DNA of 47,366 nucleotides from Thermodesulfovibrionia bacterium (GTDB lineage Bacteria; Nitrospirota; Thermodesulfovibrionia; UBA6902): NCBI GenBank assembly GCA_947259645.1, contig CAMYND010000014.1, positions 1-47,366 on the forward strand, given 5' to 3'. The notes under the pieces were generated by a model. The model did no database searches. It was not told the DNA's origin and worked only from the letters and a program-made list of their open reading frames with translations. Below, piece after piece: positions 1 to 47,366 of this stretch. The position numbers and the translations under genes were made by a program. Position 1 is the first letter of the stretch. Every line of letters begins with the position of its first letter.

Positions 1-561
1 TCAGGCAGGAGTGTGAAACTTGTTTTGAGCCTGTAAGACTCCCTTGTTCAGGATTACGGAAACCGCATCGGCTGCTATTTCAACCGCCTCATCTATGATT
101 ATTCTTTCCTGTTTGTTGAATTTCCTGAGGACATATCGTTCTGCGGGGCCTCTTTGAGGTCGGCCAATACCGATCTTTAATCTGATGAAATCTTTTGAAT
201 TTAATGAATCAATGATCGACTGAATTCCATTATGACCGCCAGATGAGCCGCTTTTTCTTATTCTGAGGACTCCCGGTTCAAGGTCAAGGTCATCGTGGAT
301 AACCAGCACATTCTCTATATCGTCATTTTTCCAGAGCACGTTACGCACTGCAATGCCGCTTCTGTTCATGAAGGTAAGAGGTTTGAGTAGAATCGCTTTT
401 TCGTCTCCGACGCGTACCCGCCCTGAAATATAATCAGATGTCTGCTTTTTCAGCTTGACAGACAGGCTGGAGGCAAGTACATCAATGACTCTGAAACCAA
501 GATTATGCCTGGTCTCTTCATACTCATCTCCGGGATTCCCAAGTCCAACCACAAGCCACAT
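1..561 (-). CDS. pth: peptidyl-tRNA hydrolase
   Basis: Peptidyl-tRNA hydrolase releases tRNA from peptidyl-tRNAs that drop off the ribosome in the cytoplasm. The 186-residue product has the usual bacterial Pth length. It begins with the GLGNPG motif (Asn9), followed by TRHNLGF with the catalytic His19, FMNRSG (Asn66), HDDLDL (Asp91) and SGGHNG (Asn111), which together form the family active site. The gene is complete: its TGA stop occupies the first three bases of the window. It starts only 9 bp after the rplY stop, so it is the last gene of a prs-rplY-pth run. This arrangement is common in bacteria and links translation maintenance genes. Confidence 0.97.
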   Translation of the reverse strand: MWLVVGLGNPGDEYEETRHNLGFRVIDVLASSLSVKLKKQTSDYISGRVRVGDEKAILLKPLTFMNRSGIAVRNVLWKNDDIENVLVIHDDLDLEPGVLRIRKSGSSGGHNGIQSIIDSLNSKDFIRLKIGIGRPQRGPAERYVLRKFNKQERIIIDEAVEIAADAVSVILNKGVLQAQNKFHTPA

Positions 562-570
562 AATCGCAGC

Positions 571-1242
571 CTACTTCTTTTCGTCTTCCTTTTCCGGCTC
601 CTCTTCCTTGCCTTTACCTTTAACGAGTTCCGGCTCAGCAGCCTCTTCCTCAACTTCCTCGGTCGGAGCTTCCTCAATTACAGGGGCAGAAACAGTAAGG
701 ATAACCTCTGACGGGTCGGTCGATATAGTAACACCCTTGAGTTCCGGAAGGTCACTGACATGAAATGACTGTCCTATCTGAATGGATTCAGCGTCAATCT
801 CGATCTCTTCCGGTATCTGAGTCGGAAGGCACTCAACTTCAATTTCTCTGAGTTGATGCTGCAAAATACCGCCCATCTTGATGCCAACAGGCTGCTTAAT
901 GATTTTAAGTTTGATATTGACCAGCACCGCCTTATCCAGAGGAACCTGCATAAAGTCGACATGCAGCAGGTCTTCACTGACCGGATCCCGCTGATAATCT
1001 TTTACAAGCACAGGATACTCAGAAGTCTTTCCGCCGTCTTCATTAAGCTGTATCGTAATAAGAGCATGCTCTCCAACTCCGGAATAAATAAGTTTCGTCA
1101 TATCCTTGGTATTTATTGATACAGGAGTAGAATTACCTTCTGAATACAAGACCGCAGGGACCTGGCCTTCCCTTCTCATGCTCCGGGCATCTCCCTTGCC
1201 TCTATTGAATCTCTTCTCCGCTTTAACAAGTATTTTTTCCAT
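571..1242 (-). CDS. rplY: 50S ribosomal protein L25/general stress protein Ctc
   Basis: This is the long (CTC/TL5) form of ribosomal protein L25, which binds 5S rRNA in the large subunit. The product is 223 residues. It has an N-terminal L25 5S-binding domain (about residues 1-95, with RRxGxVPAVLYSEG), a C-terminal beta domain (about 95-185) and a strongly acidic low-complexity tail (about 190-223) rich in Glu, Lys and Pro. The start is supported by a GGAGGA Shine-Dalgarno about 8 bp upstream. It sits between prs and pth in the same direction, with 9 bp to pth. The acidic tail is a normal variable feature of this family. Confidence 0.95.
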   Translation of the reverse strand: MEKILVKAEKRFNRGKGDARSMRREGQVPAVLYSEGNSTPVSINTKDMTKLIYSGVGEHALITIQLNEDGGKTSEYPVLVKDYQRDPVSEDLLHVDFMQVPLDKAVLVNIKLKIIKQPVGIKMGGILQHQLREIEVECLPTQIPEEIEIDAESIQIGQSFHVSDLPELKGVTISTDPSEVILTVSAPVIEEAPTEEVEEEAAEPELVKGKGKEEEPEKEDEKK

Positions 1243-1297
1243 TTTTCATATCCTCCATAAATCTTCAGACGCATTCATCTCTGCGCCATTTATTATA

Positions 1298-2239
1298 TTA
1301 TTCAAAGAGCGAACTGACTGAGGTTTCCTCATGTATTCTTTTTATTGCCTCACCAAGGAGCGCCGCTACAGAAAGAACCGTGAGTTTACTGCATTTCGCC
1401 TTGTTGTCATCCATCGGAATTGTATTAGTCACAATAACGTCTTCAAGTTCTGAACTATTTATCCTCTCAAGGGCGGGCCCTGAAAGCACTGCGTGGGAGC
1501 ATGCTGCGAGAACACGCTTTGCCCCGTTTTCTTTGAGAGCAAGGGCAGCCTGAGTGATCGTGCCGGCAGTATCGATCATGTCATCAAACAATATCGCGTT
1601 TTTCCCCTCAACCTCTCCAATAACATGCATAATCTGTGATACGTTTGCCTTTTCCCTTCGTTTATCAATTATGGCCAGAGACGCATTCAGCCTTTTCGCA
1701 AAAGCCCGTGCTCGTTCAACACCCCCGGCATCAGGAGATACAATAACAAGATCATTCATGTATTCTTTCCTGACATGCTCTACCAGAACAGGAGAAGCGT
1801 ACAAGTGATCAACGGGAACATCAAAAAATCCCTGAATCTGCCCTGCATGAAGGTCAATGGTAAGCACCCTGTCTATGCCGGTTACGCTCAGCAGATCAGC
1901 AATAAGTCTTGCTGAGATCGGGACTCTCGGTTGAGATTTCCTGTCCTGCCGGGCATACCCATAATAAGGCATCACAGCAGTAATCCTGCCTGCAGATGCC
2001 CGTCTGGCAGCATCAACCATTAACAGGAGTTCCATCAGGTTGTTATTTACAGGAGTGCATGTGGACTGAACCACAAAAACATCGGAGCCTCTGATGTTCT
2101 CATTAATCTGAACTGTGATCTCTCCATCGCTGAATGTACCGACCGTTGCATCACCAACCTGAATATGCAAGAACTCTGCAATTTCAGTTGCCAAATTTTT
2201 ATTTGAATTTCCTGAAAATAACTGTATACCCTCTGGCAT
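1298..2239 (-). CDS. prs: ribose-phosphate pyrophosphokinase
   Basis: PRPP synthetase makes 5-phosphoribosyl-1-pyrophosphate from ribose-5-phosphate and ATP, feeding purine, pyrimidine, His, Trp and NAD synthesis. The 313-residue length is typical of class I enzymes. Visible motifs are [16 protein letters not shown] near the N-terminus, the [14 protein letters not shown] flexible/catalytic region, [11 protein letters not shown] and the PRPP-binding loop [10 protein letters not shown]. An AGGAGG Shine-Dalgarno precedes the ATG. It is followed by rplY 55 bp downstream. An inverted repeat GTCAAT-N7-ATTGAC lies just upstream (separate entry) and may affect transcription. Confidence 0.97.
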
Positions 2240-2259
2240 TATACCTCCTGTATAATTTA

Positions 2260-2278
2260 GTCAATATATACAATTGAC
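2260..2278. promoter_or_regulatory. inverted repeat upstream of prs
   Basis: A perfect inverted repeat, GTCAAT then 7 bases then ATTGAC, lies 20-39 bp upstream of the prs ATG. It sits in AT-rich DNA with TTGACT- and TATAT-like promoter elements. The position would suit an operator or a core promoter palindrome for prs. No regulator can be assigned from sequence alone. Confidence 0.3.
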
Positions 2279-2361
2279 AGATATTTCTTATTCGAACTAT
2301 TCCAGTTTGTCTCACATCTGCATGTTCAGTGCGACTGTAATGAGTCAATGGTCAACCAGCC

Positions 2362-2436
2362 TGGCTGGGGCGGGAGGATTCGAACCCCCGAATGCATGGA
2401 CCAAAACCATGTGACTTACCGCTTGTCTACGCCCCA
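2362..2436 (-). tRNA. tRNA-Gln (anticodon UUG)
   Basis: On the minus strand this 75-base segment folds as a tRNA. The acceptor stem TGGGGCG pairs with CGCCCCA, followed by discriminator G and a genomically encoded CCA. The T arm contains GGTTCGAATCC. The anticodon stem CATGG/CCATG closes a 7-base loop TTTTGGT, giving anticodon TTG and therefore Gln. It lies between ispE and prs, all on the minus strand. Confidence 0.96.
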
Positions 2437-2528
2437 AATCTAGTGAGCCGGTTAACTATCCTTGCGCTGATAATTATTTTATTTCAATTATTATCAATAA
2501 CTTACATGATGATAATTAATTCAATACA

Positions 2529-3419
2529 CTAAGTTGTCAGCGTCTCCACAACAGCTGTCCAGCAGTCCCTGAAGTGGTGCGCTGCTTTTTCAGCCTCAGG
2601 GCGCCCCCGGAACAGACCGAAAACAGTGGAGCCGCTCCCGCTCATCAAGGAAAAATCAGCACCAATACCAGTAAGTTTATCCTTAATCTCAGCTATAACA
2701 GGGAATGTACGCATGACTGAAGACTCAAGATCATTCAAGGCAACGCCCTTTAAACCACTGGGCTCCGCTTTTTCAAAGTAGCGGATAAAATGCTTAATAT
2801 TATTTACTTTTGCTGCTTTTTTTGTCAACTCGAAATCCATTATATTTTGGTCACCCTCTTGGTTGATTAACCTGCTCTCAGCCAGTTTCCCATATGCCCA
2901 TGCAGTAGAAATATCGAATGGCGGCTTGACCAGCAGAACCGTTGCTGTTTTTTCTGTGCTGCAGGGAGATAATTTCTCCCCCCTGCCGTATGCATAAGAT
3001 AGCGGACCAGAAAGAAAAAAAGGAACATCAGATCCGATACGCCCGGCAATCCGGCAGAGTTTTTCTGTTGAGAGGTTCATGGACCACAAACTGTTTAATC
3101 CAGTCAGTGCTGCAGCGGCATCACTGCTTCCCCCGCCCAGTCCGGCCCCCATGGGTATTGCCTTTCTGAGGTGGATTTCTGCGCCTTTATTAATTCCATA
3201 GGTTTCCTTTAACAGCTGTGCTGCTTTATAGACCAGGTTTGTCTCAACCGGTATGTCCACATCCGTTTCCAACGTCAGGTCCTGCGATTCCCTGATAGTC
3301 AGTTCATCGTAGAGCGACACTTTTTGAATCAGGCTCTCTATTTCATGAAACCCGTCTTCACGTCGTGCCAGAACCTTTAAAAACCAGTTTATCTTTGCCG
3401 GAGCTTTGAGGGTGAGCAT
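2529..3419 (-). CDS. ispE: 4-diphosphocytidyl-2-C-methyl-D-erythritol kinase
   Basis: IspE phosphorylates CDP-ME at the 2-OH with ATP in the MEP pathway for isoprenoid precursors. The 296-residue GHMP kinase has the N-terminal substrate region APAKINWFLKV and the glycine-rich ATP loop PMGAGLGGGSSDAAAAL (about residues 90-106). It also has GSDVPFF, and near the C-terminus the SGSGSTVFGLF motif typical of IspE. It lies upstream of tRNA-Gln and prs on the same strand, a neighbourhood seen in many bacteria. No strong Shine-Dalgarno precedes the ATG. Confidence 0.96.
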   Translation of the reverse strand: MLTLKAPAKINWFLKVLARREDGFHEIESLIQKVSLYDELTIRESQDLTLETDVDIPVETNLVYKAAQLLKETYGINKGAEIHLRKAIPMGAGLGGGSSDAAAALTGLNSLWSMNLSTEKLCRIAGRIGSDVPFFLSGPLSYAYGRGEKLSPCSTEKTATVLLVKPPFDISTAWAYGKLAESRLINQEGDQNIMDFELTKKAAKVNNIKHFIRYFEKAEPSGLKGVALNDLESSVMRTFPVIAEIKDKLTGIGADFSLMSGSGSTVFGLFRGRPEAEKAAHHFRDCWTAVVETLTT

Positions 3420-3483
3420 AGTGTTTAGATATGAGCGGAGTATTAAAATAGCTGGACAGCGTAAAAAGACTGTCTGCTCTGAG

Positions 3484-5073
3484 TTACTTCTCGAGATCTT
3501 TTATTTTCTGTTCAACCCTCTCCTTGAGACCTTTTTCTTTTTCATGGTACTGAAGGGATTTTTTCCATGATTCTCTGGCTGCCCTGCTGTTGTTTAATTT
3601 AATATAAACATCGCCAAGATGCTCTAAAACCAGAGGGTCTTCATTTTCCATCTCAGAAGCCTTTTGTATTTCCCTGAGTGCATCATGATACATGCCTTTT
3701 TTGTAGTATACCCATCCAAGGCTATCACGAATGTATCCTCTTTCAGGTTCGAGATCAACCGCCTTTAATATTAATTCAAGCGCCTCGTCAAGGTTTATCC
3801 CCCTGTCTGCATAAGAATACCCAAGGTAATTGAGGGCCTCTACATGCTCCGGATTAACTTCTATGGCATCCTTGAGGTAGGCAAACATTTCATCAATTCT
3901 TTCCGTCTTTTCGTAGACTACTGCAAGGTTAAAGAGTATCTGATCGTTTTCAGGATCAAGGGCAAGGGCTTTCTTTAAGGTTTTTTCAGCCCCTTCATAA
4001 TCTTTCATTTCCATATAAAGCTGGCCAAACGACAGGTAAATATCAGGATTGTCAGGCCGCAGCTCCACAAGTTTCTCGAACTGCTCTATGGACTCGTCAT
4101 ATTTTTTCAAAACAGCAAGTACTCTGCCGAGCAGGTGCACCGCGCTCACATTCTCAGGTTCATGTGAAATGATCTTTCGGAGCTCTTCTTCCGCCTTCTC
4201 AAATTGCTGATTGTCCGCGTATGTTGTAGCAAGCATCCCGATAATCTTGAGGTTGTCCGGCTCCATCTCAGATATTTCTGAAAGCTGTTCAATGACATTC
4301 TCAATCTTTCCCTCCCTGAAGTACAGGGAAGCCAGTCTTTTTCTGATTTCCGTATTATGGCTGTTCAGTTCAATTGCGCGTTCATGGCTGGAAATCGCTT
4401 TTTCATACTCATTAACAGACTCGTAGGCAAGGCCGAGCATGTAGTTCACGTCCCACAATGCGGGATTCATTCCATGCGTTGCCTCAAGCTGTTCAATTGC
4501 TTTATCAAATTGCCTGTCTTCAAGGTATATTTTCCCCAGATAATAACGCGCTGTTGTGTCATACGGCTCCATCTCAATCACTTTTTCTAATGTATCAATG
4601 GCTTGATCAGTCTTATTATCAAGCCTGGAAAGATACGCGAGGTGCATGTGATTCTGTGTCTGCCGGGGATCTAACTGAATCAGTTTTTCGTATATGCCAA
4701 TAGCTTTTGCGTATTCTTTTTGACTGCTATAGAGCTTCGCCAGTATAGACAGGGCAGGTTCATATTCCGGAGATTGTTCCAACAGCTTTTCAAGAGTCGT
4801 AATCGAGTCTTCTGTTCTTTCCAGGCCCAGGTAGACCTGAGCGATTTCTGTCTTGAGGTATTCCGAATCCGGGTCCTCATCCAGGGCAAGCTGCAAATGC
4901 GTTAAGGCTGACTCCCAATCATGTTCTGCAATAGCCTGACTCGCAATAATATAGTGGTAGTCAGCTGTTTGAGTCGGTCCAGAGCTCTGACGAACTTCCT
5001 GCATTGTTCCGGCACATGAACTTAAAAATATAATTGCAAAGAGAACGCTCGATATTTTGATCCATAATATCAT
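3484..5073 (-). CDS. TPR-repeat lipoprotein
   Basis: This is a 529-residue predicted lipoprotein. The N-terminal hydrophobic segment ends in a lipobox LSSC (Cys20), so the mature protein is probably anchored to a membrane on the periplasmic side. The rest consists of about a dozen tandem 34-residue TPR units from about residue 35 to the end, with repeated patterns such as LGxxYxxxxxYxxAIxxFEKAIELxPxN. TPR lipoproteins of this type act as scaffolds in envelope assembly or secretion, but the partner is not evident here. It lies 64 bp upstream of ispE on the same strand. No Shine-Dalgarno is visible. A promoter placed for a leaderless transcript precedes it (separate entry). Confidence 0.85.
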   Translation of the reverse strand: MILWIKISSVLFAIIFLSSCAGTMQEVRQSSGPTQTADYHYIIASQAIAEHDWESALTHLQLALDEDPDSEYLKTEIAQVYLGLERTEDSITTLEKLLEQSPEYEPALSILAKLYSSQKEYAKAIGIYEKLIQLDPRQTQNHMHLAYLSRLDNKTDQAIDTLEKVIEMEPYDTTARYYLGKIYLEDRQFDKAIEQLEATHGMNPALWDVNYMLGLAYESVNEYEKAISSHERAIELNSHNTEIRKRLASLYFREGKIENVIEQLSEISEMEPDNLKIIGMLATTYADNQQFEKAEEELRKIISHEPENVSAVHLLGRVLAVLKKYDESIEQFEKLVELRPDNPDIYLSFGQLYMEMKDYEGAEKTLKKALALDPENDQILFNLAVVYEKTERIDEMFAYLKDAIEVNPEHVEALNYLGYSYADRGINLDEALELILKAVDLEPERGYIRDSLGWVYYKKGMYHDALREIQKASEMENEDPLVLEHLGDVYIKLNNSRAARESWKKSLQYHEKEKGLKERVEQKIKDLEK

Positions 5074-5079
5074 CAGATT

Positions 5080-5108
5080 ATTATGTCATAATGGCTAATT
5101 ATTGACAA
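5080..5108 (-). promoter_or_regulatory. sigma70-type promoter, leaderless geometry, for the TPR lipoprotein
   Basis: On the minus strand TTGTCA (5108-5103), a 17-bp spacer and CATAAT (5085-5080) form a good -35/-10 pair. Only 6 bases (AATCTG) separate the -10 from the ATG at 5073. The expected transcription start therefore falls on or beside the start codon, and there is no Shine-Dalgarno. This suggests a leaderless mRNA. Confidence 0.6.
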
Positions 5109-5232
5109 TCATGAGCTGTGCTGAGAACGATTAGAGAAAATTACATAAATCAGGCGTTTCATAATGTACCGTTGTAATAGGTAAATCGAGAGCCTGTGCT
5201 CTTTGGGCATATATAGAGAACCAGTGGAAGCC

Positions 5233-5280
5233 ATCAGTTGTACTGATAGTTGCTAAATTTAAATCTTACATGCTAAATTT
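5233..5280. promoter_or_regulatory. palindrome and direct repeat upstream of rfaE1
   Basis: The 227-bp divergent region between the TPR lipoprotein and rfaE1 holds a perfect hairpin ATCAGT-TGT-ACTGAT at 5233-5247. It also holds two copies of TGCTAAATTT at 5251-5260 and 5271-5280, 20 bp apart. A GATAAT -10-like hexamer at 5285-5290 lies 10 bases before the rfaE1 ATG. The 20-bp period places both copies on the same DNA face, which would suit an operator. Function is inferred from position only. Confidence 0.3.
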
Positions 5281-5300
5281 ATTGGATAATTTGATCTAGC

Positions 5301-6284
5301 ATGAAAGAACTTTTCAAAAAATTCAGCAACACCGGGATACTTATAATCGGCGACCTCATGGTGGACCAGTACATCTGGGGAAAGGTTAAAAGGATTTCCC
5401 CGGAGGCCCCGGTACCGGTTGTCGAAGTTACCTCTGAAAATCTTCAGCTTGGCGGCGCTGCCAATGTCGCGAATAATGTTGTTGCGCTTGGAGGCAAGGT
5501 TTTCATCGCCGGGACCATCGGTCAGGACGATCTTGGAAAGTTGCTCATGAACAAATTTACGGAAAAAGGCTTTAATACCGACGGCATCGTCATTGACGGC
5601 GAGAGGCCCACGACGGTTAAGACCAGAGTCATTGCTCATAGCCAGCAGGTTGTCCGTTTTGACAAGGAAGTTAAATCCGACATCAGCAATTCAACGCTGT
5701 CCCTGATTCTTGAATACGTAACGTCATGCCTGCCGAAAATTAAGGGGATCATTATCTCGGACTACTGTAAGGGGTTGATTACGAAAAAACTCGTAAAGAA
5801 AATCAGAGAGGTCGCAGGCCCCGGGAAGTTCATTACCGTTGACCCGAAGATGGGCCATTTTGACTATTACAAAGGAGTCGATCTTATTACGCCCAATGTG
5901 AACGAGGCAACCTTCGGCTCCGGAATTGATATAATAAATGAAGAAACCTTAATTGCAGCGGGGAAAGCTCTCATGAAAAAACTTCAGTGCAAAGCGGTCA
6001 TTATCACTCGGGGCGATGAAGGAATGAGCCTCTTTGAGAAAAATGGCAAAATTACCCACATCCCTACCTGCGCCCGTGAAGTATACGATGTAACAGGAGC
6101 GGGTGACACCGTTATAGGCACATTAACACTCAGTCACGCTGCAGGTGCCAGGCTGACTGATGCCGCGATAATCGCCAATCATGCGGCCGGCATAGTTGTC
6201 GGTGATGTTGGAACTTCAGTGGCCTCGCAGAGAGGCATTTTAAAAAGCATGAAAACATGTAAACTTGAAATCATTAAATCTTAG
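5301..6284 (+). CDS. rfaE1: D-glycero-beta-D-manno-heptose-7-phosphate kinase
   Basis: This is a PfkB/ribokinase-fold sugar kinase that phosphorylates heptose-7-phosphate at C1 for the ADP-heptose of the LPS inner core. Its 327 residues match the kinase half of HldE without the nucleotidyltransferase half. Motifs include GDLMVDQYIWG and RISPEAPVPVV near the N-terminus (typical of RfaE1), the glycine-rich GGAANVANNVVALGG, and the C-terminal DVTGAGDT with the catalytic Asp. The ATG is not preceded by a strong Shine-Dalgarno. An aminotransferase follows 13 bp downstream. The separate adenylyltransferase (rfaE2) is not in the window. Confidence 0.92.
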   Translation: MKELFKKFSNTGILIIGDLMVDQYIWGKVKRISPEAPVPVVEVTSENLQLGGAANVANNVVALGGKVFIAGTIGQDDLGKLLMNKFTEKGFNTDGIVIDGERPTTVKTRVIAHSQQVVRFDKEVKSDISNSTLSLILEYVTSCLPKIKGIIISDYCKGLITKKLVKKIREVAGPGKFITVDPKMGHFDYYKGVDLITPNVNEATFGSGIDIINEETLIAAGKALMKKLQCKAVIITRGDEGMSLFEKNGKITHIPTCAREVYDVTGAGDTVIGTLTLSHAAGARLTDAAIIANHAAGIVVGDVGTSVASQRGILKSMKTCKLEIIKS

Positions 6285-6297
6285 GCAGGTAAAAAAA

Positions 6298-7491
6298 ATG
6301 AGACTAGCAGAAAGAACAAAATCAATTAAGCCGTCACCAACACTTTCAATGAATGCCAAGGCAACAGCCCTTAAGGCTGCTGGCGAGGACATCACAAATT
6401 TTGGCGTGGGAGAGCCTGACTTTGATACGCCGGAAAATATCAAGGAGGCCGCTATTCGCGCCCTCAGGGAAGGCTTTACCAAGTATACCGCTGTCGGAGG
6501 AATTGACGAATTAAAGACCGCGATTATCGAGAAGTTTAAAAATGATAATGACCTCAGTTATGAAAAAGCTGAGATCCTTGTATCCTGCGGAGCAAAACAC
6601 AGCCTGTACAACATTGCCGAGGCACTGTTCGGCCCTGGAGACGAAATCATAATTCCGGCCCCCTATTGGGTAACCTATCCTGACCAGGTTCTTCTTAATG
6701 ACGCAAAGCCGGTGATTGTAACTACCGATGAAAGCAACTCCTTCCAGTTAACGCCGGAACTCCTCAAGGAAAAGCTGTCGAGTAAAACAAAGGCCCTTAT
6801 CCTGAACAGCCCCTCTAACCCGACAGGGCTTGCTTATGACCGAAATACACTCGAGATGATTGCTCAGATGGCTGTTGAGCATGACTTTTATGTTATCTCT
6901 GATGAAATTTATGAAAAACTCGTCTATGACGGATTCAAACATGTCAGTATCGCTTCTTTTGGTGAGGAAATCAAAGAGAGAACAGTAGTGGTGAATGGCC
7001 TCTCAAAATCACATTCCATGACAGGCTGGCGTCTCGGTTTTACTGCCGGCCCAAAAGATATTACCAAGGCCATGACCAACATTCAGAGCCAGTCCACCTC
7101 AAATGCCACATCTATAGTTCAAAAAGCCGCGGTAGAAGCCCTGACAGGACCCCAGGACTTTTTACCTGAAATGATGTCCGAGTTTGACAAGAGAAGAAAA
7201 TACATGATCCAGCGACTCAATACTATGGATGGAGTCTCATGCAAGATGCCTGTCGGCGCTTTTTACGCCTTTCCGAACATGTCGGCCCACTATGGTAAAA
7301 AGCATGGCGATAGAGCAATAAACAACTCTCTTGAGCTGTCAACATATTTCCTTGAGCATGCGAAGGTAGCGACTGTTCCCGGATCCGCTTTTGGAGATGA
7401 CAAATTTATCAGGCTTTCATATGCCACATCAATGGACAATATCCAGAAGGGGCTTGATAAAATCGAAAAAGCACTGGCGGATCTGACATAA
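6298..7491 (+). CDS. aspC: pyridoxal phosphate-dependent aspartate-type aminotransferase
   Basis: This is a class I/II aminotransferase, subgroup I-gamma, probably aspartate:2-oxoglutarate transaminase, of 397 residues. The sequence shows NFGVGEPDFDTP, APYWVTYPD, NSPSNPTG, the VISDEIYE segment, the PLP lysine in NGLSKSHSMTGWRLGF and a C-terminal RLSYATS with the substrate-binding Arg. I chose the ATG at 6298 (MRLAERTKS), which matches the family N-terminus and follows AGGCAGG by about 8 bases. An in-frame ATG at 6265 would overlap rfaE1. Substrate range (Asp, or also prephenate) cannot be read from sequence. Confidence 0.93.
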   Translation: MRLAERTKSIKPSPTLSMNAKATALKAAGEDITNFGVGEPDFDTPENIKEAAIRALREGFTKYTAVGGIDELKTAIIEKFKNDNDLSYEKAEILVSCGAKHSLYNIAEALFGPGDEIIIPAPYWVTYPDQVLLNDAKPVIVTTDESNSFQLTPELLKEKLSSKTKALILNSPSNPTGLAYDRNTLEMIAQMAVEHDFYVISDEIYEKLVYDGFKHVSIASFGEEIKERTVVVNGLSKSHSMTGWRLGFTAGPKDITKAMTNIQSQSTSNATSIVQKAAVEALTGPQDFLPEMMSEFDKRRKYMIQRLNTMDGVSCKMPVGAFYAFPNMSAHYGKKHGDRAINNSLELSTYFLEHAKVATVPGSAFGDDKFIRLSYATSMDNIQKGLDKIEKALADLT

Positions 7492-7696
7492 TTTAACTGA
7501 TCAGACCCGGTCACAGCTGACTGTCAATCCATATGCACAGTATCTGTCCTGTTGAACAGATTTTCTGTGGCAGAAGCAGGTCAAATGAATATTTTCGTGA
7601 TCGCCTTTGCTTTTCATTAGGTTATTGACTTATAGCAAAAAAATAGATTATCAGGTATCATAAAAATCTATAAATCAGGTAAAAGAGGTTCGGTAC

Positions 7697-8152
7697 GTGG
7701 TCAAGCAAATGAAGATAGAAGGCCTGCTTTTTGATCCCAGAAGCAACATGTATATTCTGCTTCTCAAGGAGATCAAAGGTAACAACACGCTCCCCATCTG
7801 GATAGGCAAACCCGAAGCGGATTCCATAGCCCTCGCGCTTGGTAAAATAGTCACTCCCCGTCCACTGACCCATGATCTGATTAAAAATGTCGTTGACGGT
7901 ATTAAAATGAAGGTGACAAAGGTTGTAATTACCGAAATTGTTGACAACACGTATTATGCCGGCATATACATAGACAAGGGAGATGGCAACGAGATCCCCA
8001 TTGACTCCAGACCCAGTGATGCCATAGCTGTAGCTATACGAATAAGTGCGCCTATCTTTGTTGACGAAAGTGTTATAGAACACAAAAATAATGACGAACT
8101 CGAAGACTGGCTGAAGAAATTAAAGCCTGAAGACTTCGGGAATATCATGTAA
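7697..8152 (+). CDS. bifunctional nuclease (DUF151) family protein
   Basis: A 151-residue protein of the BFN/DUF151 family, whose characterised members have DNase/RNase activity; the cellular role in most bacteria is unknown. The family signature is clear: LLLKEIKGNNTLPIWIGKPEADSIA, PRPLTHDL, and IDSRPSDAIAVAIRISAPIFVDESV, followed by an acidic C-terminal region. The start is taken as GTG at 7697, which follows GAGG by 8 bases. The next candidate is ATG at 7709. recO starts 16 bp after its stop on the same strand. Confidence 0.9.
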   Translation: MVKQMKIEGLLFDPRSNMYILLLKEIKGNNTLPIWIGKPEADSIALALGKIVTPRPLTHDLIKNVVDGIKMKVTKVVITEIVDNTYYAGIYIDKGDGNEIPIDSRPSDAIAVAIRISAPIFVDESVIEHKNNDELEDWLKKLKPEDFGNIM

Positions 8153-8168
8153 CTCCGGACAACTTCAA

Positions 8169-8927
8169 TTGCTGATCAGAACTGAGGGGATAGTCCTTAA
8201 AACAACCAAGTACGGAGAAGCCGACCTCATTGTCACCTACCTGACCCCTGACAAAGGAATCACCAGGGGTTTCGCCAAAAGTCCGAGAAAGACCAAAAGC
8301 AGATTCGGAAGCAGCCTGGAGCCGCTGACTCATGCAAAAGTATCACTCATGGGCAAAGAACAGTCAATGCCCACAATAACCCAGTCTGACATCATTAATT
8401 CTTTCCATGATATTCGAGAAAGTTACCGGGATTTTGTGAATGTCTCAAAGCTGGTGGAGATAATGGTTTCTCTTATTCCGGCACATTTACCGCAGCGAAA
8501 GATGTTTTCTTATTTTCTCAGTATTCTGCAGTTTATCCAGTCAATGAATGAGGAGGCTAAAGATGCTCTTCATCTTATAAGCCAGATTCGCTTATTGGCA
8601 ATAATTGGTTACGCTCCGAAATTGAACGGCTGCGGAAGGTGCGGAGCAGAGTCGCTTGATTTCTACCCGGACTCCGGCACAACGCTCTGCCGGAAATGTG
8701 CTTTGCAGCCCGGGCATGAGAGCAAACCCTTTATCAGAGTCAATAACAAGGTGGTCCATTTTTATGCCCACAGCATAGAATGGCCCATAGCTATTTCAAA
8801 CCGGCTGAAACCACATACAGATACGATCTCTGAACTCACTGCAATTCTTGACCACCACCTGAATTATCTGCTCTCCAAAAAGCTCCATTCATCAAAGTTT
8901 CTGACCGGAGCCCATCAAGCAAAATAA
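8169..8927 (+). CDS. recO: DNA repair protein RecO
   Basis: RecO works in the RecFOR pathway, helping to load RecA onto SSB-coated gaps. The 252-residue product has the N-terminal OB-fold beginning RTEGIVLKTTKYGEADLIVTYLT and the helical C-terminal domain. A four-cysteine zinc site is visible as CGRCGAE followed by CRKCA near residues 155-180. The start appears to be TTG at 8169, because the conserved N-terminus begins immediately. The Shine-Dalgarno is weak. It ends convergently with the DUF4139 gene, separated by a hairpin. Confidence 0.92.
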   Translation: MLIRTEGIVLKTTKYGEADLIVTYLTPDKGITRGFAKSPRKTKSRFGSSLEPLTHAKVSLMGKEQSMPTITQSDIINSFHDIRESYRDFVNVSKLVEIMVSLIPAHLPQRKMFSYFLSILQFIQSMNEEAKDALHLISQIRLLAIIGYAPKLNGCGRCGAESLDFYPDSGTTLCRKCALQPGHESKPFIRVNNKVVHFYAHSIEWPIAISNRLKPHTDTISELTAILDHHLNYLLSKKLHSSKFLTGAHQAK

Positions 8928-8928
8928 G

Positions 8929-8968
8929 GCATGAAAAGCTTTTCCCGCGTCTCCGTGTCTTTTCATGC
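8929..8968. terminator. convergent-gene hairpin between recO and the DUF4139 gene
   Basis: A perfect 10-bp inverted repeat, GCATGAAAAG and CTTTTCATGC, encloses a 20-base loop. It fills the 42-bp space between the recO stop and the DUF4139 stop. No long T-run follows on either strand beyond the TTTT inside the stem, so it may be a modest bidirectional terminator or an RNA-stabilising hairpin. Confidence 0.5.
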
Positions 8969-8969
8969 G

Positions 8970-10433
8970 TTAGTACCTCACAAGAACTTTATAGGCGATC
9001 TTCACTTCTTCATCTTTTGGAACAAGTACATTAAACTCAGCAGTGAACGCTTCTGTCTTGGTGTAATTGTGGGATGAATCTATCATCTCCCAGTCGCCGG
9101 GTATGGGCTCGATTACTTTAATATTCACATCCTCCTGCTTATGGTTTCTCAGCTCGATCTCAAAACTGGTTTCATAGGTGTCACGCGCCATTTTTTCCCA
9201 GCTCATCTGCTTCCTGTTTCCAACCACGTCAAAGGCGTCGCCAAGTTTAATCCTGATTTTTTCATCTTTTGGCGTATGATCAATCCTGTTCTCACCGACA
9301 AACTGCAGGCTCCCTTCTTTGTCATGCTTGTAGACTTTCACCGTACCCTTCGGCAAAGGCATGCCGAGGCCGCTCTCTTTCTTATTGGCAATTTCAATAT
9401 ACACTGCTACTTTTTGACCCGTCATACCTGAGGTTATCTTATTTCTGAAGTAATGCTGCGCACCGTGGAACACGAGTTCTTTCATGACAGGAACACTGTT
9501 CGCCTGTAACAACCTGATCTGTTTTGTCTGGTTATTTTTAATTGTCGAAGGTCTTTGCAGCGTGTATAGGTGGTATTCAAAAAACTCATCCTCCTTAAAC
9601 TGGTCTTTCGCCATTCTCGCTGCTTCGGCATATACCATCCTGTCCCGGTCAATCTGGTCTTTTACCCTGCTCACATCTCCGGCAACTAGCTTGAGCTGTG
9701 CATCCTTGTATGTCGTACCGCTCCTGTTATTGATCGTCACCCATCCTGCTATGTCAGACTTTTCATCATTTTCATCCAGTGTCACAACATAGTCAGCCTC
9801 CCAGTTAATGCCATTGGTCAAATAAGATGCCTCAACTGTCTGAACAGAGCTCAACGAATTATCAAGCAACCAGACAAGTGTCGGCTGGGCAATAAGATCA
9901 TCCGGCACACCGGGGAATATTATTCTTCCGGGATGCCCATAGGTAATATCATCGCCGATTCTGAATATCGGACCTGCGTTGTTTGAAAGAACTGTCGCTT
10001 CCACCGTGGTTTCTCTTTCGGTGTAGGGATTCATGCTGTAAAGTTTCACGTTTCGGCCGACATATTTATCAAGCAGTTTTTGAGCATTCAGGAGATCATA
10101 TTCATAATTTTGCTCAAGTACGCTGAGGCTCCCGGAATCTTTCAGTGATTTTATAAACACACTTGCCGGCATGATCTCTGATGCAACATCCATAAATCTC
10201 AATTCACTCATTCCTTCAGCCAGATCAACTTCTCGTACGTCTTTGACCAATCCCAGATTCACGTTATAAATCGTTACCGCAACACCGGTCTGATCACGTA
10301 TTGTTGTGGACATTGATTCAAGTTTCTGGTCTTTTTCCGCTGCCTCTGCAGGACATAAGCCAAGAGTGCTATACAGTACAATCAAGAATACTGCTTTGGA
10401 TAATTCCTTTAAATGAGACTTCTTGCACACCAT
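8970..10433 (-). CDS. DUF4139 domain-containing secreted protein
   Basis: A 487-residue protein with a signal peptide (KAVFLIVLYSTLGLCPAEAAE), so probably periplasmic. After the signal it shows the pattern of DUF4139 proteins: VTIYNVNLGLVKDVREVDLAEGMSELRF, a middle region with QTVEASYLTNGINWEADYV, NRSGTTYKDAQLKLVAGDV, and a C-terminal beta-rich part with IEIANKKESGLGMPLPKG. The function of the family is unknown. AGGAGG lies 7 bases before the ATG. It is probably monocistronic, with a hairpin after its stop. Confidence 0.85.
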   Translation of the reverse strand: MVCKKSHLKELSKAVFLIVLYSTLGLCPAEAAEKDQKLESMSTTIRDQTGVAVTIYNVNLGLVKDVREVDLAEGMSELRFMDVASEIMPASVFIKSLKDSGSLSVLEQNYEYDLLNAQKLLDKYVGRNVKLYSMNPYTERETTVEATVLSNNAGPIFRIGDDITYGHPGRIIFPGVPDDLIAQPTLVWLLDNSLSSVQTVEASYLTNGINWEADYVVTLDENDEKSDIAGWVTINNRSGTTYKDAQLKLVAGDVSRVKDQIDRDRMVYAEAARMAKDQFKEDEFFEYHLYTLQRPSTIKNNQTKQIRLLQANSVPVMKELVFHGAQHYFRNKITSGMTGQKVAVYIEIANKKESGLGMPLPKGTVKVYKHDKEGSLQFVGENRIDHTPKDEKIRIKLGDAFDVVGNRKQMSWEKMARDTYETSFEIELRNHKQEDVNIKVIEPIPGDWEMIDSSHNYTKTEAFTAEFNVLVPKDEEVKIAYKVLVRY

Positions 10434-10653
10434 GTTAATGCCTCCTTTTTCTGTTCACGTTCTCTACGCTTCAATCTCTCAGGCCCGGAAGAATGCTCAC
10501 TATTTCCGCAAGTGAGAAAATTATCTTTCTCTCATTGTATTGAATTTTCAGATAAATTGGAAGGACCGCTATTCAACTATTCAGCTGATCTGCAGGAAGA
10601 AAGTATTTTTTCTCCGGGTACAGACCGCTCCAGTCAACTAATTAAAATCGTTC

Positions 10654-10938
10654 TTACCCTTTTATTACAAACCAGGGCAGCCTGTTCGAGCCATTCGGGT
10701 GCCCCTGCACCGGGAACAGCCTGTTATCTTTAAGGCGATACCACGGGGTATTTCCCGAGCCCTCTGGATTTCCATGGGCAGGATATACTTTGTCCCCTTT
10801 TAACCTGAACCATGGCTGGTTGTTCCTCCCCTGGGGATGCCCGTAGAGGGGATACAGCTTCTCCCCTTCAACACGATACCACGGCGACCTGCTGGTCCTG
10901 TTTGGGTTTGCATATGCAGGATATATTTTCTGACCCAT
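10654..10938 (-). CDS. small protein of four 23-residue YP/PW repeats
   Basis: I do not recognise a family with certainty. The 94-residue product is almost entirely four tandem 23-residue repeats of the form K-[LIV]-[YF]-P-x2-[GA]-[NH]-P-x-G-x4-P-W-[YF]-R-[LV]-K-G-x. The first repeat begins at KIYP and the last ends at the C-terminus. There is no signal peptide, membrane segment or Cys. The regular aromatic/Pro/Gly spacing suggests a small beta-repeat fold. The start is the ATG at 10938 because GGAGGG sits 7 bases upstream; upstream in-frame GTG/ATG codons lack such a site. It stands alone, flanked by 220 and 351 bp of non-coding DNA. Confidence 0.75.
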   Translation of the reverse strand: MGQKIYPAYANPNRTSRSPWYRVEGEKLYPLYGHPQGRNNQPWFRLKGDKVYPAHGNPEGSGNTPWYRLKDNRLFPVQGHPNGSNRLPWFVIKG

Positions 10939-11289
10939 CACTAATCCCTCCATCACAGATTCACAATTTCAAATTAATAAATAACATATATGCGCAATTA
11001 AGCAAGTATTGTGCCGAGGATAAATGTCTTGTTTTACAGTAAGTTAGTTCGAGGCTCATCGTGACTCTGCACATATATCTGTCACAATTATGTGTCTGAA
11101 TCAAGGAAAATAACATTTATGCGGTCTGCAATCTTGCTTGCTGGACAGTGACCTGATTGTCAATAAACCCTTTTTTGATAGAAAACCTGAACACTATCAT
11201 GAGTCAATAATTTTGCCGGAAAAAGATTTTGTGGATTATCATTGGAAGGGTTAAAGAGCCAGCTTATATGCCGGGCAGGATAGTCCGGA
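10939..11289. other. 351-bp non-coding stretch
   Basis: This lies between the repeat protein and the orphan TPR membrane protein, both on minus. It is AT-rich and presumably carries the promoter of the repeat protein near 10940-11040. I see no convincing ORF, tRNA or terminator. Short ORFs here overlap real genes or lack ribosome sites. Confidence 0.4.
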
Positions 11290-12939
11290 TTACAGTTGAA
11301 CTTCCACCATCTGCTCTCTAATGGCAGCGTGTATAGCGTTAATGTCATGACGGACCTTCATCGCCATTCTTTCGGATCTGTGGAATTGCTGTCTGACAAT
11401 AGAGTAGGCCCTGCTCATCCGGTCATATTTATTCGCTCTAACCCATCGAACCAGATGAACAATTCCCCAAATAATGCCGACAATTAACAGGCCTGTGAGC
11501 CCTGCTTCCTGCATAGCCGTCATGCCATTGTGAGGCCATATAAATTCCAGAGCAATCCAGAAGGGCCAGAGAACAAGCAATGTACCCCACGACATCCCCT
11601 CAACCGTAGTACCGGCACTGGCTAGTAACGCCCCCGGCAATATATAGGATATGGAAATCATCAGCATATAAACTGTCTTGGGCAGATCCCTTGACTTCTC
11701 GGCAGGCTCGGGCATGGTTAAACAGACACGGCTGTCCCTTTCACAATCCGACTGGCATTTCTCCAGCTGCATATATAAAGGGACGAGGCCTTTATACTGG
11801 GACAACAGCTCTTTAATCTTATCCATGACATCAGCACAGCGCCGGCAGAATGTATAGGACGGTCTTTGCAAGCCTGCAATGGCATTGTGGATTATACCGC
11901 GGATCTCCTGAATGAAGCTGCCCCTGTTTTTCAATTCCTCCTTGTTCTCCAGATAAACAAGTTCTTCATCCACCTGCTCAACCATCTGCCTTGCCCTAAA
12001 TTCAGCGCCAACAGACAGCCTGGCAAGAAGCAGCAAAATGTCAGTCTCTATAGATTTCAGATCAGGATCGACTGAGCACTTGCTGAAATATGCAACATCG
12101 CCCTGGATAGCCTGTTCGATTTTTTCGAGAGCAATCGACTTCCTGCCTGCCAGTGCCGCATAAACACCCAGATCATAAAACACTCTGGGGTCATCCTTGT
12201 TGTCATGTTTAAAGGCCTCTTCCGCGTACGTGTACGCCTGAGCAAAGTTCTTTTCTGTATAGTGAAGCCTCGCAGTGGCCCAAAGGGTGCGCGCCCTGGA
12301 TATTGAATTGAGGTTCACGGGCAGTGAGAGCGCCTTTCTGAAATACGTAAAAGCCTGTGAGGGGTTTTCTTTATGAATTTCTATAAAAGCCAGGTTCATA
12401 AGTACCTGATAATCCGTAGTGTCAAAATTTAGCGCAAGCTTGAAGCGTTCTTCCGCTTCTTCAAATTCCTCATTAATATAGTGCCTCAAGCCCTGCTGGA
12501 CGAGCTGTCTCGCCTCATTATGACGGCTTTCATTCAGGACCTCAAGGATCTCATCGAGCTTTTTATCACGCTGGGTCAACTGCCATTTAATTTCCGTTAA
12601 TTCAATACAAAGCCTGTCCCCGAGCATATCTATAGAATCGGAAATCTGATCAGTTGCCATCATTATTGAGCCGATTATACTTTCTAAAACCTGGTCCGTT
12701 ATTTTCTCAAGCTCCTCTGTCTGCTCCATTATTTCAGCCGCTATGATCTGAGCACCCTCCATACTGCTTTTGGCAGTCTCGTCTCCCGCCATTTTCTGTG
12801 CATCAATCTGCTGCCTGATCTGATGGACCATTTTCATTGCTCTCCCGTCAGCTTCAGATCTTTTATTGGATTGGGGGGTAGACGAACCTGGCCATTCAGA
12901 ATTGCCGTATAAAAATCGATGGGCTAAAAACTCATCCAT
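11290..12939 (-). CDS. coiled-coil/TPR protein with C-terminal membrane segments
   Basis: A 549-residue protein without a recognised name. In order it has a polar N-terminus, a long predicted coiled coil (about 35-145, with EIKWQLTQRDKKLDEILEVL), and TPR-like repeats (about 150-290). A Cys-rich patch follows (CRRC and CQSDC, about 370-405), then three hydrophobic segments (about 423-441, 451-469, 480-499) and a basic C-terminal tail. It has no signal peptide, so the coiled-coil/TPR part is probably cytoplasmic. AGGGGG precedes the ATG by 4 bases. It looks like a membrane-bound scaffold or sensor, but there is no enzymatic domain to assign a role. Confidence 0.8.
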   Translation of the reverse strand: MDEFLAHRFLYGNSEWPGSSTPQSNKRSEADGRAMKMVHQIRQQIDAQKMAGDETAKSSMEGAQIIAAEIMEQTEELEKITDQVLESIIGSIMMATDQISDSIDMLGDRLCIELTEIKWQLTQRDKKLDEILEVLNESRHNEARQLVQQGLRHYINEEFEEAEERFKLALNFDTTDYQVLMNLAFIEIHKENPSQAFTYFRKALSLPVNLNSISRARTLWATARLHYTEKNFAQAYTYAEEAFKHDNKDDPRVFYDLGVYAALAGRKSIALEKIEQAIQGDVAYFSKCSVDPDLKSIETDILLLLARLSVGAEFRARQMVEQVDEELVYLENKEELKNRGSFIQEIRGIIHNAIAGLQRPSYTFCRRCADVMDKIKELLSQYKGLVPLYMQLEKCQSDCERDSRVCLTMPEPAEKSRDLPKTVYMLMISISYILPGALLASAGTTVEGMSWGTLLVLWPFWIALEFIWPHNGMTAMQEAGLTGLLIVGIIWGIVHLVRWVRANKYDRMSRAYSIVRQQFHRSERMAMKVRHDINAIHAAIREQMVEVQL

Positions 12940-13403
12940 AATACCCCCTTAAAAATATTTATGATTACCCAGCTTAAACAGCCAGTGCCATATAAGTAAT
13001 CAAGCCATAATAATTTGAAACATGATATAACATCCCCGCATTCACTGTTCTCAAGATGCCCGCGAGGAAGCATGATAAGCCTACATCACTTTATAAGCAA
13101 AAACGATACCTCGCAATATCAGGGACAGCACATTCCACGCGTACTAATTAATAGCATTAATAAACAGAGGGTTACAAGAAAAAGATATTCAATTGATTGT
13201 TTAAGACAGGAAAGCAGGTGTAGCAATGCACAAAAATGTGTCATTGACACTATATGTCATGCACAGTTACGGACCAGGCCGGGTTAAAATATACTATTTT
13301 CTAAATTTCAACCGGAAGATTCCGATAGGTTAAATTGTCTAAATATTGAAACGATTCCTCCATAAAATTGATCCCGCATTCTCAAAATTATTGAGGGCAC
13401 TAT
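12940..13403. other. 464-bp non-coding stretch
   Basis: AT-rich DNA upstream of the orphan TPR membrane protein and downstream of the tiny Lys-rich gene. A plus-strand frame at 13015-13287 exists, but its composition and lack of a ribosome site argue against coding. I see no RNA gene or strong hairpin. It probably holds the promoter of the TPR membrane protein. Confidence 0.4.
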
Positions 13404-13514
13404 ATTATTTCAGGACTGCAAAACCTTCCCTTATTTTTTCTTTTTTGAGTCTTTTTTTACTTTTGCCTGTTTTGCGGTTTTTGCCTTATCCTTCTTGCCA
13501 CCTTTATCTCCCAT
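13404..13514 (-). CDS. very small Lys-rich protein
   Basis: A 36-residue frame starting MGDKGGKKDKAKTAKQAK, about 40 percent Lys, ending in a short hydrophobic tail. A perfect GGAGGT Shine-Dalgarno at 13529-13524 stands 9 bases before the ATG, which is the main reason to call it. Short MGDKGxKKDK-type basic proteins recur in several bacterial phyla as I remember them, but I cannot verify that here. A role in nucleic-acid or ribosome binding would be an inference from charge only. It sits downstream of the M16 peptidase operon on the same strand. Confidence 0.65.
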
Positions 13515-13607
13515 GTCTCATCTACCTCCTTTTCAGGGAATTAAAATCATTAACTGCATTATAACCTTCCCTGACGTAAAGATAAAGAATAAAATATGAA
13601 CAGAAAA

Positions 13608-14954
13608 TTAATCCTTGTTCAGCCCGGTCTCTTCCTGGTTAGCAACGACAACAAGCGTGTAATTGTCCGGATGGAGATATTTCTGTGCGACTCTCATGAC
13701 CTCTTCTTTGGTCACACTGTTTATATATCCGGGATAATTATCAATATAATCAAGCCCGAGGCCGTAGTATTCTACCGCGACAAGGAAACCGGCAATGCGA
13801 GCACCTGTTTCAAACCTCATGGGAAAGCTGCCCGTGAGAAACGACTGCGCGTCCGAGAGTTCCCCGTCAGAAACCGGCAGTTCCCTTATTTTTTTAATTT
13901 CCTCCAGCACCTCTTTTATCGCGATATTGGCTGATTCATTCTTTGTCTGTAAGCCCACGCGGAAGCTGCCGCTATACTTGTCAGGATCAAAGTAGCTGTG
14001 AATATCGTAGACCAGCCCCTTCTCTTCCCGTATATTCTGCATAAGCCTTGACGCAAATCCACCGCCGCCTAATATATAATTCATGACGGATAATGAATAG
14101 TAATCCGGGTCACCCCTGCTCACTCCCAGATGCCCCAGCAGAATGTTAGCCTGCGTAAGGTTTCTGTCTATTGTTATAATCTTCCGTTCTTTTTGCAGAG
14201 ACGGTTGCGCCAGAGACGGAAGACTGATTTGTCCGGGTTTCCATTGAGCAAAATATCTGTCGATCAATTTTTGAACTTCCCCCGGGGTCACATCTCCCAC
14301 GACTGCCATGACCGCATTGTTCGGATAATAGTACTGTGAGTGAAAATCAACAAGGTCAGCCCTGGTTATTCTGTCCAGTGTTTCTTCAGTACCGGTGATC
14401 AACCTGCCGTAAGGGTGCTCCCCGAAGATCGCTTTTTTATACTCTCTTGATGCAAGGAATCCCGGGGATTCCTCCTGTGACTTCAATCCAGCTTTAACAC
14501 GTTCTACTGTCTTTTTCAGTTCATCTTCAGGAAAAACCGGTCGTAACATGATATCTGAAAGCAGATCAAATCCAAGATCCAGGTCTTTCTTTAACACAGA
14601 GAGGCTGATTCTGATGTAATCAGATCCTCCGGATGCCCCGACTGAGCCTCCTACAAACTCAATCTCTTCACTTATCTGCTGCGATGTTCTGCTCGTTGTC
14701 CCCTCATCCAGAAGACTTGCTACAAGGTTGGCGAGTCCCGCCTTGTCCTTATGTTCATGAAGGTTTCCGGCGCTGATTCCCACAGACACCATAACAACAG
14801 GAATGGAGTGCCTCTCAACAGTCATAAGAGTCATCCCATTACTGAGCACTGAACGTTTGACATCCAGCGCATAGGCCCGCAAAGTAACCGTTAACAGTAA
14901 GACAGCAATACAGCCTATTATAAAAATTGTTTTTTGATACTTAAACGTATTCAT
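13608..14954 (-). CDS. M16 family peptidase-like protein, non-catalytic partner
   Basis: A 448-residue pitrilysin/M16 family member with a signal peptide (IFIIGCIAVLLLTVTLRAYA). It keeps the fold signatures: LSNGMTLMTVERHSIPVVMVSVGISAGNLHEH, YYPNNAVMAVVGDVTP, NYILGGGGFASRLMQNIREEKGLVY. The zinc motif HxxEH is missing; the matching segment reads AGLANLVASLLDEGT. It is therefore probably the inactive half of an M16 heterodimer. Its ATG overlaps the stop of the upstream active-type gene by 4 bp (14951-14954), consistent with translational coupling and a two-subunit periplasmic enzyme. Confidence 0.92.
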   Translation of the reverse strand: MNTFKYQKTIFIIGCIAVLLLTVTLRAYALDVKRSVLSNGMTLMTVERHSIPVVMVSVGISAGNLHEHKDKAGLANLVASLLDEGTTSRTSQQISEEIEFVGGSVGASGGSDYIRISLSVLKKDLDLGFDLLSDIMLRPVFPEDELKKTVERVKAGLKSQEESPGFLASREYKKAIFGEHPYGRLITGTEETLDRITRADLVDFHSQYYYPNNAVMAVVGDVTPGEVQKLIDRYFAQWKPGQISLPSLAQPSLQKERKIITIDRNLTQANILLGHLGVSRGDPDYYSLSVMNYILGGGGFASRLMQNIREEKGLVYDIHSYFDPDKYSGSFRVGLQTKNESANIAIKEVLEEIKKIRELPVSDGELSDAQSFLTGSFPMRFETGARIAGFLVAVEYYGLGLDYIDNYPGYINSVTKEEVMRVAQKYLHPDNYTLVVVANQEETGLNKD

Positions 14955-16318
14955 TTTACTGGTTGAGTTTTCAGCGGTATCAAAATACCTGCTGTTCTGT
15001 TATCTTCGACAATGTATTTCCTGGCAACTCTCTGAACATCCTCAGGCATCACGTTTCCGATTCCTTCAATATATCTGTCCTTTAATTTCCAATCGCCAAT
15101 CATCTCAAATTCAGCAAGCACCATGGCCTGATAAAAGATGGAGTCCTGGCTCATGATAAATTCTGCTTCAATCTGATTTTTAGCCTTTTGAATTTCTTTC
15201 TGTGAAGGAGGCTGCTCTTTTATCTTTTCTACTTCATTATAGAGAGCTTGTTCAAGGGTCTCAATTGCTGTCCCCGGCAGCGGTGTCCCGTAAAGATAAA
15301 ACAAAAAGGGGAATTTATTGAAATTACTGTATCCGGCGCCTGCTGAGAGCGCTATTTGCTGTTCATCAATCAGGCTCCTGTAGATCCTCGCGCTCTTCCC
15401 TCCTGAGAGTACCCCTGCCAGAACATCAAGGGCGTAACTGTCATCATGCAGGATGTTCGGTGTTTTATAGGCACTTAAGACATACGGCAGTTCAGCTTCT
15501 TTTTTGACATACACTCTCCTCTCACCCCTCTGCTCCGGTTCCTGTATGTTCAACTCCGGAATCTCCGGCCCACGCGGAATACCGCCGAATTCTTTTTTTA
15601 TTTTATCAACAACTGATGCGACATTTATGTTACCGCCGACAATAATAAAGGCATTATTGGGAACATACCGGGCGCGATAATAATGCCACAAATCATCCCG
15701 CTTAATTCTTTCAAGGTCTTCCATCCAGCCAATTACCGGCCACCGGTACGGATGGTTTTTAAAAGCGGTTGATACCACCTCTTCATACACAAGGCTTTGC
15801 GGATCATCCTCATAACGCATCCTGCGCTCTTCCATGACAACATCCCTTTCAGAGAGAAAGTCTGCATCTTGCATAATCAGGTTCTGCATTCTGTCAGCTT
15901 CAAGTTCAATCGACAGAAAAATTCGGTCAGGCGCAAGCTTCTGATAATAGTAAACAAAGTCTTTACTGGTCCCGGCGTTATCAATCCCCCCTGCCCTTTT
16001 TATTATTTTCGAAAATGAATTGGGACCGTAAGCAGGAGTACCCTTGAACATCATGTGCTCAAGCACATGGCTCAGCCCGGTCTTGCCAACCTGCTCATTA
16101 ATTGAACCTGCGTCATACCAAATCTGGAATACAGCAAGGGGAGCATTAACATCCTGTATAACAAACACTTTGAGCCCGTTATCAAGCAGTTCCGTATATA
16201 CCGGGGACCCCTTCTCCTCAATTATTGTTTTGTCGCCCTGAACTCCGGGGTGGGCACACCCTGAGATAAGAAAAATCAATGCAAGGAAAAGGAATAGATG
16301 TAATTTGATCATTGCCAT
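14951..16318 (-). CDS. M16 family zinc peptidase, lipoprotein
   Basis: This is the active-type M16 peptidase. The zinc motif HVLEH lies in GLSHVLEHMMFKGT, and a downstream glutamate region follows. The N-terminus has a hydrophobic stretch and lipobox ending ISGC, so it is probably a lipoprotein facing the periplasm. YVPNNAFIIVGGNI and LSGGKSARIYRSL match the family. I place the start at ATG 16318 (MAMIKLH); upstream codons in frame give only a TTG. No strong Shine-Dalgarno is visible. It forms an operon with the non-catalytic partner (4-bp overlap). A likely role is degradation of small peptides or processing in the envelope. Confidence 0.92.
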   Translation of the reverse strand: MAMIKLHLFLFLALIFLISGCAHPGVQGDKTIIEEKGSPVYTELLDNGLKVFVIQDVNAPLAVFQIWYDAGSINEQVGKTGLSHVLEHMMFKGTPAYGPNSFSKIIKRAGGIDNAGTSKDFVYYYQKLAPDRIFLSIELEADRMQNLIMQDADFLSERDVVMEERRMRYEDDPQSLVYEEVVSTAFKNHPYRWPVIGWMEDLERIKRDDLWHYYRARYVPNNAFIIVGGNINVASVVDKIKKEFGGIPRGPEIPELNIQEPEQRGERRVYVKKEAELPYVLSAYKTPNILHDDSYALDVLAGVLSGGKSARIYRSLIDEQQIALSAGAGYSNFNKFPFLFYLYGTPLPGTAIETLEQALYNEVEKIKEQPPSQKEIQKAKNQIEAEFIMSQDSIFYQAMVLAEFEMIGDWKLKDRYIEGIGNVMPEDVQRVARKYIVEDNRTAGILIPLKTQPVK

Positions 16319-16529
16319 AAATAGTAACAAAGATAAAATCCTGAGGTCAAACGCTTTTTATTAATTTATAGATTAAACTATTTATTTGAAGAAAGTATGA
16401 ACAGATAATAAAGATAATATAACTGCAGATCACGGGGTTTTGAAAATAACGATCCATATCGAGTAGCATAATAAGACTGACGGTTCCAGAGAAGATAACA
16501 CATTACAGTGCTGACATAAAGGAGAGTAT

Positions 16530-16967
16530 ATGGCCAGAATTGGAATTTTAACCTGTTCTAACGCAACACAGGACCTGGGATGTTCATCATCAAGCTGTCT
16601 GTCATCATTACGAAAACGACAGGGTGCATTTGCAAAGTACGCGGATGAAGAGTCTCTCGACCTGATCGGCATCATAAGCTGCCCTGGCTGCCCTACCCTC
16701 ACCGGTCCTGACAAACTGTTACAGCGAGTCAAAGGACTTACTGAGTTTAATGTGGATACCATTCATTTTACTTATTGTATAAAAGCGTTATGCCCTTTTA
16801 AGGATAAATATAAAAAAGCTCTTGAAAAGGCCTATCCGGACATTAACATAGTTGTCGGCACACATCAGGTTCTGATCCAGCCCGAAGAGTACAGAAGTAA
16901 AGTCAAAAACCTCTTCAATCAGGATAAAAAGACCATGGTTGATATTATTCTGAAAAGGGATTCATAA
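16530..16967 (+). CDS. CGGC-domain-type cysteine-rich protein
   Basis: A 145-residue cytoplasmic protein rich in Cys: Cys9 (ILTCS), Cys18 and Cys23 (GCSSSSC), the ISCPGCP motif (Cys51, Cys54), and YCIKALCPFK further on. This pattern, with the GIISCPGCP strand and a His near HFTYC, fits the CGGC-domain family, a small redox or metal-binding group that in some genomes includes selenoproteins. The family call is from motif memory. AGGAGA lies about 5 bases before the ATG. It is followed 127 bp downstream by the UGA-containing thioredoxin gene, so it may belong to the same thiol/selenol cluster. Confidence 0.8.
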   Translation: MARIGILTCSNATQDLGCSSSSCLSSLRKRQGAFAKYADEESLDLIGIISCPGCPTLTGPDKLLQRVKGLTEFNVDTIHFTYCIKALCPFKDKYKKALEKAYPDINIVVGTHQVLIQPEEYRSKVKNLFNQDKKTMVDIILKRDS

Positions 16968-17094
16968 CATGTCAACAAAAAAGCCTATTAATTAATTTGA
17001 GCGGTGTATTGAAGAGAGAACAGCTGTACTGATATAATGTACGCTGACAATCATTTTCCCCCATCATATAAAAGGGATTAATTATTTATTACTC

Positions 17095-17706
17095 ATGAGA
17101 TCATTGAAACAGAGTCAATATATCTTTCTTGGTATTTTCTTACTGATCATTGCGGGAATAACTGCATGTCAGCAGGATAAGCCTGATGGCATTGCTGAAA
17201 CCCCTGCCCCGGAATCAGCCGCTGCAGAGCCTGCGAGCACTGTAGTTGACGAGTTGATGACCGCATTAAATATGCACCAGTTCAAGAACCCGGTGCAGGC
17301 GCCTGACTTCGAACTATCCTCTCTTGAGGGAAACAAAATCAGCCTGAGCCAGTATCGCGGCAAAGTCGTATTCTTGAGTTTCTGGGCTACCTGGTGACCA
17401 TGGTGCAGGAAGGAGTTGCCTTCCCTCGAGAAAATACATCAGCGATTTAAAGACAGGCCTGTCGCTGTTGTAGCTATAGATATAGAAGAAAAAAGAGAAA
17501 CTGTTCGTAAGCATGTTCGCAGCAACGGCCTTACCTATACAAATCTTCTTGACACTGACGGCAGGATAAGTGCCCTGTATGGGGTCAGGTCCACGCCCAT
17601 GAAGTACCTGATTGATAAAGATGGCAACCTGATCGGCGCAGCCCTTGGCTACCGGGACTGGGACCAGGATGAGATTAACATACTGATCGAGGAACTGCTG
17701 AAGTAA
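17095..17706 (+). CDS. TlpA/ResA-like thioredoxin, selenocysteine-containing (in-frame UGA)
   Basis: A 203-residue thioredoxin-fold protein read through a TGA at 17395-17397 (codon 101). The N-terminus is hydrophobic with lipobox ITAC (Cys25), so it is probably anchored facing the periplasm. The redoxin domain starts at APDFELSSLEGNKISLSQYRGKVVFLSFWATW. At this point a Cys is expected in the WCxxC active site; the codon is TGA, followed by PWC, giving W-U-P-W-C (Sec101, Cys104). The same frame continues with RKELPSLEKIHQRF and the cis-Pro motif VRSTPMKYLID. Without recoding the gene would be two useless halves. A candidate SECIS hairpin follows the TGA. Its likely role is disulfide or selenenylsulfide chemistry in the envelope. 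Confidence 0.9.
17395..17424 (+). promoter_or_regulatory. UGA-Sec codon and candidate SECIS hairpin (TlpA-like gene)
   Basis: After the TGA (17395-17397) come 16 bases and then the loop AGTTG (17414-17418). The loop is closed by a perfect 6-bp stem GGAAGG (17408-17413)/CCTTCC (17419-17424). Bacterial SECIS elements sit just downstream of UGA with a small loop carrying G and U, and the spacing resembles E. coli fdhF as I recall it. The hairpin lies inside the coding frame. Confidence 0.65.
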
Positions 17707-17730
17707 TAAAAAATATTACCTTAATAAAAA

Positions 17731-17754
17731 GGCCGGGGAGCATATTCCCCGGCC
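17731..17754. terminator. bidirectional terminator between the two selenoprotein genes
   Basis: A 9-bp perfect stem GGCCGGGGA/TCCCCGGCC with a 6-base loop is flanked by an A-run on the left and TTTT on the right. It therefore reads as an intrinsic terminator on both strands. It stands between the stops of the two convergent UGA-containing genes (17706 and 17780). Confidence 0.9.
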
Positions 17755-17779
17755 TTTTCTCCGACATTCTGTTATCAGG

Positions 17780-18235
17780 CTACTTACCAAATTCTTTGTC
17801 TATTGCTCTTTTTATTTCGTTAACTGACTTTCCCTGTTTATAAAGCTGGGTGACCCTCAAGGCCTCCTTCTGGCAAAGCTGTCAACCAGCGCCATGCTTG
17901 TCAGTAAAGCAGCTTAAAAGTGTTTTGTGATTGAACGGCGGCGCATCGCAGTAACAGTAACAATAAACTTCATTCAATATCTCCGGATTTTTTTGGGCCG
18001 CAGCATACGCCATTCTTGTCTGCCCGCTGAACATGGCGGGATCCAGGACAGGCCTTGTTTCCTTTTCTGTTAGATTGAATGATTTACCCGCTTCAGCCTT
18101 ACTGCCGAAGAAGGGCAGGTTTCCTGTTCCGGCGAGCACCGCAACAACCACTGCTACTGCAGCTATTACCCAGAGGACCGGGCTTCTTTTCTTCTCAGGG
18201 GGCTGATTCTTTTTCCCCTTGTCTTTACTAGCCAT
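17780..18235 (-). CDS. CYCXC (PCYCGC-motif) family protein, selenocysteine-containing
   Basis: A 151-residue protein when the TGA at 17884-17882 (codon 118) is read as Sec. It has a basic N-terminus, a hydrophobic segment (about 20-36) that would anchor or export it, and a Cys cluster CYCYC (92, 94, 96). FNHKTLLSCF (Cys109) and HGAG-U-QLC (Sec118, Cys121) follow, then a helical tail EALRVTQLYKQGKSVNEIKRAID, ending at TAG. In the PCYCGC/CYCXC family the residue after HGAx is a conserved Cys and the EAxxxxxLxxxGKSVxxIRxxID tail is conserved, so stopping at TGA would remove a family-specific region. GGAGGT precedes the ATG by 5 bases. Function is unknown; a periplasmic redox or metal role is inferred. 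Confidence 0.88.
17855..17884 (-). promoter_or_regulatory. UGA-Sec codon and candidate SECIS hairpin (CYCXC gene)
   Basis: On the minus strand the TGA (17884-17882) is followed after 16 bases by a tight loop AGG (17865-17863). The loop is closed by AAGG/CCTT, a tandem G-A internal mismatch and an outer CC/GG. The loop offset equals that in the neighbouring TlpA-like gene. The stem is weaker, so the structure is less certain than the recoding itself. Confidence 0.5.
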
Positions 18236-18309
18236 TCAACACCTCCATTTGTGTGATGAGTAAAACGGTTTTCATTGGATTCTCTTTATCTATGATCTGT
18301 GACCACACG

Positions 18310-18648
18310 TTAATATATTGATCTGACCCTGCCTGTCTGGCGGTCAAAAATAATTATATCAACAACTTTGGCCTTCTCTTTGATCTTTGCCCTGATAAAC
18401 CTCCCTCTTTTGTGTTCAACCTCAACAGACAGTCCTTTCTTGTGATAATAATCTATCATCGCTTTTCTGGCTTCGTCATGACTCATCGGCGTCTTACAGG
18501 TACCGTATTTCGTACATTCGGGGCAGAAGTCTCCATAGGGTGTTACTTTCTTTCTTTCGTGATCTGAAAAACCGCTGGTTGGGAACAAAAGCAGCATCAC
18601 AGGAATAAGCAGCACAACTAATCGATATTGTTTACACGTACTATTCAT
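18310..18648 (-). CDS. small secreted protein with CxxC-x5-C motif
   Basis: A 112-residue protein with a signal peptide (VVLLIPVMLLLFPTSGFS). The mature part starts with YGDFCPECTKYGTCK (Cys42, Cys45, Cys51), followed by MSHDEARKAMIDYYHKKGL and a basic beta-hairpin-like region ending VDIIIFDRQTGRVRSIY. I do not recognise a named family. The start at 18648 is preferred because AGAAGA lies about 5 bases upstream and the signal peptide begins there; an earlier in-frame codon at 18714 lacks support. It lies 74 bp upstream of the CYCXC selenoprotein gene on the same strand, so it may be co-transcribed and act with it in the envelope. Confidence 0.8.
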   Translation of the reverse strand: MNSTCKQYRLVVLLIPVMLLLFPTSGFSDHERKKVTPYGDFCPECTKYGTCKTPMSHDEARKAMIDYYHKKGLSVEVEHKRGRFIRAKIKEKAKVVDIIIFDRQTGRVRSIY

Positions 18649-18773
18649 ATTCTTCTGTTTATACGATAATAAAAAAAAGTGAAGAAATTGTGAACAGCTT
18701 ATAGAAATAAGCAATACTCCTCAAAGAATAAATTAACTGTCCTCTTCATCTCTTCTGTCATTTGTTTCTCCTG

Positions 18774-20129
18774 TTAAAAAACAACCGTAAACCTTGCACC
18801 TTTACCCGGCCTGCTCCGAAGCTCTACCTTGCCCCCCATTACCTCGGTTAATTCCTTTACAATCGCAAGGCCAAGCCCCTTGCCTTCTGATGAGGCATCC
18901 TTGTGAAACCTCTTAAAAACACTGGTAATCATCTCCTCGGCAATGCCCTTGCCAGTATCTTCAACAGAAAGATAAAAGCCCTTTGGCCCTTCCTTACTGA
19001 ACTCACCCCAGAACACCCTGATGCCTCCGCTGCTGGTAAACTTATACGCATTTGACAAAAGATTGTTCAGCACAATATGAAGTTTCTCAGGATAGGTCCG
19101 GACAGTAATTAAAGGCCCTTCTGTTTTAATATATAAACCTTTTTCTTCAATAATTTTTCTCATCCCGCTGACGATAGACTCCACAAACTCTTTGATATCA
19201 AGTTCTTCAGATGGTCCCCGTTTAAAGAAACTGGCTTCAGCCTGTGTCACATCTTCAATACCTTCAACGAGAGACGTAATCCTCTGAATTTCAGACTTTA
19301 CATTATCTATCACCTCCAGTGGATCTGAAATAATTCCGTCCTCAATTGCTTCAAGGTTACCCCTGATTATCGTAAGAGGAGTTCTCAGTTCATGGGCGAT
19401 ATTCGAGGTCAGATGTTTGCGCAATGCGTCTTCTCGCTGCAGGGCATCTGCCATATAATTAAAGGTTTCTCTCAGCTCATCCAGCTCGTCTCTAAATATA
19501 TTATGCGGCACAGGCTCAGTTACAGAAAAATCACCGTCTGCAATCTTTTTTGCCGAAACATTCAGGCGCCTCAGGGGATTTGACAGATACATGGTGAACA
19601 TTATCGACATAATAAGTGCTCCGCCCCCGGCTATCAGAAATGATATGATCAGGAAATTCCTGCCTCTGTCCCTGAATATCTCTTCTTTTAAGGGGATGAT
19701 CCCGGATCTCTCAACAGGTCGAACATACAATTTACCGATCTCATCTCCTTTGACATAAAGGGGATACCAGCGATATTCTCCCCTTCCGGATGTCAGGTTC
19801 AAAAAGGAGCTCATCCGTTCGATCATATTGGGATTCATTCTAGACAAAACATCTGATGACGAGAGAACTCTTTCACCTTCAAAGTCCTCAATATAGGCCT
19901 CAAATCCGAGCATCATGCTCCAGTGAACCGCTTCGGTAAGAAGACCCATGTTCCATTCACCTTCTTTGTAGCTCCCTTCGACGGACGCCATAACCCAGTA
20001 TATCTGATCTTCTTCCGTCCCGCGGACAAAGTCATCAAAATCTCCGATTATAAGACGCTCAAATACTACATTGGAAAGAAGGGCAATCAGGATAATAAAC
20101 AGAAATGCAAGAAATAGCTTAGTCCTCAT
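18774..20129 (-). CDS. sensor histidine kinase (two transmembrane segments, HAMP)
   Basis: A 451-residue membrane sensor kinase. It has TM1 (about 4-24), a periplasmic sensing region (about 25-150), TM2 (about 153-180), HAMP (about 180-235), a dimerisation/phospho-acceptor helix with HELRTPLTIIRGN, and an ATPase domain. That domain has an N-box NNLLSNAYKFT, VEDTGKGI and GKGLGLAIVKEL. The architecture is BaeS-like and the signal is not known. Its first codons overlap the end of the response regulator gene by 11 bp, so the two are co-translated. Adjacency to the thiol/selenol cluster is notable but there is a 125-bp gap, so regulation of that cluster is only a hypothesis. Confidence 0.92.
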   Translation of the reverse strand: MRTKLFLAFLFIILIALLSNVVFERLIIGDFDDFVRGTEEDQIYWVMASVEGSYKEGEWNMGLLTEAVHWSMMLGFEAYIEDFEGERVLSSSDVLSRMNPNMIERMSSFLNLTSGRGEYRWYPLYVKGDEIGKLYVRPVERSGIIPLKEEIFRDRGRNFLIISFLIAGGGALIMSIMFTMYLSNPLRRLNVSAKKIADGDFSVTEPVPHNIFRDELDELRETFNYMADALQREDALRKHLTSNIAHELRTPLTIIRGNLEAIEDGIISDPLEVIDNVKSEIQRITSLVEGIEDVTQAEASFFKRGPSEELDIKEFVESIVSGMRKIIEEKGLYIKTEGPLITVRTYPEKLHIVLNNLLSNAYKFTSSGGIRVFWGEFSKEGPKGFYLSVEDTGKGIAEEMITSVFKRFHKDASSEGKGLGLAIVKELTEVMGGKVELRSRPGKGARFTVVF

Positions 20130-20811
20130 CAGGAATACCGACGAATTTGTACCCTACTCCATAGACTGTTTTAAGATAAACCGGTGACTTCTGGTCGTCT
20201 TCGATTTTGTGGCGGATATTTTTTATATGGGCATCAATTGTGCGGTCATAACCCTCAAAGTCATAGCCGAGGATTATATTGACCAGCTGCAGGCGGGTGT
20301 ACACCTGACCGGGGTGGTCCGCTATGCACTGCAATAATTTAAATTCAGTGGGTGTGAGAACAACCGTTTCCCCTTTTTTAGTGACCTCAAAGCGTGCAGA
20401 GTCAATAATAAGGTCTTTCTTGTTAAAACTGACAAATTCTTTTGGTCCTTTCACTCTTCTCAATAATGCCTTAACCCGCGCGACAAGTTCCCTCGGGCTG
20501 AAGGGCTTAACAACATAGTCATCAGCCCCGATCCCAAGCCCCTTGATTCGGTCCTCTTCTTCGCTTTTCGCGGTAAGCATGATGATCGGCACATCCGAGT
20601 CATTGCGAATCGTCTGACAGATGTCTTCACCTTCCATATCAGGAAGCATGAGGTCCAGTATGATGAGATCAAAACCCTGTTTAAAGGCGGTAAGAGCTTC
20701 ATCCCCGGTCTTAGCGAGAACTACCTGGTACTGTTCTTTTTCCAGATAGGCCTTAACGATCTCGGCGATTTTTTGTTCATCTTCAACAACAAGAACTTTT
20801 CTCCCTTTCAT
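20119..20811 (-). CDS. OmpR/PhoB-type response regulator
   Basis: A 230-residue regulator with a receiver domain (VLVVEDEQ acidic pair, LIILDLMLP phospho-acceptor Asp, LTAKSEE, KPFSPREL) and a C-terminal winged helix (LTPTEFKLLQ, DRTIDAHIKNIRHKI, VYGVGYKF). It is the partner of the adjacent kinase. I place the start at ATG 20811 (MKGRKVLVVEDE). There is no Shine-Dalgarno, and a TATCAT -10-like hexamer ends 6 bases upstream, but no good -35 is visible. It is divergent from yggS. Confidence 0.92.
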   Translation of the reverse strand: MKGRKVLVVEDEQKIAEIVKAYLEKEQYQVVLAKTGDEALTAFKQGFDLIILDLMLPDMEGEDICQTIRNDSDVPIIMLTAKSEEEDRIKGLGIGADDYVVKPFSPRELVARVKALLRRVKGPKEFVSFNKKDLIIDSARFEVTKKGETVVLTPTEFKLLQCIADHPGQVYTRLQLVNIILGYDFEGYDRTIDAHIKNIRHKIEDDQKSPVYLKTVYGVGYKFVGIPDED

Positions 20812-20904
20812 GATAAAATGATACCACAAAACTTATGAAATAATTGTGAAATTATATTCAGTTACCTTGCCAAGATCTTTGAAAACATGATAATCTGTTA
20901 AGCG

Positions 20905-21609
20905 ATGAGTATAGGCAATTCACTCAATTCTGTCCAGAACAAGATCACTGACGCAGCCCTGAAGTCCGGAAGAATGCCCGATGAAATAAAGCTCGTCTCT
21001 GTTTCTAAAAAAATTGAGCTTGCGCGAATCCTGGAAGCTGTCAGGGCAGGAGCCCATATACTGGGAGAAAACAGGGTTCAGGAAGCAGATGAAAAGATAG
21101 AACAGTTCAGGGAAGAAAAAAAGCGCTTCTCAGATCTGCCCCCTGTTGAATGGCATTTGATTGGAACCCTCCAGAAAAACAAGGCCCGCCATGCAGTGCG
21201 CTTATTTGATCTGATACATTCTGTGGATTCTGTTGAACTTGCCGAAGAGCTTGACAGGCAGGCAAAAAAAATAAACAAGATACAGAGATTTCTGATCCAG
21301 ATGAAGCTTTCAGACGAACCTGCCAAACACGGTATTACGGCAAAAAACGTCTGGACACTGCTTGATAAGTCCTCAGCTATGGAGAATTTAAAGATTGAAG
21401 GCTTTATGACAATGCCTCCTTTTTTCAGCGACCCTGAAAATGCGAGGCCCTACTTCAGAAAACTTCGCGAACTGGCAAAAGAGTGTCTGAGCAAAGGGTT
21501 TCCTGTTCATGAATTGTCAATGGGCATGTCAAATGACTTCGAAGTCGCCATAGAAGAAGGTTCAACCATGGTTCGTGTTGGAACCGCTATATTTGGAGTA
21601 CGGCACTAG
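20905..21609 (+). CDS. yggS: YggS/PROSC family pyridoxal phosphate homeostasis protein
   Basis: A 234-residue PLP-binding TIM-barrel protein of the YggS family, which buffers PLP and has no known catalytic activity. Family motifs include LVSVSKKI with the PLP lysine, LGENRVQEADEKI, EWHLIGTLQKNKAR, IHSVDS, GFMTMPPFF, LSMGMSNDFEVAIEEGSTMVRVGTAIFG. It heads the plus-strand run that includes proC and yggT, a common neighbourhood. No Shine-Dalgarno is seen. TTGCCA-16-GATAAT ends 10 bases before the ATG, suggesting a very short leader. Confidence 0.94.
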   Translation: MSIGNSLNSVQNKITDAALKSGRMPDEIKLVSVSKKIELARILEAVRAGAHILGENRVQEADEKIEQFREEKKRFSDLPPVEWHLIGTLQKNKARHAVRLFDLIHSVDSVELAEELDRQAKKINKIQRFLIQMKLSDEPAKHGITAKNVWTLLDKSSAMENLKIEGFMTMPPFFSDPENARPYFRKLRELAKECLSKGFPVHELSMGMSNDFEVAIEEGSTMVRVGTAIFGVRH

Positions 21610-21655
21610 ACCATGAACCTGTAAATATGCGACAAAAACGGTATACTAATCAGTT

Positions 21656-22444
21656 ATGAAAATCGGTTTTATAGGCGGCGGAAATATGGCGGAAGCCATG
21701 ATAAAGGGCATGACATCCCGGGGGATGAAAAACATTCTTGTCTCTGATCCCGGAGAAGAAAGAAGGGCCCTGCTCAGGCAACAGTATAATGTTGACACCA
21801 CCTCATCGAATACTGATACAGTTCGGAACTGCACCATCATTATACTTGCTGTCAAGCCGCAGATAATGGACACTGTGCTTAATGAAATCGCTGATATCGT
21901 AACTGATGAAAAAACAGTCGTCTCAATTGCCGCAGGAATCACACTTTCCTGCTTATCATCGAGACTGAAGACCAGTAAGCTCATCAGAGTAATGCCTAAT
22001 ACGCCGGCACTGGTTCAGAAGGGGATGAGTGTCATGTCTTTGTGTGAGTGCTTATCTGACAGTACTATGGGAGGAGTGAGAGAAATATTCATGTCAATTG
22101 GTGAAGTCAGGGTCCTCCCTGAAAAATATATGGATGCCGTAACCGCGGTTTCCGGGAGCGGCCCCGGGTTTATTGCTTATTTTATAGAGGCCATGATTGA
22201 GGCAGGAAAAGAGGTTGGATTAAACGACGATGATGCAACAACACTCGTTGTCCAGACCGCTGTCGGGACAGCAAAGCTCCTGGAAAGCGGGATCTCACCT
22301 GCACAGCTCCGCGAAATGGTAACATCCCCGGGAGGCACCACATTTGCCGGACTCCAGTCATTTGAGGACAAAAAACTGAAAGATGTGGTTAAATATGCTA
22401 TTGAAGCTGCCAGGAAACGGTCTGAAGAACTGGGTAAAACGTAA
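21656..22444 (+). CDS. proC: pyrroline-5-carboxylate reductase
   Basis: ProC performs the last step of proline synthesis, NAD(P)H reduction of pyrroline-5-carboxylate. The 262-residue protein has the Rossmann motif GFIGGGNMAEAMIKGM, AVKPQ, RVMPNTPALV, VSGSGPGFIAYFIEAM and the C-terminal signature VTSPGGTTFAGL. It follows yggS by 46 bp. A TATACT hexamer at 21642-21647 lies 8 bases before the ATG and no Shine-Dalgarno is visible. proA is also in this window (38-39 kb) but not adjacent. Confidence 0.96.
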   Translation: MKIGFIGGGNMAEAMIKGMTSRGMKNILVSDPGEERRALLRQQYNVDTTSSNTDTVRNCTIIILAVKPQIMDTVLNEIADIVTDEKTVVSIAAGITLSCLSSRLKTSKLIRVMPNTPALVQKGMSVMSLCECLSDSTMGGVREIFMSIGEVRVLPEKYMDAVTAVSGSGPGFIAYFIEAMIEAGKEVGLNDDDATTLVVQTAVGTAKLLESGISPAQLREMVTSPGGTTFAGLQSFEDKKLKDVVKYAIEAARKRSEELGKT

Positions 22445-22473
22445 TGGGCAGTTCGAGGTACAGGAGGAAGTAA

Positions 22474-22779
22474 ATGTTTATTTTTGGTGACATCATAGTC
22501 GCGATTGCGCACATTATTGATTATGCACTGGGGCTCTATAAAATCGTAATTATAGTTGCCGCGTTAATCAGCTGGGTAAATCCTGACCCCTACAACCCGA
22601 TTGTACGCTTTCTCCATTCTGTGACTGAACCTGTTCTCAGACCGATCAGGAATTTTATCGGATATCGCCTGGGTCCTATCGATATATCTCCCATAGTTGT
22701 CATCCTTATCATCATTTTCATTCAAATGTCTCTGGTTCGGATTTTAATGAAGGTAGGCTATCAATTGGGAGGAGGTTAA
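22474..22779 (+). CDS. yggT: YggT family integral membrane protein
   Basis: A 101-residue membrane protein with two hydrophobic segments (about 15-38 and 70-95) separated by the family motif WVNPDPYNPIVRFLHSVTEPVLRPIRNFI. The role of YggT is not firmly known; it is linked to osmotic or cell-division clusters. AGGAGG lies 6 bases before the ATG. It sits between proC and divIVA, as in many bacterial yggS-proC-yggT-divIVA runs. Confidence 0.93.
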   Translation: MFIFGDIIVAIAHIIDYALGLYKIVIIVAALISWVNPDPYNPIVRFLHSVTEPVLRPIRNFIGYRLGPIDISPIVVILIIIFIQMSLVRILMKVGYQLGGG

Positions 22780-22869
22780 GGTCCGTTTCCCATAAATGCA
22801 GGCATATCGCAGTAACTTGTATAGACAATAATTACCGTTAATCCTTGATGCTACATAGAGGGAGAACAG

Positions 22870-23352
22870 ATGAGAATAACGCCGCTTGATATTCAGCAGA
22901 AACAGTTTGCAACCAAGTTCCGGGGTTTTGATATGGAGGAAGTCGATTCCTTTCTCGAACTTTTAAGAGAAGAAATGGAAGAACTTCTGAGAGATAATGC
23001 CAACTTGCGCGAGGAAGCCAGGAGATTTGAGAAGCAGTTAAAAGAGTACAAAAACATTGAGACAACGTTGAGAGACACGATGGTTAAAACCCAGCAGATG
23101 GTGGAAGAATACCAGGGCACTGCAAAAAAAGATGCTGATCTGATGTTAAAAGAAGCTTCTCTTCAGGCTGATCAGGTTATGCATGACGCGCAAGGGGAAA
23201 AAATAAAGCTTCAGGAAGACATAACAGACCTGAAAGTTCTTAAGAGACATATGAAAGAAGAGATCAGGCGGCTTCTGGAAAGATACGCGAGAGAACTGGA
23301 CTTCGACACGAGGCGCGACGACGAGGTACCCGATGAAACACAAAACCCTTAA
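22870..23352 (+). CDS. divIVA: DivIVA domain-containing coiled-coil protein
   Basis: A 160-residue cytoplasmic protein. The N-terminal DivIVA lipid-binding motif is ITPLDIQQKQFATKFRGFDMEEVDSFL, followed by long coiled-coil heptads (about 30-155) rich in Glu, Lys and Arg. Family members bind curved membrane and organise cell poles or division. The end overlaps the start of hisS by 20 bp, pointing to coupled translation. GGGAG lies upstream of the ATG. Confidence 0.92.
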   Translation: MRITPLDIQQKQFATKFRGFDMEEVDSFLELLREEMEELLRDNANLREEARRFEKQLKEYKNIETTLRDTMVKTQQMVEEYQGTAKKDADLMLKEASLQADQVMHDAQGEKIKLQEDITDLKVLKRHMKEEIRRLLERYARELDFDTRRDDEVPDETQNP

Positions 23353-24589
23353 GGGACTTCAGGATATCCTGCCGCCAGATATATCAATCTGGCATCACAT
23401 AGAAAAAACAGCTGCAAACATCTTCAAGAGTTACGGATATCACGAAATAAGACTTCCTATAATGGAGTCTACAGAAGTTTTTAAGCGTAGCATCGGTGAA
23501 ACGTCTGATATTGTTGAAAAGGAGATGTATACCTTTCAGGATAAGGGTGGACGCAGTGTGACACTCAGGCCCGAAGGAACAGCATCTTTTGTCAGGGCAT
23601 ATGTGGAACACCATTTACATAACAACCCACCCCCTCAGAAATATTATTATACCGGTCCTATGTTCCGATACGAGAGGCCCCAGGCGTTCAGGTACAGACA
23701 GTTTTATCAGATCGGCGCCGAAGCCATGGGCATTGAAGACCCTAAACTGGATGCCGAGATTATATCCATGCTGTCTCGCATTTTAGACAGCATCGGCCTT
23801 AAGGGCTTAAACTTTGAAATTACATCAATTGGCTGCAAAGAGTGCCGGCCGGACCACAAAATAGCATTAAAGAATTTCCTCGGCAGTAAGCTTGATGCCT
23901 TCTGCAGTGACTGCAGAAGGAGATATGACACAAACCCCTTGCGAATTCTTGACTGCAAGGTTCCTGCCTGTATTGAGTTGAGAAAAGGCTCGCCCCCTGT
24001 GCTGGACTATCTCTGCAAAGAATGTAAAGACCATTTTGACAGTCTGAATAAGTACCTGAAGCTCCTGAAGGTTCCTTATCGGGTCAATCCAAACCTCGTC
24101 AGGGGACTTGATTACTACACGAAGACCGCCTTTGAAGTAAGCAGCGAAAACCTTGGAAGCCAGAGTGCGGTTGCGGCCGGAGGAAGATATGACAGTATGG
24201 TAAAGGAATTTGGCGGTCCGCCAACTCCCGGTATAGGTTTTGCCATGGGAATGGAAAGAGTTATCCCTCTTCTGAAAGATGTAATTGAGATCTCTGATGG
24301 TCCTGAACTGCTCATTTGTCCCCTGGACAACGCTGCTTCTGAAAAAGGGCTGCACCTTGCTGAACTGCTCAGGGCCAAGGGCCTCTGGGTGGAAATCAAC
24401 CACGAAATCACCTCGCTGAAAAGCCAGATGAGAAAAGCTAATCGCATCAGCGCAAAGAATGTTATTGTGCTTGGTGATGATGAGATCAACAGTCATAAAA
24501 TAGTTGTGAAAAGCATGATTGACAAGGTCGAAAAAGAGTCAAAACTGGACGCAGACCAGATCGCAGCCATTCTTCAACAGCGCAGTTAA
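23333..24589 (+). CDS. hisS: histidyl-tRNA synthetase
   Basis: A class II aminoacyl-tRNA synthetase charging tRNA-His. The 418-residue protein shows motif 1 around FKSYGYHEIRLPIMES, motif 2 (MFRYERPQAFRYRQFYQIGAEAMG), the histidine-specific LVRGLDYYTKTAFEV and motif 3 (GIGFAMGMERV). The C-terminal anticodon-binding domain follows. A Cys-rich insertion between residues about 165 and 230 (CKECRPDH, CSDC, CKECKDHF) is a normal feature of many bacterial HisRS enzymes. The gene overlaps divIVA by 20 bp. Confidence 0.97.
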   Translation: MKHKTLKGLQDILPPDISIWHHIEKTAANIFKSYGYHEIRLPIMESTEVFKRSIGETSDIVEKEMYTFQDKGGRSVTLRPEGTASFVRAYVEHHLHNNPPPQKYYYTGPMFRYERPQAFRYRQFYQIGAEAMGIEDPKLDAEIISMLSRILDSIGLKGLNFEITSIGCKECRPDHKIALKNFLGSKLDAFCSDCRRRYDTNPLRILDCKVPACIELRKGSPPVLDYLCKECKDHFDSLNKYLKLLKVPYRVNPNLVRGLDYYTKTAFEVSSENLGSQSAVAAGGRYDSMVKEFGGPPTPGIGFAMGMERVIPLLKDVIEISDGPELLICPLDNAASEKGLHLAELLRAKGLWVEINHEITSLKSQMRKANRISAKNVIVLGDDEINSHKIVVKSMIDKVEKESKLDADQIAAILQQRS

Positions 24590-24615
24590 TTGTCCTGAAC
24601 ATCAATAATCGCAGA

Positions 24616-24644
24616 TTGACATAGCCTGCTACATTCATTATATT
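24616..24644 (+). promoter_or_regulatory. sigma70-type promoter, leaderless geometry, for mobA
   Basis: A perfect TTGACA (24616-24621), a 17-bp spacer and TATATT (24639-24644) are followed by only 6 bases before the mobA ATG at 24651. The expected start of transcription is the A of the ATG. There is no Shine-Dalgarno, so a leaderless mRNA is predicted. Confidence 0.75.
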
Positions 24645-24650
24645 TTTCAT

Positions 24651-25313
24651 ATGAGCAAATATATTAAAGACTGCAGTGCAGCCATCCTGGCAGGTGGTGA
24701 AAACAGGAGGATGCCTGTTCTTAAATCCTTTATCGAGGTTGAAGGCACACGAATCATCGAGAGAAACCTCAGACTCATGAAAAGTCTATTTCAGGAGTCA
24801 TTTATTGTGAGCAATCAGCCGGAGTTATATCTTTACCTCAATACCCCCCTGTTGGGTGACGTCTATGATAGTCGCGGTCCAATGACCGGAATTTTTACGT
24901 CACTGCTGAATTCCGGCAACCGCTGGGTTTTTGTGTCTGCCTGTGACATGCCCTTTATTAATAAAAACCTTATTTCATACATGGCATTAAAGAGAACTAA
25001 TGTGGACGCGGTAGTTCCCGTTGCCAATAATAAAGCAGAGCCTTTATTCGCCTTTTATAAAAAGAACCTGCTCCCATCCATGGAAAAGTGCCTTCTCAAG
25101 GGAGAAAAAAGTTTGAGAGACTTTTTAAACAGTAAAAGAGTAAAATATATCACAGCGGCAGAGCATAAGAGAATTGACAATGATATCATCTCTTTTGTTA
25201 ATCTGAATTCGTCAGAAGATATACATCGTTATTTAAATGCTGCAGACAGATCAAGGTTTATTAAAGAGGTAAAGAGGAGGGATAAATGTTCGGTCTTGGA
25301 GCAACTGAGTTAG
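24651..25313 (+). CDS. mobA: molybdenum cofactor guanylyltransferase
   Basis: MobA attaches GMP to molybdopterin to form the guanine dinucleotide cofactor. The 220-residue protein has [12 protein letters not shown] at the N-terminus (the nucleotide loop, without the usual GxDK ending but with LKSF), [15 protein letters not shown], the CDMPF metal-binding motif and [10 protein letters not shown] leaderless promoter precedes it. Its 3' end overlaps tatA by 28 bp. Pairing with tatA is sensible because many Mo-cofactor enzymes are Tat substrates. Confidence 0.9.
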
Positions 25314-25492
25314 TCATTATACTCATCATTGTAGTCATACTCTTTGGCGCGTCACGGCTGCCGGAAATAGGCAAAGGTGTTGGAGAAGCGATAAAAAATT
25401 TCAAAAAATCCACATCTGAAAACCCTGAAATAAATGTAACGCCGAATGATAAATCTGACGAAACCGGAGACGATCAGGAAAAAAAGGCGTAA
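25286..25492 (+). CDS. tatA: Sec-independent protein translocase TatA/E
   Basis: A 68-residue TatA family protein: a short N-terminal membrane helix ([14 protein letters not shown]), the conserved FG[20 protein letters not shown] amphipathic helix and an acidic, Lys-rich tail. TatA oligomers form the translocation pore for folded twin-arginine proteins. GAGGAGGGATAA precedes the ATG. It overlaps the mobA end and abuts alr, whose GTG follows directly after the TAA. Confidence 0.95.
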
Positions 25493-26596
25493 GTGAAATT
25501 GCAACAGGCTGTCGCTGAAATTGATCTTGCCGCCCTCTCTCATAATCTTGGCATTGCTCAAAAACGTGCCGGCAGCGCAGACATTCTCGCTGTTGTCAAG
25601 GCAGATGCGTACGGTCATGGAGCAAACACCCTTTCAAATCACCTTATCACCAGCGGTGCAGCCGCACTTGGAGTCGCATTCACCCATGAAGCCATAGCTC
25701 TCAGAGAATCAGGAATAACATGTCCGATTCTTGTTTTTTTTGACAGAGATAATATCAGGGAAATTATAGATTACAACCTCACTCCTGTTGTATTCGACGT
25801 AACCACAGCAGAGGCCCTGTCAAAAGAAGCCCGCAAAGCAAACCGTGATCTACCGATCCATATTAAGGTTGACACAGGCATGGGGCGCGTCGGGTTCTGC
25901 ATGGATAAAGCCAAAAAGGAGATACTGAATATTTCCCGGTTAAAAAATATCAGGCTCGAGGGCCTGATGAGCCATTTTTCTGAAGCTGACCTTGAGAATA
26001 AAGAGTTCGCAGAAAAGCAGGTCAGATCCTTTGTGAACCTGGTGAGCGAGTTGAAGCAAAAGAGCATCACCTTTAGATACCACCATATGTCCAATAGTGC
26101 AGCGATCCTGTCCATGCCTGATGCTCACTTTAATATGGTACGACCGGGCATAATGCTTTACGGTTATGGCGTCCCGGAAGGAAATGATCTCAAGCCTGTC
26201 TTGACCCTGAAAAGCACCATCGTTCTTCTAAAAAAGGTGCCCAAAGGGACTCCCATCAGTTATGGAAGAACCTTTATCACAAAAAAACCGAGTGTCATAG
26301 CAACTGTTCCCTTTGGTTATGCTGACGGGTACTGCAGAGCACTCTCAAACCAGGGTGAAGTCCTTATTTGCGGGAAACGTGTTCCCGTCATAGGGAGGGT
26401 CTGTATGGATACGATAATGATTGATGTAACTGAAATTGATAATATCGATTACCACTCAGAAGTAGTGCTCCTGGGGAAACAGGGCAGAGAACAGATCACC
26501 GCTGATGAGATTGCGGCCAAAACAGACACTATCCCTTATGAAGTCCTGACTTCGATCGGCCAGAGAGTAAAAAGGGTGTACAGGAAAAGCGGTTAA
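25493..26596 (+). CDS. alr: alanine racemase
   Basis: Alr interconverts L- and D-alanine for peptidoglycan. The 367-residue PLP enzyme has the catalytic lysine in AVVKADAYGHGA, VDTGMGRVG, MSHFSEAD, HMSNSAA, RPGIMLYGY, SYGRTFI, and near the C-terminus the second catalytic tyrosine region GRVCMDTIMIDV. The start is a GTG immediately after the tatA stop, so the two are translationally coupled. It ends convergently with the STAND-like gene. Confidence 0.96.
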   Translation: MKLQQAVAEIDLAALSHNLGIAQKRAGSADILAVVKADAYGHGANTLSNHLITSGAAALGVAFTHEAIALRESGITCPILVFFDRDNIREIIDYNLTPVVFDVTTAEALSKEARKANRDLPIHIKVDTGMGRVGFCMDKAKKEILNISRLKNIRLEGLMSHFSEADLENKEFAEKQVRSFVNLVSELKQKSITFRYHHMSNSAAILSMPDAHFNMVRPGIMLYGYGVPEGNDLKPVLTLKSTIVLLKKVPKGTPISYGRTFITKKPSVIATVPFGYADGYCRALSNQGEVLICGKRVPVIGRVCMDTIMIDVTEIDNIDYHSEVVLLGKQGREQITADEIAAKTDTIPYEVLTSIGQRVKRVYRKSG

Positions 26597-26642
26597 GGCT
26601 TGGTTCAGAGCAGTCAGGCACGCAACACTACTTTGGATACTG

Positions 26643-28277
26643 CTATGGGACAGAGACAACATCTTTGTTGATCTTCTTGATCATTTGTATCCGGGTTCCA
26701 TTCATGGTTTTCTCAAATTTCATATCATCAAGATAAATTCTGACACGGCCGCTCTCATTTTCCAGGGTTTTACGGTCAACCAGCAGATCTGCAATCTCTA
26801 TAGAAAAGATTCCCTCTGCACATATGAACTTGAGATCATACCTGTCTGCGAAAACCTGCTTGTTCTCCAGAACGCCTGCAAAGAGTTCAGCCATTGCCAC
26901 CTGAAGTTTTCCGGTGATCTCTGACGGGATATTGTAATGAAGAGCAGCCTGCTTCAGTAAGTTAACAGCAACAGACTCAGCCCCGGAGTTCGCCGGTATC
27001 GAGAGGTCGAATGAGGGAATTGAAACAACACGTGGCCGGTCGGGTTGCCTTTTTAGAATCAGCTCTCTGATACTGCTCACTGGTTTCATCTCGACTTCCT
27101 TGTAGTACAGAACCTTTATGACATCAGTTAACAGTTTATCATTAACCATTCCGATTGTGCTGAACCCTGTTTCAATAGTGCCTGATGCCTCAAGCATATG
27201 CATAATGCTATCGAGTTTCTCAGACTCAATAGCCAGTTTCTCAGACAGGGCCAGAAAGTCAGGGGCACTGTCCCGGCTGCACATACTGTACAGGAGCTGC
27301 AGAGACGGCTTTCTCAACTCAAATTGAGATATAGAGGATTTCAGCTGTGATGTCCAGTACGTGGCAATATTACCTGTTTCAACCTCTTTCATGTAGACTT
27401 TCCAGAAATCATCTTCAGTCAATGTCCTGCATGTATGTCTGGCTGTCTGCATAAAGCTCTTCAGGTAAAAAGGATTACCGTTAAACATACTGATCTTTTG
27501 AGTCATATCCAGCTCAATATTCACATTCAGCATGTCGCCAAGCAGCTTGAAGAGCAACAGGCTTTCATGAGTTTCCAGACCCTGCAGATTCATCTGTTCA
27601 AATCTGGAACCGGTTGATGATTCTTCATGGAATATATTCTGGAGTTCAAACCGGGACCCGGAAATAATATGCGGTGTGTTATGGGAAGAGACCGGCCTTT
27701 CAAGATACATCCACAAATTACCTGAAGCGCCTTCTGTGTTATGATCAAAAAGATTTTTTATCTTATGAAAATCATCAATTATGGAAACAACAGCCGTGCC
27801 TGAGTTCATAAAACTCGTATAGGGTGCGTTAAGAGCAGAGGAAAACATTCTGACTGTTTCGCCTTCCTCCTTTAATTTCATGAACCTGTCTATAATGTCG
27901 GCAGCCCATTGGAGCCCGCGCTTTTCAGCAAGTGACCTGAGGTCTCTCAATGAGTATATCCCGTTATAAATCAATGAAGCATCCTTATCGAGAAAGGCGA
28001 GGCACTGCAGAATAAAGCTCCTCAGGTAGTCCCGCGAGAAATCTTCAAGGGTCGCATAGGTTTTAACAGTATAGAAAAAAGGAATGGCATCACGCTGGAG
28101 GTTAAAAAGGCGGTTGTATACATGCTTGAGAAGCTCTGTTTTGCCAACCCCTCTTCTTCCATAGAGGAGAATGCTGTTTGCGTCTCCTGTCGCGGCCTCC
28201 GCTGCCAGTCCCTGAAGACCTTCAAGCTCTTCATTTCTACCAAGAAAATTTTTTGTGGTTAATTCCTTGAATGGCAT
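26643..28277 (-). CDS. P-loop ATPase fused to an RsbW-like (anti-sigma kinase fold) domain
   Basis: A 544-residue protein. The N-terminal part is an AAA/STAND-like ATPase: Walker A GRRGVGKT at about 40-47 and Walker B VVSIIDDF at about 163-170, followed by a helical region. From about 423 the sequence looks like the serine/anti-sigma kinase family (RsbW, HATPase_c_2): FDLSIPANSGAESV, then a helix with VAMAELFAGVLEN in the place of the E-N ATP box, and the ending DDMKFEKTMNGTRIQMIKK. The glycine boxes are degenerate, so kinase activity is uncertain. AGGGG precedes the ATG. It lies 120 bp after the PocR-GGDEF gene on the same strand, suggesting a shared signalling module. Confidence 0.8.
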   Translation of the reverse strand: MPFKELTTKNFLGRNEELEGLQGLAAEAATGDANSILLYGRRGVGKTELLKHVYNRLFNLQRDAIPFFYTVKTYATLEDFSRDYLRSFILQCLAFLDKDASLIYNGIYSLRDLRSLAEKRGLQWAADIIDRFMKLKEEGETVRMFSSALNAPYTSFMNSGTAVVSIIDDFHKIKNLFDHNTEGASGNLWMYLERPVSSHNTPHIISGSRFELQNIFHEESSTGSRFEQMNLQGLETHESLLLFKLLGDMLNVNIELDMTQKISMFNGNPFYLKSFMQTARHTCRTLTEDDFWKVYMKEVETGNIATYWTSQLKSSISQFELRKPSLQLLYSMCSRDSAPDFLALSEKLAIESEKLDSIMHMLEASGTIETGFSTIGMVNDKLLTDVIKVLYYKEVEMKPVSSIRELILKRQPDRPRVVSIPSFDLSIPANSGAESVAVNLLKQAALHYNIPSEITGKLQVAMAELFAGVLENKQVFADRYDLKFICAEGIFSIEIADLLVDRKTLENESGRVRIYLDDMKFEKTMNGTRIQMIKKINKDVVSVP

Positions 28278-28397
28278 AGTATAGTTTCCCCTGTCGTACT
28301 GGCTAATGTATAGAACTGCTAAATGGTTGTGTGAATAAGAAAGAAAAGTAAAAAATTTATGAAAAAATGGAACGCGTTAATCGCTGAATAATCTGCA

Positions 28398-30512
28398 TCA
28401 AAGGTAGACTACTCTGTTACCGCCAGCCTTTTTAGCAAGATACAGCGCCTGATCAGTCTTCTCGATAAGTTCCATGATCGAGTTCGCATCATCAGGAAAA
28501 GTAGCGAGCCCCATACTGACACTTAAGGGCATATCAACATCATATCGGCCCAGTGAATCATCTATTTTCTCCTTGAGACGATTTGTAATCTGTATTGCGT
28601 CATCTTTCGATGTCTGCGGGAAAATGGCGACAAACTCGTCCCCGCCAAAACGCGCGGCAATATCAATAGTTCGCAGAGACTGTTCAAGAGTCCGGGCAAG
28701 ATCCCGTATGAGGTTATCTCCTGGAATATGACCGTATGTATCATTATATTCCTTGAATTTATCCAAATCAAGCATCATAAAACTGAAGGGATGCTTGTAC
28801 CTGTTGAACCGTGTAATTTCTTCTGATAACCTTCTGTTGAGATATCGTCTATTATAAATACCTGTCAGAGGGTCAGTTATGGACAGTTTCTGCAGATCTT
28901 TCGCACGGTCATACAGCAGAGTTCTCTCGATCACAATCGCTGCACTGTTCATAATTGACTGGACCAGATTCAGATCATCTTCAGTAAAAGCGGTGCCTTT
29001 TATCTTGTCTGATATATTCATGACCCCCTTTAACCTGTCCTCAAGCATTATCGGTACACTGATAAATGATTTTGTTTTATACCGTTCCCTGCTTCCCTGT
29101 TTGATCCTGGCATCCTGCTCAATATCTTTTACCAGAAGGGGGCCGCCGCTCTCGATTACCTGACCGGCTATGCTGTTATGCATTTTAAGCCTCATTTTTT
29201 CTTTCACCGTACCGTCAATACACTTTCTGGCCTCAACGATGAGCTCAGAGGTTTCAGGGTCCATAATCATGAGAGAACCCTGCTCAGCTTCGAGGAGCTG
29301 TAAAGATTTATTCAGGAGCGTATTGAGAAGGCTGTCCTTATCCAGAATGTTACTGAGGCTCTGTGAAAATTCGCTGAGAGAGGACATCCTGCTGTCTTCC
29401 TTGATGCTGGGCACCGCATGTGTACGGAGATGCTGGTTCTCAAGGTTTAACTGTACATAATCTCTGAAGGAGGCCATAATCCTCAGATCGTCGCTCGAAA
29501 ATTTTCTATTATAGATTCCGATAATACCCTGAATGGAGCCTTCCGTAAATATAGGGAAGAAATATGCTGACTTAATCTCGCCAAGAGGCACTGCACTTAT
29601 TATCGTGCCGGGATTTTCAGAGAAATATACAGATTTTGTTTGTTTCATTTCATGAATGACCTGACTATCGTTATCCAGCGACAACTCCATAATAGTATCC
29701 TTGTGTTCTCCGGTAGCATATACGGTCTTGTATTTGAAGCTGCTTTTGCTCTGAAGCAGGAATGAAGCCGAAGTCGAACCGAAGACAAACTCAATGGTAT
29801 CCATGATGTAGCGGTACATCAGCTCCGGGTTCTTTGATAATGTTCCGAAGGTCTGGCTGTCAAAGAGAGCTGTCATCCGGACAAGCTTTTCCTCAACCAT
29901 GGATCTCTCTTCCGTACTGCTTAACATGCGCGTCACCGTGAAACAGACATATCGTGCTATGGATTTCAGGTAATCATCCTGCACAAAGCTCAAGGGTACT
30001 GCTTGAGGTATTTCAGACAGGTTATTGTCTCGCGCCAGTTTCAGAAATTGCAGCAGGTCATCATAGGAAGAAAAGTTGCCTCTTCCCACAACAACAACCT
30101 TCTCACCAGAACGCTCGACCTGAAATGCGAAGTTTGCCAGTCCAGCCTTGCACTTGTACATAAGAGGTTCATCTGATGAAAGGGACTCAAACATTTCCTT
30201 GTTACAGGTATCGGGGCATGAGATAATTTCCAGGTTCGCTGACCTGAGAAATTCACAATATACCGGCTCTTTTGTCGCAGATATGGGTGATCCATCAACA
30301 GTATAGATCTCAAACTCGAAATTGACTGCGTCTGAGAGGCTCAGAAAATACTCACGCCACTCCTGCGATGACAGGAGCTCCTGCAGAGACATATCTTCTT
30401 TTGGGTTAGTATTCATCGGTACATTATTCTTAAGAGAATCATTAGTCAGGGAATCCTGGTGACCGTTTTCGTGTCGCTTTATAGAGCCATCTGCTTTGAG
30501 ATGATCAGTCAC
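28398..30512 (-). CDS. PocR-GAF-GAF-GGDEF diguanylate cyclase
   Basis: A 704-residue soluble signalling protein. Residues about 40-200 match the PocR sensory domain (QELLSSQEWREYFLSLSDAVNFEFEIYT, paired Cys in CPDTC, GRGNF). Next come two GAF-like regions (about 235-370 and 385-540, the second with SFISVPIMLEDRLKGVMNISD). A C-terminal GGDEF domain has DPLTGIYNRRYLN, the RTID I-site and FGGDEF, so c-di-GMP synthesis with product inhibition is expected. Two starts are possible: TTG at 30533, or GTG at 30512, which has AGGGAG close upstream; I chose the latter. PocR domains often sense small hydrocarbons or aldehydes, but the ligand here is unknown. Confidence 0.88.
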   Translation of the reverse strand: MTDHLKADGSIKRHENGHQDSLTNDSLKNNVPMNTNPKEDMSLQELLSSQEWREYFLSLSDAVNFEFEIYTVDGSPISATKEPVYCEFLRSANLEIISCPDTCNKEMFESLSSDEPLMYKCKAGLANFAFQVERSGEKVVVVGRGNFSSYDDLLQFLKLARDNNLSEIPQAVPLSFVQDDYLKSIARYVCFTVTRMLSSTEERSMVEEKLVRMTALFDSQTFGTLSKNPELMYRYIMDTIEFVFGSTSASFLLQSKSSFKYKTVYATGEHKDTIMELSLDNDSQVIHEMKQTKSVYFSENPGTIISAVPLGEIKSAYFFPIFTEGSIQGIIGIYNRKFSSDDLRIMASFRDYVQLNLENQHLRTHAVPSIKEDSRMSSLSEFSQSLSNILDKDSLLNTLLNKSLQLLEAEQGSLMIMDPETSELIVEARKCIDGTVKEKMRLKMHNSIAGQVIESGGPLLVKDIEQDARIKQGSRERYKTKSFISVPIMLEDRLKGVMNISDKIKGTAFTEDDLNLVQSIMNSAAIVIERTLLYDRAKDLQKLSITDPLTGIYNRRYLNRRLSEEITRFNRYKHPFSFMMLDLDKFKEYNDTYGHIPGDNLIRDLARTLEQSLRTIDIAARFGGDEFVAIFPQTSKDDAIQITNRLKEKIDDSLGRYDVDMPLSVSMGLATFPDDANSIMELIEKTDQALYLAKKAGGNRVVYL

Positions 30513-30725
30513 AAAACTCCCTGCCTTTAACAAAACGATATTGCAAATATCCAGCCAGCCTGTAACCCCTTGTAATTATGATGTTTTACTTTTCAGTTCC
30601 GGATTAATTGTAAAATCACCCGACATTTATATCTTAAGGTATCTATTAAAACACAATATTAACTTTAAATTCAAGCACTTTTTGATTGTAATTTATTTTT
30701 ACAAATGAAAAGGCAAACCTAAAGA

Positions 30726-30767
30726 TACGTACCACTTACCTTAATGAAACTGGCATTACGGTACGTA
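30726..30767. repeat. stem-loop downstream of aspA
   Basis: TACGTACC and GGTACGTA form an 8-bp perfect stem. Inside it TAATG pairs with CATTA around a 7-base loop, giving a two-part hairpin. It lies about 43 bases after the aspA stop on the minus strand and upstream of the PocR-GGDEF gene. No T-run follows, so it is not a classical terminator. The palindromic half-sites could also be a protein binding site. Confidence 0.35.
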
Positions 30768-30809
30768 CAAATGTTCGGAAAAAGAAAAGTCATTGTGGCA
30801 TGAAGGCAG

Positions 30810-32189
30810 TTATTTGCCGGTGAGTTTAGCAGGGTCAAGAACTCGATCCGCTTCTTTTTCGTCCAAAATCCCCTTCTCTACAACAAGACATTTAACCGTC
30901 TTTCCTGTCCGAAATGCTTCTTTTGATACTTCAGATGCTGACGCATATCCGATCAATGGATTCAGAGCTGTTGCCATGGCAAGCGTTGCGTTTGCATAAT
31001 CTCTGCATCTTTTTTTGTCCACCTTAATCCCTCTGACACACTTGTCATTAAAGGCGATGATACCATTGCTCAGTATTTCAAGGGAATCGAGAAGATTATA
31101 GGCGATCACTGGCATCATGACATTCAGTTCAAGCTGCGATGCCTGCGTTGCATAGGCAACAGCAGTATCGTTTCCAATAACCTGAAAACAGATCATGTTA
31201 AGCATTTCCGCCATAACCGGGTTTACCTTTCCGGGCATAATCGATGAGCCGGGCTGCACAGCCGGCAATGTAATTTCAGCAAACCCTGTTCTTGGTCCTG
31301 AACTGAGGAGACGAAAATCATTCGCTATTTTTGTCAGGGTAATAGCAACACCACGAAGTGCCGCGCTCAATTCAAGGGCAGGATTCACATTCTGTATCCC
31401 TTCGAAGGGATTCTCACAGCTCATAACCTTCATGCGGGTGAGCTTCTTTATCTCTCTGATTACATTCCCCTTAAAGCTCCGGTGTGCATTGATCCCCGTA
31501 CCCAGGGCATTGCCCCCGATCGGCAGTTTTAAAAGCGAGATAAACGAGTTTTTCACTCTCCCTATATCCTTTTCAACAGCCGTGCGATAACCGCCAAATT
31601 CCTGTCCCAGTCTCACAGGCACAGCATCCTGCATATGAGTTCGACCGGACTTGACAACTGAATCAAACTGCCTGGACTTTGCTGCCAGGGAATTCCGCAA
31701 TTTTCCAAGTGCCGGTATCAACTTACCTTTTACCATCTCAGCAGAGGAAATATACATGGCCGTAGGAATAGTATCATTCGTCGACTGGGCCATATTGACG
31801 TGATCATTTGGATTGACAATGCTGTAGTCACCTCGCGCGCCGCCCAGTAACTCAATGGACCTGTTCGCGATGACTTCATTCGCATTCATGTTCTGGGATG
31901 TACCGGCACCGGCCTGATATACATCTACAACAAAATCTCCGTCGTGTTCCCCTCTGATCACTTCCAGTGCTGCTTTTTCAATTGCCCTGAGCATCTTTTT
32001 GGAAATAAGGCCGAGGCTTCCATTTGCCCTGGCGGCAGCAAGTTTTACAATCCCCTGGGCCCTGATGAACTGCCTTGGCAACTTCCGCCCGCTTACCGGA
32101 AAGTTTAATAGGGCCCTCTTTGTCTGAATTCCGTAGTAAACATTATCAGGCAGTTCCATAGTCCCCATAGTATCTTTTTCTGTCCTCAC
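30810..32189 (-). CDS. aspA: aspartate ammonia-lyase (fumarase/aspartase superfamily)
   Basis: A 459-residue member of the fumarase/aspartase superfamily. Shared motifs are AGAGTSQNMNANEVIANR, the catalytic loop GSSIMPGKVNPVMAEM and SGRTHMQDAVPV. The N-terminus (YYGIQTKRALLNFPVSG) and NDFRLLSSGPRTGFAEI are more like aspartase than class II fumarase, so I favour L-aspartate to fumarate plus ammonia, with fumarase as the alternative. The start is placed at GTG 32189 (MRTEKDTMG), which has a perfect AGGAGG 6 bases upstream; the ATG five codons earlier would place the site inside the gene. Confidence 0.82.
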   Translation of the reverse strand: MRTEKDTMGTMELPDNVYYGIQTKRALLNFPVSGRKLPRQFIRAQGIVKLAAARANGSLGLISKKMLRAIEKAALEVIRGEHDGDFVVDVYQAGAGTSQNMNANEVIANRSIELLGGARGDYSIVNPNDHVNMAQSTNDTIPTAMYISSAEMVKGKLIPALGKLRNSLAAKSRQFDSVVKSGRTHMQDAVPVRLGQEFGGYRTAVEKDIGRVKNSFISLLKLPIGGNALGTGINAHRSFKGNVIREIKKLTRMKVMSCENPFEGIQNVNPALELSAALRGVAITLTKIANDFRLLSSGPRTGFAEITLPAVQPGSSIMPGKVNPVMAEMLNMICFQVIGNDTAVAYATQASQLELNVMMPVIAYNLLDSLEILSNGIIAFNDKCVRGIKVDKKRCRDYANATLAMATALNPLIGYASASEVSKEAFRTGKTVKCLVVEKGILDEKEADRVLDPAKLTGK

Positions 32190-32367
32190 CGTATGCCTCC
32201 TCATTCTCCTGAATGTCTTTAAGGATTAAAGTTTACCATAAGCAGCGATGAATTCAAAAAGAAAACATCCCATAATTCAACCATGAGAGATGTTGAAGAA
32301 TCAGTGGTTATGCCCTGTCTCCAGCTGAATATTCTTCTACTGACTTAACTGTTCAGCAACATGAATT

Positions 32368-32396
32368 TTGACAGCGAACAGGACATTAATTATAAT
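32368..32396 (+). promoter_or_regulatory. consensus sigma70 promoter, leaderless geometry, for the mgtC-like gene
   Basis: A perfect TTGACA (32368-32373), 17-bp spacer and perfect TATAAT (32391-32396) are followed by 7 bases and the ATG at 32404. The expected start of transcription is the A of that ATG. The -10 overlaps an in-frame upstream ATG at 32395, which therefore cannot be transcribed from this promoter. Confidence 0.8.
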
Positions 32397-32403
32397 GAAA
32401 GTC

Positions 32404-33078
32404 ATGATTCCCTATCCTGAAATAATACTCCGCCTCTGTCTCGGCGCTCTTCTCGGCGGAATTCTCGGCTTTGAACGGGAAGCGCACGGAAGGGCCGCAG
32501 GGTTCAGAACTCAGCTCATCGTCTGTTTAGCATCAGTACTGATAATGATTGTGTCAGAAAACTACTATTATTATCTCCACAACCAGGACGCTTCCCTGCG
32601 GATTGATCCTGCCAGGATTTCTGCGGGAGCCTTGATCGGCATCGGATTCCTCGGCGCCGGAGTAATCGTCAAAAGTGGTTACGCTGTCCGAGGATTAACA
32701 ACTGCGGCATCGATCTGGATAATCTCAGCGATAGGGCTTGCCATTGGCGGGGGACTGTACGTTGAAGGGCTGGTAACGTTCACTATTACGATTATAGCCC
32801 TGATGTTCCTCAGAAAATTAGAAAAAAGAATCAAAACCCTTCGCTATAAGGACCTGATTGTATCGGCCTCTGACGGGGAAGACATGGAAGAGATGATAGC
32901 CCTGATAATTGCCGATACAGGATTTCACATACACGCGGTTGACTACGAAACAAAACCGTCAACAGATGAAATTATTTATCGCTTCAGCATATCCTCGAGA
33001 GACAGAGATGCAAAACGCCGCCTGTTCCGTAAATTACTTGAAACAGATTCTGTCAATACAATAAGAATCTCGGGATAG
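32404..33078 (+). CDS. MgtC/SapB family membrane protein
   Basis: A 224-residue inner-membrane protein of the MgtC/SapB family. The N-terminal half has the conserved RLCLGALLGGILGFEREAHGRAAGFRTQ segment and four hydrophobic helices, with GALIGIGFLGAGVIVKSG, VRGLTTAASIWIISAIGLAIGGG between them. The C-terminal cytoplasmic region (about 150-224) is ACT-like in pattern. Members modulate Mg limitation or ATP synthase in pathogens; the role in other bacteria is unclear. The start is set by the consensus promoter, which begins transcription at this ATG. Confidence 0.88.
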   Translation: MIPYPEIILRLCLGALLGGILGFEREAHGRAAGFRTQLIVCLASVLIMIVSENYYYYLHNQDASLRIDPARISAGALIGIGFLGAGVIVKSGYAVRGLTTAASIWIISAIGLAIGGGLYVEGLVTFTITIIALMFLRKLEKRIKTLRYKDLIVSASDGEDMEEMIALIIADTGFHIHAVDYETKPSTDEIIYRFSISSRDRDAKRRLFRKLLETDSVNTIRISG

Positions 33079-33109
33079 ATGCACAGCAGATGATGGTAAA
33101 CGCAGGTAC

Positions 33110-34021
33110 TTAAGAATTTAAGAGTTTGTTAAAGGGGTAACGTCTGAGGAATCCCATAAACTGCTCAACTGTATGAGACGGTTCTTTCGCCTTGCGGTAA
33201 ACCATTGAAAAGTCTCTGACAAACTTTTCCTCTTTAAAGACCGCCTGTTTCAGAGATCCATACTTTGCTTCTTTTTTGGTCGCCCACCTGGACAGGATAG
33301 ATGTTCCGAGCCCTTCCTCCACAGCACCTTTGATAGATTCAGTGCTGCCCATCACCAGAGATATTTTCAGATTCTGCTGGGACATTCCATGCTTTGAAAG
33401 ATATTTTTCAATTGCCTGCCTGGTACCGGAACCCTCTTCTCTAAAGATGAGCGGTTCCTTTGAAAGTTCCATTATTGAAATAGAGGACTTCTTTGCGAGG
33501 TGATGATATGGTGATAATACGAGCACCATCTCATCGGGGATAAGCTTCTCTATCAGGAGTTTCTGTTTGTTAACATCTCCTTCGACAAGTCCGATATCAA
33601 CACTCCCGGCATTGAGAAAGTCAACTACAGCTTTTGTATTGCCAATATGAATATGAATTCCCACTTTGGGATACCTTCTCTTAAAGTCAGACACAACAGC
33701 AGGAATAACATAGTTGCCGATTGTTGAGCTGGCACCAACAGAAATAACCCCCTTAACCAGGCCCGTCACACCGCCAATTTCTTTTTCAGCGGAAGCATAA
33801 AGCCCGTTAATTTCCTTTGCGTATTTATAGAGCATTTCTCCTGCTTTGGTAAGTGTTATTACACAGCCCGACCGGTTGAACAGTTTTGTTCCGTACATTT
33901 CTTCAAGGGCTTGAATCTGGAGACTAACAGCAGGCTGGGTCAGGCGAATAATTTCAGACGCCCGGGAAAAACTTTTTGTTTCAGCGACTATGCAGAATAC
34001 TTTTAATTTGTGGTCATCCAT
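33110..34021 (-). CDS. LysR-type transcriptional regulator
   Basis: A 303-residue LTTR. The N-terminal winged helix-turn-helix reads FCIVAETKSFSRASEIIRLTQPAVSLQIQALEE, and the C-terminal effector domain contains ISVGASSTIGNYVIPAVV, SVDIGLVEGDV, FREEGSGTRQAIEKYL and VEEGLGTSILSRW. The C-terminal domain is CysB-like in pattern. Some LysR proteins of this type are annotated as associated with selenium metabolism, which would be interesting beside the selenoproteins, but I cannot assign it from sequence alone. It is convergent with mgtC (31 bp). A promoter with TTGACT lies upstream. Confidence 0.88.
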   Translation of the reverse strand: MDDHKLKVFCIVAETKSFSRASEIIRLTQPAVSLQIQALEEMYGTKLFNRSGCVITLTKAGEMLYKYAKEINGLYASAEKEIGGVTGLVKGVISVGASSTIGNYVIPAVVSDFKRRYPKVGIHIHIGNTKAVVDFLNAGSVDIGLVEGDVNKQKLLIEKLIPDEMVLVLSPYHHLAKKSSISIMELSKEPLIFREEGSGTRQAIEKYLSKHGMSQQNLKISLVMGSTESIKGAVEEGLGTSILSRWATKKEAKYGSLKQAVFKEEKFVRDFSMVYRKAKEPSHTVEQFMGFLRRYPFNKLLNS

Positions 34022-34031
34022 TAGATAAATA

Positions 34032-34061
34032 ATTCTACCGCACTAAAATATATAAAGTCAA
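34032..34061 (-). promoter_or_regulatory. promoter of the LysR gene, very short leader
   Basis: On the minus strand TTGACT (34061-34056), an 18-bp spacer and TAGAAT (34037-34032) precede the LysR ATG by 10 bases. The predicted leader is only 2-4 bases, and no Shine-Dalgarno is present. Confidence 0.5.
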
Positions 34062-34298
34062 TTCATCTCCTGAAAATAGCTGGCCTCAACTCAGAACGTT
34101 CATATCGGGGAAAGAGCGCTCAGATGCGCGCGCTAAACAGCGCATGAAACTGAAGGAAGAGAGTGGGTTGAACTCGTTATCCGAAAAAAATCGAGAGCAA
34201 AACAAAATCAACCTGGTATACATACATGTATTGAAAAAAAGCGCATCAAAATGTAAAATCTATCATCAAATTCTATAATAATGTATGGTGACTCTCTT

Positions 34299-34721
34299 AT
34301 GAAAAAGTTCTGTCTGGTTTTATTATTGATCGCGTTATCTGTCAGTTGCGGTAAAGATATTGTAAAGCCGTCTGATGACTCACGTGCAGCTACTGATGCA
34401 GTAGCAACGATTGAGATAATAAAGAATGCCTATGAGCTCAAGAATAAAGACACGCTGCAAAACCATGTTGAGTCAGAGCAGTTTGATAGAATCACGTCCG
34501 GCATGTTCTTTGACAGGGCTGAACTGACTTTTACCACCAGGCTGATTAAGATCACAGACGCAGCAGTTCTGGTCGATGTAAACTGGCAGGGCTCCTGGTG
34601 GATCGGCAGCAGCGGCAAGCTTGACAACAGGGGCACAGCTAACTTTGTATTGGATAATACCGCAAATAAGCTGAAAAACATAAATGGTGACAGCCCGTTT
34701 ATGATACCCGTGGCACGGTAG
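34299..34721 (+). CDS. small lipoprotein of unknown function
   Basis: A 140-residue predicted lipoprotein with signal and lipobox LSVSC (Cys17). The mature part is alpha/beta with IIKNAYELKNKDTLQNHVESEQFDRI, TFTTRLIKITDAAVLVDVNWQGSWW, and ends in a short NxxxKLKNINGDSPFMIPV. The pattern suggests a small NTF2-like or DUF4440-like fold, but I cannot name it. The start is the ATG at 34299; the earlier ATG at 34281 lacks a site and lies almost on a TATAAT. tRNA-Leu follows. Confidence 0.75.
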   Translation: MKKFCLVLLLIALSVSCGKDIVKPSDDSRAATDAVATIEIIKNAYELKNKDTLQNHVESEQFDRITSGMFFDRAELTFTTRLIKITDAAVLVDVNWQGSWWIGSSGKLDNRGTANFVLDNTANKLKNINGDSPFMIPVAR

Positions 34722-34769
34722 ACAGAGTATGACGGAATTTTCAGGTACAATCAGGGTATCATATTTGTA

Positions 34770-34856
34770 GCCGAAGTGGCGGAACTGGCAGACGCGCTAG
34801 GTTCAGGGTCTAGTGGAGATTTCTCTGTGGGGGTTCGAATCCCCCCTTCGGCACCA
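34770..34856 (+). tRNA. tRNA-Leu (anticodon CAG)
   Basis: An 87-base class II tRNA. The acceptor stem GCCGAAG pairs with CTTCGGC, followed by A and an encoded CCA. The anticodon stem closes a 7-base loop TTCAGGG with anticodon CAG. A long variable arm (GTGGAGATTTCTCTGT region) and T arm GGTTCGAATCC support tRNA-Leu. It stands after the small lipoprotein gene. Confidence 0.96.
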
Positions 34857-34962
34857 CATATCTTTTAATCCCCCGCCATTGCATTAAATATCCTTCAAAT
34901 TTTAATTGAGCTGTGGGTAGTGATAATTTAGCACTCTCTCGTGAGGAGATTGTAAGACTGCG

Positions 34963-35583
34963 TCATACTATTTCTGTGGGACTACTGCTGTCAGTTTCTA
35001 TAAAACTGAGAAGATAATCCTTGAACCGTCCGGGCAAAAGCCATCGTATGCCGAACTTTTCAGCCCATTTTATAGCCCCATGGTCAACAGTCACAAGCAA
35101 TGCGTCAAGCTCCTTCGCCAGAAGAATCAGGTCAACGTCTTCCTTACTGTCAATTATTCCCTCCCTGAGGGCGTCCCTGTAGTTCTTCCTCATGTTCTGA
35201 ATCAACTCCCGCTCATCAGTCTTTCCCGCGCTCCTGACAGCCTTTTCAGCTATTCTCAGGCCTTTGTTAATCCTGTCTCTCATGTCTTCAACAAGTTCGT
35301 AGAGAAGGTAGGCAGGGCAGGTCAATACATGCTTATCGGGCGGCCTCTGGTGCAGAACAGCGAGAAAACGGCCGGGAATTTCATCTTGATCAACAAAATT
35401 CAGCAGCTCCTGAAAAATGGAGGTCGGCATATAGAATTCCAGAGACGGGATCTGCTCCGCTATAAGCAGAAAGCCATGAAGTGCTTCAGTTGGCGAGTTA
35501 CCAAAACTGTGACGGATTTCCGGGTTAACAAACAGACTCGTGTCAAGAACTACTTTGTCTTTTCTGGGTCTCACGGGCATCAT
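34963..35583 (-). CDS. HARP-type protein-only RNase P (RNA ligase partner family)
   Basis: A 206-residue PIN-like metallonuclease of the family once called RNA ligase partner protein. Its Aquifex homologue (HARP) was shown to be a protein-only RNase P that removes tRNA 5' leaders. Motifs: VVLDTSLFVNPEIRHSFG with the first catalytic Asp, PTSIFQELLNFVD, YELVEDMRDRINKGLRIAE, REGIIDSKEDVDLILLAKELDA and VTVDHGAIKWAEKFGI with the remaining acidic residues. The start is the ATG at 35583 (or 35580), inside the last 41 bp of the LapAB-like gene, so translation is probably coupled. rnpA/rnpB are not in this window. Confidence 0.92.
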   Translation of the reverse strand: MMPVRPRKDKVVLDTSLFVNPEIRHSFGNSPTEALHGFLLIAEQIPSLEFYMPTSIFQELLNFVDQDEIPGRFLAVLHQRPPDKHVLTCPAYLLYELVEDMRDRINKGLRIAEKAVRSAGKTDERELIQNMRKNYRDALREGIIDSKEDVDLILLAKELDALLVTVDHGAIKWAEKFGIRWLLPGRFKDYLLSFIETDSSSPTEIV

Positions 35584-36868
35584 TAATATCAAGGATAAAA
35601 GAATTCCAGTTATCGCATTCAGGGCACCTGCCGGACCACTCCGTTGATTCAAAATCACATTCAGAGCAGGTGTAGGGAACTACAATGGGCTTATCAATTC
35701 TCAATGCCTTTTTATATTCGTCTATTGCTTTCTCTTTTTCCGAACGCCTTTCATAGACAGTGCCGAGCAAGGTGTGCATGCCCGGAATATCCAGTACAGC
35801 GGGATCAATTGCATTTACTGTTTCTGAAACATGGTCTATCATCTCAAGACGATAGTACAGCTTGGCAAGAAAAAAACGGAGTTTCACATTTTTAGGATTT
35901 TTCTGTAATGATTTCTGATAAATGTCAATAATCGAACCAGGTTCACCCTCTGCTATATAAAAGTCCTCAAGCCTTGCCAGAATGACCATGGACTCTGTTG
36001 TCTCATATCCCTTCAGCAAAATGTTTTTTGCGTCGCTGGTGTTCCCGCCTTTCATATAGGCATCTGCAAGAGCAAGGTATGCTGAGGTGAAGTTCTCATC
36101 ACTTTTCATGATCGCTTTCAGGGACTTGATTGCCTTGTCACCGTCACCATCTTCAATTCCCTGGCAAGCCAGCTCATATTTATACCCTGTCAGTCTTCTG
36201 TTCTCGGCCTCTTCCTCTTCAGGCGAAAGCTTGCCTTTCAGAATTTTAGTCTGTATCTCTATGAGCTCATTCCAGTTTCTGTTTGTTTCGTATATCTCCC
36301 TTTTTCTCACAAGTATTCTGGAATTTTCATCATCAATTTCCAGTATGCTGTCAAGATACTTTAACGCTTCCGGCCATTTATGCTCTGATTCAGCAACATT
36401 GGCAAGTGATAACAGTACCTCAATACTCCTGGGCTTTACCTCTCTCGCCTTTAAGTAAAAATCTTTGGCCTCTTCATGCTCTCCCTCAATGTAGGAGGTA
36501 TCTCCCAGCCTTAACAGCGCGTTTACATGCGTTGGATTGCTTTCAGTTACCTGCTTGAAAAGTTCCGCTGCCTCTTTGTGTCTGGAGGCATAAAATGCTT
36601 CAAGACCTTTTGCATAGGTTTCCTGTATCTTTAGTTCCTTTTTCTGCTGCCGCTGAATTTGCCAATGATCAAAGTAGCGCCGGGCATCCCGTATCGAATA
36701 AATAATCAGCATAAATATGATGGATACTCCTGTGGCTCCAAGGATCAGTGCGATAACCGGAATTGAGTGCGAAATATCTTTCCAGATAGTCAGATCAACT
36801 GTTCCCTGATTAAAGTATGCGAGCACCCCGAGTACTGCGAGAAATATAATTATTACTAACTTTGTCAT
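35543..36868 (-). CDS. lapB: LapA-LapB-like fusion: two TM segments, TPRs, rubredoxin-type zinc motif
   Basis: A 441-residue protein. The first 60 residues have two hydrophobic segments (about 4-20 and 34-58) in the pattern of LapA/DUF1049. The following region is a TPR array (about 85-400). The C-terminus carries CSECDFESTEWSGRCPECDNW, the rubredoxin-like zinc motif of LapB/YciM. LapB regulates LpxC turnover and LPS assembly in E. coli, where LapA and LapB are separate. The fused form is an observation from this sequence; function is inferred from LapB. The HARP gene overlaps its 3' end. Confidence 0.82.
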   Translation of the reverse strand: MTKLVIIIFLAVLGVLAYFNQGTVDLTIWKDISHSIPVIALILGATGVSIIFMLIIYSIRDARRYFDHWQIQRQQKKELKIQETYAKGLEAFYASRHKEAAELFKQVTESNPTHVNALLRLGDTSYIEGEHEEAKDFYLKAREVKPRSIEVLLSLANVAESEHKWPEALKYLDSILEIDDENSRILVRKREIYETNRNWNELIEIQTKILKGKLSPEEEEAENRRLTGYKYELACQGIEDGDGDKAIKSLKAIMKSDENFTSAYLALADAYMKGGNTSDAKNILLKGYETTESMVILARLEDFYIAEGEPGSIIDIYQKSLQKNPKNVKLRFFLAKLYYRLEMIDHVSETVNAIDPAVLDIPGMHTLLGTVYERRSEKEKAIDEYKKALRIDKPIVVPYTCSECDFESTEWSGRCPECDNWNSFILDINDARETQKRQSSS

Positions 36869-36915
36869 AGCATCCCCTGATATTTTGAATTATATGTTGG
36901 CATGACCGGTTGTAT

Positions 36916-37284
36916 TTAATTCCCTGTAGAGTGAGCGGCAAGGTCCTTATCCTCTACCCTCGGAGCGTCAATCCAGAATTTTTCAAGGTTATAAAAGTCT
37001 CTTGTTTCCCTGTCAAAGATATGAATGACTATGTCACCATAGTCAAGCAGCACCCAGTGAGCATTTTCTAGCCCTTCCCGTCCCAGAGGCTTAACGCCCA
37101 GCCCTGAAAAGTACTTATCGATTGATTCCGCGATAGCTCTTATCTGGGCTGGATTTTCACCCGTACAGATAACAAAGTAATCTGCAATTGCCGAAAGGTT
37201 TTTCAGCTCGAGTATGACCGTGTCCGCGGCCTTCTTGTCAGCAGCCTTTCCAGCGGCCTCAATTGCTCTTTTTTTAATATTAAT
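36916..37284 (-). CDS. rsfS: ribosome silencing factor RsfS (Iojap), apparent AUU start
   Basis: A 122-residue RsfS/Iojap protein, which binds L14 and blocks subunit joining when nutrients are low. Clear motifs: ADKKAADTVILELKNLSAIADYFVICTG, the GREGLENAHWVLLDYGDIVIHIF region and YNLEKFWIDAPRV. No ATG, GTG or TTG exists in frame between the upstream TGA and the conserved domain. The only sensible start is ATT at 37284, with GAGAGG 11 bases upstream. The other two frames upstream are closed by stops, so a simple indel does not restore a standard start. It lies 27 bp after nadD, the normal partner of rsfS. Confidence 0.88.
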   Translation of the reverse strand: MNIKKRAIEAAGKAADKKAADTVILELKNLSAIADYFVICTGENPAQIRAIAESIDKYFSGLGVKPLGREGLENAHWVLLDYGDIVIHIFDRETRDFYNLEKFWIDAPRVEDKDLAAHSTGN

Positions 37285-37311
37285 AGTTACAGAAACCTCT
37301 CATTCCCAACA

Positions 37312-37974
37312 TCATTTATGTCTGTACAGGTTATTTGAAATTATATAAGATTTTACAGAATCAGGCAAGAGATATCTGACGTTTCTCCCTGCTGTTACGA
37401 AATCTCTTATCTCGGACGCTGAGATATTAAGAGCCGTAACCCGTAAAAGATGGCCTGAGCGCTTCCGAGAGATATCATAGTTCAGATGATTTATGCTCCC
37501 TTTGTCAAGATCCCTTAATGCTTTTTTCGGTACACCATTCAGGTAGGGGGAATCAGCCAGACCCGCAAAGGTATATCCCGGCCTGGATATTACAACGATA
37601 TGTGAGAGACTGATCAGCCTGTCCGGATTTTTCCACAAAGGAAGATCCCTGAAAGCGTCTATGCCCAGTATGAAATAGAGTTCACTCTTTTTATACCTGC
37701 TTTTTAGTTTTCCTATGGTGTCAACAGTAAATGACTTCCCCGAAGTTTTAATCTCAATGTCTGATATGGTAAAACGCGGATTGTCTTCAATAGCTCTGCT
37801 GACCATGTTAAACCGATGGTCTCCGTCTTCCAGGTCTGGTTTGTAAAAAGGTGTATTGCCCGCAGGAACAAAGATAATTCTGTCCAGATCCAGACAGTCC
37901 GCAACCTCTTCTGCAGCCCTGAGATGGCCATAATGCACAGGATTAAAGGTTCCGCCATAAACACCTGTTTTCAT
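37312..37974 (-). CDS. nadD: nicotinate-nucleotide adenylyltransferase
   Basis: NadD joins nicotinate mononucleotide to AMP in NAD synthesis. The 220-residue protein has the nucleotidyltransferase motif YGGTFNPVHYGHL (with the HxGH signature), FVPAGNTPFYKP, the ILGIDAFRDLPLWKNP region and a C-terminal ISASEIRD motif. Upstream proA ends 53 bp away and rsfS follows 27 bp downstream, all on minus, the usual proA-nadD-rsfS order. No Shine-Dalgarno is evident; the ATG is preceded by AT-rich sequence. Confidence 0.96.
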   Translation of the reverse strand: MKTGVYGGTFNPVHYGHLRAAEEVADCLDLDRIIFVPAGNTPFYKPDLEDGDHRFNMVSRAIEDNPRFTISDIEIKTSGKSFTVDTIGKLKSRYKKSELYFILGIDAFRDLPLWKNPDRLISLSHIVVISRPGYTFAGLADSPYLNGVPKKALRDLDKGSINHLNYDISRKRSGHLLRVTALNISASEIRDFVTAGRNVRYLLPDSVKSYIISNNLYRHK

Positions 37975-38027
37975 GATATATATTTACTGATATCCCTTGA
38001 TCCGTACATATCTCCTCGATCGCTGTC

Positions 38028-39284
38028 TTAGCTCCTCAGCTGCCCATTTCCCAGGACAATAAACTTTGTACATGTCAGCTCCTCGAGTCCCATCGGACCC
38101 CGCGCATGAATCTTGTCTGTGGAAATGCCCATTTCCGCCCCAAGACCATATTGGAATCCATCACTGAACCGGGTAGAAACATTTACATGGACAGACGCTG
38201 AATCAACCTCTCTTAAAAAACGCATTGCCTTGCTGTAGTCCTCAGTGACAATCGCTTCTGTGTGAGAAGAACTGTACTGTGCAATATGGTCCATCGCATG
38301 ATCAATATCTTTGACGACTTTAACATTAAGGATAAGGTCAACGTATTCACGGTAAAAGTCATCGTCTACTGCCGCTTTCACAGACCTGTCAAAACTCAAG
38401 GTCTTTGGGCATCCCTTAATCAGAACCTTTGCCTTTTTAAACCTTTTGAGCATTGAAGGGAGAAACTGTCTCGCGACTTTCTGATCAACCAGCATCGTTT
38501 CCATAGCATTACAGGTGCCGGGACGCTGAACTTTTGCATTGAAACAGATATCCTCCGCCATCTGAAGGTCTGCATCGCGGTCTACAAAAACATGACATAC
38601 GCCCTTATAATGTTTAAGAACAGGGATTCTTGAGTTTTCTGTTACCGCCCGTATCAGCCCTTCCCCGCCGCGGGGAATAACAACATCAATTAACCCCTCG
38701 AGCTTGACCATTTCCATTATAGCCTGTCTGTCCGTTTTATCAATAAAGGTGATTGCACCTTCATGAATACCTTCTTTTTTAGCGACACTCCTGAGAATCC
38801 TTACGATCGCCCTGTTAGAATAAATAGCCTCAGACCCGCCCCTCAGCACAACCGCATTCCCTGCCTTGAGACATAATGCGGTCGCATCAGCTGTCACATT
38901 CGGCCTTGACTCATAAATGATCGCGATCACTCCCAAAGGCACTCTCATCTTGCCTACGCTCATCCCATTTGGTCTTTGCCACATTTTTGTGACCTCACCG
39001 ATCGGGTCAGGAAGGGCAGCAACCTCAACGAGTCCGCGGGCCATGTCTTCGATTCGCTCCGTTGTCAGGGTAAGCCTGTCGATCATGGCTTTTGTGAGCC
39101 CTTTCTTTCTGGCAAATTCAATGTCCTTTCTGTTCGCCTTTTTAAGGTCACCAGATTTTTTTCTAATCGCATCTGCCATCTTCAGCAGGGCCCTGTTCTT
39201 TATCTCCGAGGAAACCGTTGCTATCGCCCGTGCACCCTCCCTGGCTTCCAGCGCTTTGCTTAAAACGAATGATTTCAGATCCAT
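38028..39284 (-). CDS. proA: glutamate-5-semialdehyde dehydrogenase (gamma-glutamyl phosphate reductase)
   Basis: ProA reduces gamma-glutamyl phosphate to glutamate semialdehyde in proline synthesis. The 418-residue aldehyde dehydrogenase-fold protein has MRVPLGVIAIIYESRPNVTADA, LRGGSEAIYSN, VIPRGGEGLIR, the catalytic Cys in VQRPGTCNAMET and GLGAEMGISTDKIHARGPMGLEELT at the end. GGAGG lies 6 bases before the ATG. It leads the proA-nadD-rsfS run. proB is not seen here. Confidence 0.97.
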   Translation of the reverse strand: MDLKSFVLSKALEAREGARAIATVSSEIKNRALLKMADAIRKKSGDLKKANRKDIEFARKKGLTKAMIDRLTLTTERIEDMARGLVEVAALPDPIGEVTKMWQRPNGMSVGKMRVPLGVIAIIYESRPNVTADATALCLKAGNAVVLRGGSEAIYSNRAIVRILRSVAKKEGIHEGAITFIDKTDRQAIMEMVKLEGLIDVVIPRGGEGLIRAVTENSRIPVLKHYKGVCHVFVDRDADLQMAEDICFNAKVQRPGTCNAMETMLVDQKVARQFLPSMLKRFKKAKVLIKGCPKTLSFDRSVKAAVDDDFYREYVDLILNVKVVKDIDHAMDHIAQYSSSHTEAIVTEDYSKAMRFLREVDSASVHVNVSTRFSDGFQYGLGAEMGISTDKIHARGPMGLEELTCTKFIVLGNGQLRS

Positions 39285-39478
39285 TTAATTCCTCCCGGTA
39301 ATATAAAAATATTATCCATTGTAGCATAACTTAAAGAAGAGAATAACGTTGCCATGGCCATCTCATGTCATAGCCGGCAGGGGCGGTGCAAGCCCGGAAC
39401 AATGCTGCAGCATGCCTCTGTGAAGGTTAACAATGAAGATGCATGTTCTCGTGATAAAATAAAAAATAATCTGACCGG

Positions 39479-39506
39479 TTAACTTCTCGATAAAATCTGC
39501 TATAAT
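39479..39506 (+). promoter_or_regulatory. promoter of glgP, leaderless geometry
   Basis: TTAACT (39479-39484), a 16-bp spacer and a perfect TATAAT (39501-39506) precede the glgP ATG by 8 bases. The predicted leader is 0-2 bases, and there is no Shine-Dalgarno. Confidence 0.6.
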
Positions 39507-39514
39507 ATTTTGCT

Positions 39515-41227
39515 ATGTCATTACTGGATGAGTTTATAACAGAGCCCAAGATTGCCTACTTCTCGATGGAGATAGGGTTGAGAGATGAAATTCCGACATT
39601 TTCAGGCGGCCTCGGAGTTCTCGCCGGCGATACTGTTAAATCAGCTGCTGATTTAAATCTCCCCTTTGTTCCGGTAACCCTGATAAGCAAAAAAGGCTAC
39701 TTTGTCCAGAGTATTGATAAAGAGGGGCACCAGACTGAGAAGCCGGCAACCTGGGACCCTTCCACTCTGATGAAGCTTGCCCCGGAGAAAGTATCCGTTA
39801 CGATCGAGGGCAGGATAGTCATTATCCAGGCTTGGGTATATTTTGTTGAAAGCCCCAGAGGGGCAGTCGTACCGGTAATATATCTGGATGCTGACCTGCC
39901 TGAAAACAGCCCCGAAGACCGTACATTGACAGACCATCTCTATGGCGGTGACAACACTTACCGAATCAAGCAGGAACTTATCCTGGGTATTGGCGGCGTC
40001 AGAATGCTCAGAAAGCTCGGCTTTAAGATAAAAAAGTATCATATGAATGAAGGTCATGCTGCTTTTCTGACACTTGAGCTCCTGCATAAACACAAGAAAG
40101 ACATTGAATCTGTCTGGGATGAGTCACATATTTGGGATACAGAATCTGTCAAGGACCTCTGTGTGTTTACAACACATACTCCTGTAGAAGCAGGTCATGA
40201 CAATTTTCCCTATGAGCTTTTCAGCAAGGTTTTTGGAGATTATTTTCCTGTAAATATCCTGAAAACCCTTGCCGGAGAAAAAAGCGTTAACATGACGCTT
40301 CTGGGTTTCAATCTAAGCAATTTTGTAAACGGCGTTGCCAAAAAGCATGGGGAAGTATCTAAGAACATGTTTCCGGGATATAAAATAAATGCGATTACAA
40401 ATGGTGTACATTCGTTTACATGGACCTGTGAGAGCTTTAAAAAAATATATGACAAATATCTTCCCGGATGGGCGAACGAGCCGGAAATATTTGTCCGTAT
40501 CGGCATAATACCTGATGAGGAAATCTGGAAAGCACATTCCACCGCGAAGATCAAATTGATTGACTACGTGAACTCCGTGTCCGGTTCTGATATGGATTAT
40601 GATACGTTAACAATAGGGTTTGCACGAAGGGCAACTGCCTATAAAAGAGCTGACCTTCTCTTTACTGACCTGCAAAGACTTGAGAAGCTGGGCACCGGTA
40701 AGATTCAGGTTGTGTACGCGGGAAAGGCCCACCCGAAAGATGGAGTTGGGAAAGAGCTGATTGAAAAGATCTTTGCCTACAAGGAAAAGCTCAAGGGAAA
40801 AATCAAGATAGCCTTTATTGAAAACTATAAGATGGACATCGCCCTTGACCTTGTCTCCGGTGTTGATATCTGGCTGAATACGCCCTTAAGGCCTCTTGAA
40901 GCATCAGGAACGAGCGGAATGAAAGCAGCCCATAATGGAGTCATGAACTTTAGCGTGCTCGACGGGTGGTGGATAGAGGGTCATATAGAAGGTTTTACCG
41001 GCTGGGCAATAGGACCGGCCCCAAAGGAAGTGGAACCTGACAACAATATGAATGCCATCGATGCGGAAGACCTTTATGATAAACTTGAAAACCGTATAAT
41101 TCCCTCATATTACAATGACAGAAAAACATGGATCAGGATGATGCAAAACGCGATCGGGAAAAATGCCTATTATTTTAACAGTCACCGAATGATGCGCCGT
41201 TATGTAACAGAAGCCTACATCAGGTAG
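39515..41227 (+). CDS. glgP: alpha-glucan (glycogen) phosphorylase, short GT35 type
   Basis: A 570-residue GT35 enzyme releasing glucose-1-phosphate from glycogen or maltodextrin. It is the short bacterial/archaeal form, well below the roughly 800 residues of the animal/E. coli type. Visible motifs are PKIAYFSMEIGLRDEIPTFSGGLGVLAGD, YHMNEGHAAF, TTHTPVEAGHDNF, TNGVHSFTW, GFARRATAYKRADL and the PLP-lysine segment EASGTSGMKAAHNG. A promoter with a TATAAT directly upstream suggests a leaderless transcript. Confidence 0.94.
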   Translation: MSLLDEFITEPKIAYFSMEIGLRDEIPTFSGGLGVLAGDTVKSAADLNLPFVPVTLISKKGYFVQSIDKEGHQTEKPATWDPSTLMKLAPEKVSVTIEGRIVIIQAWVYFVESPRGAVVPVIYLDADLPENSPEDRTLTDHLYGGDNTYRIKQELILGIGGVRMLRKLGFKIKKYHMNEGHAAFLTLELLHKHKKDIESVWDESHIWDTESVKDLCVFTTHTPVEAGHDNFPYELFSKVFGDYFPVNILKTLAGEKSVNMTLLGFNLSNFVNGVAKKHGEVSKNMFPGYKINAITNGVHSFTWTCESFKKIYDKYLPGWANEPEIFVRIGIIPDEEIWKAHSTAKIKLIDYVNSVSGSDMDYDTLTIGFARRATAYKRADLLFTDLQRLEKLGTGKIQVVYAGKAHPKDGVGKELIEKIFAYKEKLKGKIKIAFIENYKMDIALDLVSGVDIWLNTPLRPLEASGTSGMKAAHNGVMNFSVLDGWWIEGHIEGFTGWAIGPAPKEVEPDNNMNAIDAEDLYDKLENRIIPSYYNDRKTWIRMMQNAIGKNAYYFNSHRMMRRYVTEAYIR

Positions 41228-41298
41228 AGTACAGAAGGTCCCCGCAGGGTAGTAGTCGGCTGGAGAATATCAGAAATTATCGAGAGGACCGAGAAGTT

Positions 41299-41835
41299 TT
41301 ATTTTCCATTGAGCTGATTATCATTGAGTGATTTCAGTTTCTTATGAAGGGCTAGAATACTTTCTCTCATCTGCTCCTTTGATGGTTCACCTGACTCCAT
41401 ATCAGATAACAGTTTCATCATTTCCGAGTCAATTTCTTTACTGACGCTTTCTTTATATTGATACATTGCTTCATGCCGGGTCAGAACCTTGTTGACCTCA
41501 ATGACAAACGATTTGATATAAATATCATCATTGGTCCTCACATTAAGACGCCTCGTACAGTCGCCTGCCACTATAAGCCTGATCTCTGTTTTCAACCTCT
41601 GAAAAGGACCTATGAGACGATGGGAAAAGAGCATCGTCAGCACAGCAACAATAATCACATAACCAGCCATGATGATAAAAAACATCAATGTTCCATGGCC
41701 TATCTTCTCACTTAGTTCTTTTGCAAAATACGTAAAAAAGGCTGTGATCAGAAGAGACCAGAGAATAATGACAGCAATGGAAAGCCGAAGTTCCTTCGAA
41801 ACGAAATATTTCTGTCTTATCTGTTTTAATCCCAT
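41299..41835 (-). CDS. membrane protein with two TM segments and HAMP-like region
   Basis: A 178-residue protein: a short basic N-terminus, TM1 (about 19-38), a short loop, TM2 (about 50-70), then a HAMP-like linker (SHRLIGPFQRLKTEIRLIVAGDCTRRLNVRTNDD) and a C-terminal coiled coil. No kinase, cyclase or MCP output domain follows, so it may be a HAMP-only signalling or regulatory element. I use the ATG at 41835 (MGLKQIRQKYF); the upstream start would add a non-conserved Cys-rich lead. Nothing in its neighbours, other than rnf on the same strand, identifies its partner. Confidence 0.72.
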   Translation of the reverse strand: MGLKQIRQKYFVSKELRLSIAVIILWSLLITAFFTYFAKELSEKIGHGTLMFFIIMAGYVIIVAVLTMLFSHRLIGPFQRLKTEIRLIVAGDCTRRLNVRTNDDIYIKSFVIEVNKVLTRHEAMYQYKESVSKEIDSEMMKLLSDMESGEPSKEQMRESILALHKKLKSLNDNQLNGK

Positions 41836-42011
41836 AGTAAATATAGTATCACTAATTATGCAGCTGCACATATGTCACGATGTTCAACATTTACCTGCAT
41901 GCGTGACCAGTCTCTAGTTATAGTAATAAGTATAGCCTCCTGTTAAATGTGATTCACATCACATTTTCACTCACCGGAGCGCTTTCAGAGCAGATATCAG
42001 CTGTTTTCTGA

Positions 42012-42037
42012 AAAAAAAGACCGGGAAAAAATCCCGG
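42012..42037 (-). terminator. intrinsic terminator of the rnf operon
   Basis: On the minus strand CCGGGA and TCCCGG (42021-42026 and 42032-42037) form a 6-bp stem with a 5-base loop, followed at once by TC and a run of eight T residues. It lies 37 bases after the rnfB stop and ends the rnfCDGEAB operon. Confidence 0.9.
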
Positions 42038-42073
42038 CCTCTTGCATGTCTTTACTTAAAAGAACAGCGCTCT

Positions 42074-43273
42074 CTATTTGGCCGCCCCGACTTCCTTTTC
42101 AGCCTTTGCCTTTGCTATTGCGGCTTTTTTGGCCTGATAGGCCTCAATAACTTGCGCGTAATTAAATGTACCTGTTATCGCTGCTTTTGGGCATCGAGCG
42201 GTACACATTCCACAGCCAATACATCTGCTCTGATCTATTACATGTAATTTCTTTAATTCACCTGAAGCCGCGTTTACCGGGCAGATTTTAGCACATGCAT
42301 GACAGCCGATACATGCATCTGTAACAAAAGCCTTCGGCCTGTTTGGAATGTGGTCCAGTATCGCATTCGTGGGGCACTTTCTCACGCACAGCCCGCATAC
42401 CCTGCACTTGTCAAGATCTATCCGGGAGAGAAAATTATCAACTTTTGCCGCATTGAACGGACAGGTTTTCACGCAGAGCCCGCAGGCTATACACCCGGTT
42501 TGACAATTCTTTTTTGTCAAAGGCCCTTTATCCTTTGAATGACAGCTGACCAATACTTCTTTCGCCATCGGGAGAATCTCTATAACGTTTATCGGGCAGG
42601 TCTGAGCGCATACTCCACAGGCAGTACATTTGACCGGGTCTATCACTGGGAGGTTTTCCTCGTTCATGGTGATAGCCCCAAAAGGACAGGCGCGGAAACA
42701 CGATCCATATCCCAGGCAGCCATAAATACAGGCCTTGTCTCCACCGCTGGCAAGTATCGCTGCCTTGCAATCCTTGACCCCCTCATACTTAAAGCGTCTG
42801 ACTGACTTTGAACAGCCGCCCTGACAAAAAACCCGAGCAATTTTCGGCTCTGTCTGTTCCATTACCTTTCCGGTAATTCTGGCAACAGCCTCAGCAGTTG
42901 CTGCTCCGCCGGGAGTGCACAGAGTAGGCTTTACATCAGGATCCAGAACAACCTGCTCAGCATACTGGCGGCAGCCCGGATAACCACAGGCACCGCAATG
43001 CGCGTGCGCAAGCACATCTGATACCTGGTCAACCCTGGGGTCTTCCTTTACGGCAAACTTCTTCGCTGCAAAGGCCAGGCCGATTCCAAAAACAGCCCCT
43101 ATTCCCAATAAAAATGCACCAGTGAATTTGACAAGTTCCACGAGGTCAACTGTTTCCCGGACCTCGACACCGCCCCCTACTCCAGCCAGAGGGACAGGAA
43201 TCTGATTTAGATCAAATATTCTTAAAAATTGAATCAGGTCTGAGAGCGTATCGACAATGTTGAAATCCATCAT
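42074..43273 (-). CDS. rnfB: Rnf complex subunit RnfB, polyferredoxin form
   Basis: A 399-residue iron-sulfur subunit of the Rnf complex, which couples ferredoxin:NAD+ electron flow to ion transport. The N-terminus has a hydrophobic anchor (about 47-70), then the Fe-S domain CGACGYPGCRQYAEQVV. An array of [4Fe-4S] ferredoxin motifs follows: CTACGVCAQTCP, CIACGLCVKTCP, CRVCGLCVRKCP, CIGCHACAKICP and CIGCGMCTARCP. There is also a partial cluster CLGYGSCFRACP. The tail is Ala/Lys-rich. It is longer than the approximately 190-residue proteobacterial RnfB. It is the last gene of the operon. Confidence 0.93.
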   Translation of the reverse strand: MMDFNIVDTLSDLIQFLRIFDLNQIPVPLAGVGGGVEVRETVDLVELVKFTGAFLLGIGAVFGIGLAFAAKKFAVKEDPRVDQVSDVLAHAHCGACGYPGCRQYAEQVVLDPDVKPTLCTPGGAATAEAVARITGKVMEQTEPKIARVFCQGGCSKSVRRFKYEGVKDCKAAILASGGDKACIYGCLGYGSCFRACPFGAITMNEENLPVIDPVKCTACGVCAQTCPINVIEILPMAKEVLVSCHSKDKGPLTKKNCQTGCIACGLCVKTCPFNAAKVDNFLSRIDLDKCRVCGLCVRKCPTNAILDHIPNRPKAFVTDACIGCHACAKICPVNAASGELKKLHVIDQSRCIGCGMCTARCPKAAITGTFNYAQVIEAYQAKKAAIAKAKAEKEVGAAK

Positions 43274-43346
43274 TTTGCACCTTCAATAAATTTTATTATA
43301 CAACGTTTATCAATAAGAGCGAGCGACATGACGTGCCCCTTCTGCG

Positions 43347-43934
43347 TTATAACGTTATCAACCCGGAAAAACCAGTGAAAGCAAGCGCAATCAGCCCCGC
43401 AAGAATAAACGATATGGGCAGGCCCTTGAAGGGGGCCGGCACATCAGCTACTTCAAGCTTTTCACGGATACTTGCCATAATAACAAGGGCGAGACCAAAG
43501 CCAAGCCCGGAGCCAAGGCCAAAAGCCATGCTTTCAAAAAAATTATAATGTTCTCCCGCATTTTTCAGAGGAACGGCAATAATAATACAATTTGTTGTAA
43601 TCAGTGCCAGGTACACTCCAAGCTTGTAGTAGAGCGTAGGACTGACCTTTTTCATAATAGTATCAGCAGACTGAACAAATGCCGCCACAATACCTATAAA
43701 GATTATGATCTTAAGAAATGTCAGCTGAAGAGGTATCATGATAAAGGTATACACGACCCAGCTTAGTGCCGCACTCACGACCATAACAGCCGTAAAGGTT
43801 ATACTCATGCCAACAGCTGTCTCCATCTTCTTGGAAACACCAAAGAATATGCAGAGGCCCAGGAACATGGTAAATACAAAGTTGTTAATTAATGCTGATG
43901 AAACGACCAGTTCAAATAGTTTGCCAAAATCCAT
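43347..43934 (-). CDS. rnfA: Rnf complex subunit RnfA
   Basis: A 195-residue integral membrane protein with about six hydrophobic segments. The conserved region NNFVFTMFLGLCIFFGVSKKMETAVGM and the second repeat with TTNCIIIAVPLKNA identify it as RnfA, homologous to RnfE and NqrE. RnfA and RnfE jointly hold an intramembrane [2Fe-2S] cluster in studied Rnf/Nqr complexes. GGGG precedes the ATG by 7 bases. It lies between the damaged rnfE and rnfB. The gene itself is intact. Confidence 0.95.
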   Translation of the reverse strand: MDFGKLFELVVSSALINNFVFTMFLGLCIFFGVSKKMETAVGMSITFTAVMVVSAALSWVVYTFIMIPLQLTFLKIIIFIGIVAAFVQSADTIMKKVSPTLYYKLGVYLALITTNCIIIAVPLKNAGEHYNFFESMAFGLGSGLGFGLALVIMASIREKLEVADVPAPFKGLPISFILAGLIALAFTGFSGLITL

Positions 43935-43956
43935 AGTACTACCCCTTTAAATTAGG

Positions 43957-44521
43957 TTAAACTCCTGATGCCCCTTTACCGCCAAAGAACCTCATATCAA
44001 CCCAGTTAAAAAATCCCATGAGCAGCCCAACAGCCAAAAAGCCGCCTGCCGGCAGAATCATTATCAGTAAAGGGTTCCCTGCAATCAGAGAGTAACCGAA
44101 AAGCTCTCCCTTGCCTAAAAGCTCCCTGAAGAAACTGATCACTACCATTGCCAGCAAAAAGCCAACACCCATGCCGAACCCGTCACATATTGAAGGGAAT
44201 ACCTTATTTTTACTTGCAAAGACCTCTGCCCTGGCGAATATCGAGGCAAATGCAACAATTATTTGAATGTAGAGGCCGATCTCCTTATAGATTGCCCGTC
44301 GGGATACGAATCTTCGGGTGAATGAATTTTCTCATCAAAGAAATCGTAAAATTAACCATCGTCTGCACAAACACGACTGATACTCCAAGGGCAACACCGT
44401 TTTTCATACCATTTGTAACCGCTATAGACGGACACAGACTGATTGCCATGCGGAAAATCGTATTTTCTCCGAACATCCCATTTTTAATTAGTTCCCAGTT
44501 ACTTTTCGGCTGTAAACTCAT
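43957..44521 (-). pseudogene. rnfE: rnfE, disrupted by an internal out-of-frame deletion
   Basis: RnfE is split into two frames. The first part (from 44521) reads RnfE residues to HPKIRIP, then TGNL and a stop at 44285-44287. The rest is in another frame and includes IYKEIGLYIQIIVAFASIFARAEVFASKNK, ending GASGV at 43957. Compared with E. coli RnfE, a stretch of about 23 residues between IRIP and the LYxxxGxxI region is missing, including a membrane helix, and the frame is shifted by the deletion. The lesion is around 44290-44300. Unless it is an assembly error, RnfE cannot be full length. The upstream gene rnfG overlaps its start by 4 bp. Confidence 0.85.
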
Positions 44522-45162
44522 CCTTGCACCTCACCCGATAATTTCTCTTTTAACATCTTTACCCCGTTTTTGACCCCATCCTCTGTCACGGCCCGGCTCG
44601 AGATTGTCGCCCCGGTAATTGCCTGAATTTTATCAGAGGTTTCACCCTTTATGACAACAAGTTTGTCAGCGGTCCTGCCTTTAAACTGATTCAGAAAGTA
44701 GTCCTTCTCAATCTCATCTCCCAGCCCGGGAGTTTCTCCGTGCCCCAGTACACTGATTTTCTGAACAATAAAGTTTTTATCTACTGATGCAAGAACATGG
44801 ATGTAGCTTGAATACCCTTTTCCAAATCCTTCGGCAATATACCCTATGTCCTCAGGGTTTATGCACTCCTTTTCCTCTATCATATTTCCGGTTTTCTCAT
44901 CTTTAACGCTCTTGATTTTTACTTCTCCGCATTTCCGCGCGGCATAATACTCTGCATGCTTCTCATGCGTTTCCCAGTCTCCCAGTTTTGCTATCGTGTC
45001 CGCTTCGGGCATCATTAATTTAAGGGCCGCTTCTTTTTCTTCTTTGGCTTTTATAAACATAATAGGTGATGTCTTGGCATATACAAAAGCCATTATCAGC
45101 CCGCCAATAACATATATAACAACGAGGTTAACGGTTATCTTTACCATGTCTGATGTCATCAT
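44518..45162 (-). CDS. rnfG: Rnf complex subunit RnfG (FMN-binding)
   Basis: A 214-residue subunit with an N-terminal membrane anchor (about 8-30) and a periplasmic FMN-binding domain. The covalent-FMN Thr is in TGATISSRAV near residue 180. GFGKGYSSYIHVLASVD and GHGETPGLGDEIEKDYF are conserved family segments. The stop overlaps the rnfE start by 4 bp, and the start overlaps rnfD by 4 bp, both consistent with operon translation. Confidence 0.94.
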   Translation of the reverse strand: MMTSDMVKITVNLVVIYVIGGLIMAFVYAKTSPIMFIKAKEEKEAALKLMMPEADTIAKLGDWETHEKHAEYYAARKCGEVKIKSVKDEKTGNMIEEKECINPEDIGYIAEGFGKGYSSYIHVLASVDKNFIVQKISVLGHGETPGLGDEIEKDYFLNQFKGRTADKLVVIKGETSDKIQAITGATISSRAVTEDGVKNGVKMLKEKLSGEVQG

Positions 45163-46178
45163 TGTTTCTGCTCCTTTGTCTCCTGAATAGCACCAAACAT
45201 TTTGGGTTTTACGCTTCTGTCAATCAGCGGTGCAAAACAGTTCATCAGGAGAATCGCAAACATCACGCCCTCAGGGAAACCTCCCTTTAACCTTATCAGC
45301 ATGGTTATCGCCCCACATCCAACTCCAAATATTATCTGTCCTCTTCTCACGGTTGGACAGGTAACATAATCGGTTGCCATAAAAAATACTCCCAGTATCA
45401 TGCCACCGCTCAACAGATGAATAATCGGATCTCCCGTGAAGAGCCCGCTATCACCGCCAAAGATCCATGCCAGCAGACCTACAGTCAGCAGGAAAGAACC
45501 CGGTATATGCCAGGTAATATATCTTCTCATAAAAAGGATGGCAGCACCGATGAGCAGAGCAATGGCAGATGTCTCTCCAATCGAGCCCGCTATGTTTCCG
45601 GTCAGGAGACTCGAATAAAGCTCCATTTTGCTGCCAAAAACTTTTATCAGCTCAGACAGCCCCTCTTCCTTCAGAATGCCCAGGGGCGTGGCAGCACTCA
45701 CCGCATCCATCCCGGTAAATTTAGCCGTGGGTTCTACCCACATGGTCATCAGTTTCGGGAATGATATCAACAAAAAAGCCCGGCCGATCAGGGCAGGGTT
45801 AAATACATTGTATCCTAAACCGCCAAAGAGCAGCTTTGTTATGACAATGGCAACACCAGACCCTATTAAAGGAATATAAAAGGGTACCCCGGCAGGCAGA
45901 TTCATTCCGAGCAACAGCCCTGTGAGAAAAGCGCTTCCATCACCAATAGTGCTTTCCTTGCCAATGCCTTTTTGTAAGAGGTGTTCAAACAATACAGAGG
46001 ATACAATACATAAACCCAGCACATATGCTGCCCTGGGTCCAAAATAATAGATAGACATAATAACAGCCGGGAGAAGGCTGAAGTTTACGGTCCACATGAT
46101 ACGGGAAACAGTCTCCTTCCCTCTTACATGGGGACTTACAGAGACTATTAATTCCTGGGTTTTCGCGTCAGTTGCCAT
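45159..46178 (-). CDS. rnfD: Rnf complex subunit RnfD
   Basis: A 339-residue multi-pass membrane subunit that carries covalent FMN through a Thr in the S-x-A-T motif, here AVSAATPLG. Other signatures are IGDGSAFLTGLLLGMNLP, the GGLGYNVFNPALIGRAFLL segment and ATDYVTCPTVRRGQIIFG. It is intact, overlaps rnfG by 4 bp, and follows rnfC by 64 bp. Together these genes form rnfCDGEAB. Confidence 0.95.
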   Translation of the reverse strand: MATDAKTQELIVSVSPHVRGKETVSRIMWTVNFSLLPAVIMSIYYFGPRAAYVLGLCIVSSVLFEHLLQKGIGKESTIGDGSAFLTGLLLGMNLPAGVPFYIPLIGSGVAIVITKLLFGGLGYNVFNPALIGRAFLLISFPKLMTMWVEPTAKFTGMDAVSAATPLGILKEEGLSELIKVFGSKMELYSSLLTGNIAGSIGETSAIALLIGAAILFMRRYITWHIPGSFLLTVGLLAWIFGGDSGLFTGDPIIHLLSGGMILGVFFMATDYVTCPTVRRGQIIFGVGCGAITMLIRLKGGFPEGVMFAILLMNCFAPLIDRSVKPKMFGAIQETKEQKQ

Positions 46179-46242
46179 TTAATCCTCTTTAAATAATAAT
46201 TTTGAAATCATATGTAACGGCTTTACATCCAAAGCTCCGCGA

Positions 46243-47366
46243 TTATGGTTTAACCTGTGACTTTGCCAACCTCATAAATTGCACCATAGGGCGTTTCGCG
46301 GGACAAACATATGCACAGGAACCACACTCAAAGCAATCGAATAGATTATAATCCTTAGTCTCTTCGAAAAACCCTTTTTCAGAGAGGATGCTTAACTGCG
46401 ACGGATTGAGGCCCATGGGACAGACATCAAGGCAGCTTCCGCATCGTATGCAGGCAGAGTACTCATCGGAAGAGACATACTCTTCTTGACTCAAAACCAG
46501 AATCCCTGATGTGCCTTTGATAACAGGGACATCGAGCGTCCACTGGGCAAAACCCATCATCGGACCGCCGGAAATAACTTTTACAGCGCCTTCAACAACC
46601 CCTCCGCACTGTTCAATAACGTCAGAAAAAAGAGTTCCGATACGAACCATCATGTTTGACGGCTCCTTAATGCCGTTTCCGGTCACTCACTGCATCGTAA
46701 ATTGCCTTTGCTGTGCCCACATTCTGCACAACAACTCCGACATCCATCGGCAGCCCTTTTGTAGGGACTTCTCTCCCCTTGATGGCCTTAATAAGCATTT
46801 TCTCAGCGCCCTGAGGATATTTTATCTCAAGAGAATGGACCGAAATGGATGCTTCATCAGCTGTAGCAGACTTCATCGCATCAATGGCATCCTGTTTATT
46901 TTCTTCTATGCCGATATGACCTTCAGTTACCCCGAGAGTCTTCATAAGAATCTTCAGACCCTCAACAACTTCCCTCGGACTTTCAAGCATCAGCCTGTGA
47001 TCTGCTGTTAAATAAGGCTCACACTCTGCGCCATTTATCAAAACTGTGTCTATCTTTTTTTCTTTTGGCGGGGAAAGTTTCACATTCGTGGGAAATGCAG
47101 CACCGCCCAGTCCAACTATTCCGGCATCTCTGATTATGTTTCTGATCTCATCATTTTCAAGATTCAGGTAGTCAGGGTTTTCCTTGAACTCAACAGACTC
47201 ATCTTTGCCATCGCTCTCAATAACAATGGAGGGAACCATTTTCCCGCCCGGGGTCGGAAAATCCGCAATAGCCACAACCTTGCCTGAGATCGAAGAGTGC
47301 ACAGGAGAGGAGACAAACCCTGAAGTCACGCCCAGGACCTGGCCACTCTTCACTTCATCTCCTATA
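46243..47366 (-). pseudogene. rnfC: rnfC, 5'-truncated by the window and frame-disrupted
   Basis: RnfC is the NADH-binding/flavin and Fe-S subunit. The gene continues past the window end. The visible first part (to 46667) reads VGTAKAIYDAVSDRKRH then stops. The second part, in another frame, reads TGNGIKEPSNMMVRIGTLF through to the ferredoxin motifs CIRCGSCLDVCP and CFECGSCAYVCP, ending at 46243. Normal RnfC has roughly ten residues (like GKPLIERVVT) between these segments, so a short out-of-frame deletion is present near 46680-46692. The joined bases carry a tandem GTGAGTGA. This is a second lesion in the operon. Confidence 0.85.

Follow-up and report, generated by a model that had tools for sequence, protein, structure and literature searches.

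An in-frame TGA as the probable selenocysteine codon of a CYCXC-family (OS_HP4) protein gene in a Thermodesulfovibrionia bacterium

The CYCXC, or OS_HP4, family of selenoproteins was first described in 2007, according to a review (PMC13188914). In the reviews that list it, OS_HP4 is a UxxC protein assigned to PF13798 with one selenocysteine (Sec), and the source cited is Zhang and Gladyshev 2007 (PMC13188914; PMC9312934). PCYCGC, the Pfam family PF13798, has been treated as a protein of unknown function (PMC13068155). Here we analysed a window of 47,366 nucleotides from a Thermodesulfovibrionia bacterium (Nitrospirota; the window is the whole stretch of DNA studied), which carries a gene of this kind. 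The gene is a well-supported, routine selenoprotein gene, one more member of a known family and not a discovery; what we add beyond the known family is a test of its SECIS element, a check of the Sec machinery, a candidate Sec-containing neighbour and a hypothesis of metal handling.

The gene and its critical codon are as follows.

17780-18235, minus strand: CYCXC-family selenoprotein gene, 151 amino acids (coding sequence 18235-17783; stop codon TAG 17782-17780), as read by translation with TGA as U and by matches to NF041379 and PF13798
17882-17884, minus strand: in-frame TGA, putative Sec118 of the HGAG-U-QLC motif, in a column occupied by U in 68 and by C in 16 homologues

Standard ORF calling yields an open reading frame of 117 codons (18235-17882, minus strand) that is terminated by the TGA at 17884-17882. 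Past this TGA, 33 more codons precede the TAG at 17782-17780, so that translation with TGA as U gives a product of 151 amino acids with the C-terminus ...KHGAGUQLCQKEALRVTQLYKQGKSVNEIKRAIDKEFGK. A preliminary description of this DNA had claimed this interval, the membership in the CYCXC/PCYCGC family and a conserved tail beyond the TGA, and we reproduced the interval exactly. The 151-residue product matched the NCBIfam model NF041379, "CYCXC family (seleno)protein", with 126.6 bits (cut-off, 90 bits) over model positions 1-89 of 90, and PF13798 with 35.7 bits (gathering cut-off, 25 bits), which bears out the family assignment. The NF041379 match covers residues 60-149 and hence includes the tail past the TGA. 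The motifs that NF041379 calls for are present as C92-Y-C94-Y-C96 and U118-Q-L-C121; a literal PCYCGC, which gives PF13798 its name and is not Pfam's membership criterion, is replaced by YCYCYC, and the protein is accordingly placed in the CYCXC branch. An open run of 33 codons has a probability of about 20% by chance (our estimate for uniform composition) and is weak evidence alone; the evidence that counts is the conservation of the tail and not the length of the run. Taking these comparisons together with those below, we consider that the TGA at 17884-17882 encodes selenocysteine and that the protein belongs to the CYCXC (OS_HP4) family with a probability of about 0.94, as judged from sequence. 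Standard ORF calling would thus lose 34 residues of the protein, the UxxC motif included. The earlier expectation that gene callers truncate this gene holds for such ORF calling, but not fully for the NCBI pipeline, which has the NF041379 model meant to catch the truncation, since both NCBIfam and reviews already count the family among the selenoproteins (PMC13188914).

The state of the TGA column was followed across Nitrospirota. Of 47 genomes searched within the order, 19 had an NF041379 match; 18 of these matches scored over the cut-off, and each of the 18 contained exactly one TGA. A wider search with PF13798 gave a match in 77 of 396 Nitrospirota genomes. Among the 84 aligned Nitrospirota homologues with a clear base at the TGA column (one sequence with an ambiguous base and one cut off before the column being left out), the codon was Sec in 68, Cys in 16 and any other residue in none. 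The tail after the TGA was conserved in every homologue extending that far, and no aligned Nitrospirota sequence had its natural end at the TGA position. In a maximum-likelihood tree built from 83 of the homologue sequences, with many forks unresolved, the Sec/Cys label needed only two changes, while 500 shuffles of the label averaged 14.1 and none was as low. Because so few changes are needed, the alignment and tree indicate that Sec is the old, stable and majority state in two subclades (A, which contains the window, and B) rather than a state that took the place of Cys recently. The preliminary description had said that the TGA replaces a conserved Cys, making UxxC; the column of U or C only and the UxxC motif stand, whereas the implied direction does not, Sec being the majority state. 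As a separate observation, one homologue (genome G288, contig C1, 1192480-1192710) reads HAAAUNLUQDEA, with TGA at both UxxC positions; it is possibly a two-Sec (UxxU) form, and its downstream stem differs; as it comes from a single genome, an error is possible. Four PCYCGC/CYCXC paralogues are encoded on the same contig, of which two have Sec and the other two Cys.

A bacterial SECIS element would be expected inside the gene, immediately downstream of the UGA. The candidate in the window, numbered with the U of UGA as +1, is the following.

17849-17867, minus strand: putative bacterial SECIS stem-loop, nucleotides +18 to +36, identified by the pairing of third codon positions in Sec versus Cys genes

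It reads GG-A-GGCCU-UGA-GGGUC-A-CC, with an apical loop at +26 to +28. In this register, nucleotides +18 to +25 are paired with +36 to +29 (i+j=54), and third codon positions lie opposite third codon positions. Such third-third pairs formed standard pairs in 96% of cases in the Sec genes, as against 35% in the Cys homologues; the other third-third registers of the Sec genes gave 20-45%, except i+j=63 at 71%. The pair +21/+33 was seen as G-C, G-U and A-U. The mean number of stem pairs formed was 7.4 of 8 in Sec genes versus 3.7 of 8 in Cys genes, and the value for Sec genes exceeded those of all 500 synonymous recodings (average 6.3, maximum 6.7), in a test that is conservative in that the codon pool for recoding was drawn partly from the stem itself. 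The window copy forms seven of the eight pairs, with one A-A mismatch, a level reached by 10% of synonymous recodings. When cut out, its stem folds as drawn (-5.9 kcal/mol), no better than shuffles in this single sequence, and the window's stretch after the UGA, folded on its own, did not stand out from shuffled sequences either. This null result arises because the conserved stem is absent from the minimum-energy structure, and comparative pairing was needed to see it. These results show that the putative post-UGA stem behaves as expected of a bacterial SECIS element, with support that comes from the family, the window copy alone not being significant.

The predicted product has a simple architecture.

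18125-18181, minus strand: single N-terminal membrane helix, a putative anchor, residues 19-37 (AlphaFold helix; hydrophobic VLWVIAAVAVVVAVLAG in the sequence)
17948-17962, minus strand: CYCYC motif (C92, C94, C96), invariant in a 59-row alignment

AlphaFold predicted an all-helical domain behind the helix 19-37, with a mean pLDDT of 87 and a core of about 98, and placed Sec118 and Cys121 where the helix of residues 119-133 begins. We infer that this domain is extracytoplasmic, because the N-terminal tail, which would lie inside, is positively charged. In the 59 homologues the invariant columns were A80, C92, C94, C96, H103, L106, C109, H114, U/C118, C121 and A125; eight of these 11 are, by residue type, putative metal ligands (CxCxC, H, C, H and UxxC). 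A sequence-profile search of the PDB found no matching chain, and Foldseek against the PDB gave no significant fold match; the insignificant matches include the CcmH periplasmic domain, with a probability of 0.2-0.3.

The genes around the CYCXC gene that bear on its function are listed below.

17095-17706, plus strand: TlpA/ResA-like thioredoxin-fold protein, convergent with the CYCXC gene, with a TGA at 17395-17397 in WATW-U-PWC (translation, profile searches and relatives)
17408-17424, plus strand: putative SECIS hairpin of the TlpA-like gene, GGAAGG-AGUUG-CCUUCC (shuffles and relatives)
18310-18714, minus strand: small exported Cys-containing protein (PYGDFCPECTKYGTC), unnamed, an upstream partner gene (its cluster also precedes CYCXC in many relatives from each subclade)
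18774-20129, minus strand: sensor histidine kinase, BaeS/CopS-like (NCBIfam, below equivalog cut-offs; conserved neighbour)
20119-20829, minus strand: OmpR-type response regulator (Pfam and NCBIfam; conserved neighbour)

The CYCXC gene lies downstream of, and on the same strand as, the response regulator, the sensor kinase and the small exported protein, and relatives of both subclades have these three gene clusters upstream of CYCXC as well. The small exported protein, which carries PYGDFCPxCTKYGxC, matched no Pfam or NCBIfam family. Five relatives of the TlpA-like gene have the U in common with the window gene. The hairpin of the window gene had a z of -2.8, with two of 200 shuffles folding equally well, and GGAAGGAGTT-CCTTCC is preserved in relatives; we therefore regard the TlpA-like neighbour as a candidate second selenoprotein. 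Upstream of it lies a gene for a CGGC-domain protein (PF08821; 16530-16967, plus strand), Cys-rich and possibly metal-related. The window holds a third candidate for TGA read-through (34963-35679, minus strand; 50-codon extension), which showed no Cys-like context.

Relatives and distant homologues suggest what the protein may do. In many relatives of subclade B, the next genes encode YtkA-like, YHS, TolC and CusB proteins, and CusA/CzcA-type permeases lie within a few kb. CusA or CusB was found within 10 kb of the CYCXC gene in about 21-23 of 62 genomes, where about 3 would be expected by chance from about six HlyD_D23 matches per genome; this by-eye count from coordinates, made over related genomes some of which were picked because a pump had already been seen, is indicative. 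No efflux pump was found near the window's own CYCXC locus or in the stretches read around the subclade A genes of the window's own family. Among more distant PCYCGC homologues with Cys, those on plasmids of Paraburkholderia fungorum and Burkholderia contaminans (33-36% identity) both sit amid RND efflux genes, a copper-binding protein and DsbD; the former locus additionally has a multicopper oxidase, CopC/CopD and two TlpA proteins, and the latter CueR and a heavy-metal P-type ATPase. A Paenibacillus plasmid carries a Cys homologue in the vicinity of genes for a heavy-metal P-type ATPase and an ArsR-type regulator. The literature that we searched, a limited collection in which absence proves little, contained no statement linking PCYCGC/CYCXC to copper. 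Since the distant Cys homologues sit in such loci, a role with copper or another soft metal is our best single guess for the family, to which we give a little less than an even chance; with no pump close to the window gene, such a role would be inherited by the window protein from its relatives.

These observations can be combined into a scheme. SelB with Sec-tRNA-Sec(UCA) most probably decodes the TGA, aided by the intragenic stem-loop that follows it, and translation runs through to the TAG, producing a 151-residue, membrane-anchored CYCXC (OS_HP4) protein. Its active site would comprise CYCYC, His103, Cys109 and His114, together with the Sec118-x-x-Cys121 pair where a helix begins, and the extracytoplasmic domain may be a thiol/selenol centre, redox-active or metal-binding, that takes part in handling copper or heavy metals. 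The TlpA-like thioredoxin, itself a selenoprotein candidate in this lineage, might keep the CYCXC domain reduced or assemble it, and the adjacent two-component system might regulate the CYCXC gene. For the functional part of the scheme, namely the metal-handling centre, its upkeep by the TlpA-like protein and its regulation, we would offer odds just short of even. Its more specific version, in which CYCXC/PCYCGC proteins have a periplasmic site for copper(I) or a similar soft metal made of five Cys, two His and one Sec/Cys, strengthened with selenium in Nitrospirota of this class, we consider less likely, at well under an even chance. If that version is true, selenocysteine would serve metal detoxification and would itself be served by a selenocysteine-containing TlpA partner. 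For a family that lists carry as no more than a hypothetical protein, the combination of eight invariant candidate ligands, efflux loci in several lineages and the candidate Sec-TlpA pairing in this clade makes the function directly testable.

The strongest alternative accepts the selenocysteine and differs in function: the protein could have no connection with metals and act as a general thiol-disulfide oxidoreductase or peroxidase, as the UxxC at a helix start, the adjoining redox TlpA-like gene and the CcmH domain among the insignificant fold matches might suggest. The eight invariant Cys/Sec/His positions, however, exceed the needs of a UxxC oxidoreductase, and metal-efflux genes adjoin the genes of relatives and distant homologues; we judge this alternative possible, at well under an even chance.

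The alternatives that deny the selenocysteine fare much worse, and we reject them. A functional 117-residue protein ending in HGAG, at a true stop, would agree with where standard ORF calling halts, but it is very improbable given the conserved tail, the restriction of the codon to TGA or Cys, the absence of a homologue stopping there, and the stem that Sec genes keep and Cys genes lack. Reassignment of TGA in this genome, for instance to Trp, found no support and is still less probable, since the Sec/Cys column, which shows Cys and not Trp, excludes it. The genome (99.55% complete) moreover encodes SelA and SelB in tandem (contig C11), a tRNA-Sec with the anticodon TCA (UCA) scoring 72.4 bits against a gathering cut-off of 47 (contig C83), and SelD (contig C94, 2026-2940), and the only two well-supported in-frame TGAs in the 47-kb window are both at catalytic Cys positions. 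The SelD match contains an in-frame TGA, and SelD is thus probably itself a selenoprotein; the tRNA-Sec and selA-selB lie on separate contigs. A pseudogene or sequencing error, conceivable in that TGA is one base from a Cys codon, is excluded with similar firmness by the recurrence of the same TGA in 68 distinct sequences from many genera. Two of the checks proposed at the outset, alignment of the U/C column and a search for the Sec machinery, both came out for selenocysteine: the machinery is complete, with SelA, SelB, SelD and tRNA-Sec(UCA). Homologues ending naturally at the TGA or a missing machinery, named beforehand as contrary findings, were not encountered, and the U/C column, the tail and, in Sec genes, the stem are conserved.

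In comparison with known systems, the TlpA-like neighbour resembles described TlpA/ResA-like Sec proteins in its thioredoxin fold with putative Sec for an active-site Cys; it differs from the NF041054 motif WAxxUGC in having WATWUPWC, and it scores below the NF041054 cut-off. With the Cys-only members of PF13798 PCYCGC (Bacillota, Burkholderiales and others), the window protein shares the profile family and the succession of CxCxC, C and CxxC, but it has YCYCYC in place of PCYCGC, Sec where CxxC has its first Cys, and a putative transmembrane helix as its anchor where those members have an apparent lipobox. With NF041379/OS_HP4 it shares an above-cut-off score, the CYCXC motif, a single predicted Sec in UxxC and the conserved tail; there is no difference of substance, and the window protein would be a further member of that family, from Nitrospirota.
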